Shown here one piece after another: positions 1-64,000 of a stretch of 64,000 nt of DNA (positions are counted from its first letter, which is position 1; the number at the start of each line of letters is the position of its first letter). The position numbers were made by a program, and so were the translations under genes. The DNA is taken from positions 62,001 to 126,000 of the forward strand of contig NW_026251426.1 of NCBI RefSeq assembly GCF_025118155.1, given 5' to 3'. The stretch is from Cokeromyces recurvatus (taxonomy: Eukaryota; Mucoromycota; Mucoromycetes; Mucorales; Mucoraceae). The notes beneath the pieces were generated by a model. That model made no database searches, was not told the origin of the DNA, and worked only from the letters and a program-made list of their open reading frames with translations.

Positions 1-94
1 GAATTATATACTAAAAAAAAAAGTATAATAATTGCTTCAAAGTCGTGTATGCTTTTTTTTATCTTGTTTATTAGTTGAAAAAATATAAATTAAT

Positions 95-1188
<1,094 letters not shown>

Positions 1189-1330
1189 TTATATTATTAT
1201 GAAGAAAATAGCAAAAGAATAAAAAAGGGAAATCTTTTTTCGGCAAATATACAGAAAGTTTTGGCCCTCAGATGAACGCGCGTATTTTGTATGACACGCA
1301 ATGGCGAGTAAGTCGTCAACGTCATCGCGG

Positions 1331-1368
<38 letters not shown>

Positions 1369-1439
1369 TAACTTAAAAATCGCTCTTTTAAGAGCATAAA
1401 TATTTCTTTTTTATTATTATTATTATTATTATAAACAGT

Positions 1440-2458
1440 TTAAGATCGATGTCGTTTTGAATAACTATTTTTACTAGCGTTGCTAGAAGCACTGTCATAA
1501 CTAGTACTTCTTCTTCTTTGTCTTTTATTACTATTACGAATAGGACTTCTACTATAGCTTCGATTCGAACTTGGACTAACACTTCGACTAGGGCTTCTAC
1601 TACCACTTGAACTTCTACTACGACTAGGACTATGGCTACGACTAGGACTATGGCTACGACTACGACTACGACTACGGCTACGGCTACGGCTACGGCTAGA
1701 ACTTAAACTCCTAGTTTTATTTCGACTATAATCTATAGTATTTCTTCTTCCATAGCTACGGCTTCGACTATTACTTCTACTGCTTCTACGGCTACTTCTG
1801 CTTCTGCTTCTACTACTACTGCTACTTCTACTTCTGCTTCTACTACTACTGCTACTGCTGCTTCTGCTTCTGCTTCTGCTTCTGCTAGTACTGCTACTGC
1901 TGCTTCTGCTTCTGCTTCTGCTAGTACTGCTACTACTGCTTCTACTGCTGCTTCTACTGCTTCTACTGCTGCTTCGGCTGCTTCGGCTGCTGTCACTATC
2001 ACTATCACTACTACTATCACTATCTGATGAATAACGACTTGATTCAGAGTCTGACTCCGATGATGAACTAAAATTGTATAATTTAATTACCATTCTATAC
2101 AAAGCCTTGTTTTTTATTTTTCATTTATTACCTCGATCTCCTACGTCGCTCCTTTTTCTTTTTTTTTAAAATTTTATCGGCCAAGCCTTCTTTTGATAAA
2201 AGTTCTTTAGGTAATTCTGGTTGATACAACTTGATGGGCTTCTTTAACTGTTGTGTACGAGTAGGACGCACTTTATAGCTTCTTTCTTTGTTACATTCAT
2301 ATGTCTAAATAGTATAAATTTTTAAAAAAAAAATAAAATAAAACTTTGGATTAGTTTATTGTTCTTACCCAGTGTCCATATTCTAAACATCGTTGACATT
2401 GCGTTGTCGTAGAAGCCTTCTTAGGCGTACCCCGATATCTAGGTCCTGTTCTATACAT
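1440..2458 (-). CDS. ZCCHC10-like zinc-knuckle protein with SR-rich tail
   Basis: Three exons (2369-2458, 2132-2304, 1440-2067) give 296 residues. Residues 1-55 contain a single CCHC knuckle split by intron 1 (CQRCLEYGHW then TYEC) followed by RPTRTQQLKKP, the arrangement of ZCCHC10 (zf-CCHC_3). A lysine/arginine-rich linker joins it to a roughly 210-residue tail dominated by Ser-Arg dipeptides. Intron 2 is supported because reading through it meets a stop directly after the RRRRSR stretch, whereas splicing continues in frame into SSSSSESDSES. SR tails are typical of nuclear proteins engaged in pre-mRNA splicing and are phosphorylated by SR kinases; a splicing role is inference. The upstream 240 bp is shared with divergent cofilin, so the two may share a promoter region. 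The tail is built from (AGY/CGN) triplets and will be length-polymorphic. Confidence 0.8.
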
Positions 2459-2697
2459 CAAACAAAGCGAAAAAAAAAAGCATGTAACAAAAAAAAAAAA
2501 TTGCAATTTTTTATTATTATTATTATTATTATTATTTAAAAAATGGGTCACGTGTTTTACCATGACGTGCCAACATCCCACTTCTTTTTTTGGACTTCAG
2601 CCTTTTTCCTCGAGGATAAAAAAAAACTTATTTATAGTTTCCTTTTTTTTTTTCTTTTTTGTTTTCCTTTTTTTTTCTATAATAAATTTATAAGAAA
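2459..2697. promoter_or_regulatory. Shared divergent promoter region
   Basis: About 240 bp separates the start codons of the SR-rich gene (-) and cofilin (+). It has pyrimidine-rich tracts on the cofilin side and an (ATT)n run. No specific motif is recognisable; the bidirectional role is inferred only from geometry. Confidence 0.4.
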
Positions 2698-3451
2698 ATG
2701 GTAAGCTGTCTTTATGTTATAAAAAGAAAGAAGGGGGATAAAGACACACAGTAAATAAAGTTCGTCAGGGGAGGGAAGGAGGGGAATGATGAAGCAATTA
2801 GGATGAAGGAAAAAAAAAAAAAAAAAAAAAAGCTGATTACTCATTTATATATATACAAATATAGTCTTCTGGTGTAGCAGTTAATGACCAATGTCTCGAG
2901 GTCTATCAAGACCTTAAACTTCGTAAGAAGTACAAGTATATTATCTTCAAGTTGTCTGGTAAATTATTTTTTCCTTAAAATCCTCGTTTTTTTTTCTTTT
3001 TTTTTTTCTTTTTTATTATTTTGCTAAACTCGAAACTTAATATTCCCTTTTGATATAGATAATAACCAAGAAATTGTTGTTGATAAGACTTCTGATAATC
3101 TTGACTACGATAGCTTCTTGGCCGACCTTCCTCCAAATGAACCTCGTTATGCCGTTTATGATTTCGAATACGAAAAGCCTGGAGAAGGTAAAAGAAGCAA
3201 GATTACATTCTATGCCTGGTAAAGTACAGTTAAATTTGTCTATGCATTGTCGTGTAGATTTTAAAACGCGTCTTTTTTTTTTTCTCTCTCCTCCCCACCC
3301 CCACCCCCCTTTTTTTTAGGATCCCTGATACTTCCAAGGTTCGTCAAAAGATGTTGTATGCTTCCAGTAAAGATGCTCTTCGTAGAAACTTGGTTGGTTT
3401 AGCTATTGAGATTCAAGGTACAGATGCCTCAGAGGTAAGTTTTTTTCTTGG

Positions 3452-3490
<39 letters not shown>

Positions 3491-3577
3491 TCTCGTACAA
3501 AGTTTTGCCCAAATTAATACTGTTTGTATTAGGTTGATTATGAAGCTGTTTTGGATAAGGCTAGTCGTTCTGTTTAA
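2698..3577 (+). CDS. COF1: Cofilin / actin-depolymerising factor
   Basis: Binds G- and F-actin, severs filaments and drives actin turnover in the cytosol. Five exons: 2698-2700 (the ATG alone), 2865-2958, 3059-3218, 3320-3434, 3533-3577, giving 138 residues, close to the ~140 of fungal cofilins. The product starts [20 protein letters not shown], followed by [62 protein letters not shown] and a C-terminal [13 protein letters not shown]: the complete ADF-homology domain including the actin-binding long helix. An N-terminal Ser after Met, the regulatory phosphosite of the family, is present. The first exon is only the start codon; an early intron is common in fungal cofilins. Introns carry long poly-A/T tracts. 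Confidence 0.96.
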
Positions 3578-4110
3578 ACATTATATAATAAATAAAACGA
3601 TAAAAAGTGTAATATGCACATAACAAATAGTGGAGATGGTTTTTTTTTTTCGTTCCTTTTTTGTTTTCATTATTTACGAGTTTTTTTTTATTATTTATTT
3701 ATTTATTTATTTCATTTTAATACTATTCAGAAATAGTATGAAAATAATTAAAGGAGTGTATGGTATATATTGCTAAGAAAGGGAATAACAATGACAAATT
3801 CTTTTTGCTAAAAGTTTCAAAGAAAAGGAAGCTATTGAACAGGAACAAACATAATTATGGGACGCATGAAATTGCTTAAAAAATAAAAAAAAAACAGGGT
3901 AAACTGATATTAAAAAAAATTATAAATGAAAGGTACAAATCTCTTTGTATACGTGTCATTTTATAAATTAAACTTGTATTTATATGGTTAATTTACATGT
4001 ACTACATACATTTAGATCAAGGAATTCGGTTTTATTATTATTTATTTTACTTTAATAAAGCGATGTCATCTTTAGAATAAACATGATTTCATGTTATTTC
4101 AACTATCCCC

Positions 4111-4160
<50 letters not shown>

Positions 4161-5552
4161 GAAATATGCACACGATTGGAATATAACAGAGTTATTTAGA
4201 AAATACGCGTCTTTATGACATTTGAGGGTCATTACCCATTCATGTCAAACAATGGTACTAGTGCATCCTTATTTGTTAGCCTCTTTTGATTATCAGTCTT
4301 ATTTGATATTATTTTGATCTAGTCTTTGGGAGCTCATTTTCAAGACTTTGTTTCAGCATCTTTTATAACTTTTGTGAATTATAATGCTTCAAAATCGTTT
4401 CTATTTTCTTGGATGAGCTAATAAATTTGGAACCTGTCCTAAAAAATTATAATTCGAAAAAAAAAAAAAGTAAGATGTATCTTGGAATGAATGATGAATA
4501 TTATAGCCACATCATTATGTCCAACAGAATAGGTGTATAGTTTGATGATATAATAACTCAAGCTTTTCTTGGCATAAACTATAAGCTAATAGTGAGTAGA
4601 GACAAAGGATTTCATTTTCAATATGCGAGTAATCCTGCCAAGTCACTCTATAACAAGATTGCCTTGCAAATAGTAGTAAAGTTTTTTTCTTCTTTTCATT
4701 CTAGTTTACTCTAATTATCTACTATTTAAATTTAATCTTTTTTTTTCTTTTCTTTTCTTTTGAAACAACTGTAGCTGAACATATGTATGATAAATTAGGA
4801 AAACTCAAATGAATAACAATGCTTCTGACCAATAAAAACATTTAAACTTCTTTTCCTTAAGATAAAGACAATACATAATACGATGAAAGAGGAAGAAAAA
4901 AAAAAGATGCCAGGAGTATTTTCAACTCTTTAAAGACTACAAAGAACGATATGTATAGCATTCATTTTTTTTTATTTTTTTTTTTCATGTATGATAGTCT
5001 GTTTTCTATAGAATTTTGTAACTTTAACAAATCCAATATTGTATGCATAAAAAAGAAACATGGATGAGTTAAGAATTACATAACTTTTAAATCTAATAAG
5101 AAGTCTAGAACTCATCTACATAAAAAGTATATGTGTACAGTGAATTTCTTTAGATTCTTTATAACATTTATAGAGAATGCTTTTAATACTAGCTATAATG
5201 CCTTTTTTTGTCTTTGCAGCATCTTTATCCCTTTAAATACTAACGCAAGGATTTTCTTTTTTTTTTCAATCTCCACCTGTATCTTTTGTATGTTTATAAT
5301 TTTATTACTTATCCATCTTTTGAAATAAGAGTCTTTGTATGTTTTATTGTATTTTATTATTTCTTTTTAGGCTTATATAAGATCACATACACAGCGTGTT
5401 CACTTGACAGGTATCTCTAACTAAATGAAACGAGGCATGTAAACAAATATATATTGTAATCTGTACTTACTAAAGAGAAAAATAAAAAAAAAATAAATAT
5501 ACATCCAAGTCAACATATTGAAAGGGAGTTTTCGTATATTCAGGCAAATTAA

Positions 5553-5607
<55 letters not shown>

Positions 5608-6650
5608 CTGATCATTAGCATTTATCTTAAATACGTTAGAACTATGCATTATAAAGTCACAATTATCAGTCCAAAACAGAGGAAATATCCATCTTCTTTT
5701 TAAAGTCTTATACTGTACCTCCTCCTCCCCCCTTTTTTTTTCTTCTTTCTTTAAATATTCACTATGTCTGGATTTAATTAATTCTTACTGAAATCAAGCA
5801 AGCGCTCATTAAATACTTTAGATACCAAGGAAGAGAATGTTCCCTATTTATGCCTATTCATTTTAATTTGATTTCATAGTGTGATACCATCGCTGATTCA
5901 AGATATTTTATTCCCTCATTCTGTCTCAGCTAATAATAATCCTTCAAGAACGTAACCCAAGTACAAGTGAGAAGACTTATGTGTATGTATTAAGTAATTC
6001 CTGTCAAATAGATAATTGTTCTTTTGTAGTACATCATTTAATTTGAAGCAATTATGAAACATTCTTTTCTTCTTTTAGGACTAATTATACGGTCCTTACA
6101 AGCCTTTAGACCCTCCCTCCTCTTTGATTAAATAGTTCAACTCACTTTGGAAGAAAGAAAGAAATATACTAACTCATATATGTCCCGGTTCTTATTATTT
6201 TAAAACGAACACATGTCTTGAATAGATTTATGGAGTATCCAGTTAATTTCAAGTAGGAAGCAAATTTTTATTTTTATTTTTTTTAAAGAAAAAAGGGGGG
6301 TTTATCATAATAGGCATTAAAATAAGTAAATATTACTTTTTATATAAAGACTATTTTGTTTTATTCCTTTAATTCTGGTATAGGTGAAAGACGTATATTT
6401 GCAACATTCTTAAGGACACATTAGAAATACATAAAATATTATTAAAAGACGCGTAAGAAAAGATACATTTATTGTATTTTATTTTCATTTTTATTTCATA
6501 TATAAAAAAAAGTGAATCCCCAATTCGTCAACAGTAATAATTACTGCAGTCCAAAGGTGGCCGCGTGGAGGCTAGGATTCGTTGCACCTTCTTTGTTCTT
6601 GTATTTTTTATTTTTACTAGGAGGTTAGAAAAAACCCATAACTATCACAA

Positions 6651-6748
6651 TATGTAACGCCCTCTGAATCAACAAGACACCCTATCTTGCCCTCCTTGAA
6701 TTAGGAGGACATTGTAGGGTGTCTTGTTGATTCAGAAGGCGTTACATA
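6651..6748. repeat. Long imperfect inverted repeat (hairpin, MITE-like)
   Basis: Two 45-nt arms (about 6652-6696 and 6703-6747) pair with about five mismatches around a loop of ~6 nt; 22 consecutive bases pair without interruption. An outer short match (ctaggagg at about 6618 versus cctcctag at about 6775) suggests the inverted repeat extends to roughly 6617-6782. It could be a small MITE, a small-RNA hairpin precursor, or a cruciform. Seen directly; its nature is inferred. Confidence 0.8.
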
Positions 6749-8254
6749 AGTAGTAACCATGAGAAAAAGAATTTCCTCCTAGGGCAGGGAAGAAGAAGAA
6801 GAATAAAATAGTATTATTTAATGACTTACCTACAAAAGAAATAGTAATAATAAAGAAGAAAAAGAAGAAAAAATAACTTTGAATATCTACTTTTTTATAA
6901 GAATAAGGAGGTCGTTGTTGTAAATTACAGTCACAATCATATGAAATCGATAAGAATATGTGTTACCCCACATTTAATACACACACACACACAGTTACAT
7001 TATTTAATTTTCTTTCTTTCTTATAAAAAGTAACAATGTGTAGAATAGTAAAATGTTGTCAATTTTATATCTTCTTTATGACTATATAAAATGTGTTTAT
7101 GTTAAAGAAAAGAAAAGTAAGTAAAATAAATGTCTTTTTTTAATCATTTCTTTATATTTTCATGAAACTTATTTTTTTTCCTTTTAAGGTATTCAATAAT
7201 AATAAAAAAGGATTTTCTTTCAATGTGTATATACTATTTAGCAGGACATGATCCTTTTTCTTTTAAATCATTTTAGGGCTTTAAATAAGCATGACATGAT
7301 AATACTTCTTTCATTAAAGAAAAGAATAAAAAAAAAAAAAAAAAAAAAAAGTAAATTGTCCTTTATCTTGTATGAATACTTTGTAGTAACAGAAAGAGGC
7401 TTTCTAATGATTGGGTTGTGATAAGGTAAAGTATAATGATCGTATATTGGTATAATCTATAGCTATGCTAAGAAAAGTAGCATATACTATGCTTATCCCT
7501 TTTTAATGTAGAATTGATATAACAGAGAATGAATTCTATTTTACTTGTGTTTTCATGACGTATATCCAATATAGAACCTTTCATTCATAAAGAAATGATA
7601 CATTAAAAAGATAGCAAAGAATAAAGAGACAAGCCTTTTTTTTTTTTTTTTTTGCTGATAATGATATATGTATGTACCTTTCAAATATCTGTATTCGTTT
7701 CATTTAGAGCCTTATTTATTTGTAGTGAATAAAGGACATATAATTGTAAAAATATTAGAACAGCTTATTTATTGTTCTCCTTTAACACATCTCGTTCTAT
7801 ATAAAAAGGATTGTAAACGAATTAGACTCGAGAGTAGCAAAGGTATTTTTAATTTGCGTATGATTTATATAATTTTCCGCTTATTAGAAATCAATCTTCT
7901 AACCTATTTACTAAATTCATAAAAATCTGATGCGAACACTGTTGTTATCTCGATGAACTGAATAATTGATTCTTTTTATTATTTTTGGCTAACAGTACTT
8001 GTCGTGAGTGTTTAAGATTGCTGAGATCCATGATTAATAAGGTAATGGGCATTTCTTTAATTAAATGTAAACAATGATAATTATTTTGTATCACAATTTA
8101 ATACATGTTACTGCTGTTACAACGTGAATAAATACGGGGTTTAAATTAATCATGTTTGACTATAAACTTCAATATTATCTTCAAGTTGAGTAAGAGTCCA
8201 AGTTTATAAACCATATAAAAAGATGTAGTTTTTACAATATAATCATAAGATTTG

Positions 8255-8375
8255 CTAATGCTGCTGCTACTACTACTACTGCTACTGCTGCTGCTACTGC
8301 TGCTGCTACTACTACTACTTCTACGTCTACTTCTACTTTTTCTTCTTCTTCTACTACTACTACTACTATTACTAC
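8255..8375. repeat. (CTN)n triplet low-complexity tract
   Basis: Runs of ctg/cta/ctt triplets. On the minus strand they read as AGY/AGA/CGT codons, i.e. Ser/Arg, like the SR-gene tail at 1.5-2.0 kb, but no flanking exon structure is visible, so I call it a simple repeat. Confidence 0.6.
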
Positions 8376-8983
8376 TGCAATTCCATATAATAGTCCATTT
8401 AACTTGACTTTTGTAATTCAGCTAAATTTGGTGGTGGTATTTTTTTTTTTTTTTTTTTTTTTTTTGATAATAGATCAGTAGATAATTAAAGATTTGTATG
8501 AAACATGCGCTAGATATAAATATTTGGTAATACTGCACCATCATCATATAATAAATGATAAACGACGACGACGATGATAATTATTTATAGTTGAAGCTAG
8601 TCCCTCTTTTTTTTTGTATACACCTTTTAAGATTTTTATATCTTGTTATGTTTATCAACTTTATAGACAATTTCGAACTTATCAAATGTTTAAGCCATTT
8701 TTTTTTTGATAAAAGTTATGAGCACATTACTTTCCTTATGCGACAAAGTAGAGTTTAACATATCACTGAAACATATTAAAAAGTGGTTGTATTACATAAT
8801 TGAATCTTCATTTATGTTTATTTTTTGAAACAATCCAACGTCATCAACAAATGATATTCATTCTAAAAGACGTTGACTCTCTACCTTAACTATTCAATTG
8901 GGTATATACACATGCTTCATACCAACCCAATCAGTCCATATGAGTTCATTCATTTAGTTGTCTACATTATTTAATCAATTGAC

Positions 8984-9223
8984 TTGTTCTTTTATCAACG
9001 GCCCTCACTACTCATTCAAGCTAACAATAAGAAAAAAAAACATGTCGTGTTTTCCACTGAAGAAATCATCTATTCCCACGACGAATCTTATAATAAGGTC
9101 CCAGTCCATTTTGCTGTCTCCGAATACTATGTTATTATTTTTGCTTTTTTGCTACTGCAGCTACAGCTACTCTTACTGCTAATACTACTTGGTTTCATTG
9201 ATCGTCATCCTTTCTGTTACTAA
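8984..9223 (+). CDS. Possible short hypothetical protein or exon
   Basis: A 79-codon frame. Its middle (KKHVVFSTEEIIYSHDESYN) resembles short regulatory proteins with a basic-V-x-F motif followed by acidic/Tyr residues, as in PP1-docking sequences. The rest is low complexity (Leu/Gln-rich from ctactgcag repeats), and no clear promoter, splice partner or domain is seen. The start is uncertain; it may be an exon of a larger gene or chance. Confidence 0.22.
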   Translation: MFFYQRPSLLIQANNKKKKHVVFSTEEIIYSHDESYNKVPVHFAVSEYYVIIFAFLLLQLQLLLLLILLGFIDRHPFCY

Positions 9224-9763
9224 AGAAGATGAAAAAAAAAAACTCCATACTCCACTCCTTCCTCCCCCATAATTACTGATTCTCTTCTACTCTAATCATC
9301 ATCTTTAGTTTATTCTGATATGGGATTTATCTCTTATAAAATAGTATACACTATTGCCCTCCTCCTCCTTTTTCTTGCTGTTGATTGAATAAATGAATTC
9401 CCGTGTAGTTTATTTCTCTCTATGGTGTGTGTGTGTGTGTGTATGTTTTTTTTTCCTTAAAAGAGTTCAGAAATGCACTTTTGATAGAATGAAACTTGAT
9501 TTCTTGTTCATTTACTAATAAAGTATTTATTGGAATTAGGAAATAAACCTAACTTGTGTTAACAAAGACTTTCTTTTAGAAATTAAATAGAGAACCCTTG
9601 TCTACTATGTCCTCATAAAGAATCTCTTTATTTTTGACTTTTTTTAATTTTCGATTTTATTATTTATCTTTAACAAAAGAATTAAGGCCTTTATATATAT
9701 GCATATATACATGAGGCATATCTATTATTATCTATATGTAATCAACAAAGGAAGTTCTGAGTT

Positions 9764-10900
9764 TCAAGTTGGTAAAGAAGGTCTTTGTTGATCATATTTC
9801 CATGGGTTTAAAGGAGGCAAGTTAAAAGACGTTTCGGTCGCTAATGATAATTCTTGTTTATTAAAATCTTTTTGATATTGACGATCGGCCAGCGATGCCA
9901 ACATATCTAAGGGAGGCGATGATTTACGCGGACTATCTTCTTCCTTTTGTTTTGCCCATTCAATATCATTTTCTGTATCTTCTTTAGACAAACCTAATGT
10001 TAAAGAACTAATCATCGTAGGTCTTTCAGGAGGCACCCATTCAGTTAAATGATCTTCATCTAGCGAAGTTTGAACATGATTTGAATAATATTCTTGTTCT
10101 AATATATTAATTTTTTGTTGAACTTGTTGTATCATATATCGTCTAAGCGCCAACTTTTCCCACTATAAAAATAAATAAATAAATAAATAGATAATAATAA
10201 TAGATTTGAATTACATAAAATTGTGAATAGGCTGCATATTTTTGAGAATGAAAGAATTTAGTAATATTTCCTTCAGCGAGTGATCTACGCATTTTCGCAA
10301 CATTTAATCTTTTGGCTCTCTTGGTTTCAATTTCTTTTAATAATTTATGATATTCTGAATGTGATCCATCTCTCACTGCTTGTTCAAGCTTATCTAATTC
10401 ATTTAATCTATAATAAAGAAATAAATAAATCCCATTCAATTGTTCCCTTTTTTGTTTGTTTGTTTGTTTGTGAAAAAAAAAAGGATTTTATACCTTTCTT
10501 TAATAATAATCTCTCTTTGTGCTCTTTTTGCTTCCTTTGCTTCCTTTGATAATCGTTGAGTTGTATTTCTAGTTTCACGTTCATTTTCATCTTTATTATT
10601 ATTAGAATTTGTAGCTAGCTTCTTATGATGATTGTTATTGGTTTTCGTAGTAGTAGTCTTTCGTTTTCTTTTTTTGGTGTCGCTATTTGTTTCATAACCA
10701 CTCGATTCAACAGATTGAGACCGCGTAAGAACACGTCCACCATTAGTGTCCGTAACAGGTGAGCCATCCTCTGTTACAATAGGTGATGTCGATCGAGTTG
10801 ACTTGGTACTTGTTCTTCTTGTCTGAATATGATGTCGACTTGATTCTTCTACACTTGTATCTTCTATAATTTTATTGTTCATATTTTGAGACATATACAT
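9764..10900 (-). CDS. Sds3/BRMS1-like protein, putative histone deacetylase complex subunit
   Basis: Three exons (10494-10900, 10215-10407, 9764-10162) encode 332 residues. The first ~110 residues are polar and disordered (TRRTSTKSTRSTSP, TRSQSVESSGYETNSD, a basic KKRKRK stretch). Residues ~125-235 form a coiled-coil region (KEAKRAQREIIIKER, LNELDKLEQAVRDGSHSEY, LLKEIETKRAKRL) that matches the layout of Sds3-domain proteins: basic helix, LxxLxxG(T/S)HxEY, then KxxEExRxxR. These subunits scaffold Sin3-Rpd3 type deacetylase complexes in the nucleus. The C-terminal third has short Pro-rich motifs (WVPPERPTM, LPPLNPWKY). Two ATGs (10900, 10894) are possible. The family assignment rests on helix pattern rather than a catalytic motif. 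Confidence 0.6.
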
Positions 10901-10991
10901 ATATTAAAGAAAAAGGGAAAAAAAATAATTAAAAGAAAAAAAAATAAGGGAAAGAAAATAGGGTAGATAAAAAATGTGTGTGTATATATAT

Positions 10992-11023
<32 letters not shown>

Positions 11024-12218
11024 AAATAATAAGGGAGGAGAAGGAGAAAGTATTAAAAAAAAAAGTACAATAACTTGAACACTTTTTTTTTTTTTTTTTT
11101 TTTTCTGAGTTAAAGTTTTTTTTTTTCTTCATTTTATTTGCGGTTTGTGTTACAAGCTTTTAACGAATAAAGTTGTCTATTTTAGCTGCTTTTTTTTTTT
11201 TTTGCGTATCCAATAAAAGTGAGACTTGAATCAATAACGCGTCTAACATGAGTTCATTTTTATAATAAAATGAAAGGTAAGATATTGATGTATATATAAA
11301 ATAATATAGGAAAAGGAGATTACGTTGAGCTTTTGTGTAAGGAATATAACAAAATGATATTTTCTAGTAATAGTTGTCTATGGTGATGAGTTATTTACTA
11401 TATATCAGGGACAAATAGACATTTTTTTTTTTTTTTTTTTTTTTTTTTGAAGAGAAAAAAAAAATCTAGAATTTTATTTTATTTTATTTTTTTCGAATTT
11501 CTATTATTATACGCTTATTTTAGTTTCTATAATTGATCTTTATCTGAGCCAACAAACTTATACAGCAAGTCAATTTTATTGTAAAAAAAAAAAAAAAATA
11601 CAAGCTAGAATGCATGATTTATGTACAAATAGATCCCTTTTTTTCTTTTTTACTATTATCATTGATATGGAGTGTAATAGGGTAGATTTTCTCTATTATG
11701 AATAATAATATACTATTTTGTTCTTGCTAGTAGTTAATAACATGATTGTATTGTATATATTTGTATATGTTTTATTTAATTTCATTTCATTTCTCTTTTT
11801 AGTAAGGCTGAGTTGAAGTCTCTCATCACCCACCTTTCAATAATCAATCTATTTTGCTGTTTGTTCATATTTTCTATTGTAGGGTCATTGCCAACTATAA
11901 ATAAATAAGAATTGTAAGTCACCCCATCTCCTCCTCTTCTTTTAGAGAGCATCGTTTTTATTATTCCTTTTTTTTTGAAGCAGTCGCGATGATGATTGAA
12001 GAATCTCGATTTGTAGCTCAGCTTTATATACAAACACACATTTAAGATAGGATCGTCTTCTCCTTCCTATTTTACACACAGTTTGACATGCAGCTTATAT
12101 TGAATACCATTTATATATAAAAGGTAAACAAGTCCTTATTTCAATAGGTGATTCTATTCCTAGCTACCCACTAACAATACCATCAGAGAGGTGTATCACT
12201 TACCCGTGCCTCCCCCCC

Positions 12219-12260
<42 letters not shown>

Positions 12261-12410
12261 ACACTTACATACATACGAAAAGGTCTTTTATCTATTCATT
12301 ATTACATGAAACTAGTTATACTTAAATATAAATCGAACTCTCCCTCCCCTTAAAGAGAGCAAGAAACTACTACTATTTATAATTATTCTTTTTCTCCTCT
12401 AGATTCACTT
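10901..12410. other. Intergenic, AT-rich with CA repeats
   Basis: Homopolymer T/A tracts, an (AAAT)n run near 11000 and a (CA)n repeat at 12221-12262. A minus-strand frame at 11782-12039 (85 codons) has no recognisable domain and no clear splice partners. Nothing else supported. Confidence 0.5.
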
Positions 12411-15400
12411 TTATTTGTTTGAAAGACTATCAAGTAACATATCAGACTCTATACAAAGTTGTTTATATTTTTGCCACAACATGAATCCATTATCATCATC
12501 ATCATCACTATCTTGATTGGGTATAGGTGAACTGCTTCTACTCCCAGTATGAATACCACTAATCTGTCCTTCCAAATAAATCATAATCAATGTATTCAGC
12601 AAATCTCCTTGACTTTCTGTTAACTCACTCCATTGCTCTGTAAAAGATAACCATAATTGACCCAGGGATTGATAGAACGGATCTTGTGTAATATTATCAG
12701 GTCGAATGATTGAATGTGCTTGATAGGCAATTCGTATGCCTTCTTCTAAGCCTCTTGTTCTGTACGATGCATGAAGTGCCTTTTTAAAGGCATTTTCATT
12801 TAATATCTATATTAGAACAAATAAATATGTATTCATTATGTCTGTATCAATTTATATTTTATATATACCTCAAGACATTTTTTACCATATTTTAAAATAA
12901 TGGGATAAAATGATAAAGTATCTAAGCCTGTATAATCATTACAGACTTCTGTATCCAACATAATTTGTGTTTTCCATGATGCTTCTGCTCGTTTACTATC
13001 TAAAAATCCTTGTAAAGCACGAGAATAGTCTTGGTTTACAAAATAAGAAAGTGACTTGACTACCATTTCTCCAATTTTCAAATAAGCTCTATATTCTTTC
13101 CAAATCGATTTTAATTCTTCATCTTGCTCTGATGCCTCTTCATTAATCACTACAGCATCCCCTTCCTATACATACATACATACATGTATATGTAAACAAA
13201 AGAAAAGAAAAACTTACATACGTACACACCCACCCACACATTTTACTAGCTTTTTTTTTATTACCTTTTCAGTCGAATAAAACAAATATAAATGCTCTAA
13301 ACTTAATTGATTTTGGGCTCTCGCTAAAAAGTTCTCGAAACTAAACATAAAAAAAAAAGTGTCAAATTGTTTCTAAATGTATGTTGATGATAAATGATCT
13401 TATGTTTTACCTCTTTAGGAATCGATCATCATCAGAAGAATAACTTGACACTTCAACAATCTTTGAATTAACACGATTTTTGAGTCTAGATCCACTAAAT
13501 GAATAGTGATGGGCCTCTTCTGTTTGTCCTTGATTCACTGCTGTACCCACAGAAGAATCATCCAAAAGGATGGATGAGTCCATAAAATGAACTGAATCAG
13601 ATGACGTCTTTTCTATAAATCCAACATCATCATCTGACGTAGTAGTAGTATTAGTAGTTGAAATTAACATTGTATCTTCCATTGGATGATCATGTGCATA
13701 TATTTCTTTTGTAAATGATTCATTATCCACTTGAATAAATTCCTACAACAGAGAATGTATCAATCTTTTTTTTTTTTGTTTTTATCTCTTTCTTTACCTT
13801 TAGAGTATCGGGTATACAATCATAGAGTTGCTCTTTAGTCACTTTAGGCAATGCATCACTGACATAGATGAAAGAAAAGGGTGGGATGGGATCATTCAAG
13901 ATATCTTGCTCAGTAGCAGGTGTTACAATTGCATCACAAAACTTGAACCATCTACCTTCAGATAAAGACGTCTCTACCCAAATATAAGCCCAATAATGTC
14001 CTGTACCACTCTTGCCATCATGATGAAAGGTGGCTCGTAATTGATAGGCTGTCGTCTTCATGTCATCAAATAATCTTTCTATTTGCGCCTTCTTCTCATC
14101 AATTACTTTCTCGAGTCCAGCTAATCGATCCTCTATCCATTCTCTTACAGACGTCAATACAGACTCTAAATCATCTATACGCGTTTGTTGTTGATTAAAG
14201 TACTCAAGTGTTTGCTCAAGTAGGTTGCGTTTATCTATCTTATCCCCTTTCAGTTTAGTAATCTCTTGTTGAGCGCAAAGAATTTGTTTTTGATATTGAT
14301 CCATTTCTTGGAAACCCCTTAAGGCTCTCTCCTTGTTCTTTGCTAAATAACGATCCATATAAATTGTATGTTCTATCTTATAATCCTGCTTTATTGACTT
14401 TTGGGACATTCGATTCTCCAAGTTAATAAAGAGAATAGGTGGTATTTGTGTAAACGATGTAAACTTGAAAGAAGAGGATTCATCACTTTCATAGGATTCA
14501 TAGATTAATGGGTCTAAACATGTATGGAATGAATTGGCTGATGGTTGATCAAGGTTAAGTGTTAAATAATAAACTTCTTCATCTTCATAATCATCCCCAT
14601 ATTCTATTCTTGCCTTCAATAGGAACAAACTATCATGACAATGAAAGAAAACCGTCTACAACTTAGAATATATGTGTGTATGTATGTGTGTGTGTAGGTA
14701 TGTGTGTGTGTAGGTATGTGTGTGTGTAGGTATATGTGTGTGTATGTGTGTGTATGTGTGTGTGTATGTGTGTGTGTATATATGTGTGTATATCTATCTA
14801 TCCATATATGTATATGTATATATATATGTATTTTACCTTTTAAATATGGGTATATAATCTATTAAATTATCTGAATGTTCATCTGCTTCTATTAAATCGT
14901 GTATCATCATATCCAAAAATGCTAGATATATATCATATAAATGAAAAATTGAACCCTAATTAAAATGTGTTCTCCTCTATTAACTACTTTTACCTTCATA
15001 TGTTTTATCGCTTGATTCCCATCCATTGGCTGTCAACTTTGTATTTAGGGCTCTTACGTAATGTGATATATTACCATACTGTCGCGTGGAAAGGTTTAGA
15101 AATGCAAAACACTTTTGTAATTCGGCTAATGACTTGATGCATTTAGGCATCAGTCGAGGTTCACTTTCGATTTGTCCTTCTTCTTCTATTTCTTGAATAG
15201 GTGTTGTTGATTCAACAATAAGTGGGGGTAAATCACTTTCAACCATGGCTTCATTAATACTGCTGCTGTTGCTTGATACGTCGTTATTTAATGAAAGTTG
15301 AGATAATTCTTGTTCGTCAAAGGTAATTAAATCAGGAGAGGGTGTTATCTGTCGTTTTGTAATGACTTCTTTCATAATGTAAGCAGAGACTGAGTCACCA

Positions 15401-16031
15401 AATCCTTTCCAATAATTACTTGGACCACCCCATTCATAAGGAATAGGTCGAAAGACGAATACTATTTCTCTAAATGCAGTAATATGGAAAAGGGCTTGTA
15501 TAACGATAGGTGAATAAGCAAAATTATAAGGAGGTCTGAGCCCAATTGGCCTAAGATATTGAATGAGAGTTAATGTACTCATTTTAATGAAATTTTAATG
15601 TATATAAATTTACAAATCATCCAAAGCTTTTCTTTCATTTGGATCTTCGGGATCTTTCCACCAAGTGAGTGAAAATTCATTGTTTTTAGTAGTAGTAGTA
15701 GTAGTAGCAGAAGTAGTAGTAGTCGTATTCATGTTTTCCTGTTGAAAAGGAACTACACTCCATTTCGATAAATCATAGTGTTGTTGTGGTACAACAGCAG
15801 GTGGCTTCTCTTCTAATGTATCAAAATTATGCATAAAAGGAAAATGATTGAATTTTGATATGTGTATATTTAGACGAGTATACTTTTTTTTTTGACTTAC
15901 CTTGTGGTGTAGAAATAGGTGATAAATAAGCTGTTTCTTTATTGTTATCATCAAATAAAGCTTGGTTTTTTTCTTCTTCTATGCTTAGACGAAGAGCTAA
16001 TTGTTCGTCCGTTTCTAAATTGGTCTTTAGA

Positions 16032-16080
<49 letters not shown>

Positions 16081-16459
16081 AAGTCAACAATGCAATCATT
16101 ATATTCCCCCCTCTCCCCCATTTTTACTTTACCTCATCGGTATCATCGTCACTTAAATCAGCACCAGAGAATATATAATCAGCAGCTCTTGCAACATCGT
16201 TATTGTACCTCTGTTACTAGAATTTTAATAAACTTGAATGTAAAGTTCGTTGTAACTCACTTACAGCTAGTGCTTTTCTGGCTTGACCTCTTGTCACCCC
16301 CTTTTAGAATAATAATAATAATAATAATAAAAAAGAGAGAGAGAGAGTTTAAAAGAAAACGAAAAAAAAATATGTATATACATTAATTTACAATTATTAG
16401 TAGTGTCATTAAACAAGAATATTTACTAAATCTATTAATTGCTGTATAGCATCCTCCAT
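12411..16459 (-). CDS. USP25/USP28-type ubiquitin-specific protease homologue lacking the catalytic Cys
   Basis: Twelve exons (16427-16459, 16265-16300, 16133-16210, 15901-16024, 15614-15812, 14994-15550, 14837-14921, 13798-14629, 13411-13742, 13265-13340, 12869-13165, 12411-12806) encode 1014 residues, close to USP25/28. Order: N-terminal UBA-like domain (~1-45, MEDAIQQLIDL to DVARAADYIFSG), a ubiquitin-interacting motif (~54-66, DEQLALRLSIEEE), the USP domain from ~158, a coiled-coil insert (~440-560), the His box (GTGHYWAYIWVE, ~580) and the helical C-terminal region ending DMLLDSLSNK. IYMDRYLAKNKE matches the USP25/28 finger region. The Cys box aligns without gaps as GLRPPYNFAYSPIVIQALF, so the NTCW cysteine is alanine (A168). 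His and Asp (KFCD) positions remain. Probably a ubiquitin-binding pseudoprotease. An intron contains a 47-nt poly-A/T tract. Confidence 0.88.
14670..14800. repeat. (TG)n / (TGTA)n microsatellite inside a USP-gene intron
   Basis: Alternating gtgtgtgtatg units fill most of the intron between exons 7 and 8 of the USP25/28-like gene, making that intron the longest of the gene. Confidence 0.85.
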
Positions 16460-16582
16460 TTTCTAATTTAATATTTATTTATAAATGTATTTGTGTATAT
16501 AAAAACAACCAAGAATTGCTGTGAAGAATTTCTTTTCATATTGTCCTTTTTATCATCGCAGTTTAAATTCTCGAAAGAAAAG

Positions 16583-16615
<33 letters not shown>

Positions 16616-17574
16616 AGATAGAGAAGTAATGATTATTTTAAAAGCTCTGGAGACAACCTGTGTATTTACTAAACAAAACTTCTGGTTTCTTATAATAATG
16701 AATGATACGTTAACAATATACATAATTACCTTACCTCTAAGATTTGAAACACTGTTCATCGTTGCTCCGTATGATTTCCTACTATGAATTGCTTTTCACT
16801 GGTTCCTAAGCGTACCCCCATTTATGTCACTTTTTTTTTTTTCTTGCATGTATTCCTACAATAGATAGCTGAAACGAATATTATAAAAATAAAACCTAGT
16901 AATAGTGTATGAAATACACTCGTTTGTTTGTTGCTTACTTACAACGCATAAATTTGGTTCATATATACACTTTATTTATATTATAACGTAGCCTCTTATC
17001 TATTTATACAGCCAAAGCATAATCTAGTTTATCACAGAGTTGCATTAAAAAAAAACTTATCAACAATTCCATTATAAACATTCTCAAACACTTCAACCAT
17101 TAGCATCCATGATAGTAAAAGCTTTCTCATGCTATACACTGTGTGGAATACTTGTACTAATAATGACAGGATAAATTCATAACATTATGAGCAAAATGAC
17201 GTCAATCATAAAATAAAAAATGAAAATAAAAAAAAATTGGACATAATAGAGACCTGTCAGCACTCATAATAAAACTTTCTACTGTATCTTATTGAATGTT
17301 TTTTTTTTAAAAAAAAAATGTCATAACAGACAATATAACAGGCAAAAGTATTTAAAACCTAGTATAAGCAGTACACTAATAATAAATTTCAATATATTTA
17401 TTGATTTTGTCTAAAACAAAAATTTTACTACAACTTTGCAGTGCAGTAATAATAAAGGAGTAATTTATGATTTAAAAATTTCGACTCTACAACTAAACAT
17501 TTTTTTTTTTTTTTTTTTTTTTTTTGTTCTTTCTTTCTTTTTTTTTCCCCCCAATATTTATAATAAAAGAAAAT
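16460..17574. other. Divergent intergenic region
   Basis: Lies between the start codons of the USP-like gene (-) and GTR1 (+). AT-rich, with A/T homopolymers at 16581-16611 and 17500-17525. No coding frame or RNA gene recognised. Confidence 0.5.
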
Positions 17575-18964
17575 ATGAAAAAGAAAGAAAAGGTATTATT
17601 ATTATTAACATGTACCATATTATATAAGCTTAAATAAATGAATATAATAGGTTTTACTAATGGGCAAAAGCGGGTCTGGAAAGACATCTATGCGTTCTAT
17701 TATCTTTAGTAATTATATTGCTCGAGATACGAGAAGACTTGGAGCAACAAGTAAAATAAATAAGACATAGACACACATTATATATCTGGTATAACTCATT
17801 TTAATAACTTTAGTTGATGTTGAACATTCAAATGTAAAGTTCTTGGGTAATCTCGTTTTAAATTTGTGGGATTGTGGAGGGTAAGTCAATGATGATTCTG
17901 CACTAGTACTCCTCCTTTCCTCCTCATTCCTTTTTTTTAATATTTTGCATAATAGTCAAGAAGCGTTCATGGAAAATTATTTTGCATCGCAAAGAGATAG
18001 AATTTTTAAGAATGTTGAAGTCCTTATCTATGTATTTGATGTTGAAAGTAGAGATTGGGAAAAAGATTTACATTATTATCAATCTTGTTTGGAAGCTATT
18101 CTTGCTAATTCAAAGGAAGCTCGTATTTTTTGTTTAATACACAAAATGGATCTTATACCAGAACACCAAAGAGATCAAGTAATGACCCTTTTTCTCAACG
18201 ACACTATTTAGATGATTTCTATTAAACTTACCTTTCTTTTTTTTTTTTCTTAAAAAAGATCTTTGAACAAAGAGTAACTGAACTTCAAAAACGATCTGAG
18301 CCATTGACAATTCAAGCATTTCAAACATCAATCTGGGATGAAACATTGTACGCTGTATGCCAACGTGAATAATATTTAATTGTAGTCTATATACTTATTT
18401 TTATGTATAGGCTTGGTCTAAAATTGTTCATTGTTTGATTCCAAATATTCGTGTATTGGAATCTCACTTGGATAATTTTTGTCGAATTTGTGATGCAGAT
18501 GAAGTTGTATTATTTGAAAGGACGACATTTTTAGTTATAGCTACAGCTGCCACTATTTCACATCAAGATCACCATCGATTTGAAAAGATTAGTAACATTA
18601 TAAAGCAATTTAATCTTGGTTGCAGGTAAAATTAAAACCAAGTATGTAAGCGTTAATCGTATATATGCATATATGCATATAATTTAATTTGTTTTTGCTA
18701 TAGTCGATCACAAACGAGATTTAAAAGCATGGAAATAAGAGGAAGTAGCTTTACTGCTTTTATTGATATTTTGACAAATAATACATATGCTATGGTGATT
18801 ATGTCAGATCCAAATATTCGTATGTATTCGCTTAAATTTTATATCAATTTATATATTTATATTTATTTATTATTAATATACTCATTCATATAGAATCAGC
18901 AGCAACTTTACTTAATATTGAAGCAGCTAAAAAGCATTTCAAGAAATTGGAAGCATCAAGATAA
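17575..18964 (+). CDS. GTR1: Rag-family small GTPase Gtr1/RagA
   Basis: GTPase that forms a heterodimer with Gtr2/RagC on the vacuole and recruits and activates TORC1 when amino acids are plentiful. Eight exons (17575-17592, 17651-17750, 17814-17880, 17956-18178, 18259-18354, 18411-18625, 18704-18819, 18894-18964) give 301 residues; yeast Gtr1 has 310. Start [20 protein letters not shown] carries the P-loop; switch II is [14 protein letters not shown]; NKxD is HKMD, as in Rag proteins. The C-terminal roadblock-like dimerisation domain follows ([17 protein letters not shown] ... [13 protein letters not shown]). The first exon is only 18 nt; the start was chosen because MKKK-VLLMG is conserved in RagA. 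No C-terminal prenylation motif, as expected. Confidence 0.94.
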
Positions 18965-19318
18965 ACAGAATATATGGACACAAATCCTACCTAAAAAGAT
19001 GTTGTATTATAAATTTGAATATAATCTGCCATAATAAACAAAAAAGTCATACTTTTAAGTGGAATTAATCCTTTGTATATAATAATAGGTCTCATTGTTG
19101 ACTGTTTCCATAATGGTTCATCTTCTTGCTCTTTTAAAAATGAAAAAAAAAAAGCTAGCGTTGCCATAACAATAGCCTAATAATTCGAGCTAAATAAAAC
19201 TCGAATGAGTCCATAATAACCATGAACTTGCTACTCTCTTTATAATTCATTCAATTAGACTAAAATATAAAAGCTTTTCTTTTCTTTTCCGTATACAGAT
19301 ATGTAAATACATATATAC
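18965..19318. other. Intergenic spacer
   Basis: About 350 bp between two plus-strand genes; an A-rich TATA-like stretch (taaaatataaaag) lies about 60 bp before the next start. Nothing else seen. Confidence 0.4.
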
Positions 19319-19766
19319 ATGTCTCATTGTAAAATATCACAGCACTCTTTTAGTAGCCGTTGTAATAATAATAGTATCTTTCCTTTAACAGAAGAAAATT
19401 TAGCAATATACACCGAATATGTGAGTTATAGAACATGAAACTAACTATAATATGTGTATACGTATGTATTCATCTTTTTTTTTCTTCATTGAATATAAGT
19501 TACTTACTTTGAAAGAATCAAGAATGCAAATTACAGAAAAGTATATACAGGAACAGAGACCCATATTAGCCACAGAACTGTTATTAGAAGAAGAAGAAGA
19601 AAGAAAGAAAGAAAACGCTCTATTGGAGTCTACGTACAAGATAACACCTCAGGATTCACAACAAGGGCTACCTATCATTTTATTACATGAAGATCTATCT
19701 TTTAATAATAAATCAAAGTGGTTAAAAAGGAAATGGATGAAATGGTTAAGCAACAGCGCGTGGTAG
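19319..19766 (+). CDS. Small hypothetical protein
   Basis: Two exons (19319-19420 and 19500-19766) joined in phase by a gtgagt donor and an aag acceptor, giving 122 residues. I do not recognise the family. The N-terminus is polar (MSHCKISQHSFSSRCNNNS), then IFPLTEENLAIYTEYLLTL, a charged helix with a run of five Glu (LLLEEEEERKKENALLEST) and a basic, Trp-rich C-terminus (KSKWLKRKWMKWLSNSAW). No signal peptide or transmembrane segment. The C-terminal amphipathic helix could bind membranes or partners, which is speculation. It sits just after GTR1 on the same strand and convergent with the oxidoreductase gene. Confidence 0.5.
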
Positions 19767-20024
19767 GTCTTGGACACTAGACACTACTACGAAGGATCAT
19801 CATACATTACTAATTGAAAAAAAAAACAAAATCAAAATCAAAATCAAAATACATCTTCCTTGATGATGCCTATAAATAAATTTAAAGTACTTGTATTAAA
19901 ATATCCTGAAACAGTACAACCAACGATTGTAAATTCCTTGTATTATTATAAAATACCAAAAAAAAAGAAATAAAATACATATTTATCGCTTTATTATCCC
20001 CTTTCTTATTCTTTTTTTTTTCTT

Positions 20025-20836
20025 TTAAAGTAGAATCGTACGACCTTCATCATTACTTTGATGAGCTAATTCAATAATACGTATACAGTTAGCACCATCT
20101 TCAGGCTTCACTGCTAAAAGATCTGGATCGCCCTTCAAGATGGCCTCTGCCACGTTATTATAAAAGGCTAAATAGTCACCCTTTTCTGTATCTACTTTAC
20201 CCACGATATGAAGACCATTCCATTCACTGTTAATCGTACCATAACGTTCTACGGGCTCAATACCATAATCAGCATCAGAGGGGACTAAGCCGGCCTTTAG
20301 TTGTCCCTCCTGTACATCTAACCATTCCTTTCGATAAGAGCCTTGCATACCACGTAAATTAAATCTAAAGACAGGCTCATGACGTGCCAACATACTCGAT
20401 CTTAGAATCGCTTTCAGATTATTTTCGTAGCCGAGAATGATGGTGAAATCATCAATGATGTCCGTATCCCTCAGTTGACGTTGATTACATAAGACGGCAA
20501 AGACAGATTTCGGCATACCAAATAAATGTAAGGCTTGGTCAATCAGATGTGCTCCTAGATCATACAACATGCCAGACCCTGGCGTATCCGTCTCCTCTCG
20601 CCAACCTGTCTTGACATAATTACGGAATCGATCAAAGTGGGATTCATACTCTACAAGACGTCCTAATTGTTGTCCCTTCACAATCTTTTGAACTGTTAAA
20701 AAATCTCCATCCCAACGACGGTTTTGATAAATACTACAGATACACCCTGTGTCCCTTGCAACCTTACAAAGTTCTTCTGCTTCTTCTGAAGTCACTGTGA
20801 AAGGCTTTTCAACAACAACTAAAATAATAAATAAAT

Positions 20837-20882
<46 letters not shown>

Positions 20883-21174
20883 GGATCAAGAGTGAATAGG
20901 AAATCATTCCTTACTACGGACTTACCATGTTTTCCAGCTTGCATAGCTTGAAGTACTAATGGATAATGAGAATCATTTGGTGTCGTGATGACAACTAAAT
21001 CAATATCTGGATTTGCAAAGAGTTCTTCTGCACTTTTATGAACAGTTATCCATGGATAAATATCCTTTGATTTATCACTTCGACGTTCAACTACTGCTGC
21101 CAAGTGCAAATAAGGCGAAGATGCGATTAAAGGACAATGGAATACTCGGGCGGACATGCCTGAATAATAATAAT

Positions 21175-21207
<33 letters not shown>

Positions 21208-21261
21208 AAAGGTGAAAGCAAGTTTATTAATAAAGCAGGCCTGCTTCGCTAATTTATTCGG

Positions 21262-21294
<33 letters not shown>

Positions 21295-21338
21295 TCACCA
21301 AACCCAATAACCCCCACATTAACTTGCTTGTCAGACAT
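20025..21338 (-). CDS. Gfo/Idh/MocA-family NAD(P)-dependent oxidoreductase
   Basis: Three exons (21299-21338, 20926-21159, 20025-20818) encode 355 residues. The N-terminal Rossmann fold starts MSDKQVNVGVIGFGMSARVF (GxGxxx-type dinucleotide loop, split by intron 1), followed by DIDLVVITTPNDSHYPLVLQ and GKHVVVEKPFTVT, whose EKP is the conserved catalytic Lys motif. The C-terminal substrate domain contains YDLGAHLIDQALHLFG, with the family's Asp and His residues. These enzymes oxidise or reduce sugars, inositols and related alcohols; the substrate cannot be told from sequence. Probably cytosolic: no targeting peptide. The intron before exon 3 contains a 30-nt A/T run. The length is typical of the family. 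Confidence 0.9.
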
Positions 21339-21790
21339 AATGCTAATAATAAAACACACAAAAAATATTTATAAATATATTTATATACGTATAAATATAT
21401 GTGTATAAATATAAAAAAAAAAAGAAAGGGTTTTTTTTTCTGCCTCAAGAATTGAATGCTTTAACTTAAGTGACTGTTTTTGGCTATAATTAACTTTAAA
21501 TTCATTCCCCTACAGTCATTGCAGATTGATGTAGCAATAGCTTATATGAATGACTGTAGACAGTATCGTGCTACATTGGTATACAATGAATAAATTACAT
21601 AATCACTTTTTCTGCATTTTACTATGTAATAACTTTATTTTATTTATTTATTTTATTGAATATAACTAATGACGATCATACATTTTATTTGACCCTTAAT
21701 ATATATAGTTGTATTGCTTATATGTTAGTGCGTGCGTGAGTGTGTGTGTATGTGTTGATGGATATTTATATATAAAAAAAAGAGCAAATA
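21339..21790. other. Intergenic spacer
   Basis: About 450 bp between two minus-strand genes; TG-rich near 21730-21760. Contains presumably the promoter of the oxidoreductase gene and the 3' end of GLE2. No motif recognised. Confidence 0.4.
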
Positions 21791-23213
21791 TTAACGCTTC
21801 TTTGGTGTGCGAGGCTTAATCTCTTCATCTCTAACAGCATGTAAATAAATCTTATTTGTATTTGATGGTAATGCTTGTTTATAGCCCTGATTTAGATATG
21901 GATAAAAAGGTATTAAAAAACAAAAGAAAGGTCTTTATATATTTAGCTTTATAGCATTCCTTACCTTTGACCAATCATAACTAACAGCATAAGCAAAGAT
22001 ACTACCATTTCTATTGAAAGCTGTACAGGCAATTTGTCCATTACTCTTGGGAAATGGTTTCAAACGCTGCTTAGAATCCTTATCCCAAAAACTAACAGTA
22101 CCATCTGCGCCACATGTAGAAAATGTACCATGAACAGGATGAAAACTGATGTCGTTGACTGCATATACATTTTTAGCGTCATCACGATGACATTTGAAAG
22201 AGAAATTTTTACTATTGAAATGGTTAGGAATTTATAATTCATCTATTTATATTTAACTTACGATGCATCCTTATCCTCTACATATTGAATACCAACTCTT
22301 CCTTCAATTGAACCAATAGCAAAGCCTTTACTGTCAGAAAAGCATGAAACAACACGAGTTTGCCACTTCAAAGGCGATGCCAATTGCTATATATGACGTT
22401 AATCAAATTAATATCTTCTCTTATTAAACGAAGAGGGATAGTCATATTATGACACATACCTTGAATATAACAGTAGGATTATTTAAATCAAATATACAGA
22501 CATGTTTTTCTGCAGTTCCAACCACCATTAAAGGCCCATTTGCATCCATAGCATAACAACGTTCAGGTAGTTGAACAGTACCCACAGGAGTAGGACTTCT
22601 GAGATCCCAATACTTGAGTGTCTTATCCCAACTGCCAGTAGCTACAACGTTACTTTGTTCTAAGAACTTGATGCATTTAATCGTGTCGTCATGTTGAGCG
22701 ATTTGTGTTGTCTGTCCTGTAGCAATATCAAACATTCGACCTGCTTTATCAGCACCACCTGAAACTACTTTTGTACCATCCTAAATAATATGTGTGAGTT
22801 AACTATATTCTCATTACATTATACATATATATATAAAAAACAAAAAAAGGGAATACGACATTTACTTTACTCCAACTAACACATAATGAAGGAGCTTCAT
22901 GAGAAAATGCTGCTTTAGGAATAGTAGCGCCAGAAGGTTGAACTTCATAAATACGAACCTATTTAAAGTGTTAAATATATTTAATTTATAACGCATATTT
23001 TTTTTTCTTTTCTTTTCTTCCTACTTGATTATCCCATGAAGAAACGGCTAAAAAATCAGCTTGTGAAGAGAAATCTAAGTCAGAAATACCGTCGCTAGGT
23101 GGTTGAGAAACCTGTGGATTAAAAAAAAAAAAAAGGAAAAAGATCAATGAGATTAAAATACATGTACTTGATTAATATATGATCTTTACTTCAAAATCTT
23201 TAGGATCTAACAT
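21791..23213 (-). CDS. GLE2: mRNA export WD40 protein Gle2/Rae1
   Basis: WD40 propeller that binds the GLEBS motif of nucleoporin Nup98/Nup116 and supports mRNA export at the nuclear pore. Seven exons (23190-23213, 23025-23111, 22866-22958, 22460-22780, 22262-22386, 21965-22211, 21791-21886) encode 330 residues. Typical Rae1 sequences are present: [137 protein letters not shown] and a basic tail. Seven blades can be counted. The N-terminus is shorter than in animal RAE1 (about 365 residues). The start at 23213 (MLDPKDFEV) is the first ATG in phase with exon 2. Confidence 0.94.
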
Positions 23214-24904
23214 TTATAGTTTAAACGCGTAGTTAAAGAAAAAAAAAAAAAAAAAAAAAGAAAAAAATCAACAATTTTTTTTTAATGTAGTAGTCCGAGA
23301 GAAGCAGAAAAAAAAAAGCAGTTGTGGCGGAATTAGGATAAATAAACTTTTTTTTTTTTAGACCAGAAGACTATACGATAACATAAAATAAAAATGATCG
23401 ATGAGCACATAGCAGTTTAATTATGCTATACTGCTCTTGCCAGTTCAAAAAAGAAAAGGTAGGAAAAAGCCTTTTAGGAGTCAAGAAGAAATCAGAAAAT
23501 ATACCAGTCTATGACAAGAACAGCTATTACATTACTTTATCACCAAAACTGACGGCAGGAGGAGGAAAAAGTGCTTGATGAAACAAATAATACATTTCAT
23601 ATGCATACTGTTGGCTAACAAACTAATTGAGGAGAAGAGGGCCGTGAAGATTTAGGTTTCTTTAGAGGAAGTTGGTTGAGGGAAAAGGAAAGTGAATTCA
23701 GCTATAATGAATAGTATTTGGAGTTGATAGTGCAATATGAAGACATTTGATAAGGTATTCATAGGTAAAATTATCATATGAATGATAAAGATATGACCGA
23801 GAAGCCTACCAAGACGCCAATGAAGGATGCAGCCACGCTCAATATGGGTCATTGGTAACTAAAGGATTGCATCCCGCTCTAAAGAAGAAAGATGACAAGC
23901 AAAAATCAATTTGGTGTTCATATTATCGCTGCTAACTTGTGAAAATTGTTGATAAAGCTGCTTGAAAGTACGACAATCTAAGATATTTAAAACTGGAACA
24001 ATATAATTATCAGAGAGAACGTTTTGTAAATTTATACCCATGTGAGCGGCTGGTGGAAGTATGGATATATGGCAATAGAAATTATAATCAAAAATTTTTT
24101 AGGCAGTTCCACCGAATAAAGAAGAATGTTTGCTTATATAATTGAAACGCGAACTACCATCAATGACTGCTAAACAAGATGAAGCATTACTTTAACTGAG
24201 ACTCGAGATGAGACATAAAATATACGGTGAATACAATCATTTTAATAGGGTTACAGGTTTTTTTTTTCTTTAAAAAAAACAATGGTTGTTATTTAAAACA
24301 CTAATAACAAGTCCGTATTTCAGGTGAGATTGTATTATTTGTATATAAAGGAGCATAGAAAGCAAACGATCAAAATCTTTGGAATGAACACTTGATAGCA
24401 TTAATTTAATTCTTAGTCTTCATTGCCTTATTAATGTTCTATTTCCTTTTCAATGTGCTCCCAAAAAAGCCCTTAACGTATGCAGTCAAATGTTTATATT
24501 GGATATTTTTACACACTTTACTGCAAACAATAGATAATATTTGACACTCTACCTACCATGCAACTTCTACTCCTTCACTATCATTCACCAACTCTCATTT
24601 TACTCTTTTCAAATATACATGACAGCAGACTAAACTTTCTTAAATTATACTTTTGATATTGGAATATACTGTAATGCTAAAATTGAAAGAGCAGAGAGCA
24701 TAAGAATAAAGAGCATTGCTTCATATTATCTTGCACATGAACATGTTGTATCGTGAAATTCTGTATTTGCTTTTATTTCATTTTTTGAAATGCATCACTA
24801 TATAAAATGGCAGGGAATTCAAAAAATTGTTTAATCTTGTCAAAATACTATTCTTGAGAACCAATATGCCTCGAAAAAGCCCTAAGATCACTTGATTAGT
24901 AAAT

Positions 24905-24940
<36 letters not shown>

Positions 24941-25365
24941 TTTCAGTTAACACAGAAAAGAATAAAATACTATTTTAATAATGAAGATGAATATGACTTA
25001 GTGAGTAAGATAATAATCAACTTAGCTATGGTTACGAAGAATAATCTTCCATTCACAATAGTATATCAAATGAAATTGTTCCTTTATTTATATACATCTT
25101 TCTTCTCTATACTTTAATATTAAAACAGTATTAGAACAAAAATAGATAAGTATGATAATAAAAATATTTATCCTTTCTTTTAACCATTGGATATTTTATT
25201 TGTCACCAATTAGATTTCATTAGAGGTGGGAATAGATGGCAGTAACATGCTACTACTACTACCACTGCTACTGCTGACTTCTAAACACTTCTAATATAAA
25301 AAGGGCCTAATTTTCCGGGGAAATTCTTTCTTTTTCTTTTTTTTTTGTATACTATATCATTAACA
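23214..25365. other. Intergenic region with a possible gene relic
   Basis: About 2.15 kb. A minus-strand frame at 23859-24041 (60 codons, VPVLNILDCRTFKQLYQQF and following) and an adjoining out-of-phase frame at 23652-23852 have a coding feel but are broken by stops; no family can be named. The rest is AT-rich, with a 34-nt A run near 24907-24936 and a CTA-triplet patch near 25250. Confidence 0.4.
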
Positions 25366-25850
25366 ATGGTTGCTGGTGCCGCTGCTAACACTGCAAAGAA
25401 ATCTTTCTGGTCTATCTGGTATAAACATGAAATTATCCCCATCTATTTTGTTGTTGGTGGTGCCTGTGGTTTAGCTGGTTGGTATCTTACTCGTCTTGCT
25501 CGGTAAGTTAAATTAAAATTAAAGTTTCTCTTTGTTTGAAATCTAAGACATTTAATAATTATATAGTGGTCCTGAAGTTGTTTGGGATCGTACTAACAAT
25601 CCTTATCCGTAAGTGTCCCTCTCTTCTTTTCTTAAATGTTGAATTATTTACTTACATCTTTTACTATTATTATAATTTCTTTAGTTGGCAAAACATTGAC
25701 CAGGATACCCAGGTTAAATTTATGACTGTCAATCAAAAGTTTGACAAGACGTAAGTTTTAGTAGAACTTTTTTTTTTTTTTTTTCAACAAGACAAAAATA
25801 TATACTCATAAAACCTCTACTTCAATAGCTATTCCCGTGATCGTCTTTAA
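25366..25850 (+). CDS. NDUFA4/B12D-like small mitochondrial inner-membrane protein
   Basis: Four exons (25366-25502, 25567-25608, 25685-25750, 25829-25850) encode 88 residues. A basic N-terminus (MVAGAAANTAKKSFW) is followed by WYKHEIIPIYFVVGGACGLAGWYLTRLA, a single transmembrane helix preceded by the H-E-x-x-P motif, and the segment GPEVVWDRTNNPYPWQNI typical of the MLRQ/NDUFA4 (B12D) family, whose members associate with complex I or cytochrome c oxidase. The C-terminus is NQKFDKTYSRDRL. Length is as expected. The precise complex is not decidable from sequence. The promoter-proximal region is pyrimidine-rich. Confidence 0.78.
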
Positions 25851-27627
25851 TGGCACTGTAACTATAGAAGAAGATTAAAAAAAAGCCCTCTTCCTCCTTT
25901 TTTCAGTATACATATAAAGCATTTATTTGTGAAGGAAGGGAAATTTTGTTCCAAATACTTCTTTAAATTTATTTATTACATAGATTTACTTTATATTTAT
26001 GTTTATTTTTTTTCTTATACAAAAAATAAAAATGATGCATTACATTCTTTTTTAATTAGTAAATATCAATATTTTTTTTTTGACAATAAAAGTCCAATTG
26101 AGTGCGGATATTTTACATACCAAAATTTGCCTGGACCAGTTCACAACACATAGAATAAGAGAAAATCCCCCCCCTCATGGGCTCAAAGGAAAAATGTAAA
26201 GAGAGAGAAAAGGAAGAGAAAGGGAGATATATGATATTATATCTAATGTTTTTGATTCCAATGTATGATGAAAGGGAAACCTATAAAGAATGTTAAAAAT
26301 AAAGGTGAGAATTCTTAAAGCATTACTATATTATATCAACTCTACAAGTAGTTGTAAAGTTTGTTAGAAAAGGACCTAATATTGCTAGCTTAGAAAGTGA
26401 GTTGAGAGATTGGTTAGATAACATATTGAGGATATATGAAACAGACTCAGCAATAGTTGTAGAAACATGTGTAGACTGGAGTATATGATATGGATTATAG
26501 TGAGCGTGTGCTGTCGACATGAACAAAGTTTGAGTATTCCCACCAGGTAGTCGTCCTAAACACCATTATGGAAACCGACTACATTCAATAGACAACTAGA
26601 TAATTTGATTCAAGGATAGAGTTGGGCGATACACGGACGATAATTCGCTGTACTTGGGTTGAAGTGTCTGATGAAAAAAAAATCCTGTTGATATGTTATG
26701 AAATACGGAAATAGTAATGAGTCAGAGAGAAGAGAGTCTTGGTGAAAGGTATTAAATCTATAGAATTAATTTGACTTGAGGTTGGAAATGAATAGTAGTA
26801 AGTACGTAAAATATATATCATTAAGAAGCGAAAGTGAATATAGAATAAATCTGGCTTGCAGTATGGTGCATCATTCTCATATGAAAGGTAGTTGGCTACA
26901 TATATCACATTACTACTTTTGCTCGAAAAGTAGGAGAAACCACCTAAGATTGCACATAAGCAAGTACCTTGGAGCTTGTTCTAAGTATCCATGTCAAGCA
27001 GCTATGGACTTCAAAATAGCCAAGTTATATTCTAATTTGAGATCGCACCATTTGCTTATAATGCATCACCGATAGTAATTTGGTAAAAATTGGGCGTATT
27101 GACGTCAATATTTTTGAGGACTTGCAAGAAAAAAAAAAAAAAGTGGTTAAATTTATTTAAACAAATGTCCAATTGATGACGGAAGTACTGTATTTCTTTT
27201 TTTTTTATTGTTTGGCTCTTGAGCCTTTACTTTAATTCGTACGCAAAGTTAAAAAAATAAAAACTGACGCACAAATTCATTGAAAAGGCTGCAGGATGTC
27301 TGTAATTTAAAATTTCAAACAGACCGACAAGTGATATGTAAATTATATGTAATGTAACATTGTCAAAGAACACCACGAATATTTAATACATGTATTTTAG
27401 GAAAAAAAAATTAAATGTAAATATAAATATATATCTCAACACTATAGTAATAAACCTATTATTTTATATTATACAATAAGCAGGGAGGGAAATGAAATTT
27501 ATGAAGAATTACATTATAAACACTGTAAATATTTTCCTTTATATATATGTATATATAATAAATGTACAAATTTAATGATATAAGGGGTAAAAAAAAATAA
27601 AAGACGTTAGAATATTAAGTCTTACTA
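25851..27627. other. Intergenic region with degenerate coding-like stretches
   Basis: About 1.8 kb between convergent genes. On the minus strand, 26326-26526 (MFMSTAHAHYNPYHILQSTH onward) and in-frame sequence upstream to about 26690 read like a broken protein-coding exon: several stops interrupt otherwise non-random residues, vaguely like the middle homology region of fungal Zn-cluster transcription factors. Not certain enough for a gene call. The remainder is AT-rich. Confidence 0.35.
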
Positions 27628-30600
27628 TTAGAGAGTAGCAGAATTACGTCGTTTTTCGAGTACATCTAAATCAACAAAAGGCATAACAAATGATCGTACA
27701 TCATTATCTATATCTAATGCGAGTCTATACGTCATTTGATCCAATGCATGGCCTGATTCACCTGCTTCATTGACCGTCCTAGATGGAGCAGCTATTTCAC
27801 TTAGTTCACGTCGAAAAGGCTCTATCATATACATAACATTTATATAAATAAATATTTTTTTTTCTGAAGATAATAATCAGTTTTACCATTCGCATAAATA
27901 ATAGAAACTGTACGTGAGGCTGCAATACGAACATTAACAACAGGATCAGTAGCCAGAGGTGCTAAACGAGGGAAAAAGAATGAGGCGAAATCAGAAGCGC
28001 CTATACCTGACTCAACAAGTGATTTACATATTTGAGCAAACCTTTAAAAGATAAAAATAAGTAATTCTTCCTTTTTTTTTCCTTAAATAAATTTAACTTA
28101 CACTAGTCTATCTCGGTAACTTTCTGATCGTGCAAATTCATCTAGTCGCTCCATAACATGACTTAATAAAGCAAGAGCATAATTTCGTTTATTTTCTGCT
28201 ATATCATCTCCATATCCATCGGTTTGTGATAAAGATTCACCATCTTCCTCAACTGCATGTTTTACAACATCCATAACAACAGGAAATATCTTTACGCCCG
28301 TTTCTCGGATCGCTGCAAATTCATCATGGCAAGCACGGACCACTAAGGGTAATACATGTTCTACTACTCGAGATGCATCAAAGAGGGTTGTAATTTGCAT
28401 TAGTTGCTCTGCTAAAATATTTCTTAGGTGCCAATTAGTTGAAACGCCATCCCAAACTTCTGCTAAAATTGGAATATATTCGTTTCTGGAACTTGCTTCT
28501 AATGCTCCAAGAAAATCAGCCAAATGTTCAAGGACACCTTCTTTGACATCGTCTAGATCCATTAAATAGAGAGCAAATATCTGCACAAGGTCTTGTTCAG
28601 TTTGTTCAGGGCCAATAATTCGAGCAATATCATGAAGAGAATGTGCAAATGTACAGCGTACCTTAATTTGATAATCCTTTGTAAGATTTAAATAGGTCTC
28701 TCTCAGATGACTCTTCCAATAACTTGCCCCAGCTGTTAATACAACAGCAGGGAAATTATAAGCACAGAGATAAGTGCGATCTACTTCAAGTTTAAGCATT
28801 TGATTATTATTATTCGAATTGGATCCTAAAGATAAAAAATATTCTAAAAGCTCTTCAGGTAACTTGCCAGGTGCTCTTGTTTTTTCCCAATCCTCAGGTA
28901 GAAATTTAGAAATAAGCTCGCCTATAATATCTGCCATTGCATTACGAACATTACGTGAAACATCGTTGGGAAAAGTCTCTACACTTGTGATTGCTAATGC
29001 GCTTTTAACTGGTTCAGAAAGTACACCACATAATTGGGGAAGTGAAAGGACACAAGATCGACGTACATGCCAAATTTGATCTTCAGCAAACATACGAAAT
29101 AAAGGAAGCTATATACATATATATACATATATATGAGGCTCAGATAAATAATATGGACTCTGTTTTTTTTTTCCTAGTATTAAACTTACCAGTCTCTCAT
29201 TTGCTATTGCATGATTTACTACTTCAGCCATATTGCCAATTGATAAGGCTACTTCTTTTCTAACATAAAATAATGGATCTGTTGCTAATTTTTCAAGAAT
29301 AGGTAAACACTCTGTCACACATTTTTCTGCATCAAAGACACTTATAACAGCTGCAATCAACTGCAAAAGGAAAAGAAAAAGAGATAAAAATAAATAAATA
29401 ATAGCAATATATATTATTACTGCTTTACCGAAATACATGTAATCTTTGCTAAGCTAATGACACCTTGATCAATATCGTCTTCAGACGAAGGAGGAGCATG
29501 ATGTACATTAGAGGAAGTTTCAAATCCAGGCGCTCCAGAAGATCTTCGACGTTCCAAACTAGAACCTTCATCAGTAGAAACACGATGATATCTTAATGCC
29601 TCTAATCTGCTCTCTTCATCCTCTTCTGTTTCTATTTGAGGAGGTTTTTGTTTACCATCTATAATCATCACAAGTCCTCCAATAACTCCCTTAAATATCT
29701 CACAATCAATGACTTGGGAAAAGAATGGATTTTGATCTGATAGCTGATTTAGTTCTCTCAAAACTGAAACAACTGCTTGTTGTGCTAGGGCAGCTACCCC
29801 TGAACTTTGGTCTAAATGTAATCGAATAATCAAAGGTACAAATGTCTTTTCCTGTGGCGTAGATGGGTTTGAGGTTGAAAATAAGGCTGGCACATTCTAT
29901 ATTTAAAATTTAATTTATAAATAGCTTATCCTTATAATAGACTGTAAAATACGTTACCTTATAAAAATATAGTAACAAATGATTAAGTTCACTAGCAAAC
30001 GTCTCTCTTACAGTGTCATCATTATCACAAGCTAATTTATCCATGATAGGTAGAATATCTTGGATAGCTCTATCTATAGTTATTTCATCTAATGCATTAG
30101 GTAACTCTTTTGCTAATGAAAGTCTAAGTATAATATTGCATAATTTTTTTTTCCTTTTTTTTTTAGTTCTATAACCTTTTTCGTCTTATCAAAAGAATAT
30201 TACCTATTAACCAGTTCATCATTATCTTTGAAAGCATATATGCGTTCAAGAGGTGACATATTTTCATTTACTAATAATTCGTCTTCCAGTTCATCTTCCA
30301 TAGATTGATCTGCTTAAAAATAAAATAAAATGAATATATAAAAATAAATTAATAAACATTACAAGATGGTTTCATAATCCTTTTTTTTTTTTCAATAAAA
30401 AACAAAACAAAATCTAACCTTCAGACATAGTATGTATTAGTAATGCAGTATCCTCGGATTGTATAGCTGTTATAAAGTCTTCTTGAGGAACAATTTCAGA
30501 TTCAGGTATGTCTTCATCCTCTGTTTCAAGTTGGTTTTTTTCTCTAGATTCATTATTGACATGGTCAAACATTTCCATATCTTGTTCTTCATATGTAGTG

Positions 30601-30791
30601 TCCTCATCATATTCATCACTGGAAAAATCAAAACCGAGATCTTTTGATTTAACAAATATGTATATAATGTATATATAAAAAGAAGAAATAAATATTTATC
30701 GAATGTGTATTCAAACATGCGTTTTCAGCATCTTTTTTCTCTTTTTCTCTCTTTTTTTTTTCTTTTTTTTTTTGCCTAATTTACCAGCCAT
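27628..30791 (-). CDS. PPP4R1-like HEAT-repeat regulatory subunit of PP2A-type phosphatase
   Basis: Nine exons (30785-30791, 30419-30640, 30204-30309, 29958-30123, 29429-29896, 29190-29360, 28102-29108, 27887-28041, 27628-27821) encode 831 residues. It starts MADLGFDFSSDEYDED; the first exon is only 7 nt (ATGGCTG), chosen because splicing it to 30640 restores an acidic PPP4R1-like N-terminus in phase. The acidic region (1-85) leads to LERIYAFKDNDELVNRL and then arrays of HEAT repeats: LACDNDDTVRETFASEL, LATDPLFYVRKEVALSIG, IWHVRRSCVLSLPQLCGVL, DYQIKVRCTFAHSLHDIARI, NWHLRNILAEQLMQIT and DPVVNVRIAASRTVSIIYAN. Such proteins scaffold PP4/PP2A-like catalytic subunits and direct them to substrates. 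A disordered Ser-rich insert with a possible phosphosite cluster (SSLERRRSSGAPG) lies near residues 285-300. Function is inferred from family. Confidence 0.88.
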
Positions 30792-31156
30792 TCGTTCTAA
30801 CTATTTCTTTTTAAAAGTGCAAAACTGAAATATATTTTGAAAAATAGGGAAAAAAAAATAACTATAATAATGGAATTTTTAAATATAATAATAAATCAGA
30901 GAATAATAAGTTATTGTTTTAGCTTTTTTTTTTTTTTTTTTTTTTTTCCTTTGTCTTATGCTCAACTATTTCCTTTTATATTATTGGTTCTTTTAAATTG
31001 CTACTATTACATTTACACATAAAGAAAAGTATTATTTGCCTATTTCATCTGAGTATGTACTATGCAAATAACAGTTTTATGCTGAAATATACTAGATGGC
31101 ATATATGCCTAGTAGTTTGTCTGAACAAAGTTTTTTTTTTTCTACATTATACAGAC

Positions 31157-31223
<67 letters not shown>

Positions 31224-31561
31224 GAATTCCTTTTTACTTTTATTATTATTATCTAGTTTGCAATTATTCTTATTTTCTTATTCATTAGAAATCATCAAAA
31301 GCAAAAAGCGAAAAGAAGACACATATCCAAGTTATTGGGATATTACACCTGTTCATGATGGTCTGAATATTCCACAAGCAACAAGTAAAAAATAAAAAAT
31401 TGACGAATAATAACAATACATCTGTTCATGCTATTTCAATTACCTGGGATGTACATCAAGTCATGTTCTTAACTCTACAAATTTAGTGAATAGCCTCGAC
31501 GTAAACCCTCCTTCTTTAGCCCTTAAAAGTTTTATTCCCTACTGTACCCATTTCTTTAATT

Positions 31562-31633
<72 letters not shown>

Positions 31634-32090
31634 AGCTACTGTGAATTCAGAAGGAACAAAATAGGTTAAAAATCAATTTACTCTTTTGCCTAATTTTCGT
31701 AGAGAAAAATATGTGAGTTTATAACAATGAATTCCATTTCTTTCTATTATATCAAATTGACGGATCAAAAATTGTTAGTTTCCTTTTTGAGTAACTACTA
31801 GTTTCCCATTATTTCATACAAATAATAATAATAAAACTTATTACTTCTACTTTGAGTATTATTTGTCATGTTCTATAGTATGATTGTGTATGCATTTCAT
31901 TTTTTAATAGAAAAAAAAGGCTCTTAAAAGTGCACATAGACCAGTCACAATCCCTGGGTAACGAATTTTTTGGCAAAAAAAAAAAAGTGATACGGAGAAC
32001 ATATTTCTCTCTTTTTTTTTTTTGTTATTATTGCCCATATTTATATTAAGTTATTTGCATTTTTTTTTTCTTTTTATAAAACTAATAGCA
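30792..32090. other. Divergent intergenic region with a possible orphan exon
   Basis: Between PPP4R1-like (-) and NOT3 (+). Holds a 64-nt A run (31566-31629), an A run followed by (GA)n at about 31160-31222, and a coding-like piece at 31290-31395 listed separately. Confidence 0.45.
31290..31395 (+). pseudogene. Orphan coding-like exon
   Basis: Following a good acceptor (ttcattag) the sequence reads KSKKRKEDTYPSYWDITPVH and then DGLNIPQATSKK before a stop. The basic stretch followed by a Trp-Asp-x-x-Pro motif recalls U2AF/SF3B-type splicing-factor linear motifs, but no partner exon with matching phase is visible on either side. It could be a relic or a terminal exon of a small gene starting at the ATG near 31096. 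No firm call. Confidence 0.25.
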
Positions 32091-33632
32091 ATGTCAATGA
32101 AAAAGTTACAAGGTAAAAGTTTAGTAGTTAAAACCATAAGCAATTACCTACTTATTCTTTTTTTTTTTTCAATAGCCGAGATCGATCGGGTCTTGAAGAA
32201 AGTTGGTGAGGGCGTAGAGACATTCGATAGTATATTCGATAAAATACAATCCACTAGCAATACAAATCAAAAAGAAAAATATGAACAAGACCTTAAAAAG
32301 GAAATAAAAAAACTTCAACGTTTACGTGACCAAATCAAAACTTGGTTATCATCGAACGATATTAAAGATAAAACCGCTTTAATGGAAAACAGAAAACTGA
32401 TCGAGTCTGAGATGGAACGATTTAAAAATGTGGAACGTGAGATGAAAACAAAAGCATTTTCAAAGGAAGGATTGTTGCAAAGGGAGCGTATGGATCCAAA
32501 AGAAAAAGAAAAAGCAGACGCGTGTGAGTGGATTTCAACCACTGTGGAAGAACTTTCGAGGCAGATTGAGATGGCGGAGGCAGAGGTCGAGACATTGCAA
32601 GGCACTTCTCGAAAGGGAAAAAAGGATCATGCTAAAGTAGAACGAACGAACGAGTTGGAACATTTTATTGAACGTGATCGATGGCATATTAATCGATTAG
32701 AACTCATCTTAAGATTACTTGAAAATGATCAACTTTCTCCTGATCGAGTAAGTTTTAGGCAAAAATCAAAATCATTGATAGTCATAATATAATTCTATAC
32801 AATATATGTAGGTGCTAGCTTTACAAGATGATGTACAATATTATCTTGAATGTAATCAGGTAAAAGGCGTTTTCATTGTTCAGATAACTATTTTTTTTCT
32901 AATATTTAAATTTTGTAAAGGAACCCGATTTTGAAGAAGATGAATTAGTGTATGATGACTTGAATCTTGAAGAAGAGGAAGAAATGTATAACGTTGGCAC
33001 TGAAGATTATCATGTAACAACAGAAGGTAAAATAAAGAAGAAGAAGAAAAATGATATTTTACTAAGCAAAAGTTTAACTAAGATGCGGAAGAAAAATCAG
33101 TATCGAAAAAACCAAAAGAAAAAGAGAACAATGACGAATTATCTTCACCAGTTTCTATACGAAAATCAACTTCAGCGTCTAATAATTGTAAGTCTTTATA
33201 TATATATATATATGATATAGCCATAAAGTCAAACTAACAGTTTTGATTTTTTATGTATAGCAAAACCAACAGTAGCAAGTAGTAAACCGGTAACAACTAA
33301 TTTGCCAGCAAATAAGTTATCAAATAATGTTACTGTTACGTCTGTTGTACCACCAGCAAATAATCTGAAATATGCACAAGCAGCCAGTATTGCTGATAGT
33401 CCTAAAGAAAAACGTAAATTAATTTCTAAACTCTTATAATAAAGTAAATTCTATTACTAACTATTACCAAACCAAACCAATTATAGCTCAATCACCAAAA
33501 GTAGTTGTTCCGTCTGCTTGGTCAGGACCTATTAAGATTGCAGATCAAATTAAATCGTCTACTGCGCCTGCAGGAGAGAGTAAAGCAGAGGTAACTGAAA
33601 TTGTAAATAAAACGCCACAACAACAACAACAA

Positions 33633-33689
<57 letters not shown>

Positions 33690-34447
33690 AAATCTATAAC
33701 TTCGTCTGCGCCAGGTGCGCAGGTCAATACAACTTTGAATAATGTTACAAAAACGGTAATTTTTTTTTATTTTTTTATTTTTATTTTTTTTTTTTTTTTG
33801 TAATTAAAAAATAATCATGTGTTCTAATAATTGTTAAAGTTACCAATGGATGCATCTTTAACTCAGCAACCAGGCGCAGAAATTGAATCACGTTTACCTA
33901 ATTCATTAGCTGACCTTGCAACCTCATTTGAAGCCATCAAAGCAAAGGCTACTTCTGGGAATGAAGATATACAGTATACAAATCGTATGTTGGACGCAAG
34001 TTTACAATTTGTTCCTGATTTAATAGATTCTGAAAGGTTAGTAATGCATATATATCACCTTTATTTTTTATTGATTATATATTATATAGACCTAAAGTAT
34101 ATCAAGCACAAACACCACAAATAACACCAGCTTATTATCCTCAACAACCTTTAGCTATTTTTGACAATCCAAGTTTATTTGAAAAATTCGATATGGATGC
34201 GTTATTCTTTATCTTTTATTATCAACAAGGAACTTATCAACAATATTTAGCAGCAAGAGAACTAAAAAAACAATCCTGGCGCTTTCATAAAAAATACTTG
34301 ACTTGGTTTCAACGACATGAAGAGCCTAAAACAATTACAGATGAATACGAGCAAGGAACTTATATTTATTTCGATTACGAAGGTGCTTGGTGTCAACGAA
34401 AAAAGACAGAGTTTAGATTCGAATATCGTTATTTGGAAGACGCATAA
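32091..34447 (+). CDS. NOT3: CCR4-NOT complex subunit Not3/Not5
   Basis: Subunit of the CCR4-NOT complex for mRNA deadenylation, decay and transcriptional control. Nine exons (32091-32112, 32176-32747, 32812-32859, 32921-33026, 33083-33187, 33261-33413, 33487-33755, 33840-34036, 34090-34447) encode 609 residues. The N-terminal coiled coil ([20 protein letters not shown] ... [34 protein letters not shown]) is the Not3/5 N-domain. A disordered Ser/Pro middle carries a polyglutamine run of about 24 CAA/CAG codons (33618-33690). The C-terminal NOT box follows: [48 protein letters not shown] and YIYFDYE. The exon 4/5 junction (33026/33083) was chosen because reading through the intron shifts the frame. 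The product lies between yeast Not5 (560) and human CNOT3 (753) in length. Confidence 0.95.
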
Positions 34448-34694
34448 TTAATTTAACACGAGATTTATTATTAATAATATAATTTTTTTTTTCCTAAGTT
34501 ATTGATATTATTAAAAAAAAATAATTTTTATTAAAATTTATGTACAAAATACAAAGAGAAAAAAAGAAAGAGGGAAAAAGAGAGACATAGACAGACATGA
34601 CAAAAAAAAAAAAAAAAAAATGAAAAAAAAAAGTGCAAACTATTTTTTTTTTCCCTTTTCTATATAGAATTATAACAAATGGTTCTAAAATTAT

Positions 34695-36386
34695 TTATTT
34701 TTGTTGAGGCTTTGAAAGTGCTGGTGTACGACGTTTGAGGTCAGTATTTGGTGTAGGTTTGGTAGTTTTGTTAAATTCTTTATCATCATCATTAACATTC
34801 ACTTTAACACCTGGAACAGCTTCTGTCTTTGCAACATTATTTAAACGACGTTCTTCGTCTTCCATAGCACGACGATATTTACCATCAATAAGAGGTTTAA
34901 ATGATTTGGAACGAGTTAAACCAAAATTAGTAGCACGAGGTTTACGAATATCAATATCCATTTCAGGTAACCACCAAGGTAATAAGGGCATACGTTCACG
35001 GAAAAAGTAACAAGCACCATGAAGATATTTAGAGAAACGAGGAACTTCATGAACTAAATGGGAATCAACTAATTTTGTTAACCACTCAGGAGGTTCTTGA
35101 CCTAAATGAGTTTGTAACTTGGTCTCTAGAACTGCATATGGGAAACGACAAATTTCAGTTTCGTCTAAGTCTGGGAAAGGATAATCGATACCAACATCAG
35201 GACGACGCCATTCACTTTCCTTTCTGCGTACCTTATCCCCCATATTATCTTCACGAATGAAACATAAATCAGTATCTAAACTTACTCTGACACGTTGGTC
35301 ACCGGGAAGTTGGAAGGCTGTACGATTATAGAAGGCACGAAGGACAGGCTTCAATCGTTTTTCTTTCAAAGATTTTTGAACACCAGTAGCAATAAAATGT
35401 GTATCCTTACAGATCTGCTCATCTACGCTCTTTGCCTTCAAACGTTCAGTAATTTCATCAGGAGTAAGTTCATATTCAACAAACTTTTGTACATCATCAT
35501 AATCAAGTCTAAAACGATCCTTCACTGAGGCACCCTCTAACCATGAAGCATGATGTGTCTTACGTTCAATAAAGACATTTTTAGATTCCATAGGACCATA
35601 CCAACGGAAACGGATAGCTTCAGCACCTTCATCACGTTGAAGACGTCCAGTATAAAGCTCGAAGTCTTCATTATCATAATAAACACTAGAGATAGCAGAA
35701 TCAGAGGCTTCATATTTCTTATCCTTATTAAAAATCAATACAGGAAGGTGTAACATGATAATCGATTTAACTTCAGTCACGTTATCCGGATGAATCCAAT
35801 ACTTGGCTGTAGCACGCTCAAAGGCATTCTGATCACCACCAGCAGCAGCATTACCAGAGCGAGGCTTACCTTGAAGACGACAAAGGTCATGTAAAGCAGA
35901 AATATATACAATAGCTACATCAAAACGTTGTTTATCAAGAGGCTTAGAACGCAATTGAGGAATAAAATCTTGTTGAAGACGAAGACCAGTCCATTTATCA
36001 TGTTTTTTAAGAATCTTTTGGAAACCAATATAATTTAAACGAGTAAATTTAGCAAGATCATTCACGTCGAAAAGAACTTCGGTAAGAGCATCATCCATGA
36101 TATTCCAGTTTTGTTCAGATGACCAAGAAGGGTTATTCATGAAAGTTTGTAAAGTTCTTTCACAATAACTAATTCTAGCCTCAACCTCTCCAAGTTTAGC
36201 GGTTATAAAATCATATACCTTTTCCAATTCATTCTCTAATAGATTAATAAAATCCTTCTCATCTTGATCAGTCCAGCCATGATCAAGTTGTCTCGCCTTG
36301 AGCTCAGTTTTTAATACGTTGTAATTGATATAAGATAAACGCCATGGGGCAAAAATACCTTTTTGAAGTTGCTCGGCGAATTTCAT
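34695..36386 (-). CDS. VTC4: Vacuolar transporter chaperone Vtc4-like polyphosphate polymerase, no membrane domain
   Basis: Single exon, 563 residues. Residues 1-~150 form the SPX domain (MKFAEQLQKGIFAPWRLSYI; the inositol-pyrophosphate-binding lysines lie in the KILKKHDKWTG segment). The VTC tunnel domain follows with the catalytic set intact: IRFRWYG (~258-264), VFIERKTHH (Lys ~275), RVRVSLDTDLCF, YAVLETKL and VPRFSKYLHG. In yeast Vtc4 these residues polymerise ATP gamma-phosphate into polyphosphate with Mn2+. After MDIDIRKP a basic tail ends ALSKPQQK with a stop at 34695; there is no DUF202 membrane domain, unlike yeast Vtc4 (721 residues), and no splice site that would add one is visible. 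It is convergent with NOT3 and in tandem with the next VTC gene. Confidence 0.92.
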   Translation of the reverse strand: MKFAEQLQKGIFAPWRLSYINYNVLKTELKARQLDHGWTDQDEKDFINLLENELEKVYDFITAKLGEVEARISYCERTLQTFMNNPSWSSEQNWNIMDDALTEVLFDVNDLAKFTRLNYIGFQKILKKHDKWTGLRLQQDFIPQLRSKPLDKQRFDVAIVYISALHDLCRLQGKPRSGNAAAGGDQNAFERATAKYWIHPDNVTEVKSIIMLHLPVLIFNKDKKYEASDSAISSVYYDNEDFELYTGRLQRDEGAEAIRFRWYGPMESKNVFIERKTHHASWLEGASVKDRFRLDYDDVQKFVEYELTPDEITERLKAKSVDEQICKDTHFIATGVQKSLKEKRLKPVLRAFYNRTAFQLPGDQRVRVSLDTDLCFIREDNMGDKVRRKESEWRRPDVGIDYPFPDLDETEICRFPYAVLETKLQTHLGQEPPEWLTKLVDSHLVHEVPRFSKYLHGACYFFRERMPLLPWWLPEMDIDIRKPRATNFGLTRSKSFKPLIDGKYRRAMEDEERRLNNVAKTEAVPGVKVNVNDDDKEFNKTTKPTPNTDLKRRTPALSKPQQK

Positions 36387-37016
36387 TTAAATTATATATA
36401 ATATATACGAAAAAAAAAAAAATAAAATTAAAAAATAAAAAAATAAAATAAAATAAATAAAACAAGTATTTGTTAATGTGGAAAAGAAAAAAAAGAAAAA
36501 CAAGAAATATCTTGGGACATAATAAAATAAGAATACCTAAAAATAGATAGCCTTTTTTTTTTTGTTGCGAAAAAAAAAAATAAATAACTGAAACGGTATT
36601 AATATTCAAAGTCCGACAGTTTACCATATTTTATACAAGCTCAGCCGTGGTTGAGTTTTTTCTAGTGAAGATTAAAGAATTTTGATATTAACGGATAAAC
36701 ATAAACTGTTTTAAGTCAATTGATTAAATATATTATTACAGAATTGAAACGTTAAATCATGTCTCCGTTTTGTCCAATATATTTTGATCTCTTTTGATAA
36801 ATATTTAATTAAAAAATAACTAATTAAGCTTGTATAAATATGGCAACATAACGCTTACTCATGATTTAGCAATAGGTGTAACTTTCTAAATACATAAAAA
36901 GTCCAAAATATATTTTCGATTCATTTAAAACTCCGTACACCAGCTTTTTTTTTTGTTTTTTTTTAAAAAATTCTCGGTTCTTTATTCTATTATATTATAT
37001 TATACAAATCAAAAAC
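36387..37016. other. Spacer between the two VTC genes
   Basis: About 630 bp, AT-rich, with (AAATA)n near 36420-36460. It should hold the VTC4 promoter and the 3' UTR of the upstream VTC gene. No phosphate-response motif could be assigned with confidence. Confidence 0.4.
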
Positions 37017-39381
37017 TTAAATGGTATTATTATTAGATTGCTGTTCTGTTTTATTATCGATCCCCAAGTAAGTATTTGAGCTTGGTGGATGCTCCCAACG
37101 AAGTATAAAGTTTAACTATTTTTTTTTAAAAAAAAAAGTAAATGTTATTTATATATTTATAGATATATATAATACATGATTTAAACAAGAATTTGATTCT
37201 TACCACCATTGCACCTAATATTAAACAACATAGACCAATAGGGCCATAAATATCATCATATCTGACATCAGGACGAGTTGACATTTGATAGGCTCGTAAT
37301 CGATATCTGAAAAAGGCATATAAAGCAATAACAAGCGAAATACCAAAAAATGTTCCACCTGCCACTGTACTTACATAATCACCAAAGTTAAGTAATGTTA
37401 GAGCTGCTGTCAGAATCAAGGCTGCAAACTGTAGCCAATGAATAAACGTTCTTTCATTAGCAAAAAATAATTTAGGCTCTAATCGATGTCCAACCGGCTT
37501 TAATTTCTTTTTCTTTTTTTCAGTCTTTTCTTTTTCTTCACCCATTTCGATCACAGCTGCTGTTCGAAGTGCATCCTTTTGATTGACAGTATTTATGTCT
37601 TGTAACATATAACTCATTGATTGTCTACTACGTTTATCGTTATAAATATCTAGAAAAGAAGGGGCGCGATGATTTTTAGAAGATTTACTATTAACACGAG
37701 AACGTAATTCGTTTGGCTTGCAGGTAGAAGAATCGAATGACATATAACTTGTAGAATCAGCAGCAACAGCAGCACCACCATCACCACCACCAGCAGCAGC
37801 AGCAGTATCCTCTACCTGTACTATAACTTCCTTATTGTTATTAACGGAGAATAAATCCTCTGTGTTCTCCTTTTTCTCCTCATCATTATCAGAGGTTGCA
37901 TATTTTACTAATTTTTGTTGATCTTCATCACCATCATCATCATCCGATTTTATTCCAAGTTGAGATTCTAAATATCCCATAAGATTGATACGACTGTGAC
38001 TAGAGGATTTTAAAATCTCATTTGACCCTTCCATCATCCATTTGTCTCGTTTCTCTACGTTACGTATATCAAAATCAATCTGAGATAACCACCATGGTAA
38101 TAGAGGTAACTGTGAACTCCAGAATTGTGCAACACCATGTACATATTTAGAAAAGCGGGGTATTTCATAAACAAGCTTTGAATTTAAAAGGTCTGTTAGC
38201 CATGAAGGTAAATCATCGATGGCTTGTACCTCTAGTATGGCATACGGGAATAGATAAACGTCGTTTTTATCGAGTGATTTAAAAGGATATTGTATATTAT
38301 CTTGATACCATGTTTCAGATCTATCACAAGCTTCATCTTCTCTTACAAAGGCCATTTCTGTATCCAGTGATACAACTAATGAATTGCTTTGAGAAGATTT
38401 AAATGAAAGATGATTAAAGCTCACGCGTAATTTGGCTTCAAGACGTTTATTCACTATTGTTTCTTGAATTGACCGAGCAGCTATTGCGTGAGATTGATCA
38501 TTGGCTTTCACTAACTCCAACTCCTTTTCAAAACTGTTCCCGTTTCCCATTAAAAAATCTTCGATTTGATCTTTGTCGACGGCTATTTTTTCTGACATAA
38601 GCTGAGCGCCATGACTTGTTTTTGTAAATGTATTGTATTCGATAAAGATGTGATCTACTGATGCAAGCTCCCCATTCCAGTAACATTGAATACTTTCATC
38701 AACATCATCATATTGAAGACGAGATGCATAATGATCAAGTTTGTCATTATCAAAATAAATTCTTGTTTGACGTTGTTCATGTTGTTCAAAGTCTTGAGAT
38801 GAATCGTCTGTATAGAGTGGCAAATTGAACAAAAGGATTGCTTTGACTTCTGTTATATTTTCAATATGAACCCAATAACGAGCTCGTCGTCTAACTGTTT
38901 GGGTTTTACGCATTTCGGTCTTACAACACGTATCGATAAGGGAAGCTGCCCTTATTAAAAGTGAATCAAATCTTTGAGTGTCAAGGGGTCGTGTTCTGAT
39001 GATTTCTACCAAAAGAGGACTGCTGTCAATAAGTGTTAACTGATTATGTTCTTCAATTAAATTTTTTAATGCCTTAAAATTAAAACGGGTATATCGACTC
39101 AATTCGAGTACTTCTTGAAAGATTCCTTTCGATGTTTGTTCATCCAACATACGCTGGCAATATCCAATCTTTGTTTCAATCTCACGTTGCTTCTTATTAA
39201 TGAAAATATCTACTTTTTCTACTTCAAGACGAATGGCAGATTCAAAATCCCTTTCATCTTTTGTTGACCAAAGACCTTGGTCACAAATGTTGTACAAGCC
39301 GTCATAAATGGCTTCATAGGCAACGTATTCATTCTCCCAAGGTTTATAAATATTTTCCTTGAATTCTAACAAAAATGACAT
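37017..39381 (-). CDS. Vtc2/Vtc3-like SPX-VTC membrane protein with degraded active site
   Basis: Two exons (37204-39381 and 37017-37115) give 758 residues. SPX domain (MSFLLEFKENIYKPWENEYV), VTC domain, a long acidic Ala/Gly-rich linker, a second basic motif (SRVNSKSSKNHRAPSF) and three transmembrane helices (WLQFAALILTAALTLLNFG; TFFGISLVIALYAFF; GPIGLCCLILGAMVLNFIL). The last exon completes helix 3 and was found by a donor after GAMV and an in-phase acceptor. The catalytic positions of Vtc4 are replaced: IRFRWYG becomes IQCYWNG, ERKTH becomes EYNTF, and LETKL becomes LEVQA. It is therefore probably a regulatory/accessory subunit that anchors the complex in the vacuolar membrane. Neighbouring VTC4 has the opposite composition. 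Confidence 0.9.
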
Positions 39382-40971
39382 TTTTTCATATTCAAATAGA
39401 CGAAAGGAAAAAAAAAAAAAAAAAGAAAAAAGAAAATAATTGTTATTTCTTTTTTTTTCGATTGAATGTAAAATTCTACCAAGTAAAACAGAAGTTGATA
39501 ATTATGGAGGAAAGACAGCTTGCGTTTCAGAGCGCTATTTATAGAAGAAGAAAAAAAAAATACAAGTAGGAAGCAATTGATTTCCTTTTATTTTATATAT
39601 TCTTTCATGTTTATTATTCTTTTTTATTAAATGCTTTAGGCTTTTCTTAAAAATATATTGAAACGACAATCATTATTGAACCTCTTAAATATGTAGTAAC
39701 AGTGAATAAAAGTATGTAATGGCAATCTTAATATGTTTATTCTTCCTTTTTTTTTTTGTAGAGAGGGTTTTGCAGTTATTCGTTTTTATATGTCAATTCT
39801 ATATATGATAAATATTTCACTCACTATGGTGCTATCCTATATCATATTATTGAGCTTAAATACACGTATGTCAAGAGCCTAATACGATTTATTTACAATC
39901 ACTGACAAGTACACTAAACTATAAAAAAAAAATACAAAAAGCGAAAATTGTCCAAATTTAGGTATATTTATATATTTTTTTGTTTTGGTTTTTTTTTTTT
40001 GTGTTTTGGTTTTATGTGTGTGGTTTTTTTTTTTTTTTTTTGGCTAGCGCGGATTTTTTTTCAATTGAAAATAATAAAAAAAGAAAAATTACATTGTGGC
40101 CCTTTGTTTATACAATGAGTCACTTTCTTACTATTCTTGTGAAACAAATGTCTTGATTTTACGTCATATTGTATTTCCTTTTTAAAAAAAAAATTCTTTC
40201 TACAAAAGTACTCTAAAAATAGAATTTAATTTTTTTGAAAAAACATTATCATTCGCCATCTATAGCATAAAATTGTTCTTTTAGAATATTGAGTGTATAT
40301 TTTTTATCATACTTTATATTACATAAATATACCCCTACTATCATAATTTCGGAAGTTTTATTACGGGAAAAAAACCTCGGCCCATAATTATCAAAGGATA
40401 GTGTAAACTACAATTATTATTTTTTTTTTTTCATAAGGTGCAGATCAAATATTATTAATAGAAAAGTAAGTTGTATATTATTATAGAAAAATATCGGCTT
40501 TCAAAAAAAAAAAAAGAAAAGATGTGGAGTAATTACATTTGAATCCTTGTTAAAGACGATCCTACTTCTTTGGTAAATAAAACATTGGATTTATACAGAA
40601 GGAGTGAATAAGAAACTATATTTGAAGAAGCATAAGAATACTCTTAATATTCGAATCAGATTGTAAATATACAATGATTTGTTTGCATAGAAAAAAATAA
40701 TTTGGGGAAATTATGTATCAATAAAAACAATGTTTGGATTTACACAATATGTCCTACTTTATAACAATTACAATAGAATCTTTACAGCAAGTATATAAAT
40801 TTGAAACAATTAGGTCAAATTTTATTATTTTTTTTAATTAATTAAATATTTATTGTAAATTTAAGAAAGTATTTGCTTATTTTAAAAGCTATTTTTTATT
40901 CCTATGAAATGATTGGACTAAATTATATAAAAGCAATACAACCGTACTTTCGTCTTGTTAACTATTGTATC
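39382..40971. other. Intergenic, AT-rich
   Basis: About 1.6 kb between two minus-strand genes. Poly-T runs at about 39750, 39990 and 40026. No coding frame, RNA gene or repeat family recognised. Confidence 0.5.
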
Positions 40972-43355
40972 TTAGCAATTCCTGAATTCTGGGTCTATAT
41001 AAGGTAATCCAATTAGGTTGAAAATATCCTCCTCTGATCGTACTGTACATTTTTCCAATTTATTGTTTTCTTTCAAAGAAATCCCTTTACTGCTTATTAA
41101 AAGGTTCTTTTCCTGTATATAATAAAATATTAGAAATGTATAATTAGTATGCTGATTTACAGAAAAAAGGCAGTATATATACATATATACCTTTCTAGCA
41201 TACTCTTTAAGAGATTTCTCAAAATAGCTTGAACCCGTCCAACTTAAGATAGCAGTATATAATTCATTACGGTTTGTAATGATCAAATTAACCTGTCGAC
41301 AAATTCTACTTGAAGGTTGTAAAAATGCACAAAAGTACTATATATTCGAAATCAATCATAAATATGTATACATATACGTGTATGTATATATCTATGTATG
41401 TATATATATATATATGTGTGTGTGTGTGCCAGTATTACCTTTTCAAAACCATCGAGCATTTGATTACTATCAAATATTGAACTGATTGCTTTTTTACCCT
41501 TGTTATTCTTTGTATCTGAAGTAGAATGCCATAATATGTATTTTATATAGTCCAAGTCGGATAACCGTTGTATTAATTGATTCGAAAAATTATTTAAAGA
41601 TGGAATATTATTGTTTGTTACAATCAAGTCAAGGCTGTTGATAAACTCTTTACCACGTCTGTATTCAATTTAAAACATGTATATTAATATGATTAGTCAA
41701 GTAAACAAGTGTATATGTATTTACCTGTAACTACCAACAGGAACAATCAGGCCTTGGATATCAATAAAATCCACTTCATATCTTATAATTTTAATTATCT
41801 CCTCAACATCTTGTCTACTCATCCTAAAATAATAAAAATTATTATACACATGTATATATAGATAGAGAAAGAGACAGAAAGAGAGAGAGCTTATATAAAT
41901 ACATCATACAATTGTTCAAAGCTTGGTAACAACTGAATACCTAAGCGTATTGTTGGTGATAGATTATGTTCTTTGTCAAGCACCTCTTGTAAGGTACGGT
42001 ATCCTTTATTCCACCAATAATTTGCCAGAGTTGACTCTACACCTATATTTGACTAAAATGAGTACTATGCTTTAAGGAGGAAAAATGACTTGAATTTACC
42101 AAATACTTTAACAAAAATACTAAGAGTCCTAAATTTATCATGGGACAATAATTGTTTTGCTTCTGATATTACTCCTGTCTTTAAATACTCCGAAATAATT
42201 TGAGATATTTGTCGGCCAATACCTATGATCTGTATGGCTTCCTCTGATGATTGAATATTTCGGGTATACATCTGCTTATCTTTATTCATCATATGCTTCC
42301 TTTACCTAATCTCTATATAAATTTACCTTTAAGGCAGCAATTGCACGCTGATAATATAATGCTTTATCACATTGATTATTTAATATTCTTTCTCTTTCAA
42401 GGATCATTAAAAATGATATGAGCTTTTTGTTATATTTTGGTTCATATTGTGTTGGACGAAAACAAGCGTATTTCGTATTAACAAAGCTGGGATCAATAGA
42501 GATATCTATTCATAGATAGATAGATAGATAGATAAATATATGTATAATGCCATGTATGAAAATTTTAAGTATAAATGTATATCTATATTTTTTACTCTCA
42601 TCACTAGGTTCTTTTATTGGCCTAAACGAGCGGATATATATTAAATCATGTCTTTCTCTTATCTTCCACTTCCACACACACACACACACACTCTCTCTCT
42701 CCCTCTTCTTTTTTTTTCGTTACTTACACAGGAATCTCGTCGTCAAATTCGAGCTTTTCATCTGGAAGTTCTTTAGCCCTTGTATTCAATGTTTCAAGAG
42801 AACAGGATCCAGAAACTATATAATTAGTGATTGGTATATCAATTTTACTTTTTGGTTTGACAATGGTATAATTGGCTATTGAAAGTAATTGTCGTGATTT
42901 ATTACTTTTTTTAAAAAAAAAATAAAAAAATAAATAATAAATGAAATAAAATGAAACGAATCAGCTTGAATTATATCTTACCAATCCTTTATCCATTGAA
43001 TATCTAAAATAGGAACCTATATATTTATTAAATGATCTTAAGGAGAAAGAAGAAGAAAAAAGATGATATCTATTTACTGAATGGTTTTTAACACTTTCAT
43101 TTATTCTTGAAGGAGAAGTGGATGCAGCAAATAAATAGTTGGCATCAGCTTGTGTACTACAAAGATATCCACCTAAGCATACCCGCATTATGAAATAAAA
43201 AAAAAAAAAAAAATATTGGAAATATACAATCATAAAAATAAAATAAAGGGCTAACCATTTTTCATGAATAAATTAGAGTAAAATCGTATATCATATCCTT
43301 TTAGCTTGTTAAGAAGAATATAACCCTTTATATCTTCAAAAATCCTCTTTGCCAT
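40972..43355 (-). CDS. Family X DNA polymerase (Pol mu/TdT type) with BRCT domain and altered catalytic Asp
   Basis: Eleven exons (43256-43355, 43078-43172, 42982-43016, 42728-42904, 42327-42486, 42100-42271, 41910-42042, 41725-41823, 41439-41658, 41191-41337, 40972-41112) give 492 residues; human Pol mu has 494. An N-terminal BRCT domain (MAKRIFEDIKGYILLNKLKG to VPILDIQWIKDC) is followed by the 8-kDa region (YYQRAIAALKMYTRNIQSSE, IIGIGRQISQIISEYL), the thumb-like VFGVESTLANYWWNKGYRTL and the palm VGSYRRGKEF. C-terminal LSWTGSSYFEKSLKEYA and LPYIDPEFRNC match TdT/Pol mu. Family X uses three Asp for metal binding; HDVDF reads NSLDL here (first Asp to Ser) and RVDLV reads QVNLI (third Asp to Asn). 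Only one Asp remains, so polymerase activity is doubtful. Lies just 3' of MRE11 on the same strand. Confidence 0.87.
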
Positions 43356-43621
43356 CTTTTTATTTTTAAAATGAAAAAAAAAAAAAGAAAAGAAAAAAAA
43401 ATATTATATATGCATAACTGCTTTTATCATTAAAAATATATACATACATGTTTAAATAGATTACATAACAGTAGCATCATTAATGATTAAAAGAGATTTT
43501 TTTTCCCTCTTAATATTATAGATTATTTTCTGAAAAAACTTAGCTCTCTCATCAAAGAAAATTGAGAACAAAAAAAAACTTTTTTATATTGAATACTTTT
43601 ACGATATTTAAATAATATACA

Positions 43622-45700
43622 TTAACGCTTTCCTTTCTGTGATGCTGAAGGCAGTACTCTTCTACGCCTCTCTTGTGTAGATGTTATTTGTGAAGATGTA
43701 GCTGCTGGCACTGATAGTACCGATGTCATGTCTCTATTATTATCAGCATTGTCCTCTTCTTCACTACCGCTTGAAATAATATAACTAGTTTGGCTGCTAT
43801 TAATGCTATTTTTTTGTGGTTGCTTTGAAGACGAGACTGCTGCTCTTTTACCTCTTGCTCTGGTGAATTGCTGACTTGTCTTCAACTCATAATCATCATT
43901 TTCTTCTATCTCAGTCTGTCGTCTCTTTTTTCTATTATCCTGACTACTAGTAATTAACTCTGTTCTTCTTTTCTTCATTGATGTAGTTGCAGATGAAGTT
44001 GGTATAATTGCAATATCATTATCTATATCGTTAATAACATGAGTAGCTGTACTATCTATGATTTGTCTATTTTGAGATTCTGGAATGGATCGTAAAGCGA
44101 TATCATTATTATTAGTTTGAAGTGAAGGTAAAGAATCCTGTTGTTGACTACTTTCTTTCAATTCTGATGCTTTACGTTTAATATATTCTTCTGTCAATTG
44201 ATCCTCTGTCAAATCAGATATATTATTTCTTATTAATGTTACTGATCTAGTCACAAAATTTCGAATTGCATCTTTATCATTCTTCTCCACAAGTGACATC
44301 ACAGCCTCCTCTAAGCCTGTTTCAGGCAAAATAGTTAAATCATTCGAAAGCATCTCACTTACAAGATTCTCTACTCTCAAATTATCTAGTCTTTCAGGGA
44401 TAGCAATCGTCACGTCAGAAATAATGTCTGTCGCTCGTCGACTATTTCTCTCTTCTGGATGTAATTTTTGAAACATAAGCATGTCCTTTGGATTTGCAAC
44501 TCTATTAATAAATTTATGTCCAAATTGTTGTGGATTAAATTTCTCAAACCCTCCAGAATAATCAACACGAATACGAATAAGTGGTAAGGGCATCTCTATA
44601 TCGCCTAGATTTTCTAATCGATAAGCCTCTCGTTGTTGTTCTTCCCAATCTATTCGAGCACGCTCGATAAGTGATTCAACTACATCTTCAAGATAGGATT
44701 GAGTACTAGCGTGATCTGAAGGCCGTAAAGTCTCAACACGACTTAAAGAAACAGATGTAAACTGAAAGGGACGTACCGTCCTAAGTCGAATTTTATCAAG
44801 GCTATACTCATGATGTTTATTGATTTGCAACAGGCCAACATATTTTGGTTCTGATTCACCTTGACTCAAACTTGTAGCCACAGAAGAGCCTGGTTGTGTG
44901 ACAGCAAAGGAATGAAACTCTTCTGGTGTAATACGACATTCATGCTCATGTCCCCAAAAAACTAAATCTAAAAAGCTATCAAGAAATTCTTCTGGGATAT
45001 GTGAAGTAGGTCCATGACGTGCACGGTTTTGATGAAAGACAAAGAGATTAAATGTATCGAGCCATTCACGATGCTCACCGTCCTCTTCTGGTTGAGGCCT
45101 CATAAATTTCACACGTCCAGCACGCCATTGACGATGCAAACGTTCCTCTCTGATATTTCCAAGTCCATAGAGAGCTAATCTAGTATCGCCTTTTTGCATC
45201 AAAATGGGTTGAATGACAACATCTTCAACACTTGAACTTGCACCAAAATAATTCACCATGCCTGCTACTGATAATAAATGTAAAGCACATAGATTACCTA
45301 CTCCAGAGGGATCATCGTGATTACCATGGATTGAAAAGACAGGAATACTGACATTAAGATTTTCGTCAAGGTAGTTGGCGGTTGCAAATTCGTCTGGGAA
45401 ATTGATGGATTGATCGCTTGCAATCCATACTTTGCTTGGACGATCGCCAAAACAATGACGACGTAGCATCTTCATGGTTTGGTAGATACATGAACGAGAA
45501 GGGCGATTATGATGAAAGAGATCACCACCTAAAAGAATAAAATCAACCTTTTCTGCATCTGCAATTTGAAGAATCTCTTCAAAGGCGTTGAATGAATCTT
45601 GTCCTCTAATAGGATCTTTTTCGAGATAGCCAAGATGATTATCAGTTGCGATCAAGATCTTGAAAGTATCATTATCATTCTCGTCGCTTAATTGTGACAT
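43622..45700 (-). CDS. MRE11: DNA double-strand break repair nuclease Mre11
   Basis: Single exon of 692 residues. Mre11 is the nuclease of the Mre11-Rad50-Nbs1/Xrs2 complex that senses and resects DNA breaks. All phosphoesterase motifs are visible: FKILIATDNHLGY (I), LLGGDLFHHNRPSR (II), FSIHGNHDDPSG (III), FWGHEHECRI (IV/V) and FAVTQPGSSVATSL. The capping domain follows (VRPFQFTSVSL, IRVDYSGGFEKFNPQQFG, VANPKDMLMF). The C-terminal ~170 residues are disordered with SQ sites and basic patches (FTRARGKRAAVSSSK, RRRRVLPSASQKGKR), as in other Mre11 tails that bind DNA. Start at 45700 gives the standard N-terminus. It is divergent from the methyltransferase gene 1.5 kb upstream. Confidence 0.97.
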   Translation of the reverse strand: MSQLSDENDNDTFKILIATDNHLGYLEKDPIRGQDSFNAFEEILQIADAEKVDFILLGGDLFHHNRPSRSCIYQTMKMLRRHCFGDRPSKVWIASDQSINFPDEFATANYLDENLNVSIPVFSIHGNHDDPSGVGNLCALHLLSVAGMVNYFGASSSVEDVVIQPILMQKGDTRLALYGLGNIREERLHRQWRAGRVKFMRPQPEEDGEHREWLDTFNLFVFHQNRARHGPTSHIPEEFLDSFLDLVFWGHEHECRITPEEFHSFAVTQPGSSVATSLSQGESEPKYVGLLQINKHHEYSLDKIRLRTVRPFQFTSVSLSRVETLRPSDHASTQSYLEDVVESLIERARIDWEEQQREAYRLENLGDIEMPLPLIRIRVDYSGGFEKFNPQQFGHKFINRVANPKDMLMFQKLHPEERNSRRATDIISDVTIAIPERLDNLRVENLVSEMLSNDLTILPETGLEEAVMSLVEKNDKDAIRNFVTRSVTLIRNNISDLTEDQLTEEYIKRKASELKESSQQQDSLPSLQTNNNDIALRSIPESQNRQIIDSTATHVINDIDNDIAIIPTSSATTSMKKRRTELITSSQDNRKKRRQTEIEENDDYELKTSQQFTRARGKRAAVSSSKQPQKNSINSSQTSYIISSGSEEEDNADNNRDMTSVLSVPAATSSQITSTQERRRRVLPSASQKGKR

Positions 45701-47205
45701 TTTTTAAAAAGAGTAGGTTGAAAAAAAAAAAAAAAAAAATACTCTATTTTTTTCTTTTTTTTCTTTTTTTTTTTTTGCAAAATTATAATGTGTGTATGAC
45801 TGCTGCGTAACGAATAACAAGTATTTCAAGTCAAGATAGCTTTTTATGCAAACTTATTATCTAGGCTAATTTGCTTTTTGAAGTGAAATTAAAAAGAAGA
45901 AGGAAAGGTTACATAGATTCAGTTATTAATTTAACCAATTAGTAGCCAGAATTAATAATAAGAACTGGGAGATAGAATTCTATTATAAAACAAGTTGTCT
46001 ATAATAAAGGCTAAAAATGTGAGTGATAGGGCGCTGGATAAATGAAAGAAATAAAAACGTTAGTTAACAATGCTGTTATACTACATTTGTACCTAGTTAT
46101 ATGTACCTTTTTAATAGAGAAAAAAAAAGGGGCATTTATCTCTGAACAGTATTTAGTAAAGGATAATAAACATTAACTAGCACGTTGAAGAAAGGCACAT
46201 GGATAAGTATTCAAAATATTAGTACAACTAATAACAATACTAATAATATAGCAAATACGAAACTAATACGAGAAAATAAACTAAATATACAAGTACAGCA
46301 TTGGCTTAATGTGCGTAGAATAGTTGTATAAATAATTCTTATATCCGGTTGAATGACAAAACTACACCCATTGTAAAACAGCATTATGTTGTCAAATTTA
46401 ATACTATACTAATATCATATCAACACTATTCCTTAAGTAAAATGTAATATATAATGGTTTATAAAGGCAACTATAAGCATAGTTCAATCAAAAATAGCTT
46501 GACTTTGATCTTGCTTATCTATTCAAGCTATTTTACTTGCTCTTATTTGATTAAAAATTCTTGGTTATTTCGTCTAGTAACAAATATGAAGCAGTCTAAA
46601 TATATTGCCCATCTCGCATTACTCTTTTATAATAGGTATAATATTATTTGATCTATAGCAGAATCCTCGATTCTTATTATTAATTATGGATACTAATTGA
46701 TTAACTGATAGCAAAGCCTATGTGAGCTTTTATTCTTCTATTTTTACATCAAAATAATGACTATGCAATGCAAAAGGACTTCAAAATTCTGCTTTCTAAT
46801 CGTGCTTTAAAATTTCATTTTTTTTTTTAAAAAAAAAATAAAAATAAAAATAAAATAGACATAGCATCAATAATATCAGTTACTGTAACAAGACAAGCAT
46901 TATATCACTGTATACACTAGTTTATTATATTTTGCTATTTATTATTAACTTTATAATATTTTTTATCTGCTTTTATTTTATGAAATTTGAGCGGCACAAT
47001 ATTGAGGAGGGAATAAAAAAAACCTCCATCAAGTATCTTGACTGATTCCAGTTTTTTTTTTTTTTTTTTTTTTTTTCACTGTAATACAGTGACATTATTA
47101 GATGACGGGAAAAAAATAATATTTTATGTTGGGTACTTTCAAACTAATAAACATGTTTTCTTTTTTCTTTTTTTCTTTTTTCTTTTACAAAAAAAAATAA
47201 TAATA
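45701..47205. other. Divergent intergenic region
   Basis: About 1.5 kb between MRE11 (-) and the large methyltransferase gene (+), AT-rich with homopolymers, including T22 near 47051-47076. No gene recognised; it should contain both promoters. Confidence 0.45.
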
Positions 47206-50200
47206 ATGCCTGAAGACATGTCTGCTCGTGATAAGAATTGGCAATTTTTCCCGCAAACAAATAATAATAATAGTAAGTTTAAACTGACATATATTTGTTT
47301 GATTAATTTTTTTTTAACACATACAAATATACTTCTAATAGATGATAAACAAACAAAAGATCCACGGTTAAAGGTAAAAGAGAAAAGCTGTGGTTACCCT
47401 TTTTTTTTTTTTTTTTTTTTTTTGTTTATGCTTTAACACTTTATTATTTCCTTTTTTTTTTAGCCTCATGCTTTGAAAAAAAATACAATAATAAAAAAGC
47501 AGAAATTCGGAAGTTTCATGGGAAAAATACTTCTTCAAAGTAATAATAAAAAATCAAGCTCTGAGAAAGGAGGAGTTGAACAGCAAAAAGCTTTAAAAGA
47601 AGAACCTTTTTCTGGACTTTTTCAGGTCAGGAAAAATCGAATTGAACAATCTAATACCTGTCGATCAACGAATAGCAATGCTGTGGAAATAAAGTTTAGC
47701 TTTAAAAAGGACTTGGCAAACTTTCCCCCCTCTGTTAAAAACTATCGCATTGTTAATGGAAGGAAAACACGCTGGGATATTCAAGATTCTCCTTCTACAC
47801 AGCAACAACATGCCGATGAGAAAAACGAACAAGAAGAAGATGAAAGCAGCCATTCATCTGATGAGGATACAAACTCTATTAACACCTTACAATCTGATGA
47901 CGATGTATTAGGTCCTTGGATTGAACTTGGCATGATTGATCCTATTACTACTACTACTACTACTACTACCCTTGATACAGCTTTAAAAAAAAATTGGCCC
48001 GCTGATGTCTGTCAAGAATGCTTGTCACACAATCAAAGCCGAGGACCATTTGAGTCCATCAATTTATGCGCTCAATGTAAAGTTGAATGGAATTTTCTTT
48101 TTCGAGACTTGGAAAATAAAATGAAAGGTTTTTCGTCATTGTCATTGGATAATAATAATAAAAAAAGAGTTGAGAAATTTTCATCGAAATCTACTACTAC
48201 TACTACTATAAAGAAATCTACTATTATTAGTAAGCCTAATAATAATAATAATAATCAAGCTACTCATACCAACAGACAAAAAGCGATCATTCCGCCTACT
48301 AAATCAAATCATTTTCAAAAAGCAAATAAAAAAATAATGGCATCCAAAAAGAATCAAGATTTATTGCTAAAGAAAAAACCTACAAGTGATCACATCACAA
48401 CAGGAGCATTTTTGACACGAAAGACGGCTTTAACATTAGCGGATCCAGAAAATGGTTTTTATCCTAATCCATACGGCTTTCTACATCACCAGCATGTTGA
48501 AGTTTTGAATATGAATGGGCTTTGGTATCTTGGAAGGCTTGAGATGATGGATAAGGGTAAAGTTAAAGTAAAATATCTTGATTGGGACGATCAAGAAGAA
48601 TGGATAATTATGGGTAGCCGACGTTTAAGAATAGCAGAAGATCAATCTATTATAGCACGTGAAAGTCAAAATAAGATGTCCAGTTCGGAAGATATAATTG
48701 ATATTGTTAATGTAGATAAAAAAGGTATCCTATCATATTATATAAATAGCACTTTTTATAATAATGTCATTTTATATATATTTATATATTTATATATATA
48801 TTTATATACAGATAATATTACATCGCCTTTAAATAATAAAAAGGAATTATTAAATAATTCTACACCAGTTTCAGTAAATAAAAAGAAGCTAGATGATGAT
48901 TATATATCTCAAACTTTAGATAAAGATCCTATGCATATCTTTAATAATAATGAGGTATTTATGACTCGAAAAATGGCTCGTGAATTAACAGATCAATTTG
49001 GATTCAAACCAAATCTATTTGGATATCGTCGTAACCGTCCTGTAATGATTACTTCTTTTAGTGGCTCTACAAAGAAGAAAAAAGAAGAACATTTGGGTTT
49101 TTTAAGAGAAATGAGCCAAGACCAAGTGCGAGTTTGGTACCCAGACCTTCATCTTTCTGAATGGCTTCCTATTGGCACTCGTCGAATAAGAGTCATGACG
49201 GAAGAAGAAGAAGAAGAAGAAAAGGAGAAGGCTTCCTTAATCAATAAGGTCGATTTGGATATTGAAGAAACAGCTCCTTCGTCTCAAACAGTTATAACTT
49301 CTTTAGCAGAGGAAACTCGTACGAAGGATGATGAGAATACTGTAGTACAAAAATCAGATACAAGTAATGAAACTAGCGACACACCTATTTCAGTAGTAAA
49401 AAGAGGCAGAGGGAGACCAAGAAAAAAGTCATCCACAATAGATACAGGAATAAATCATTCTATTATAAAGCCAACAAAATCTCAAAGGAAAAATAAAACA
49501 GAGGTATCGACTAAAAAAAATCTGAGTGTAATTTCGTCCATAGAAACAGATACTAGTAAATTTCCTTCAACGCTATCAAATAACAATAGTATCTCTTCTT
49601 CATTTACTACTGCCTCAACTGAACAACAGGATAAAAATTCCTCTTCTTCAGTTCATGAATTCTTGACTACAGGAGCATTTGCAACAAGACATACTATGCG
49701 ACAACTTCGGGATGAAAACGGATTTATTCCTAATCCATATGGTTACAAATATAAATTGGCAGTTGAAGTCCTCAATACACGGTCAGGGAAAGCTAAGTTT
49801 TGGGAACATGGAACATTAATAGAGATGCGGCCCGGCCAAGTTAAAGTACATTATGATGGGTGGGCCGATATTTATGACGAATGGATTAAAGTGGGTAGTC
49901 GCAGAATTCGCATCGCATCACAAGAAGAAAATAGTATATCAGATATAGCAAACTCGAATACTGCTGATATAGGGAATACAGATCTCTTAATAGCAGAGCA
50001 AAATCCAGAGTTAGTAGAGGAAGTCAGGAAAAATCGAAAGCATCAGATCATTCGTCCTGAAGATTATCAAAAATTAGGTTTACTTGTCAGCTTAGATGAA
50101 TTGGCTGAAAAGGAAACAAAAAAAAGGAAAAAACGACAGGAGAAAATGAAAGTCCAACAACAAAAACGAAAAATATCAGATTATCAACATAGTGATAGCA

Positions 50201-52211
50201 ATGGTAGTAGTGGGAAAGAAGGATCGGATAGTGATCATCAGTATACTCCAGTTAGTAAACAAAGGACCAAAAAAATTCGTACAACAAAAAAGAAAAAGAA
50301 ACATCAAACATCAGCTTATTCTAACCATCATAGTTGCAAGCATCATGCCTCAACAGAGACTGAAAAGATAGATACCATTTTAACAGAAACAGATGGAGCA
50401 CAGCAAAAAATAATCTCCCTTCGACTCGCTCAAGCTAAGGCCTCTGGAAGTAGTCAGTTTGTGGCAAATGTTTATGGTTATGATTATATGCAGCATGTTA
50501 CTGTACTTCATTTTGATAAAAAAGTATATGAGGGAAGACTTGTAAGTATTAATAAGAATAAAGTAAGAGTGCATTATTGTGGCTGGCTTGATGCCTTTGA
50601 TGAATATATCACGCTTGGTAGTAGAAGAATACAGCCTATTGAAAACGATCATGAAGTTGTATGTCTTGAGCCTGGTTATAAAGAAAGATACGAAAGTAAT
50701 AACAGTATATTGACGGAGAATATAGCAACCACTGTTGATCCATGTTGTTGTCATAAGGATCAGAAACCACATACTATTAATCGATTTAGTAGAAAAAGGC
50801 TAACATTAGATGACGCGAAACTTAATGAAACTTCAGATAATGATAGTGTAGAATATCATAAAGATATGATAAATGCTGATGATGAAGAAGGTAAAAATAA
50901 TACAATTTCCAGAATAGTTAATTATGTGCTAAAAATTAAATTAAAAAAAATATATATATATATACATATATAAATACATATATATTTGTATGTAGTTATT
51001 GAAACTGAGAATTGGAAAGTTTATTGTAACCAATGCAACATAGTTATTAAGCAGTTTAGGTATTATTGTACTTATTGTGAAACACCATCTCTTGGATATG
51101 ACTATCAAAGCTTTGAACTTTGTCTTAGGTATATTAAGCAAATACAAACACTCACACCCATATGTATATAAATCGTTATCTTATTTCTTGACTTTATTCG
51201 TTGTATAGGTGTTTTGATCAAAATTTTCCTTTTTGGCATGAACATCCTAGATCCAGTTTTGCAATTCAAGCTGTCATTGACGCAGAGATAGGGCCTAGAC
51301 CAATTAAGGGAGAACTTGTGACAATTTGGGAAGAAGATATTTTAGATGAAACACCATTAGAGGCATTGCCAGATACAAATGAGCCATTAATAAAAGATGT
51401 AAACGTGATCAATGACTCGTCATCTCAGGGATTTGTTACTGCAAATACTATCCAGGAAACTAATTCGAAACATCGTACTGAAGAAGAATCAATTGATGCA
51501 AGCAAGGTTTTTACCGGAGATGCTCCTATAACAACAGATCAAGGATATAAATATCTTAAAAAATGGAGACGTAGAAAAGTATGTGCATTTTGTAATGATG
51601 ATGATGATACTTCTGAAGAGCTTGGTTCATTTATAGGTCCTTTTATTATTGCAACATTTAATAAAAACGGTATTGAGAAGAAAAGATCATTTTGGGCTCA
51701 TGATGCGTGTGCTCGATATTCACCTGAGGTATTCTGTACTCCTGAAGGTAAATGGTATAATGTTACTTTAGCTTTGCGTAGAGGTAGAGGCATGGTAAAA
51801 ATCTTTTTTTTTTTTTTAAGAATTTATTTGTTCATCTAAAATTAATTTTTTCTTTATTATAATAGAGATGCCATAATTGTAAAGAAAAAGGTGCAACTAT
51901 AGGGTGCTTCGAATCAAAATGTTCGAGAAGCTTTCATTTACCATGCACTCAGAAACCTGTTAGCTATTTTAAAAACGGTGTTATTTTTTGGTGTGGCATT
52001 CATGAAGCTTATTACAATAAAATAGGTACATATCAATTAAAAACATAACAAAAAAAAACAATATATTAATAGCTTACTATAGATACATATGTTAATATTT
52101 TCAATTGTGATGGCTGTAATAAAGAACTTGCTGATGAATCTTGGTTTACATGTGTTCCATGTTCGCAAAGCTATTTTTCTTCGTTTGATCTTTGCATGGA
52201 GGTAGAGATTG

Positions 52212-52246
<35 letters not shown>

Positions 52247-53036
52247 TAGAATTTATACATATCATATTGATATTGTTTGTAAAATATAGTGCTTTGAAAA
52301 TTTTCCTAAAGATCATCCCCATAATGAAGACGAATTTGAAGAAACATGTAAGACTAAAAAAAATTACAAAGTAATAGAAAATAGCTGATAATACTTAATT
52401 GATAGCGTTTGCCATTATAAAAGAAATGGAGGCGCAAAAAGCTACAGAAATTGCACGTGAAAAAGAAGAACGCCGATTAGCAAGTAAGTTATATGCATAC
52501 ACATATACATATATAAATATTTAATTTTACTGAAATATATGCATGCTTTAGATGCTAAGAAAAGAAAGAGACCTCTTTTTCCAAAACGGCGACGCAAATT
52601 AGCAAATGGTTCTTTACCTGTATCTTGTTGCTATTGTGGAACATATGATGCAGATAGTTGGCGAAAGGGTTATGATGGAGGTGTCATTATGTGCAATAAA
52701 TGCTTTGAGTTAGCCCTATTAATTGATAACGATGGTGAGCCTCTTCCAGAAGACATGCCTCTTGTTATTGAAAATGATAACAATGAAACTCAAATAATGC
52801 AACAACATCGATTACAAAATCGATATGTTTCTTCTATTGAAGACTATTCGCATAAACCATATCTGACTCGTGATACATTATCATTAACTAAATTTAACGA
52901 GTCACCTACTAGTATGCGATTAGCTTCATACGAGCCGCAACCAAACCAGCTATTTTCTCTCGTCTTTGATTCAACATATTTTGATATCCCTGGAAGGGCC
53001 CCTCGTTGGGCTTCACATTCAGGCACTGATTATCAT

Positions 53037-53093
<57 letters not shown>

Positions 53094-55390
53094 AGAGAGA
53101 GATAATTTTATTGTCTATATTCTAATATATTTTAATTTATTAGGTACATGGTTACCGCAAACTGTTCGTAGGTAAGACATTGAATTCTGATTAATAATAG
53201 TTATTATGCATAATATATACAAAACACAACTTATATTTAGGGCTATTCTGAAGTATACAGCTAAAGATGAGAGAATATTATCTAATTTTTTGGGAAGAGG
53301 TAAGCTTAGGGTTATAATAAGAATCTCATATACGCATTACAACTATTTGTTTTTGTAGGTACTGACGCTATTGAATGCTTTTTGTTACAAAGAAAGTGTT
53401 GTGGTGTTGATATCAATCCTGTAAATAAAATAATGATATTATTATATATAAAGCCTCGCTTTAACGTAACTTCTCTATGTAGTCAGCCATAACGTTATCT
53501 CAACGTAATTGTTGCTTTGAAGTACCTCCTGGGTTAACAAGTGCTGAATACCGCCCAATCATTGCTCAAGCAGACTCACGACATTTATCTGGTGCTCTAT
53601 TCACTGATGAATCTTACCATCATATTCTTTCTCATCCACCATATAAAGACTGTGTAGCTTATTCAACTCATTTAGATGGTGACCTTTCGAGGTAATGTAT
53701 ATTCTATTTTATCTTTTTTTTTTTCGATTTGATAGACAATCCGTTATGATAAGGAATATACATTTATATTTATTTTTTTTTTCTTTAGATTCACAAATAT
53801 TGAAGAATTTAAATTAGAGTATATAAAAGTAGTGAAAGAAAGCTGGAGGTAATTTTTAATCTCGTAACTTAAACATGAATATATTTTCATTATTTAAACA
53901 ATGCATATAAAAATATAGGTTATTAAAGATGAGTAGAAGATTAACTTTAGGAATTGGTGATAACAGAGAACATTGTTTTTATATACCAGTTAGCTTCCAT
54001 CTTATACGCTTGTATATTGATCATGGATTTGAATTGGAGGAATTGGTAAGCACTTAAATGATATAGACAAATAAATAAATATTTACTGTTACTTTATTTT
54101 TTTTTTATTTGGGAATTGAAAAGATTATTAAAAGACAACGATATTGCTCAGCATTCGGTTTAGGAACATACTTATGTGTCCAGTTTGACTTTTTAGTGTT
54201 CACACATGAGTTTATAGCAACTTTTAAGAAAATCCCAATGGAAAACATTAACCGCATGTTGATTGAGGATAATTTAGACAATGGTAGTATTAAGTTGTTT
54301 ATTAAACGAATGTCAATGAATATATTATTGACTTATACATTTGTACAGATACTAGCGAAATAATCGAAGTCAGACGTACTTTACGTGGAGTTCCTTCTTC
54401 TGCCATCATGAGGAAGAGCAGAGTGATGGGAACAGTATGGATATTTAAACCAACAACTAATTATAGTTTTTCCCAATTATGTGTCTCACGAATGGTAGAA
54501 AGGTTTGGTAAAGATGATGGCAATTGGGAATATATTGAACTAAAATTAAAGGTTTGCTTATTTATAAGAATAGAAAGACAAAATTCACTCACCCTGCTTT
54601 TTATTAGAAGCAGCAAATGCACTCTGCCATTTTAAAAACAGCAAATACTCAAACAGGGGATTTAATAGATAATGGAGGTATAAAAAAAAATAGATAAGAT
54701 AACATTTTGATTAAAATCAATTTTATAGTCATCAAAGTGTTGAAGAAAAATGGAACAGCGGAGACTGAAGAAAAGGTTACATTATCAGAATACGAGCAAG
54801 AACGTTTAAAAAGAATACAAGAAAACAACAAAACACTACTTAAATTGGTATATCAATTTCGTACAGAATAGATTTATTTAGACTAATATTTATGTAACAT
54901 ACTATAGGGATTAATATCTGAGCTTAGTGAAGAATCTGAAGATGTTATACATTGCGATACAATGATGAATAAAGCTCCATATAATGGAGGTGATCTGGTA
55001 TTAATGGTGACAGGTCATATAGAACCTATTCTACCGGGCCAAATCAATTGTTACAGAAAATCTATAGTTTCACTTGCTAACGAAGCTATTGATAAACTAG
55101 CCACTAAAGGCATGTTAATCATAGGCACTCAGGATATTCGTGATCCTATTACAGGAAAGTTATGGCCACTAACGATGCTTGTTCTAGAGGATATCGAAAG
55201 GGCATTAGGTTGTAATGTTATAAAATTGAAGGAAATGGTTGTTACAGTACCAGATGGTTATTCAAAAGATAGAAAAACTGAGTACGAGCCTGTACAGGAA
55301 CAAGAAGAAGACTTTATAGATATTGAAACCATTGAACATGATCATTTACCTATTGTGCATGCTATTTATCTTGTTTTCCAAAAATTATAA
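47206..55390 (+). CDS. Giant chromatin-reader / amino-type DNA methyltransferase fusion
   Basis: Twenty-two exons (first 47206-47272, 47342-47373, 47464-48724, 48812-50890, 50996-51128, 51209-51794; then 51866-52025, 52083-52201, 52290-52347, 52406-52483, 52552-53037, 53144-53171, 53241-53299, 53359-53420, 53483-53691, 53789-53848, 53919-54045, 54124-54283, 54349-54551, 54608-54677, 54729-54847, 54908-55390) give about 2,212 residues with phase kept throughout. Domains: GATA-like C2-C2 finger (~212-240); four Tudor/chromo-barrel repeats (~341-426, 500-580, 739-822, 983-1063); ZZ finger (~1147-1200); extended PHD (~1313-1438); second ZZ (~1440-1500); GATA-like finger (~1547-1580); SAM methyltransferase (~1685-1930) with FLGRGTDAIE (motif I), GVDINPSAI and ILSHPPYKDC (motif IV); then a second methyltransferase-like half (~2050-2212). 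Probably N6-adenine or N4-cytosine DNA methylation in the nucleus; substrate is inference. No nuclear signal was assigned, but basic patches (KRGRGRPRKK, an AT-hook-like motif) are present. Confidence 0.85.
48725..48811 (+). other. In-frame, stop-free intron of the methyltransferase gene
   Basis: This 87-nt segment has a gtatcc donor and an atacag acceptor, a length divisible by three and no stop codon, and would encode 29 hydrophobic residues (Ile/Tyr-rich) unlike the polar flanks. It lies between Tudor repeats 1 and 2. Splicing is favoured, but retention would not break the protein. Confidence 0.7.
53040..53090. repeat. 51-nt poly-A tract within an intron
   Basis: Begins right at the donor (gtaaaa) of the intron after exon 11 of the methyltransferase gene and is followed by (GA)n. 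One of many long A/T runs in this window. Confidence 0.9.
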
Positions 55391-56390
55391 TAATCTTTAC
55401 TATAAAAATATAAACTGTACTTTTTAATGTGCTACCCTTCTTTCTCTACTTTTATAAATTATATTTTATATTGTATGTACAAACTTTTTATTTAAGCAAC
55501 ACCTGACCTTTCTTTTTTATTAAAAAAGAAAGGAAAAGAAAAAAAGGTCTCCACCTTGATTAGTCGCAAATCAACTCTTAAGGAAGGCTTTGAAAATTTT
55601 CTTCAGAAATTTATTATCTCTCTCAGTGATAAAGATTTAATTAACTATCTGTAAATATCATTTACCGTATAAAGCCTGTCATTTGTATGCTACCTATTCG
55701 ACTAATGATACTCTGTGTTATTTGTCTCGACGCTAGTAAATGACTTCCTTTTTAAGAGTTATGTAAATAACATGAATATATTTTATTAACACTCTGAATA
55801 AATTTTAATCTTATAGCAGTTGATATATTACTTAAATAGATATTAGGTCAAAACATTTCTTTGATGACAGTTGTTTATAATATGCACTGTGTACGTGTGA
55901 AATTTTATTGTATGATGCACCATATAAAGCTTTACTACAGGTTGTGCAGAATATTGTTATAGATTATGGCATGTTACTACTATATTCCTTTTTCTTTTTA
56001 TTTTTTTTGACAGCGATGGCTAAATAACAAAAACTAAAAAAAAAAAAAAAATGAAACTGCTAATATTTTAAATAACAACAAGAATCGGGTAGAGTATGAG
56101 ATTGGGAACGCAAGAGAAATAAGAGGAATCAGCAAACCAGGTTGTTTTCTTGGCGAATTGGGGAAGATCCAAGACGAGTATGATGGTTTTTTTTTTCTTC
56201 TTTTCTTTGGTAGCTAAGTCTAAGTTCAGTATTGTCTTTTCTACTCTTGAGATAAAAAAGTATAAACTACTATTCTCAAAGAATCCTATTGTTACTGATG
56301 TCATTTTTTAGGCAGTTGAAGATGGTTATTATCTTTTGTTCATTATTGATTTTTTTGACTCAATAGGGCGCTTTAAAAAAATAAAAAGTA
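55391..56390. other. Intergenic with short coding-like relic
   Basis: At about 55523-55654 the plus strand reads VSTLISRKSTLKEGFENFLQ and a further 15 residues to a stop, with no ATG and no recognisable family; possibly an old exon. On the minus strand, 56068-56304 has a similar feel. The rest is AT-rich. Confidence 0.35.
56375..56387 (-). terminator. RNA polymerase III terminator of tRNA-Gly
   Basis: On the minus strand the tRNA 3' end is followed after three bases by T5-A-T7. Confidence 0.85.
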
Positions 56391-56461
56391 TGCGTCGTCG
56401 GGGAATCGAACCCCGGCCCTTCGCGTGGCAGGCGAAGATTATACCACTTAACCAACGACGC
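56391..56461 (-). tRNA. tRNA-Gly (anticodon GCC)
   Basis: The minus strand folds as a 71-nt tRNA: acceptor stem GCGTCGT pairing with ACGACGC plus discriminator A, D-arm with A box TGGTTAAGTGG, anticodon stem-loop CTTCGCCTGCCACGCGAAG with GCC in the loop centre, and T-arm with B box GGTTCGATTCC. No intron. The 3' CCA is not encoded, as expected for a eukaryote. A T-rich pol III terminator follows directly. Confidence 0.97.
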
Positions 56462-57477
56462 GAGGTTAAGAACCGAGTAAGGTCGCGCGTAAAAAAGGAC
56501 GTTCTTATATATCAAATTTCACTGCAGATAAAGTCTAATTTCACAATTGTGAAATTTTGTGAAATTAGACCATTTCACAATTGTGAAATTAGACATTTCA
56601 CAAAAAATTTTGAAATTTTGGAAGATTAAAAATTTTTTTATACCAAATGAAAGAGAAAAATTTGCTCATTTTGAATATGTTAATTTTTTTTATTTGGTTA
56701 AGAATTGATAGAGATATTAGCATTTAAAGATTTGTTTAATGATTAAAAAATATAACAAATTTTTGGGTATAGTCTTCTTTACTAGAAAATAAATTTAGAA
56801 TCCCGACATTTTTTTTTCTTTAAATTTCATTGGACAAAAATATTTTTTTTTTATTTTTTTGAATAAGTCATCAAATATAAGCGTGTGTTAGCTGTGTTAT
56901 ATTCTGAATTCAAAAGAAGTTGAAAAAAGATAATTGTAGCAATAATTCATTCAAGATGAATGTTTAAAATGTAAAGTCAAAGTAAGTCTTTTTTTTAAGA
57001 AAAGGTCAAATTATTTAACATTTTCAAAAAAAATTTATTAAAAAAATAATAAAAATTCAACATGTACAGTAATGAGTTATGTATAATGTCAATTGTTAAA
57101 ATAAAACTTATATTATTACTTTACAATAAATTACTTTATCTAGTAAGATTAATTTGTCGTAGTTGAACATAATGTCAAAATGTCTAATTGTCATTCCAAA
57201 ATCAGCTTGAATGTAGATGTAAAAATTAAAATATACACTTGTTAAAACAATTAAAAATAATAAAACTATTTATTATTTTTCAAATGTAAGATGCATCTTC
57301 TCTTGATTGTTAGTTTTTTTTTTTTTTTTTCTGAAGAATGAGTAAAAAGAAACTCAATTTTTTAAGTTTAAAATACAGCAATAAATTTAATCGTCTGTAA
57401 TAAAATTATTTTCTTCTTTTTTTATTATCTTATATTGATTATTAACAATTCAAATTAAATTATAACTTCATTGCAAC
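56462..57477. other. AT-rich region with palindromic repeats
   Basis: 56518-56612 contains repeated units of tttcacaattgtgaaatt, itself a perfect palindrome, recurring with spacer ttagac. The remainder to 57477 is very AT-rich with no coding frame; it may be the 5' flank of the following transposon. Confidence 0.5.
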
Positions 57478-58813
57478 ATGTCCATTCAATTAAACAAAGA
57501 CCAAAGAGAATGCAAATGCTCAACTTGCTCTCAAAGTGAGTTGGGATATAGGGTTGTCCACAGACATACAGCCCGTATACATCAAGAAATTGATGAAGGT
57601 CTTGCAGATGCAAATGCAATTGAACAAAGTAAATAAAAACTATGCATTTCAAATGTTATAATTAATAAATGCAATAATGCTAACTTTTTTTTTTGTTATC
57701 GTGTTAAAGATGTTTATGATGCAAATGATGATCTAATTTTTGAAGATAACAATGCCATTGATGCTATTGAATTAGAGGATATGGATTATCTAGAAGGAGA
57801 AGAAGATGTAGTTGAATGTATGTATTACCTTTTAAAAAATAATATTGCTATGATAATCTTTATATAAATTATTTATGCTAACTTTTTTATTTATTTCATA
57901 TATAGATGAAGCTAATGATAACTTTGCAACTAACGATACAAAGTTATTCAACATTAGTGAAAATGAAGCTTTACCTTACTTCATTATGATTTTCTTGACA
58001 TTCTTCCAAGCCAATAATTTAACCATTACGGCTACAGAAAGCTTGTTCAAGTTCATGAATGCTATACTTTTTCTACTTGGAATTAATTATGCATTCCCCT
58101 CTAAACTCCAAACAATTAAATCTAAAATTTCTGCTAATTATGCTAGCAAGGGTATTTATTTTATTTATTTATTTATTTATTTTTTTTTACTAATACTAAT
58201 TTCTCATTATAATAGATATCAAAAAATATATTGTTTGTGAGAAGTGCAATGCAATTTATGTATACGAGGAAGTTATCGATAATTCGAATACAATTAAAAA
58301 ATGCAGTAATAGAACACTTCCCTCGTATGCTAATGGAATGAGAGCACGATGCAATCATCCATTAGTAGTTAAAAATGCTAGCAACGATTCGGTCAAACCA
58401 ATCAAACGTTATGCGTACAACTCAGTAAAGGCAACTTTGATGAAGTTTTTCATGCGCCCTACTTTTGAGCAAAAAATTGAAGAATGGAGAAGTAAAACTG
58501 TAATGCCTGGAATGATGTTTGATATCTTCGATGGTCGATTTTTTAAGGAATTCAAGAAGGATGATGAAGACGAACCATTTCTTCAAAAAGAAGGTTCATT
58601 AATGTTAAGTTTAAATGTTGACTGGTTTACTCCAACTCAAGGAATGAAATATCACGTAGGTGCCATATATTTGATCATTAATAACCTTCCTCGTAACGAG
58701 AGGTTTAAAAAACAAAATATGATTCTTGTTGGCTTGATGCCTGTCCTCGTGAAGCTGCTCTTTCGGAAATTAACCATTTCCTTCGACCTATGGTGGATGA
58801 GCTCCTTGAAATA
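57478..58813 (+). pseudogene. Plavaka/CACTA-type transposase, truncated
   Basis: Four exons (57478-57628, 57710-57817, 57906-58151, from 58216) encode the N-terminal half of a transposase common in fungal genomes. An N-terminal Cys cluster (ECKCSTCSQSELGYRVVHRH), an acidic linker, a zinc-binding core (KYIVCEKCNAIYVYEE ... MRARCNHPL) and the diagnostic stretches SLNVDWFTPTQGMKYHVGAI and YLIINNLPRNERFK are visible. A one-base loss near 58742 shifts the frame (GLMP then, out of frame, REAALSEINHFLRPMVDELL). At 58813 the coding region is cut by the terminal repeat of a Tc1/mariner element, whose first bases create the stop codon. The catalytic half is missing, so it cannot be active. The family name is based on the VGAIYLxxxNLPRxxR pattern. 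Confidence 0.75.
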
Positions 58814-59171
58814 CAGTGACTCACAAAACTGTTCACACTCTCCGAAATTTTATAGATATGCAAAAATTGACATTTGAAGTTAAAACAGTAAATTCACATA
58901 TAACATACCAATCGAAAGCTTCAAATCTGCTTAGTTTGTATATAATCATACTATTTTAACTGGAGGACTAAGGAATCTAGAATCTGGCTTTTAAATTAAC
59001 ATGTCCGTGTAAACACTTTTGTGGCCGTATTTTAAAAAATTAAAAAGTCGTTACCACAACTTGGTTTTTGATATATATCGGACTGCCACTTAGCCAGCAT
59101 TTAGCTTCTTGTATCATTTTTACTCTTTATTATTAGGTTTTAACTTCAATATATAGGTACGTTTATTGAAT

Positions 59172-60202
59172 ATGGCTGCAATTCCTGTAGATCAACGTGA
59201 TAATGTTATTTCTCTCTTGAGATCTGGAGTCAGCACAAGAGAAGTAGCTAAAAGGGTTGGAATTAGTCTTGGTGGAGTATCCAAAATTGGAAGACAAAAT
59301 TGCTTTAACAGAGTTAAGAATAAAGGCGGAAGATATAGTATCTTGACTCTAGCAGATAAAAGGCATTGCGTTCATTTAGTAACCAAAGGACGTCTAGAAA
59401 ATGCGGTTCGAGTCCGAAAACAACTGAAAATGAATTGTGACATTGATGTCAGTGCTGAGACTATTCGTTGAGCCGTAAAGGAAGCTGGTTTGAGGTCTTT
59501 CGAAAAGGAAAAGAAGCCTACCCTAAGCGGTACAAATGCAAAAAGGAGGCTTGAATGGTGTCTTGTGCATTGCAATTGGACTATAGACGATTGGAAGCGT
59601 GTAGTATAGTCTGATGAAACAAAAATAAATAGGTTTAATTCTGATGGACGTGTCTGGGCATGGATACGAGACGGTGAGACGCTTCAGCCGCAGCATGTCA
59701 AGCAAACACGAATGCATGGTGGAGGCGATCTAATGTTTTGGAGTGCCATTACCTACGCAGGTGTAGGTTAGATTTGCAAGATCGAAGGAATAATGGACCG
59801 CTATGTCTATAAAAGCATTTTGGAGGAAGATTTGTCATATACTATTCAGCATACATGTGAACAATTGAACCTCAGACGTGACCAAATCATTTTCCAACAA
59901 GATAATGACTCAAAGCATACATCAACTGTAGTCCTAAAATACCTCAATAGACAAGATTATCAGCTTATGGACTGGCCTGCACAGTCTCCTGACTTGAATC
60001 CAATCGAAACATGTGGTGTTTATTAAAGATTCGTCTAAATGAATACGATACGCCTCCAAAAGGCATGAATGAGCTATATGAACGAGTAGTACATATATGG
60101 TATAAGGTAATCACTATAGAAGAATGCCGAAAGGTTATTGAAAGTATGCCACGTCGTATAGAAGAGTGTATCAAGGCGAAAGGTTACTGGACGAAGTACT
60201 GA
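59172..60202 (+). pseudogene. Tc1/mariner (DD34E) transposase, inactivated
   Basis: Paired helix-turn-helix N-terminus (VISLLRSGVSTREVAKRVGI), a second HTH region, then the DDE domain: SDETKINRF, QQDNDSKHTS and SPDLNPIE, with 34 residues between second Asp and Glu. Three in-frame stops (59469, 59607, 59769) and a one-base deletion near 60010 (just after NPIE) break it. C-terminal helix ends YWTKY. It resembles element C's transposase in many short blocks (e.g. FNSDGRVWAWIRD), so both belong to one family. Confidence 0.9.
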
Positions 60203-60240
60203 AACCTCAACTTATTCACAATTAGCAGTTTCGTTAGGGC

Positions 60241-60454
60241 CTCACAAAACTGTTCACGCTGTATACTATAATTTGAAAGCCGGTTCAATAATAATTAATA
60301 AATTTTTTCTAGTAAACTTTTCTATACATAAAATGTCCGAGTCTTAAGCTCTCTAGAAATATAAGTTTTATATACTGTTGATATATAACATAATTAATAA
60401 ATGTCACTAATTATGTAAAATTTGCAAATTCGTGGACAGTTTTGTGAGTCACTG
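60241..60454. repeat. Possible nested MITE with Tc1/mariner ends
   Basis: ctcacaaaactgttcacg at 60241 and its inverse ending at 60454 bracket about 215 bp without coding sequence, the same size as the two MITEs near 62.0 and 63.4 kb but with a different interior. It may alternatively be an internal terminal-repeat copy of element A. Confidence 0.45.
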
Positions 60455-60456
60455 TA

Positions 60457-61750
60457 TACATTAGAATGAGACCAATTTCTTACGATAAAAAGATGGATAT
60501 TTTAGCAAAACTTAATGCTGAAAAGTCTTATAGAGATATTTCTACAGCAATGGGGTGTCAACTAGGACAATTAGCAAATTGCCAAATAAAATCAAGTTGA
60601 AGATTAACATAAAAGAAGGTAGACCAAAGACGATTATCCCGTTACTTGGAAGATTGATTGCGCGATCTTTTTATACTGGTCATTTTATCACTGCAGTGGA
60701 TGCTGCCCGGAACTTACATGGTCAAGGGTATGATATTTCCACACAAACCATTCACAGATTCCTAAAATCGTCCGACTTGATTCGAAGATTAAGAAATCTG
60801 CATTACCATTGACGAATGAGCGTAGACGAAATCGTCTAAAATGGGCCAAAGCTCATAGAAACTGGATGGTTGAGGATTGGAAAAAGGTCGTCTTTAGTGA
60901 CGAAAGAAAAATCAATCGTTTGGGTTCATGATGGAAAGCAATGGACATGGGTTAAAAAGGGTGAACCTCTAAAAGACCATAACGTTAACTTTAAGTACAA
61001 AGGTGGGGGTGGAAGCCTAATGTTATGGAGTTGTTTCACGCAACATCGCAACATGGTCCTGATTTTATTGCCAAGATTGAGGGCGGAATGGACTCGCAAT
61101 TATATTGTGAAATATTAAAAGGTGACTTTATGGAGACGCTCAAGGATTATGGCCTTTGTAAGAAAGATGTGATCCTTCAACAAGACAATGATCCGAAGCA
61201 TACATCCAAATATACAAGAAACTGGTTCAAAAGAAATAAAATAAATGTCCTTGAATGGTCATCATACTCACCTGATCTAAATCCAATTGAAAACCTTTGG
61301 TTTTATTTGAAGTGCAGGCTTGCTGCCTATGATAGGCCACCAAAAAACATGGATGAGTTATGGGAGCGAGTTGCTGATGTTTGGTACCATAAAGTTACAG
61401 CTGAACTATGCTTAAAACACATAGAAAGTATGCCAAGACGTGTTGAAGCAGTAATTAAAGCAAAAGGTGGTGCTATCAAGTACTAAACATAAAAAATGCG
61501 TTATTCATTTCATTTTTCAATAAACTATTCGCATTAAATTTTTATACATATAACTTTTAACATTATTTTTTCAAATAAAAACATTATATAATGAATATAT
61601 GCTATAAGTATCATCAAAAAGAGGAGACTTCTGTCTTTCTGCTAATATATACTATATTGTACTTTACTTAATAAATAGACGAGTTGTTATTGCCGATTTG
61701 CATAAATTACCTAAAATTCTGAAACTTTGCCACACTTTTGTGAGTCACTG
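60457..61750 (+). mobile_element. Tc1/mariner element B, left end missing
   Basis: Right terminal repeat cttttgtgagtcactg ends at 61750, followed by TA. No matching left repeat precedes the transposase start at 60466; element A abuts it directly. Either A inserted at B's edge or B's left end was deleted. Confidence 0.65.
60466..61486 (+). pseudogene. Tc1/mariner (DD34E) transposase of a second family, inactivated
   Basis: N-terminal HTH (YDKKMDILAKLNAEKSYRDI), GRPKTI linker, SDERKINRL, GGGGSLMLWSCF, QQDNDPKHTS and SPDLNPIENLWF with spacing DD34E, and the C-terminal VIKAKGGAIKY. Frame breaks occur near 60553, 60775, 60905 and 61045. The C-terminal 150 codons (61025-61486) are intact. Distinct in sequence from elements A and C, though sharing the outer terminal bases. 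Confidence 0.88.
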
Positions 61751-61886
61751 TACAGTTTTTGTATAATCTTTAATAAACTATACAAAGTTTTCACAGACTT
61801 GTCTTCTGTTCATTCTTTTTCCATTATCTTTTGCTAATCAAAACATCTTTTTTCTGTGAACTACTCTAACATTTCAAACATTACTA

Positions 61887-62097
61887 CAGTGACTCACAAA
61901 ACCGGCCCAATGTTTTGCACTTTTCCCTTTAATGATGTATTACTCGTTATTGGGACAAGCTACATACACAATTCTTATATCATTATAATCGTTGAAAAGC
62001 TCTCTCTATATATATAGTCTAAAATGGAAATACTATTTAAAACTCAGAAAGAAATTAAAGTTTAAAATCATGATGTACATTGGGCCGGTTTTGTGAG
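61887..62097. repeat. MITE copy 1 (~211 bp)
   Basis: Starts cagtgactcacaaaaccggc after a TA and ends gccggttttgtgag, so it is a short element with its own inverted ends and no coding sequence. Near-identical (about 95% by eye) to the inverse of 63327-63542. Its inner end is cut (gagcat in place of gagtcactg). Confidence 0.85.
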
Positions 62098-62134
62098 CAT
62101 AAGCTAATTTTTATTTAATCTAATAATTTTATAT

Positions 62135-63166
62135 TTAATAATCAGTCCAATGACCTTTAGCTTTAATAACTGCCTTGCAACGGTTTGGCATGGAGTCTAT
62201 AACCTTTAAACAATCCTCCATGGTTATCTTGTGGTACCATATATGGGTGATTCTTTCGAACAACTCTCTAATGCCCTTAGGTGGAGTATCATATTCATTC
62301 AACTTGCGTTTCAGAAGAGCCCACATATTTTCGATTGGATTAAGATCTGGAGATTGTTAGGGCCAATCCATTAGCTCATACTGCTGGCTTTTAAAATGCT
62401 CGCGTGCAAGTAAAGACTTACGTTTAGAGTCATTATCCTGCTGAAAAACAAGTTGATTTCTTTTCAACCCTGTTTCTTTACACACCATTTTAATTGTATT
62501 TTCAAGTTCATCCTTCAAAATATCTATGTAAAGCTGACCATACATCGTAGAGTCAATTTTACACATCCATCCTACTCCAACACAAGTTATACAACTCCAA
62601 ATCATAACGGAGCCACCTCCATGCTTGACATTCTGCTTGACATGCCTAGGTTGAAGGCGTTCATCATCCCTAATCCAAGCCCAGACACGACCGTCTGAGT
62701 TGAAACGATTTATCTTCGTCTCGTCAGACCATATAACTCTTCTCCAATCGTCGATCGTATAGTCTTTATACTTTTTAGCCCAGCGGAGTCTTTCTTTAAT
62801 GTTTTTTTGACTGAGTGCAGGCTTTGCCTCCTTCTCCATAGATCCGAGACCAGCCGATTTTAAAGCCCGTCGAACTGTTTCGGCGGACACAGACTTGTCT
62901 AGCTCTGCTTTGAGTGCTTTTTGGACTTGTACGGCGTTGTCTAGACCTCCTCTAGTGACCTTATGAACACAATAGTGCTTTTCAGTCTCCGTAAGTTTAA
63001 TAGGTCTACCTCCTTTTAGCGTCCCACGTCCTGGAAAAACCTCCTTTCTGATACGAGACACAGTTGCTCTACCCACCTTCACTTCATCAGCAATTTGTCG
63101 GTCAGAAATTCCGGCATTAATCTTGGCAATAATTGTGTTTCTTGTCTTAGTAGATAATACGCGCAT
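62135..63166 (-). pseudogene. Tc1/mariner (DD34E) transposase C, one nonsense codon
   Basis: A 344-codon frame interrupted by a single TAA (62355-62357), where the family has a small residue between DWP and QSPDLNPIE. Two HTH modules (IIAKINAGISDRQIADEVKV; SAETVRRALKSAGLGS), GRPIKL linker, SDETKINRF, GGGSVMIWSCI, QQDNDSKRKS and SPDLNPIENMW give a DD34E core; the usual KHTS after the second Asp is KRKS. It is the best preserved transposase here. A terminal-repeat-like tacagtgac lies just upstream (63246-63254), and its 3' end is replaced by MITE copy 1. Confidence 0.92.
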
Positions 63167-63326
63167 ACTTGCATAAAAATGCTTATGTAAGTAATAAATA
63201 AAAAATGAAAAATTACAAAACTTACCTTACTTATAGTTAATAGGGGTCACTGTACACAGTTTTCGCTATTATAATATGCTGGGTACAATTAAATACCATA
63301 TTGTGGTACTACTTTGTAAATCCTGT

Positions 63327-63542
63327 AGTGACTCACAAAACCGGCCCAATGTACATCATGATTTTAAACTTTAATTTCTTTCTAAGTTTTAAATAGTATT
63401 TCCACTTTAGACTATATCTACATAGAGAGCTTTTCAACGATTATAATGATATAAGAATTGTGTATATAGCTTGTCCCAATAATGAGTAATATATCATCAA
63501 AGGGAAAAGTGCAAAACATTGGGCCGGTTTTGTGAGTCACTG
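63327..63542. repeat. MITE copy 2 (~216 bp), inverted relative to copy 1
   Basis: Its inner end is tagtgactcacaaaaccgg and its outer end gccggttttgtgagtcactg followed by TA (63543-63544). It matches the inverse of 61887-62097 along its full length with a handful of substitutions. No coding capacity. Confidence 0.85.
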
Positions 63543-63546
63543 TATA

Positions 63547-64000
63547 ATGAACTCTTCTGGTGCTTCTGGTGCTTCTGCTTCTGGTTTGACTGTTGACTCT
63601 ATGTTGAATTCTGGTTTGGATGCTCTCCTCGAAAATGGGACTCCTCTTTCTTCGGTTGCTGGTGAGGTCTCGAATACTACGGGTTTGGATAGTTCTTCCA
63701 TGATGGTAGATAATGCTGGTTAGGGTGTTGCTATTGGTGGTTCCATGTTGCCATTCGCCGCCGAAAAGGCAGGACAAGATGAGCAATTGTTGGGGGACAA
63801 TCTTCGTCAGTTAAGAGCAGAGATGTCTACTCGTTTACAAGAATTTGCACAAGCCCGCAGTAAGAACGATGGGGTTGCAACTCAAAACACTCTCAGGTCC
63901 ATTAAACTCATCAAACAAAGTATGAAAAGTTTGAGGGAATATCAAGAGACCTTGAACGAGGTTAATCCCCGTCAAAGAGTTAATGAAGGCATGTCACTTC
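63547..64000 (+). pseudogene. Partial gag-like reading frame, one internal stop
   Basis: Starts at an ATG four bases beyond the MITE end and stays open to the window edge except for one TAG at 63721. The product is Ser/Gly-rich (MNSSGASGASASGLTVDSML) and then becomes helical and charged (LLGDNLRQLRAEMSTRLQEF; RSIKLIKQSMKSLREYQETL). Base composition is clearly less AT-rich than its neighbours and codon use differs. A disordered start plus coiled coil suits the gag/ORF1 of a retroelement, but no zinc knuckle or polymerase is within the window, so the family is uncertain. Confidence 0.4.

Follow-up and report, generated by a model that had tools for sequence, protein, structure and literature searches.

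The sequence supports a single gene of Cokeromyces recurvatus in which predicted chromatin-reader domains are joined to a putative DNA methyltransferase of the amino type. The gene was predicted at 47206..55390 on the forward strand of the window, i.e. the whole stretch of 64,000 nucleotides that was analysed, and its 22 exons (6,639 nt including the stop codon) encode 2,212 aa without any internal stop. The domains follow each other in the order of four Royal-family (Tudor/MBT) repeats, ZZ, extended PHD (ePHD), ZZ, GATA-like finger and amino-methyltransferase. As judged by sequence comparison, what is new here is the collinearity of the C-terminal part with a prokaryotic Type II family, together with the retained second lobe.

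Gene model and reader domains

Rebuilt from the sequence, the model showed GT-AG at 21 of 21 introns (51-106 nt in length) and an open frame throughout, which agrees with the 22 exons and the reader-methylase fusion of about 2,200 residues proposed in an earlier sequence-only reading of this DNA. As outlined in Table 1, both halves meet in exon 11, where the GATA-like finger and the first motif of the methylase, WASHSG, lie within one open stretch (52488-53105), so that the fusion is independent of splicing. A further open stretch (51192-51839) covers the end of the first ZZ finger as well as the beginning of the ePHD. That two separate genes, a reader and a methylase, were wrongly joined by the model is very improbable. 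Intron 3, with 87 nt open in frame as well as spliced, could be retained, its removal thus being the least certain splice of the model, but exon 11 argues against separate genes, and the 105 nt between exons 4 and 5 would leave no room for both a terminator and a promoter. The sequence-only reading had named transcripts from separate genes as incompatible with its proposal; on the sequence, finger and methylase start share an exon. Since the 22-exon frame is intact, introns lie inside the methylase and the neighbours in the window are ordinary eukaryotic genes (e.g. Mre11, Not3 and VTC/SPX), bacterial contamination is unlikely.

Table 1 Features of the predicted gene (positions in the window; aa, residues of the predicted protein).
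Feature	Position	Strand	Evidence
N-terminal CxxC...CxxC finger, GATA-like, weak (aa 213-240)	48001..48084	+	KDM6_GATAL E 0.013
Tudor/Royal repeat 1 (aa 346-424)	48400..48636	+	Tudor_4 5.7e-7 as piece; 56% identity to repeat 3
Tudor/Royal repeat 2 (aa 500-585)	48949..49206	+	39% identity to repeat 3; found from repeat 3, 2.2e-10
Tudor/MBT repeat 3 (aa 738-825)	49663..49926	+	MBT 9e-5 as piece, 3.3e-6 in whole protein
Tudor/MBT repeat 4 (aa 990-1063)	50419..50640	+	MBT 0.026 (weak); 39% identity to repeat 3; found from repeat 3, 5.7e-10
ZZ-type finger 1 (aa 1152-1203)	51010..51245, across intron 51129-51208	+	Cys/His spacing; ADA2-ZZ 0.013, ZZ 0.17 (weak)
Extended PHD finger (aa 1314-1432)	51576..52003, across intron 51795-51865	+	zf-HC5HC2H 7.5e-10 as piece, 7.4e-8 in whole protein
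ZZ-type finger 2 (aa 1447-1493)	52103..52331, across intron 52202-52289	+	ADA2-ZZ 1.4e-4, ZZ 0.0067, sub-cut-off
GATA-like finger (aa 1546-1580), exon shared with methylase start	52614..52718	+	PF00320 5.5e-4, sub-cut-off
Catalytic methyltransferase lobe (aa 1672-1904), exons 11-18	52992..54231	+	PF01555 2e-9; PADLOC MTase_II 2.5e-37; identity to prokaryotic relatives
Motif I LSNFLGRGTD (FLGRGTD = aa 1712-1718)	53278..53366, across intron 53300-53358	+	Comparison with relatives
Motif IV HPPY (aa 1787-1790)	53633..53644	+	HPPY in 89/89 prokaryotic loci, partly by construction
Second degenerate methylase-like lobe without motif I (aa 1905-2212)	54232..55387	+	Profile match; collinear with C-half of relatives

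The readers were scanned with Pfam as whole protein and as separate pieces, and the curated cut-offs were applied. The ePHD and the MBT match of repeat 3 exceeded their cut-offs in both scans, whereas Tudor_4 in repeat 1 stayed under the cut-off in the whole protein (1.3e-4) and passed it as a piece; repeat 2 had no match in Pfam, and the whole-protein scan gave neither a ZZ nor a GATA match. A search of the genome with repeat 3 alone recovered the other three repeats (1.8e-17, 2.2e-10 and 5.7e-10). The predicted structure of repeat 3 consists of beta-strands (pLDDT 67), for which Foldseek placed the PHF20L1 Tudor, the FMRP Tudor and the Sfmbt MBT among the first rows, no match being below E 0.001. 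The four Tudor-type repeats of the sequence-only reading were thereby recovered in full, and its ePHD was confirmed. Its claims of two ZZ and two GATA-like fingers held in part: the second ZZ finger and the finger at aa 1546-1580 are backed by sub-cut-off matches, while the first ZZ finger, suggested by its Cys/His spacing, and the finger at aa 213-240 are weak.

Genome searches with the protein's own core, its reader block and Tudor repeat 3 gave matches to this gene alone. The corresponding search with PF01555, for which exons were taken singly, gave no match and missed this gene too; being blind to it, this search leaves room for paralogues.

The methylase lobes and their prokaryotic relatives

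At a cut-off of 26.7, N6_N4_Mtase (PF01555) matched the full protein with 29.8 bits (7.3e-7) and aa 1672-1904 with 38.2 bits (2e-9). Residues 5-233 of this 233-aa core aligned with positions 29-249 of the 249 in the PADLOC profile MTase_II (PDLC03376, 2.5e-37), and Pfam, PHROGs, the PDB profile and PADLOC agreed on a DNA methylase. Motif I precedes motif IV, and the C-terminal part of PF01555 (profile positions 160-220 of 221) matches the first stretch of the core. In Pfam up to E 1 the protein had no match to MT-A70 (PF05063) or to the MetB family (N6_Mtase, PF02384), and it carries HPPY, not DPPW, which is the motif of Mta1. With PF01555 and PADLOC matched and the competing models unmatched, the earlier claim of an amino-type DNA methylase, distinct from MT-A70, C5 and SET enzymes, is upheld. 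Searches of phage and viral sequences that used the fungal core by itself gave few matches.

The last ~550 residues of the fungal protein (aa ~1650-2212) are collinear with a prokaryotic family whose members, of ~480-575 residues, occur in bacteria and archaea; for this comparison 46 relatives were aligned and eight rows inspected. The catalytic core is 34-42% identical to these relatives. For the family, 80 loci were kept of 570, with 36-42% identity in the core, and 89 of 91 loci were counted, the two left out not being matched by the fungal core at E 1e-10 (L098 and L099, as judged by their absence from the list). Locus L010 had been read as two adjacent genes that became fused in the fungus; this reading was rejected, as each of the 46 relatives with 480 aa or more is a single ORF.

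The second lobe scored 50.8 bits against the profile of the relatives, compared with 8.3 for the best of 1,000 shuffles, and retains 13 of 16 near-invariant positions. In the relatives, duplicated methylase lobes were detected by comparing the profiles of the two halves, the first-half profile (41 of 42 rows) being of low diversity (Neff 1.9). When fungal aa 1681-1910 were compared with aa 1911-2212 by direct BLASTP, no duplication was seen (best E 0.31); the lobe duplication is visible only through the prokaryotic family profiles. An inactive partner in an amino-methylase is known from METTL14.

Activity, substrate and origin

In the fungal motif I, which the sequence-only reading had given as FLGRGTDAIE without reference to substitutions, D is replaced by S1710 and the final T by D1718, and both D and T are present in all 85 scorable prokaryotic loci (4 of the 89 were unscored). 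These substitutions make catalytic activity uncertain. Furthermore, the first lobe has 121 near-invariant positions, of which 50 are changed and 71 retained, and 6 of 15 positions are left of a QHNC-TGFW block conserved in the relatives. Taken together, these changes indicate that the target may have shifted or the activity may be gone. A methylase whose catalysis is lost or nearly lost, serving as a chromatin scaffold or DNA-binding reader or as the inactive partner of a MetB-like or MT-A70 enzyme, is an unlikely but serious alternative. Possible writers exist elsewhere in the same genome (three MT-A70 matches and one PF02384 match), and Mta9 offers a precedent for an inactive methylase partner, according to the available part of PMC11258239. 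Against this, the fungus retains HPPY (4/4), DLS (3/3), G/D/R of GDxR, DIN and F-G-GT of motif I in a frame intact over 22 exons, and retention of these motifs would be surprising in a dead enzyme. The universality of HPPY among the 89 loci is partly by construction, as HPPY stood in the scan patterns.

Concerning the substrate, some of the relatives are part of restriction-modification loci, in many cases with the endonuclease gene no more than a few bases away, and others sit in tight operons with uncharacterised genes. A DpnII endonuclease was found within 1.5 kb at 28 of 89 loci (8/49 long-form and 20/40 short-form, 'long' meaning at least 455 aa, so that the truncated ORFs L060 and L061 fall among the short). 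At seven long-form loci DpnII was present and Dam was not found in the stretch examined; of three short forms scored 'DpnII only', L009 and L089 have Dam 1.7 and 2.5 kb off. Neither enzyme was nearby at 41 of 49 long-form loci, so that an inference of GATC covers a minority. The partner genes include the candidate nuclease families c449, c185, c189 and c358, whose representatives matched neither a Pfam model (at E up to 0.01) nor a PADLOC profile. The position of relatives beside DpnII or in tight operons favours DNA as the substrate.

An RNA methyltransferase similar to Trm11/TrmN, anchored at chromatin and working on nascent transcripts, is accordingly improbable. Archaeal Trm11 and bacterial TrmN carry a THUMP domain and have tRNA m2G activity. 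Among the solved folds listed by VIA-align, Trm11-type tRNA methylases ranked first, and no DNA methylase was among the matches listed (best 50 rows) in either fold comparison. By sequence profile, however, DNA methylases are ahead of tRNA methylases by many orders, the PADLOC match is to a Type II methyltransferase, and the restriction-modification loci of relatives also speak for DNA. In Pfam up to E 1 the whole protein had no THUMP or other tRNA-binding domain, bar a sub-threshold PUA_4 match (0.025) inside Tudor repeat 1. Of the two comparisons that the sequence-only reading had proposed, the profile search hence led to DNA methylases and the structural alignment to Trm11-type enzymes.

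From the sequence comparisons we infer a horizontal origin of the fungal methylase from prokaryotes. In a free quick tree the branch of the fungus was very long (6.22) and lay on the side of the short forms, as separated by a split with an SH-aLRT of 99; with the fungus constrained to the long forms (here ORFs of at least 400 aa plus L010 and L075), the likelihood was 17.09 units above that of the free quick tree (p-AU 0.734). L012, L013, L095 and L097 were left out, as were rows of less than 190 aa. The fungus is thus placed unreliably in this tree.

Proposed working and known systems

We consider it probable that a horizontally acquired, two-lobed restriction-modification methylase was made chromatin-guided. 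A prokaryotic Type II DNA methyltransferase with one catalytic and one degenerate lobe would have entered the genome of a fungus, probably one of the Mucoromycota, would have gained introns and would have been joined behind the four Royal-family repeats, ZZ-ePHD-ZZ and the GATA-like fingers. The readers, for which histone binding is predicted from their domains, would attach the protein to histone tails. In the catalytic lobe, FLGRGT and GVDIN would bind S-adenosylmethionine, and HPPY would hold the exocyclic amino group that receives the methyl. The role of the degenerate lobe may be to hold DNA or to support the fold, as is the case for inactive partners of other amino-methylases (Mta9, available part of PMC11258239). 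DNA as substrate, the base, the target sequence and methylase activity in the fungus are all predicted; N6-adenine is favoured over N4-cytosine, given that DpnII-type (GATC) endonucleases are found with some of the relatives. A broader proposal is put forward tentatively, at slightly less than even chances: fungi may hold, beside MT-A70 and MetB, a third, independently captured writer of DNA amino-methylation, histone-guided and two-lobed with its own inactive partner lobe on one chain, marking adenine (or cytosine N4) at a site derived or departed from GATC.

Among known systems, the PDLC03376 long form (L022 from Jordarchaeia, L038 and L044) shares with the fungus the order of motif I before IV, [AST]HPPY and the same degenerate second lobe in collinear arrangement. 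It differs in lacking histone readers, in its motif I LDxFxGxGTT and QHNC-TGFW block, in often lying beside restriction genes or uncharacterised partner genes, and in an N-terminal HTH-like segment, which has no visible counterpart in the fungus, where the reader array takes its place.

According to the available part of PMC8885841, N4CMT of bdelloid rotifers is likewise a bacterial PF01555-type amino-methylase joined to a Royal-family histone reader (one C-terminal chromodomain), and it made 4mC in E. coli. It belongs to the permuted beta subtype and carries SPPY, whereas the fungal methylase, with motif I first, HPPY and a second degenerate lobe, shows neither the order IV before I nor the [SDN]PPY of that subtype. 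The likeness to the rotifer enzyme drawn by the sequence-only reading may hence apply to the way of working, but not to the methylase family (PMC8885841, in part).

In fungi, the accessible text of PMC11258239 describes MetB (PF02384), with an MmeI-like target domain, as the main writer of asymmetric 6mA in Mucor. Like the fusion, MetB is a prokaryotic-type DNA methylase gained by early-diverging fungi, but it is of another methylase family, and chromatin readers are not mentioned for it in that text. The same text describes MTA1c, which pairs active Mta1 with inactive Mta9, together with P1/P2; it resembles the fusion in its active-plus-inactive pair and differs in its MT-A70 family and separate chains. 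Among the papers listed in searches of the PMC open-access literature, none described this reader-methylase fusion, which may be in print elsewhere.

Few eukaryotes are known to have coupled a bacterial amino-methylase to chromatin; rotifer N4CMT is a case in print (PMC8885841, in part). If true, the present gene would be a further case: its methylase would belong to another family, its reader array would be much larger, and the catalytic lobe would have been carried over along with the degenerate one. On the prokaryotic side, it points to a methylase family of bacteria and archaea whose uncharacterised partner genes are candidate restriction enzymes. In the fungus, the protein, as predicted from its sequence, may modify DNA with an unusual chemical mark at sites that chromatin specifies. 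6mA is abundant in early-diverging fungi and genetics is possible in some species; there the gene could make it directly testable whether histone marks direct DNA amino-methylation.

Reader–methylase fusion gene

Rebuilt from the DNA, the gene has 22 exons that join into a single uninterrupted reading frame coding for 2,212 residues; its introns (51–106 nt) follow GT-AG in 21 of 21 cases. The sequence-only reading had proposed a single 22-exon gene, and this model was upheld; that both parts form one protein is indicated chiefly by an unspliced open stretch (52488–53105), which contains both a GATA-like finger and the methylase motif WASHSG, and by the gap of just 105 nt from the last Tudor exon to the first ZZ exon. 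The reader–methylase fusion is real, intact and unusual.

The reader domains listed in that reading (Tudor repeats, ZZ, extended PHD, GATA-like fingers) proved right in kind, less so for ZZ1 and the N-terminal finger, which matched Pfam weakly. The extended PHD (7.4e-8, whole-protein scan) and Royal-family repeats 1 and 3 are backed by Pfam. In the four-repeat alignment the other repeats share 39–56% identity with repeat 3, and a whole-genome search with repeat 3 recovered these three and nothing beyond them. The low-confidence model of repeat 3 (pLDDT 67) consists mainly of beta strands; its PDB fold comparison gave nothing below E 0.001, the PHF20L1 Tudor, FMRP Tudor and Sfmbt MBT domains standing among the first rows, interspersed with unrelated proteins. 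ZZ2 (ADA2-type ZZ, 1.4e-4) and the GATA-like finger at residues 1546–1580 (5.5e-4) have Pfam support, though below the cut-offs. An AT-hook-like segment, KRGRGRPRKK (49399–49434; PF02178 E 0.69, below cut-off), is located between Tudor repeats 2 and 3.

The surrounding genome comprises 28 Mb in 64 contigs, and the neighbours within the window are eukaryotic (Not3, PP2A-like HEAT repeats, VTC/SPX proteins, Mre11). Two adjacent VTC-domain genes, one with SPX and the other with DUF202, occupy 34695–39501 (minus strand), and a transposase-like ORF (62357–63226, minus strand; HTH_Tnp_Tc3_2, 2.5e-14) lies near the window end.

Catalytic and second lobes

The catalytic core (residues 1672–1904; the computations used a cut beginning one residue earlier) matches PF01555 (2e-9), a PHROG DNA methyltransferase (3.6e-11) and, across almost its full length, a PADLOC Type II methyltransferase (2.5e-37). 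These matches agree with the amino-type DNA methylase assigned previously, and by its sequence the core is an amino-methylase. Since its first stretch aligns to the C-terminal part of the PF01555 profile, motif I precedes motif IV, unlike the permuted beta order.

Full-length relatives were found by plasmid, viral and genome scans. From the genome scan 80 loci were kept out of at least 570 confirmed (at least 587 candidates), with 36–42% identity; they are spread over many phyla of bacteria and also occur in archaea, Jordarchaeia and Lokiarchaeota among them. HPPY occurs in 89 of 89 loci, partly by construction, as it is contained in two scan patterns; motif I is absent from every pattern. The fungus retains HPPY (4/4), DLS (3/3), motif II (3/4), the positions around motif I (7/10) and 71 of 121 near-invariant first-lobe positions. 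Motif I is altered from LDxF to LSNF and from GTT to GTD, D and T being present in all 85 scorable loci, and 6/15 of the QHNC-TGFW block and 6/14 of the NFLLLAHEY block are kept. An active DNA writer is, on balance, fairly probable.

In the relatives the catalytic lobe is followed by a segment beginning TTTVWI, the counterpart of TTVWSF, which opens the first lobe, and profile comparison of the two halves gave a probability of 99 (E 9e-18). The second lobe is thus a duplicated methylase fold whose motif I has since been lost. The fungal C-terminus was aligned to 46 relatives of at least 480 residues each, and the eight rows inspected span it entirely; its second lobe scores 50.8 bits, where 1,000 shuffles reached no more than 8.3, and retains 13 of the 16 near-invariant positions. 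A Jordarchaeia relative, modelled from 42 sequences, gave pLDDT 84.1 and pTM 0.87 with most of both halves confident. The relatives also carry an HTH-like segment before the methylase (HTH_28 8.8e-4 in the locus L038, below its cut-off), with no visible counterpart in the fungal protein.

Neighbours of the relatives and target base

Genes beside the prokaryotic and viral relatives are collected in the table. In 7 of 11 loci no more than about 30 bases separate c449 from the end of the two-lobed methylase. The representative of c449 matched nothing in Pfam or PADLOC, and the family is a candidate restriction enzyme. The start of c185/c189, with D, H, K and QE..N invariant in the alignment, overlaps the very end of the methylase gene in several loci. 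At L009, L011 and L014 a short HPPY methylase fills the extra-methylase place of the Dam-DpnII locus, which DpnA occupies in pneumococcus.

Features at loci (L numbers) encoding methylase relatives
Feature	Coordinates	Remarks
c449, ~450 aa, uncharacterised	L022:6277-7626, L031:1717-3066, L051:6514-7860 and 8 more loci	downstream of two-lobed methylase
c185/c189, ~185 aa, uncharacterised	L030:6138-6692, L029:6299-6853, L033:6296-6850, L019:6275-6841 and others	
Short HPPY methylase, extra methylase of Dam-DpnII restriction loci	L009:3294-6660, L011:2997-5663, L014:443-3141	Fusobacterium and two IMG/VR contigs
Two further methylase-like ORFs flanking a split two-lobed methylase	L010:1672-7060	viral contig; methylase nature from motifs alone

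DpnII cleaves GATC and is blocked by N6-methyladenine. Some relatives adjoin DpnII, above all seven long (two-lobed) forms for which no Dam was found, which suggests that part of the family makes 6mA at GATC. Because a conserved block is changed in the fungus, its target may differ and need not be GATC.

Origin and comparison with known systems

The fungal branch in the methylase tree is very long (6.22) and its placement unsure. In a free quick tree the fungus fell beyond a branch with SH-aLRT 99, together with the short forms, contrary to a long-form reading; when it was constrained to the long forms, the likelihood rose by 17.09 units (p-AU 0.734), on a tree that the free search had missed. 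This likelihood and the shared second lobe favour a putative long-form donor, whose clade cannot be named.

The genome further holds three MT-A70 matches, C5-methylase matches on two contigs and one match to PF02384, to which the fungal 6mA writer MetB belongs. MetB is described in the portion consulted as an earlier uptake of a bacterial methylase by early-diverging fungi (PMC11258239). The methylase complement of the genome fits an early-diverging fungus.

The likeness drawn earlier to the rotifer enzyme holds in part. As far as the excerpts describe it, N4CMT, a bacterial amino-methylase with a chromodomain that writes 4mC in E. coli (PMC8885841), is nearest in working to the fungal fusion; its methylase is permuted, however, and the fungal one is a different, non-permuted enzyme. 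In the sections consulted, a eukaryotic 5mC study mentions rotifer, Marchantia and fungal acquisitions (PMC12344493), a 2025 6mA survey concerns MT-A70 families (PMC12695648), and a 2026 review on DNA methylation in fungi lists three 6mA writers, MTA1c, MetB and a METTL4-like enzyme, with 4mC and Tudor unmentioned and PHD appearing once, for UHRF1 (PMC13297926). The open-access literature searched yielded no published description of this fusion and no report of a eukaryotic member of its methylase family. The fungal protein is a variant of the kind predicted to read histones and write on DNA, built on this other methylase family; that it does write is likely.
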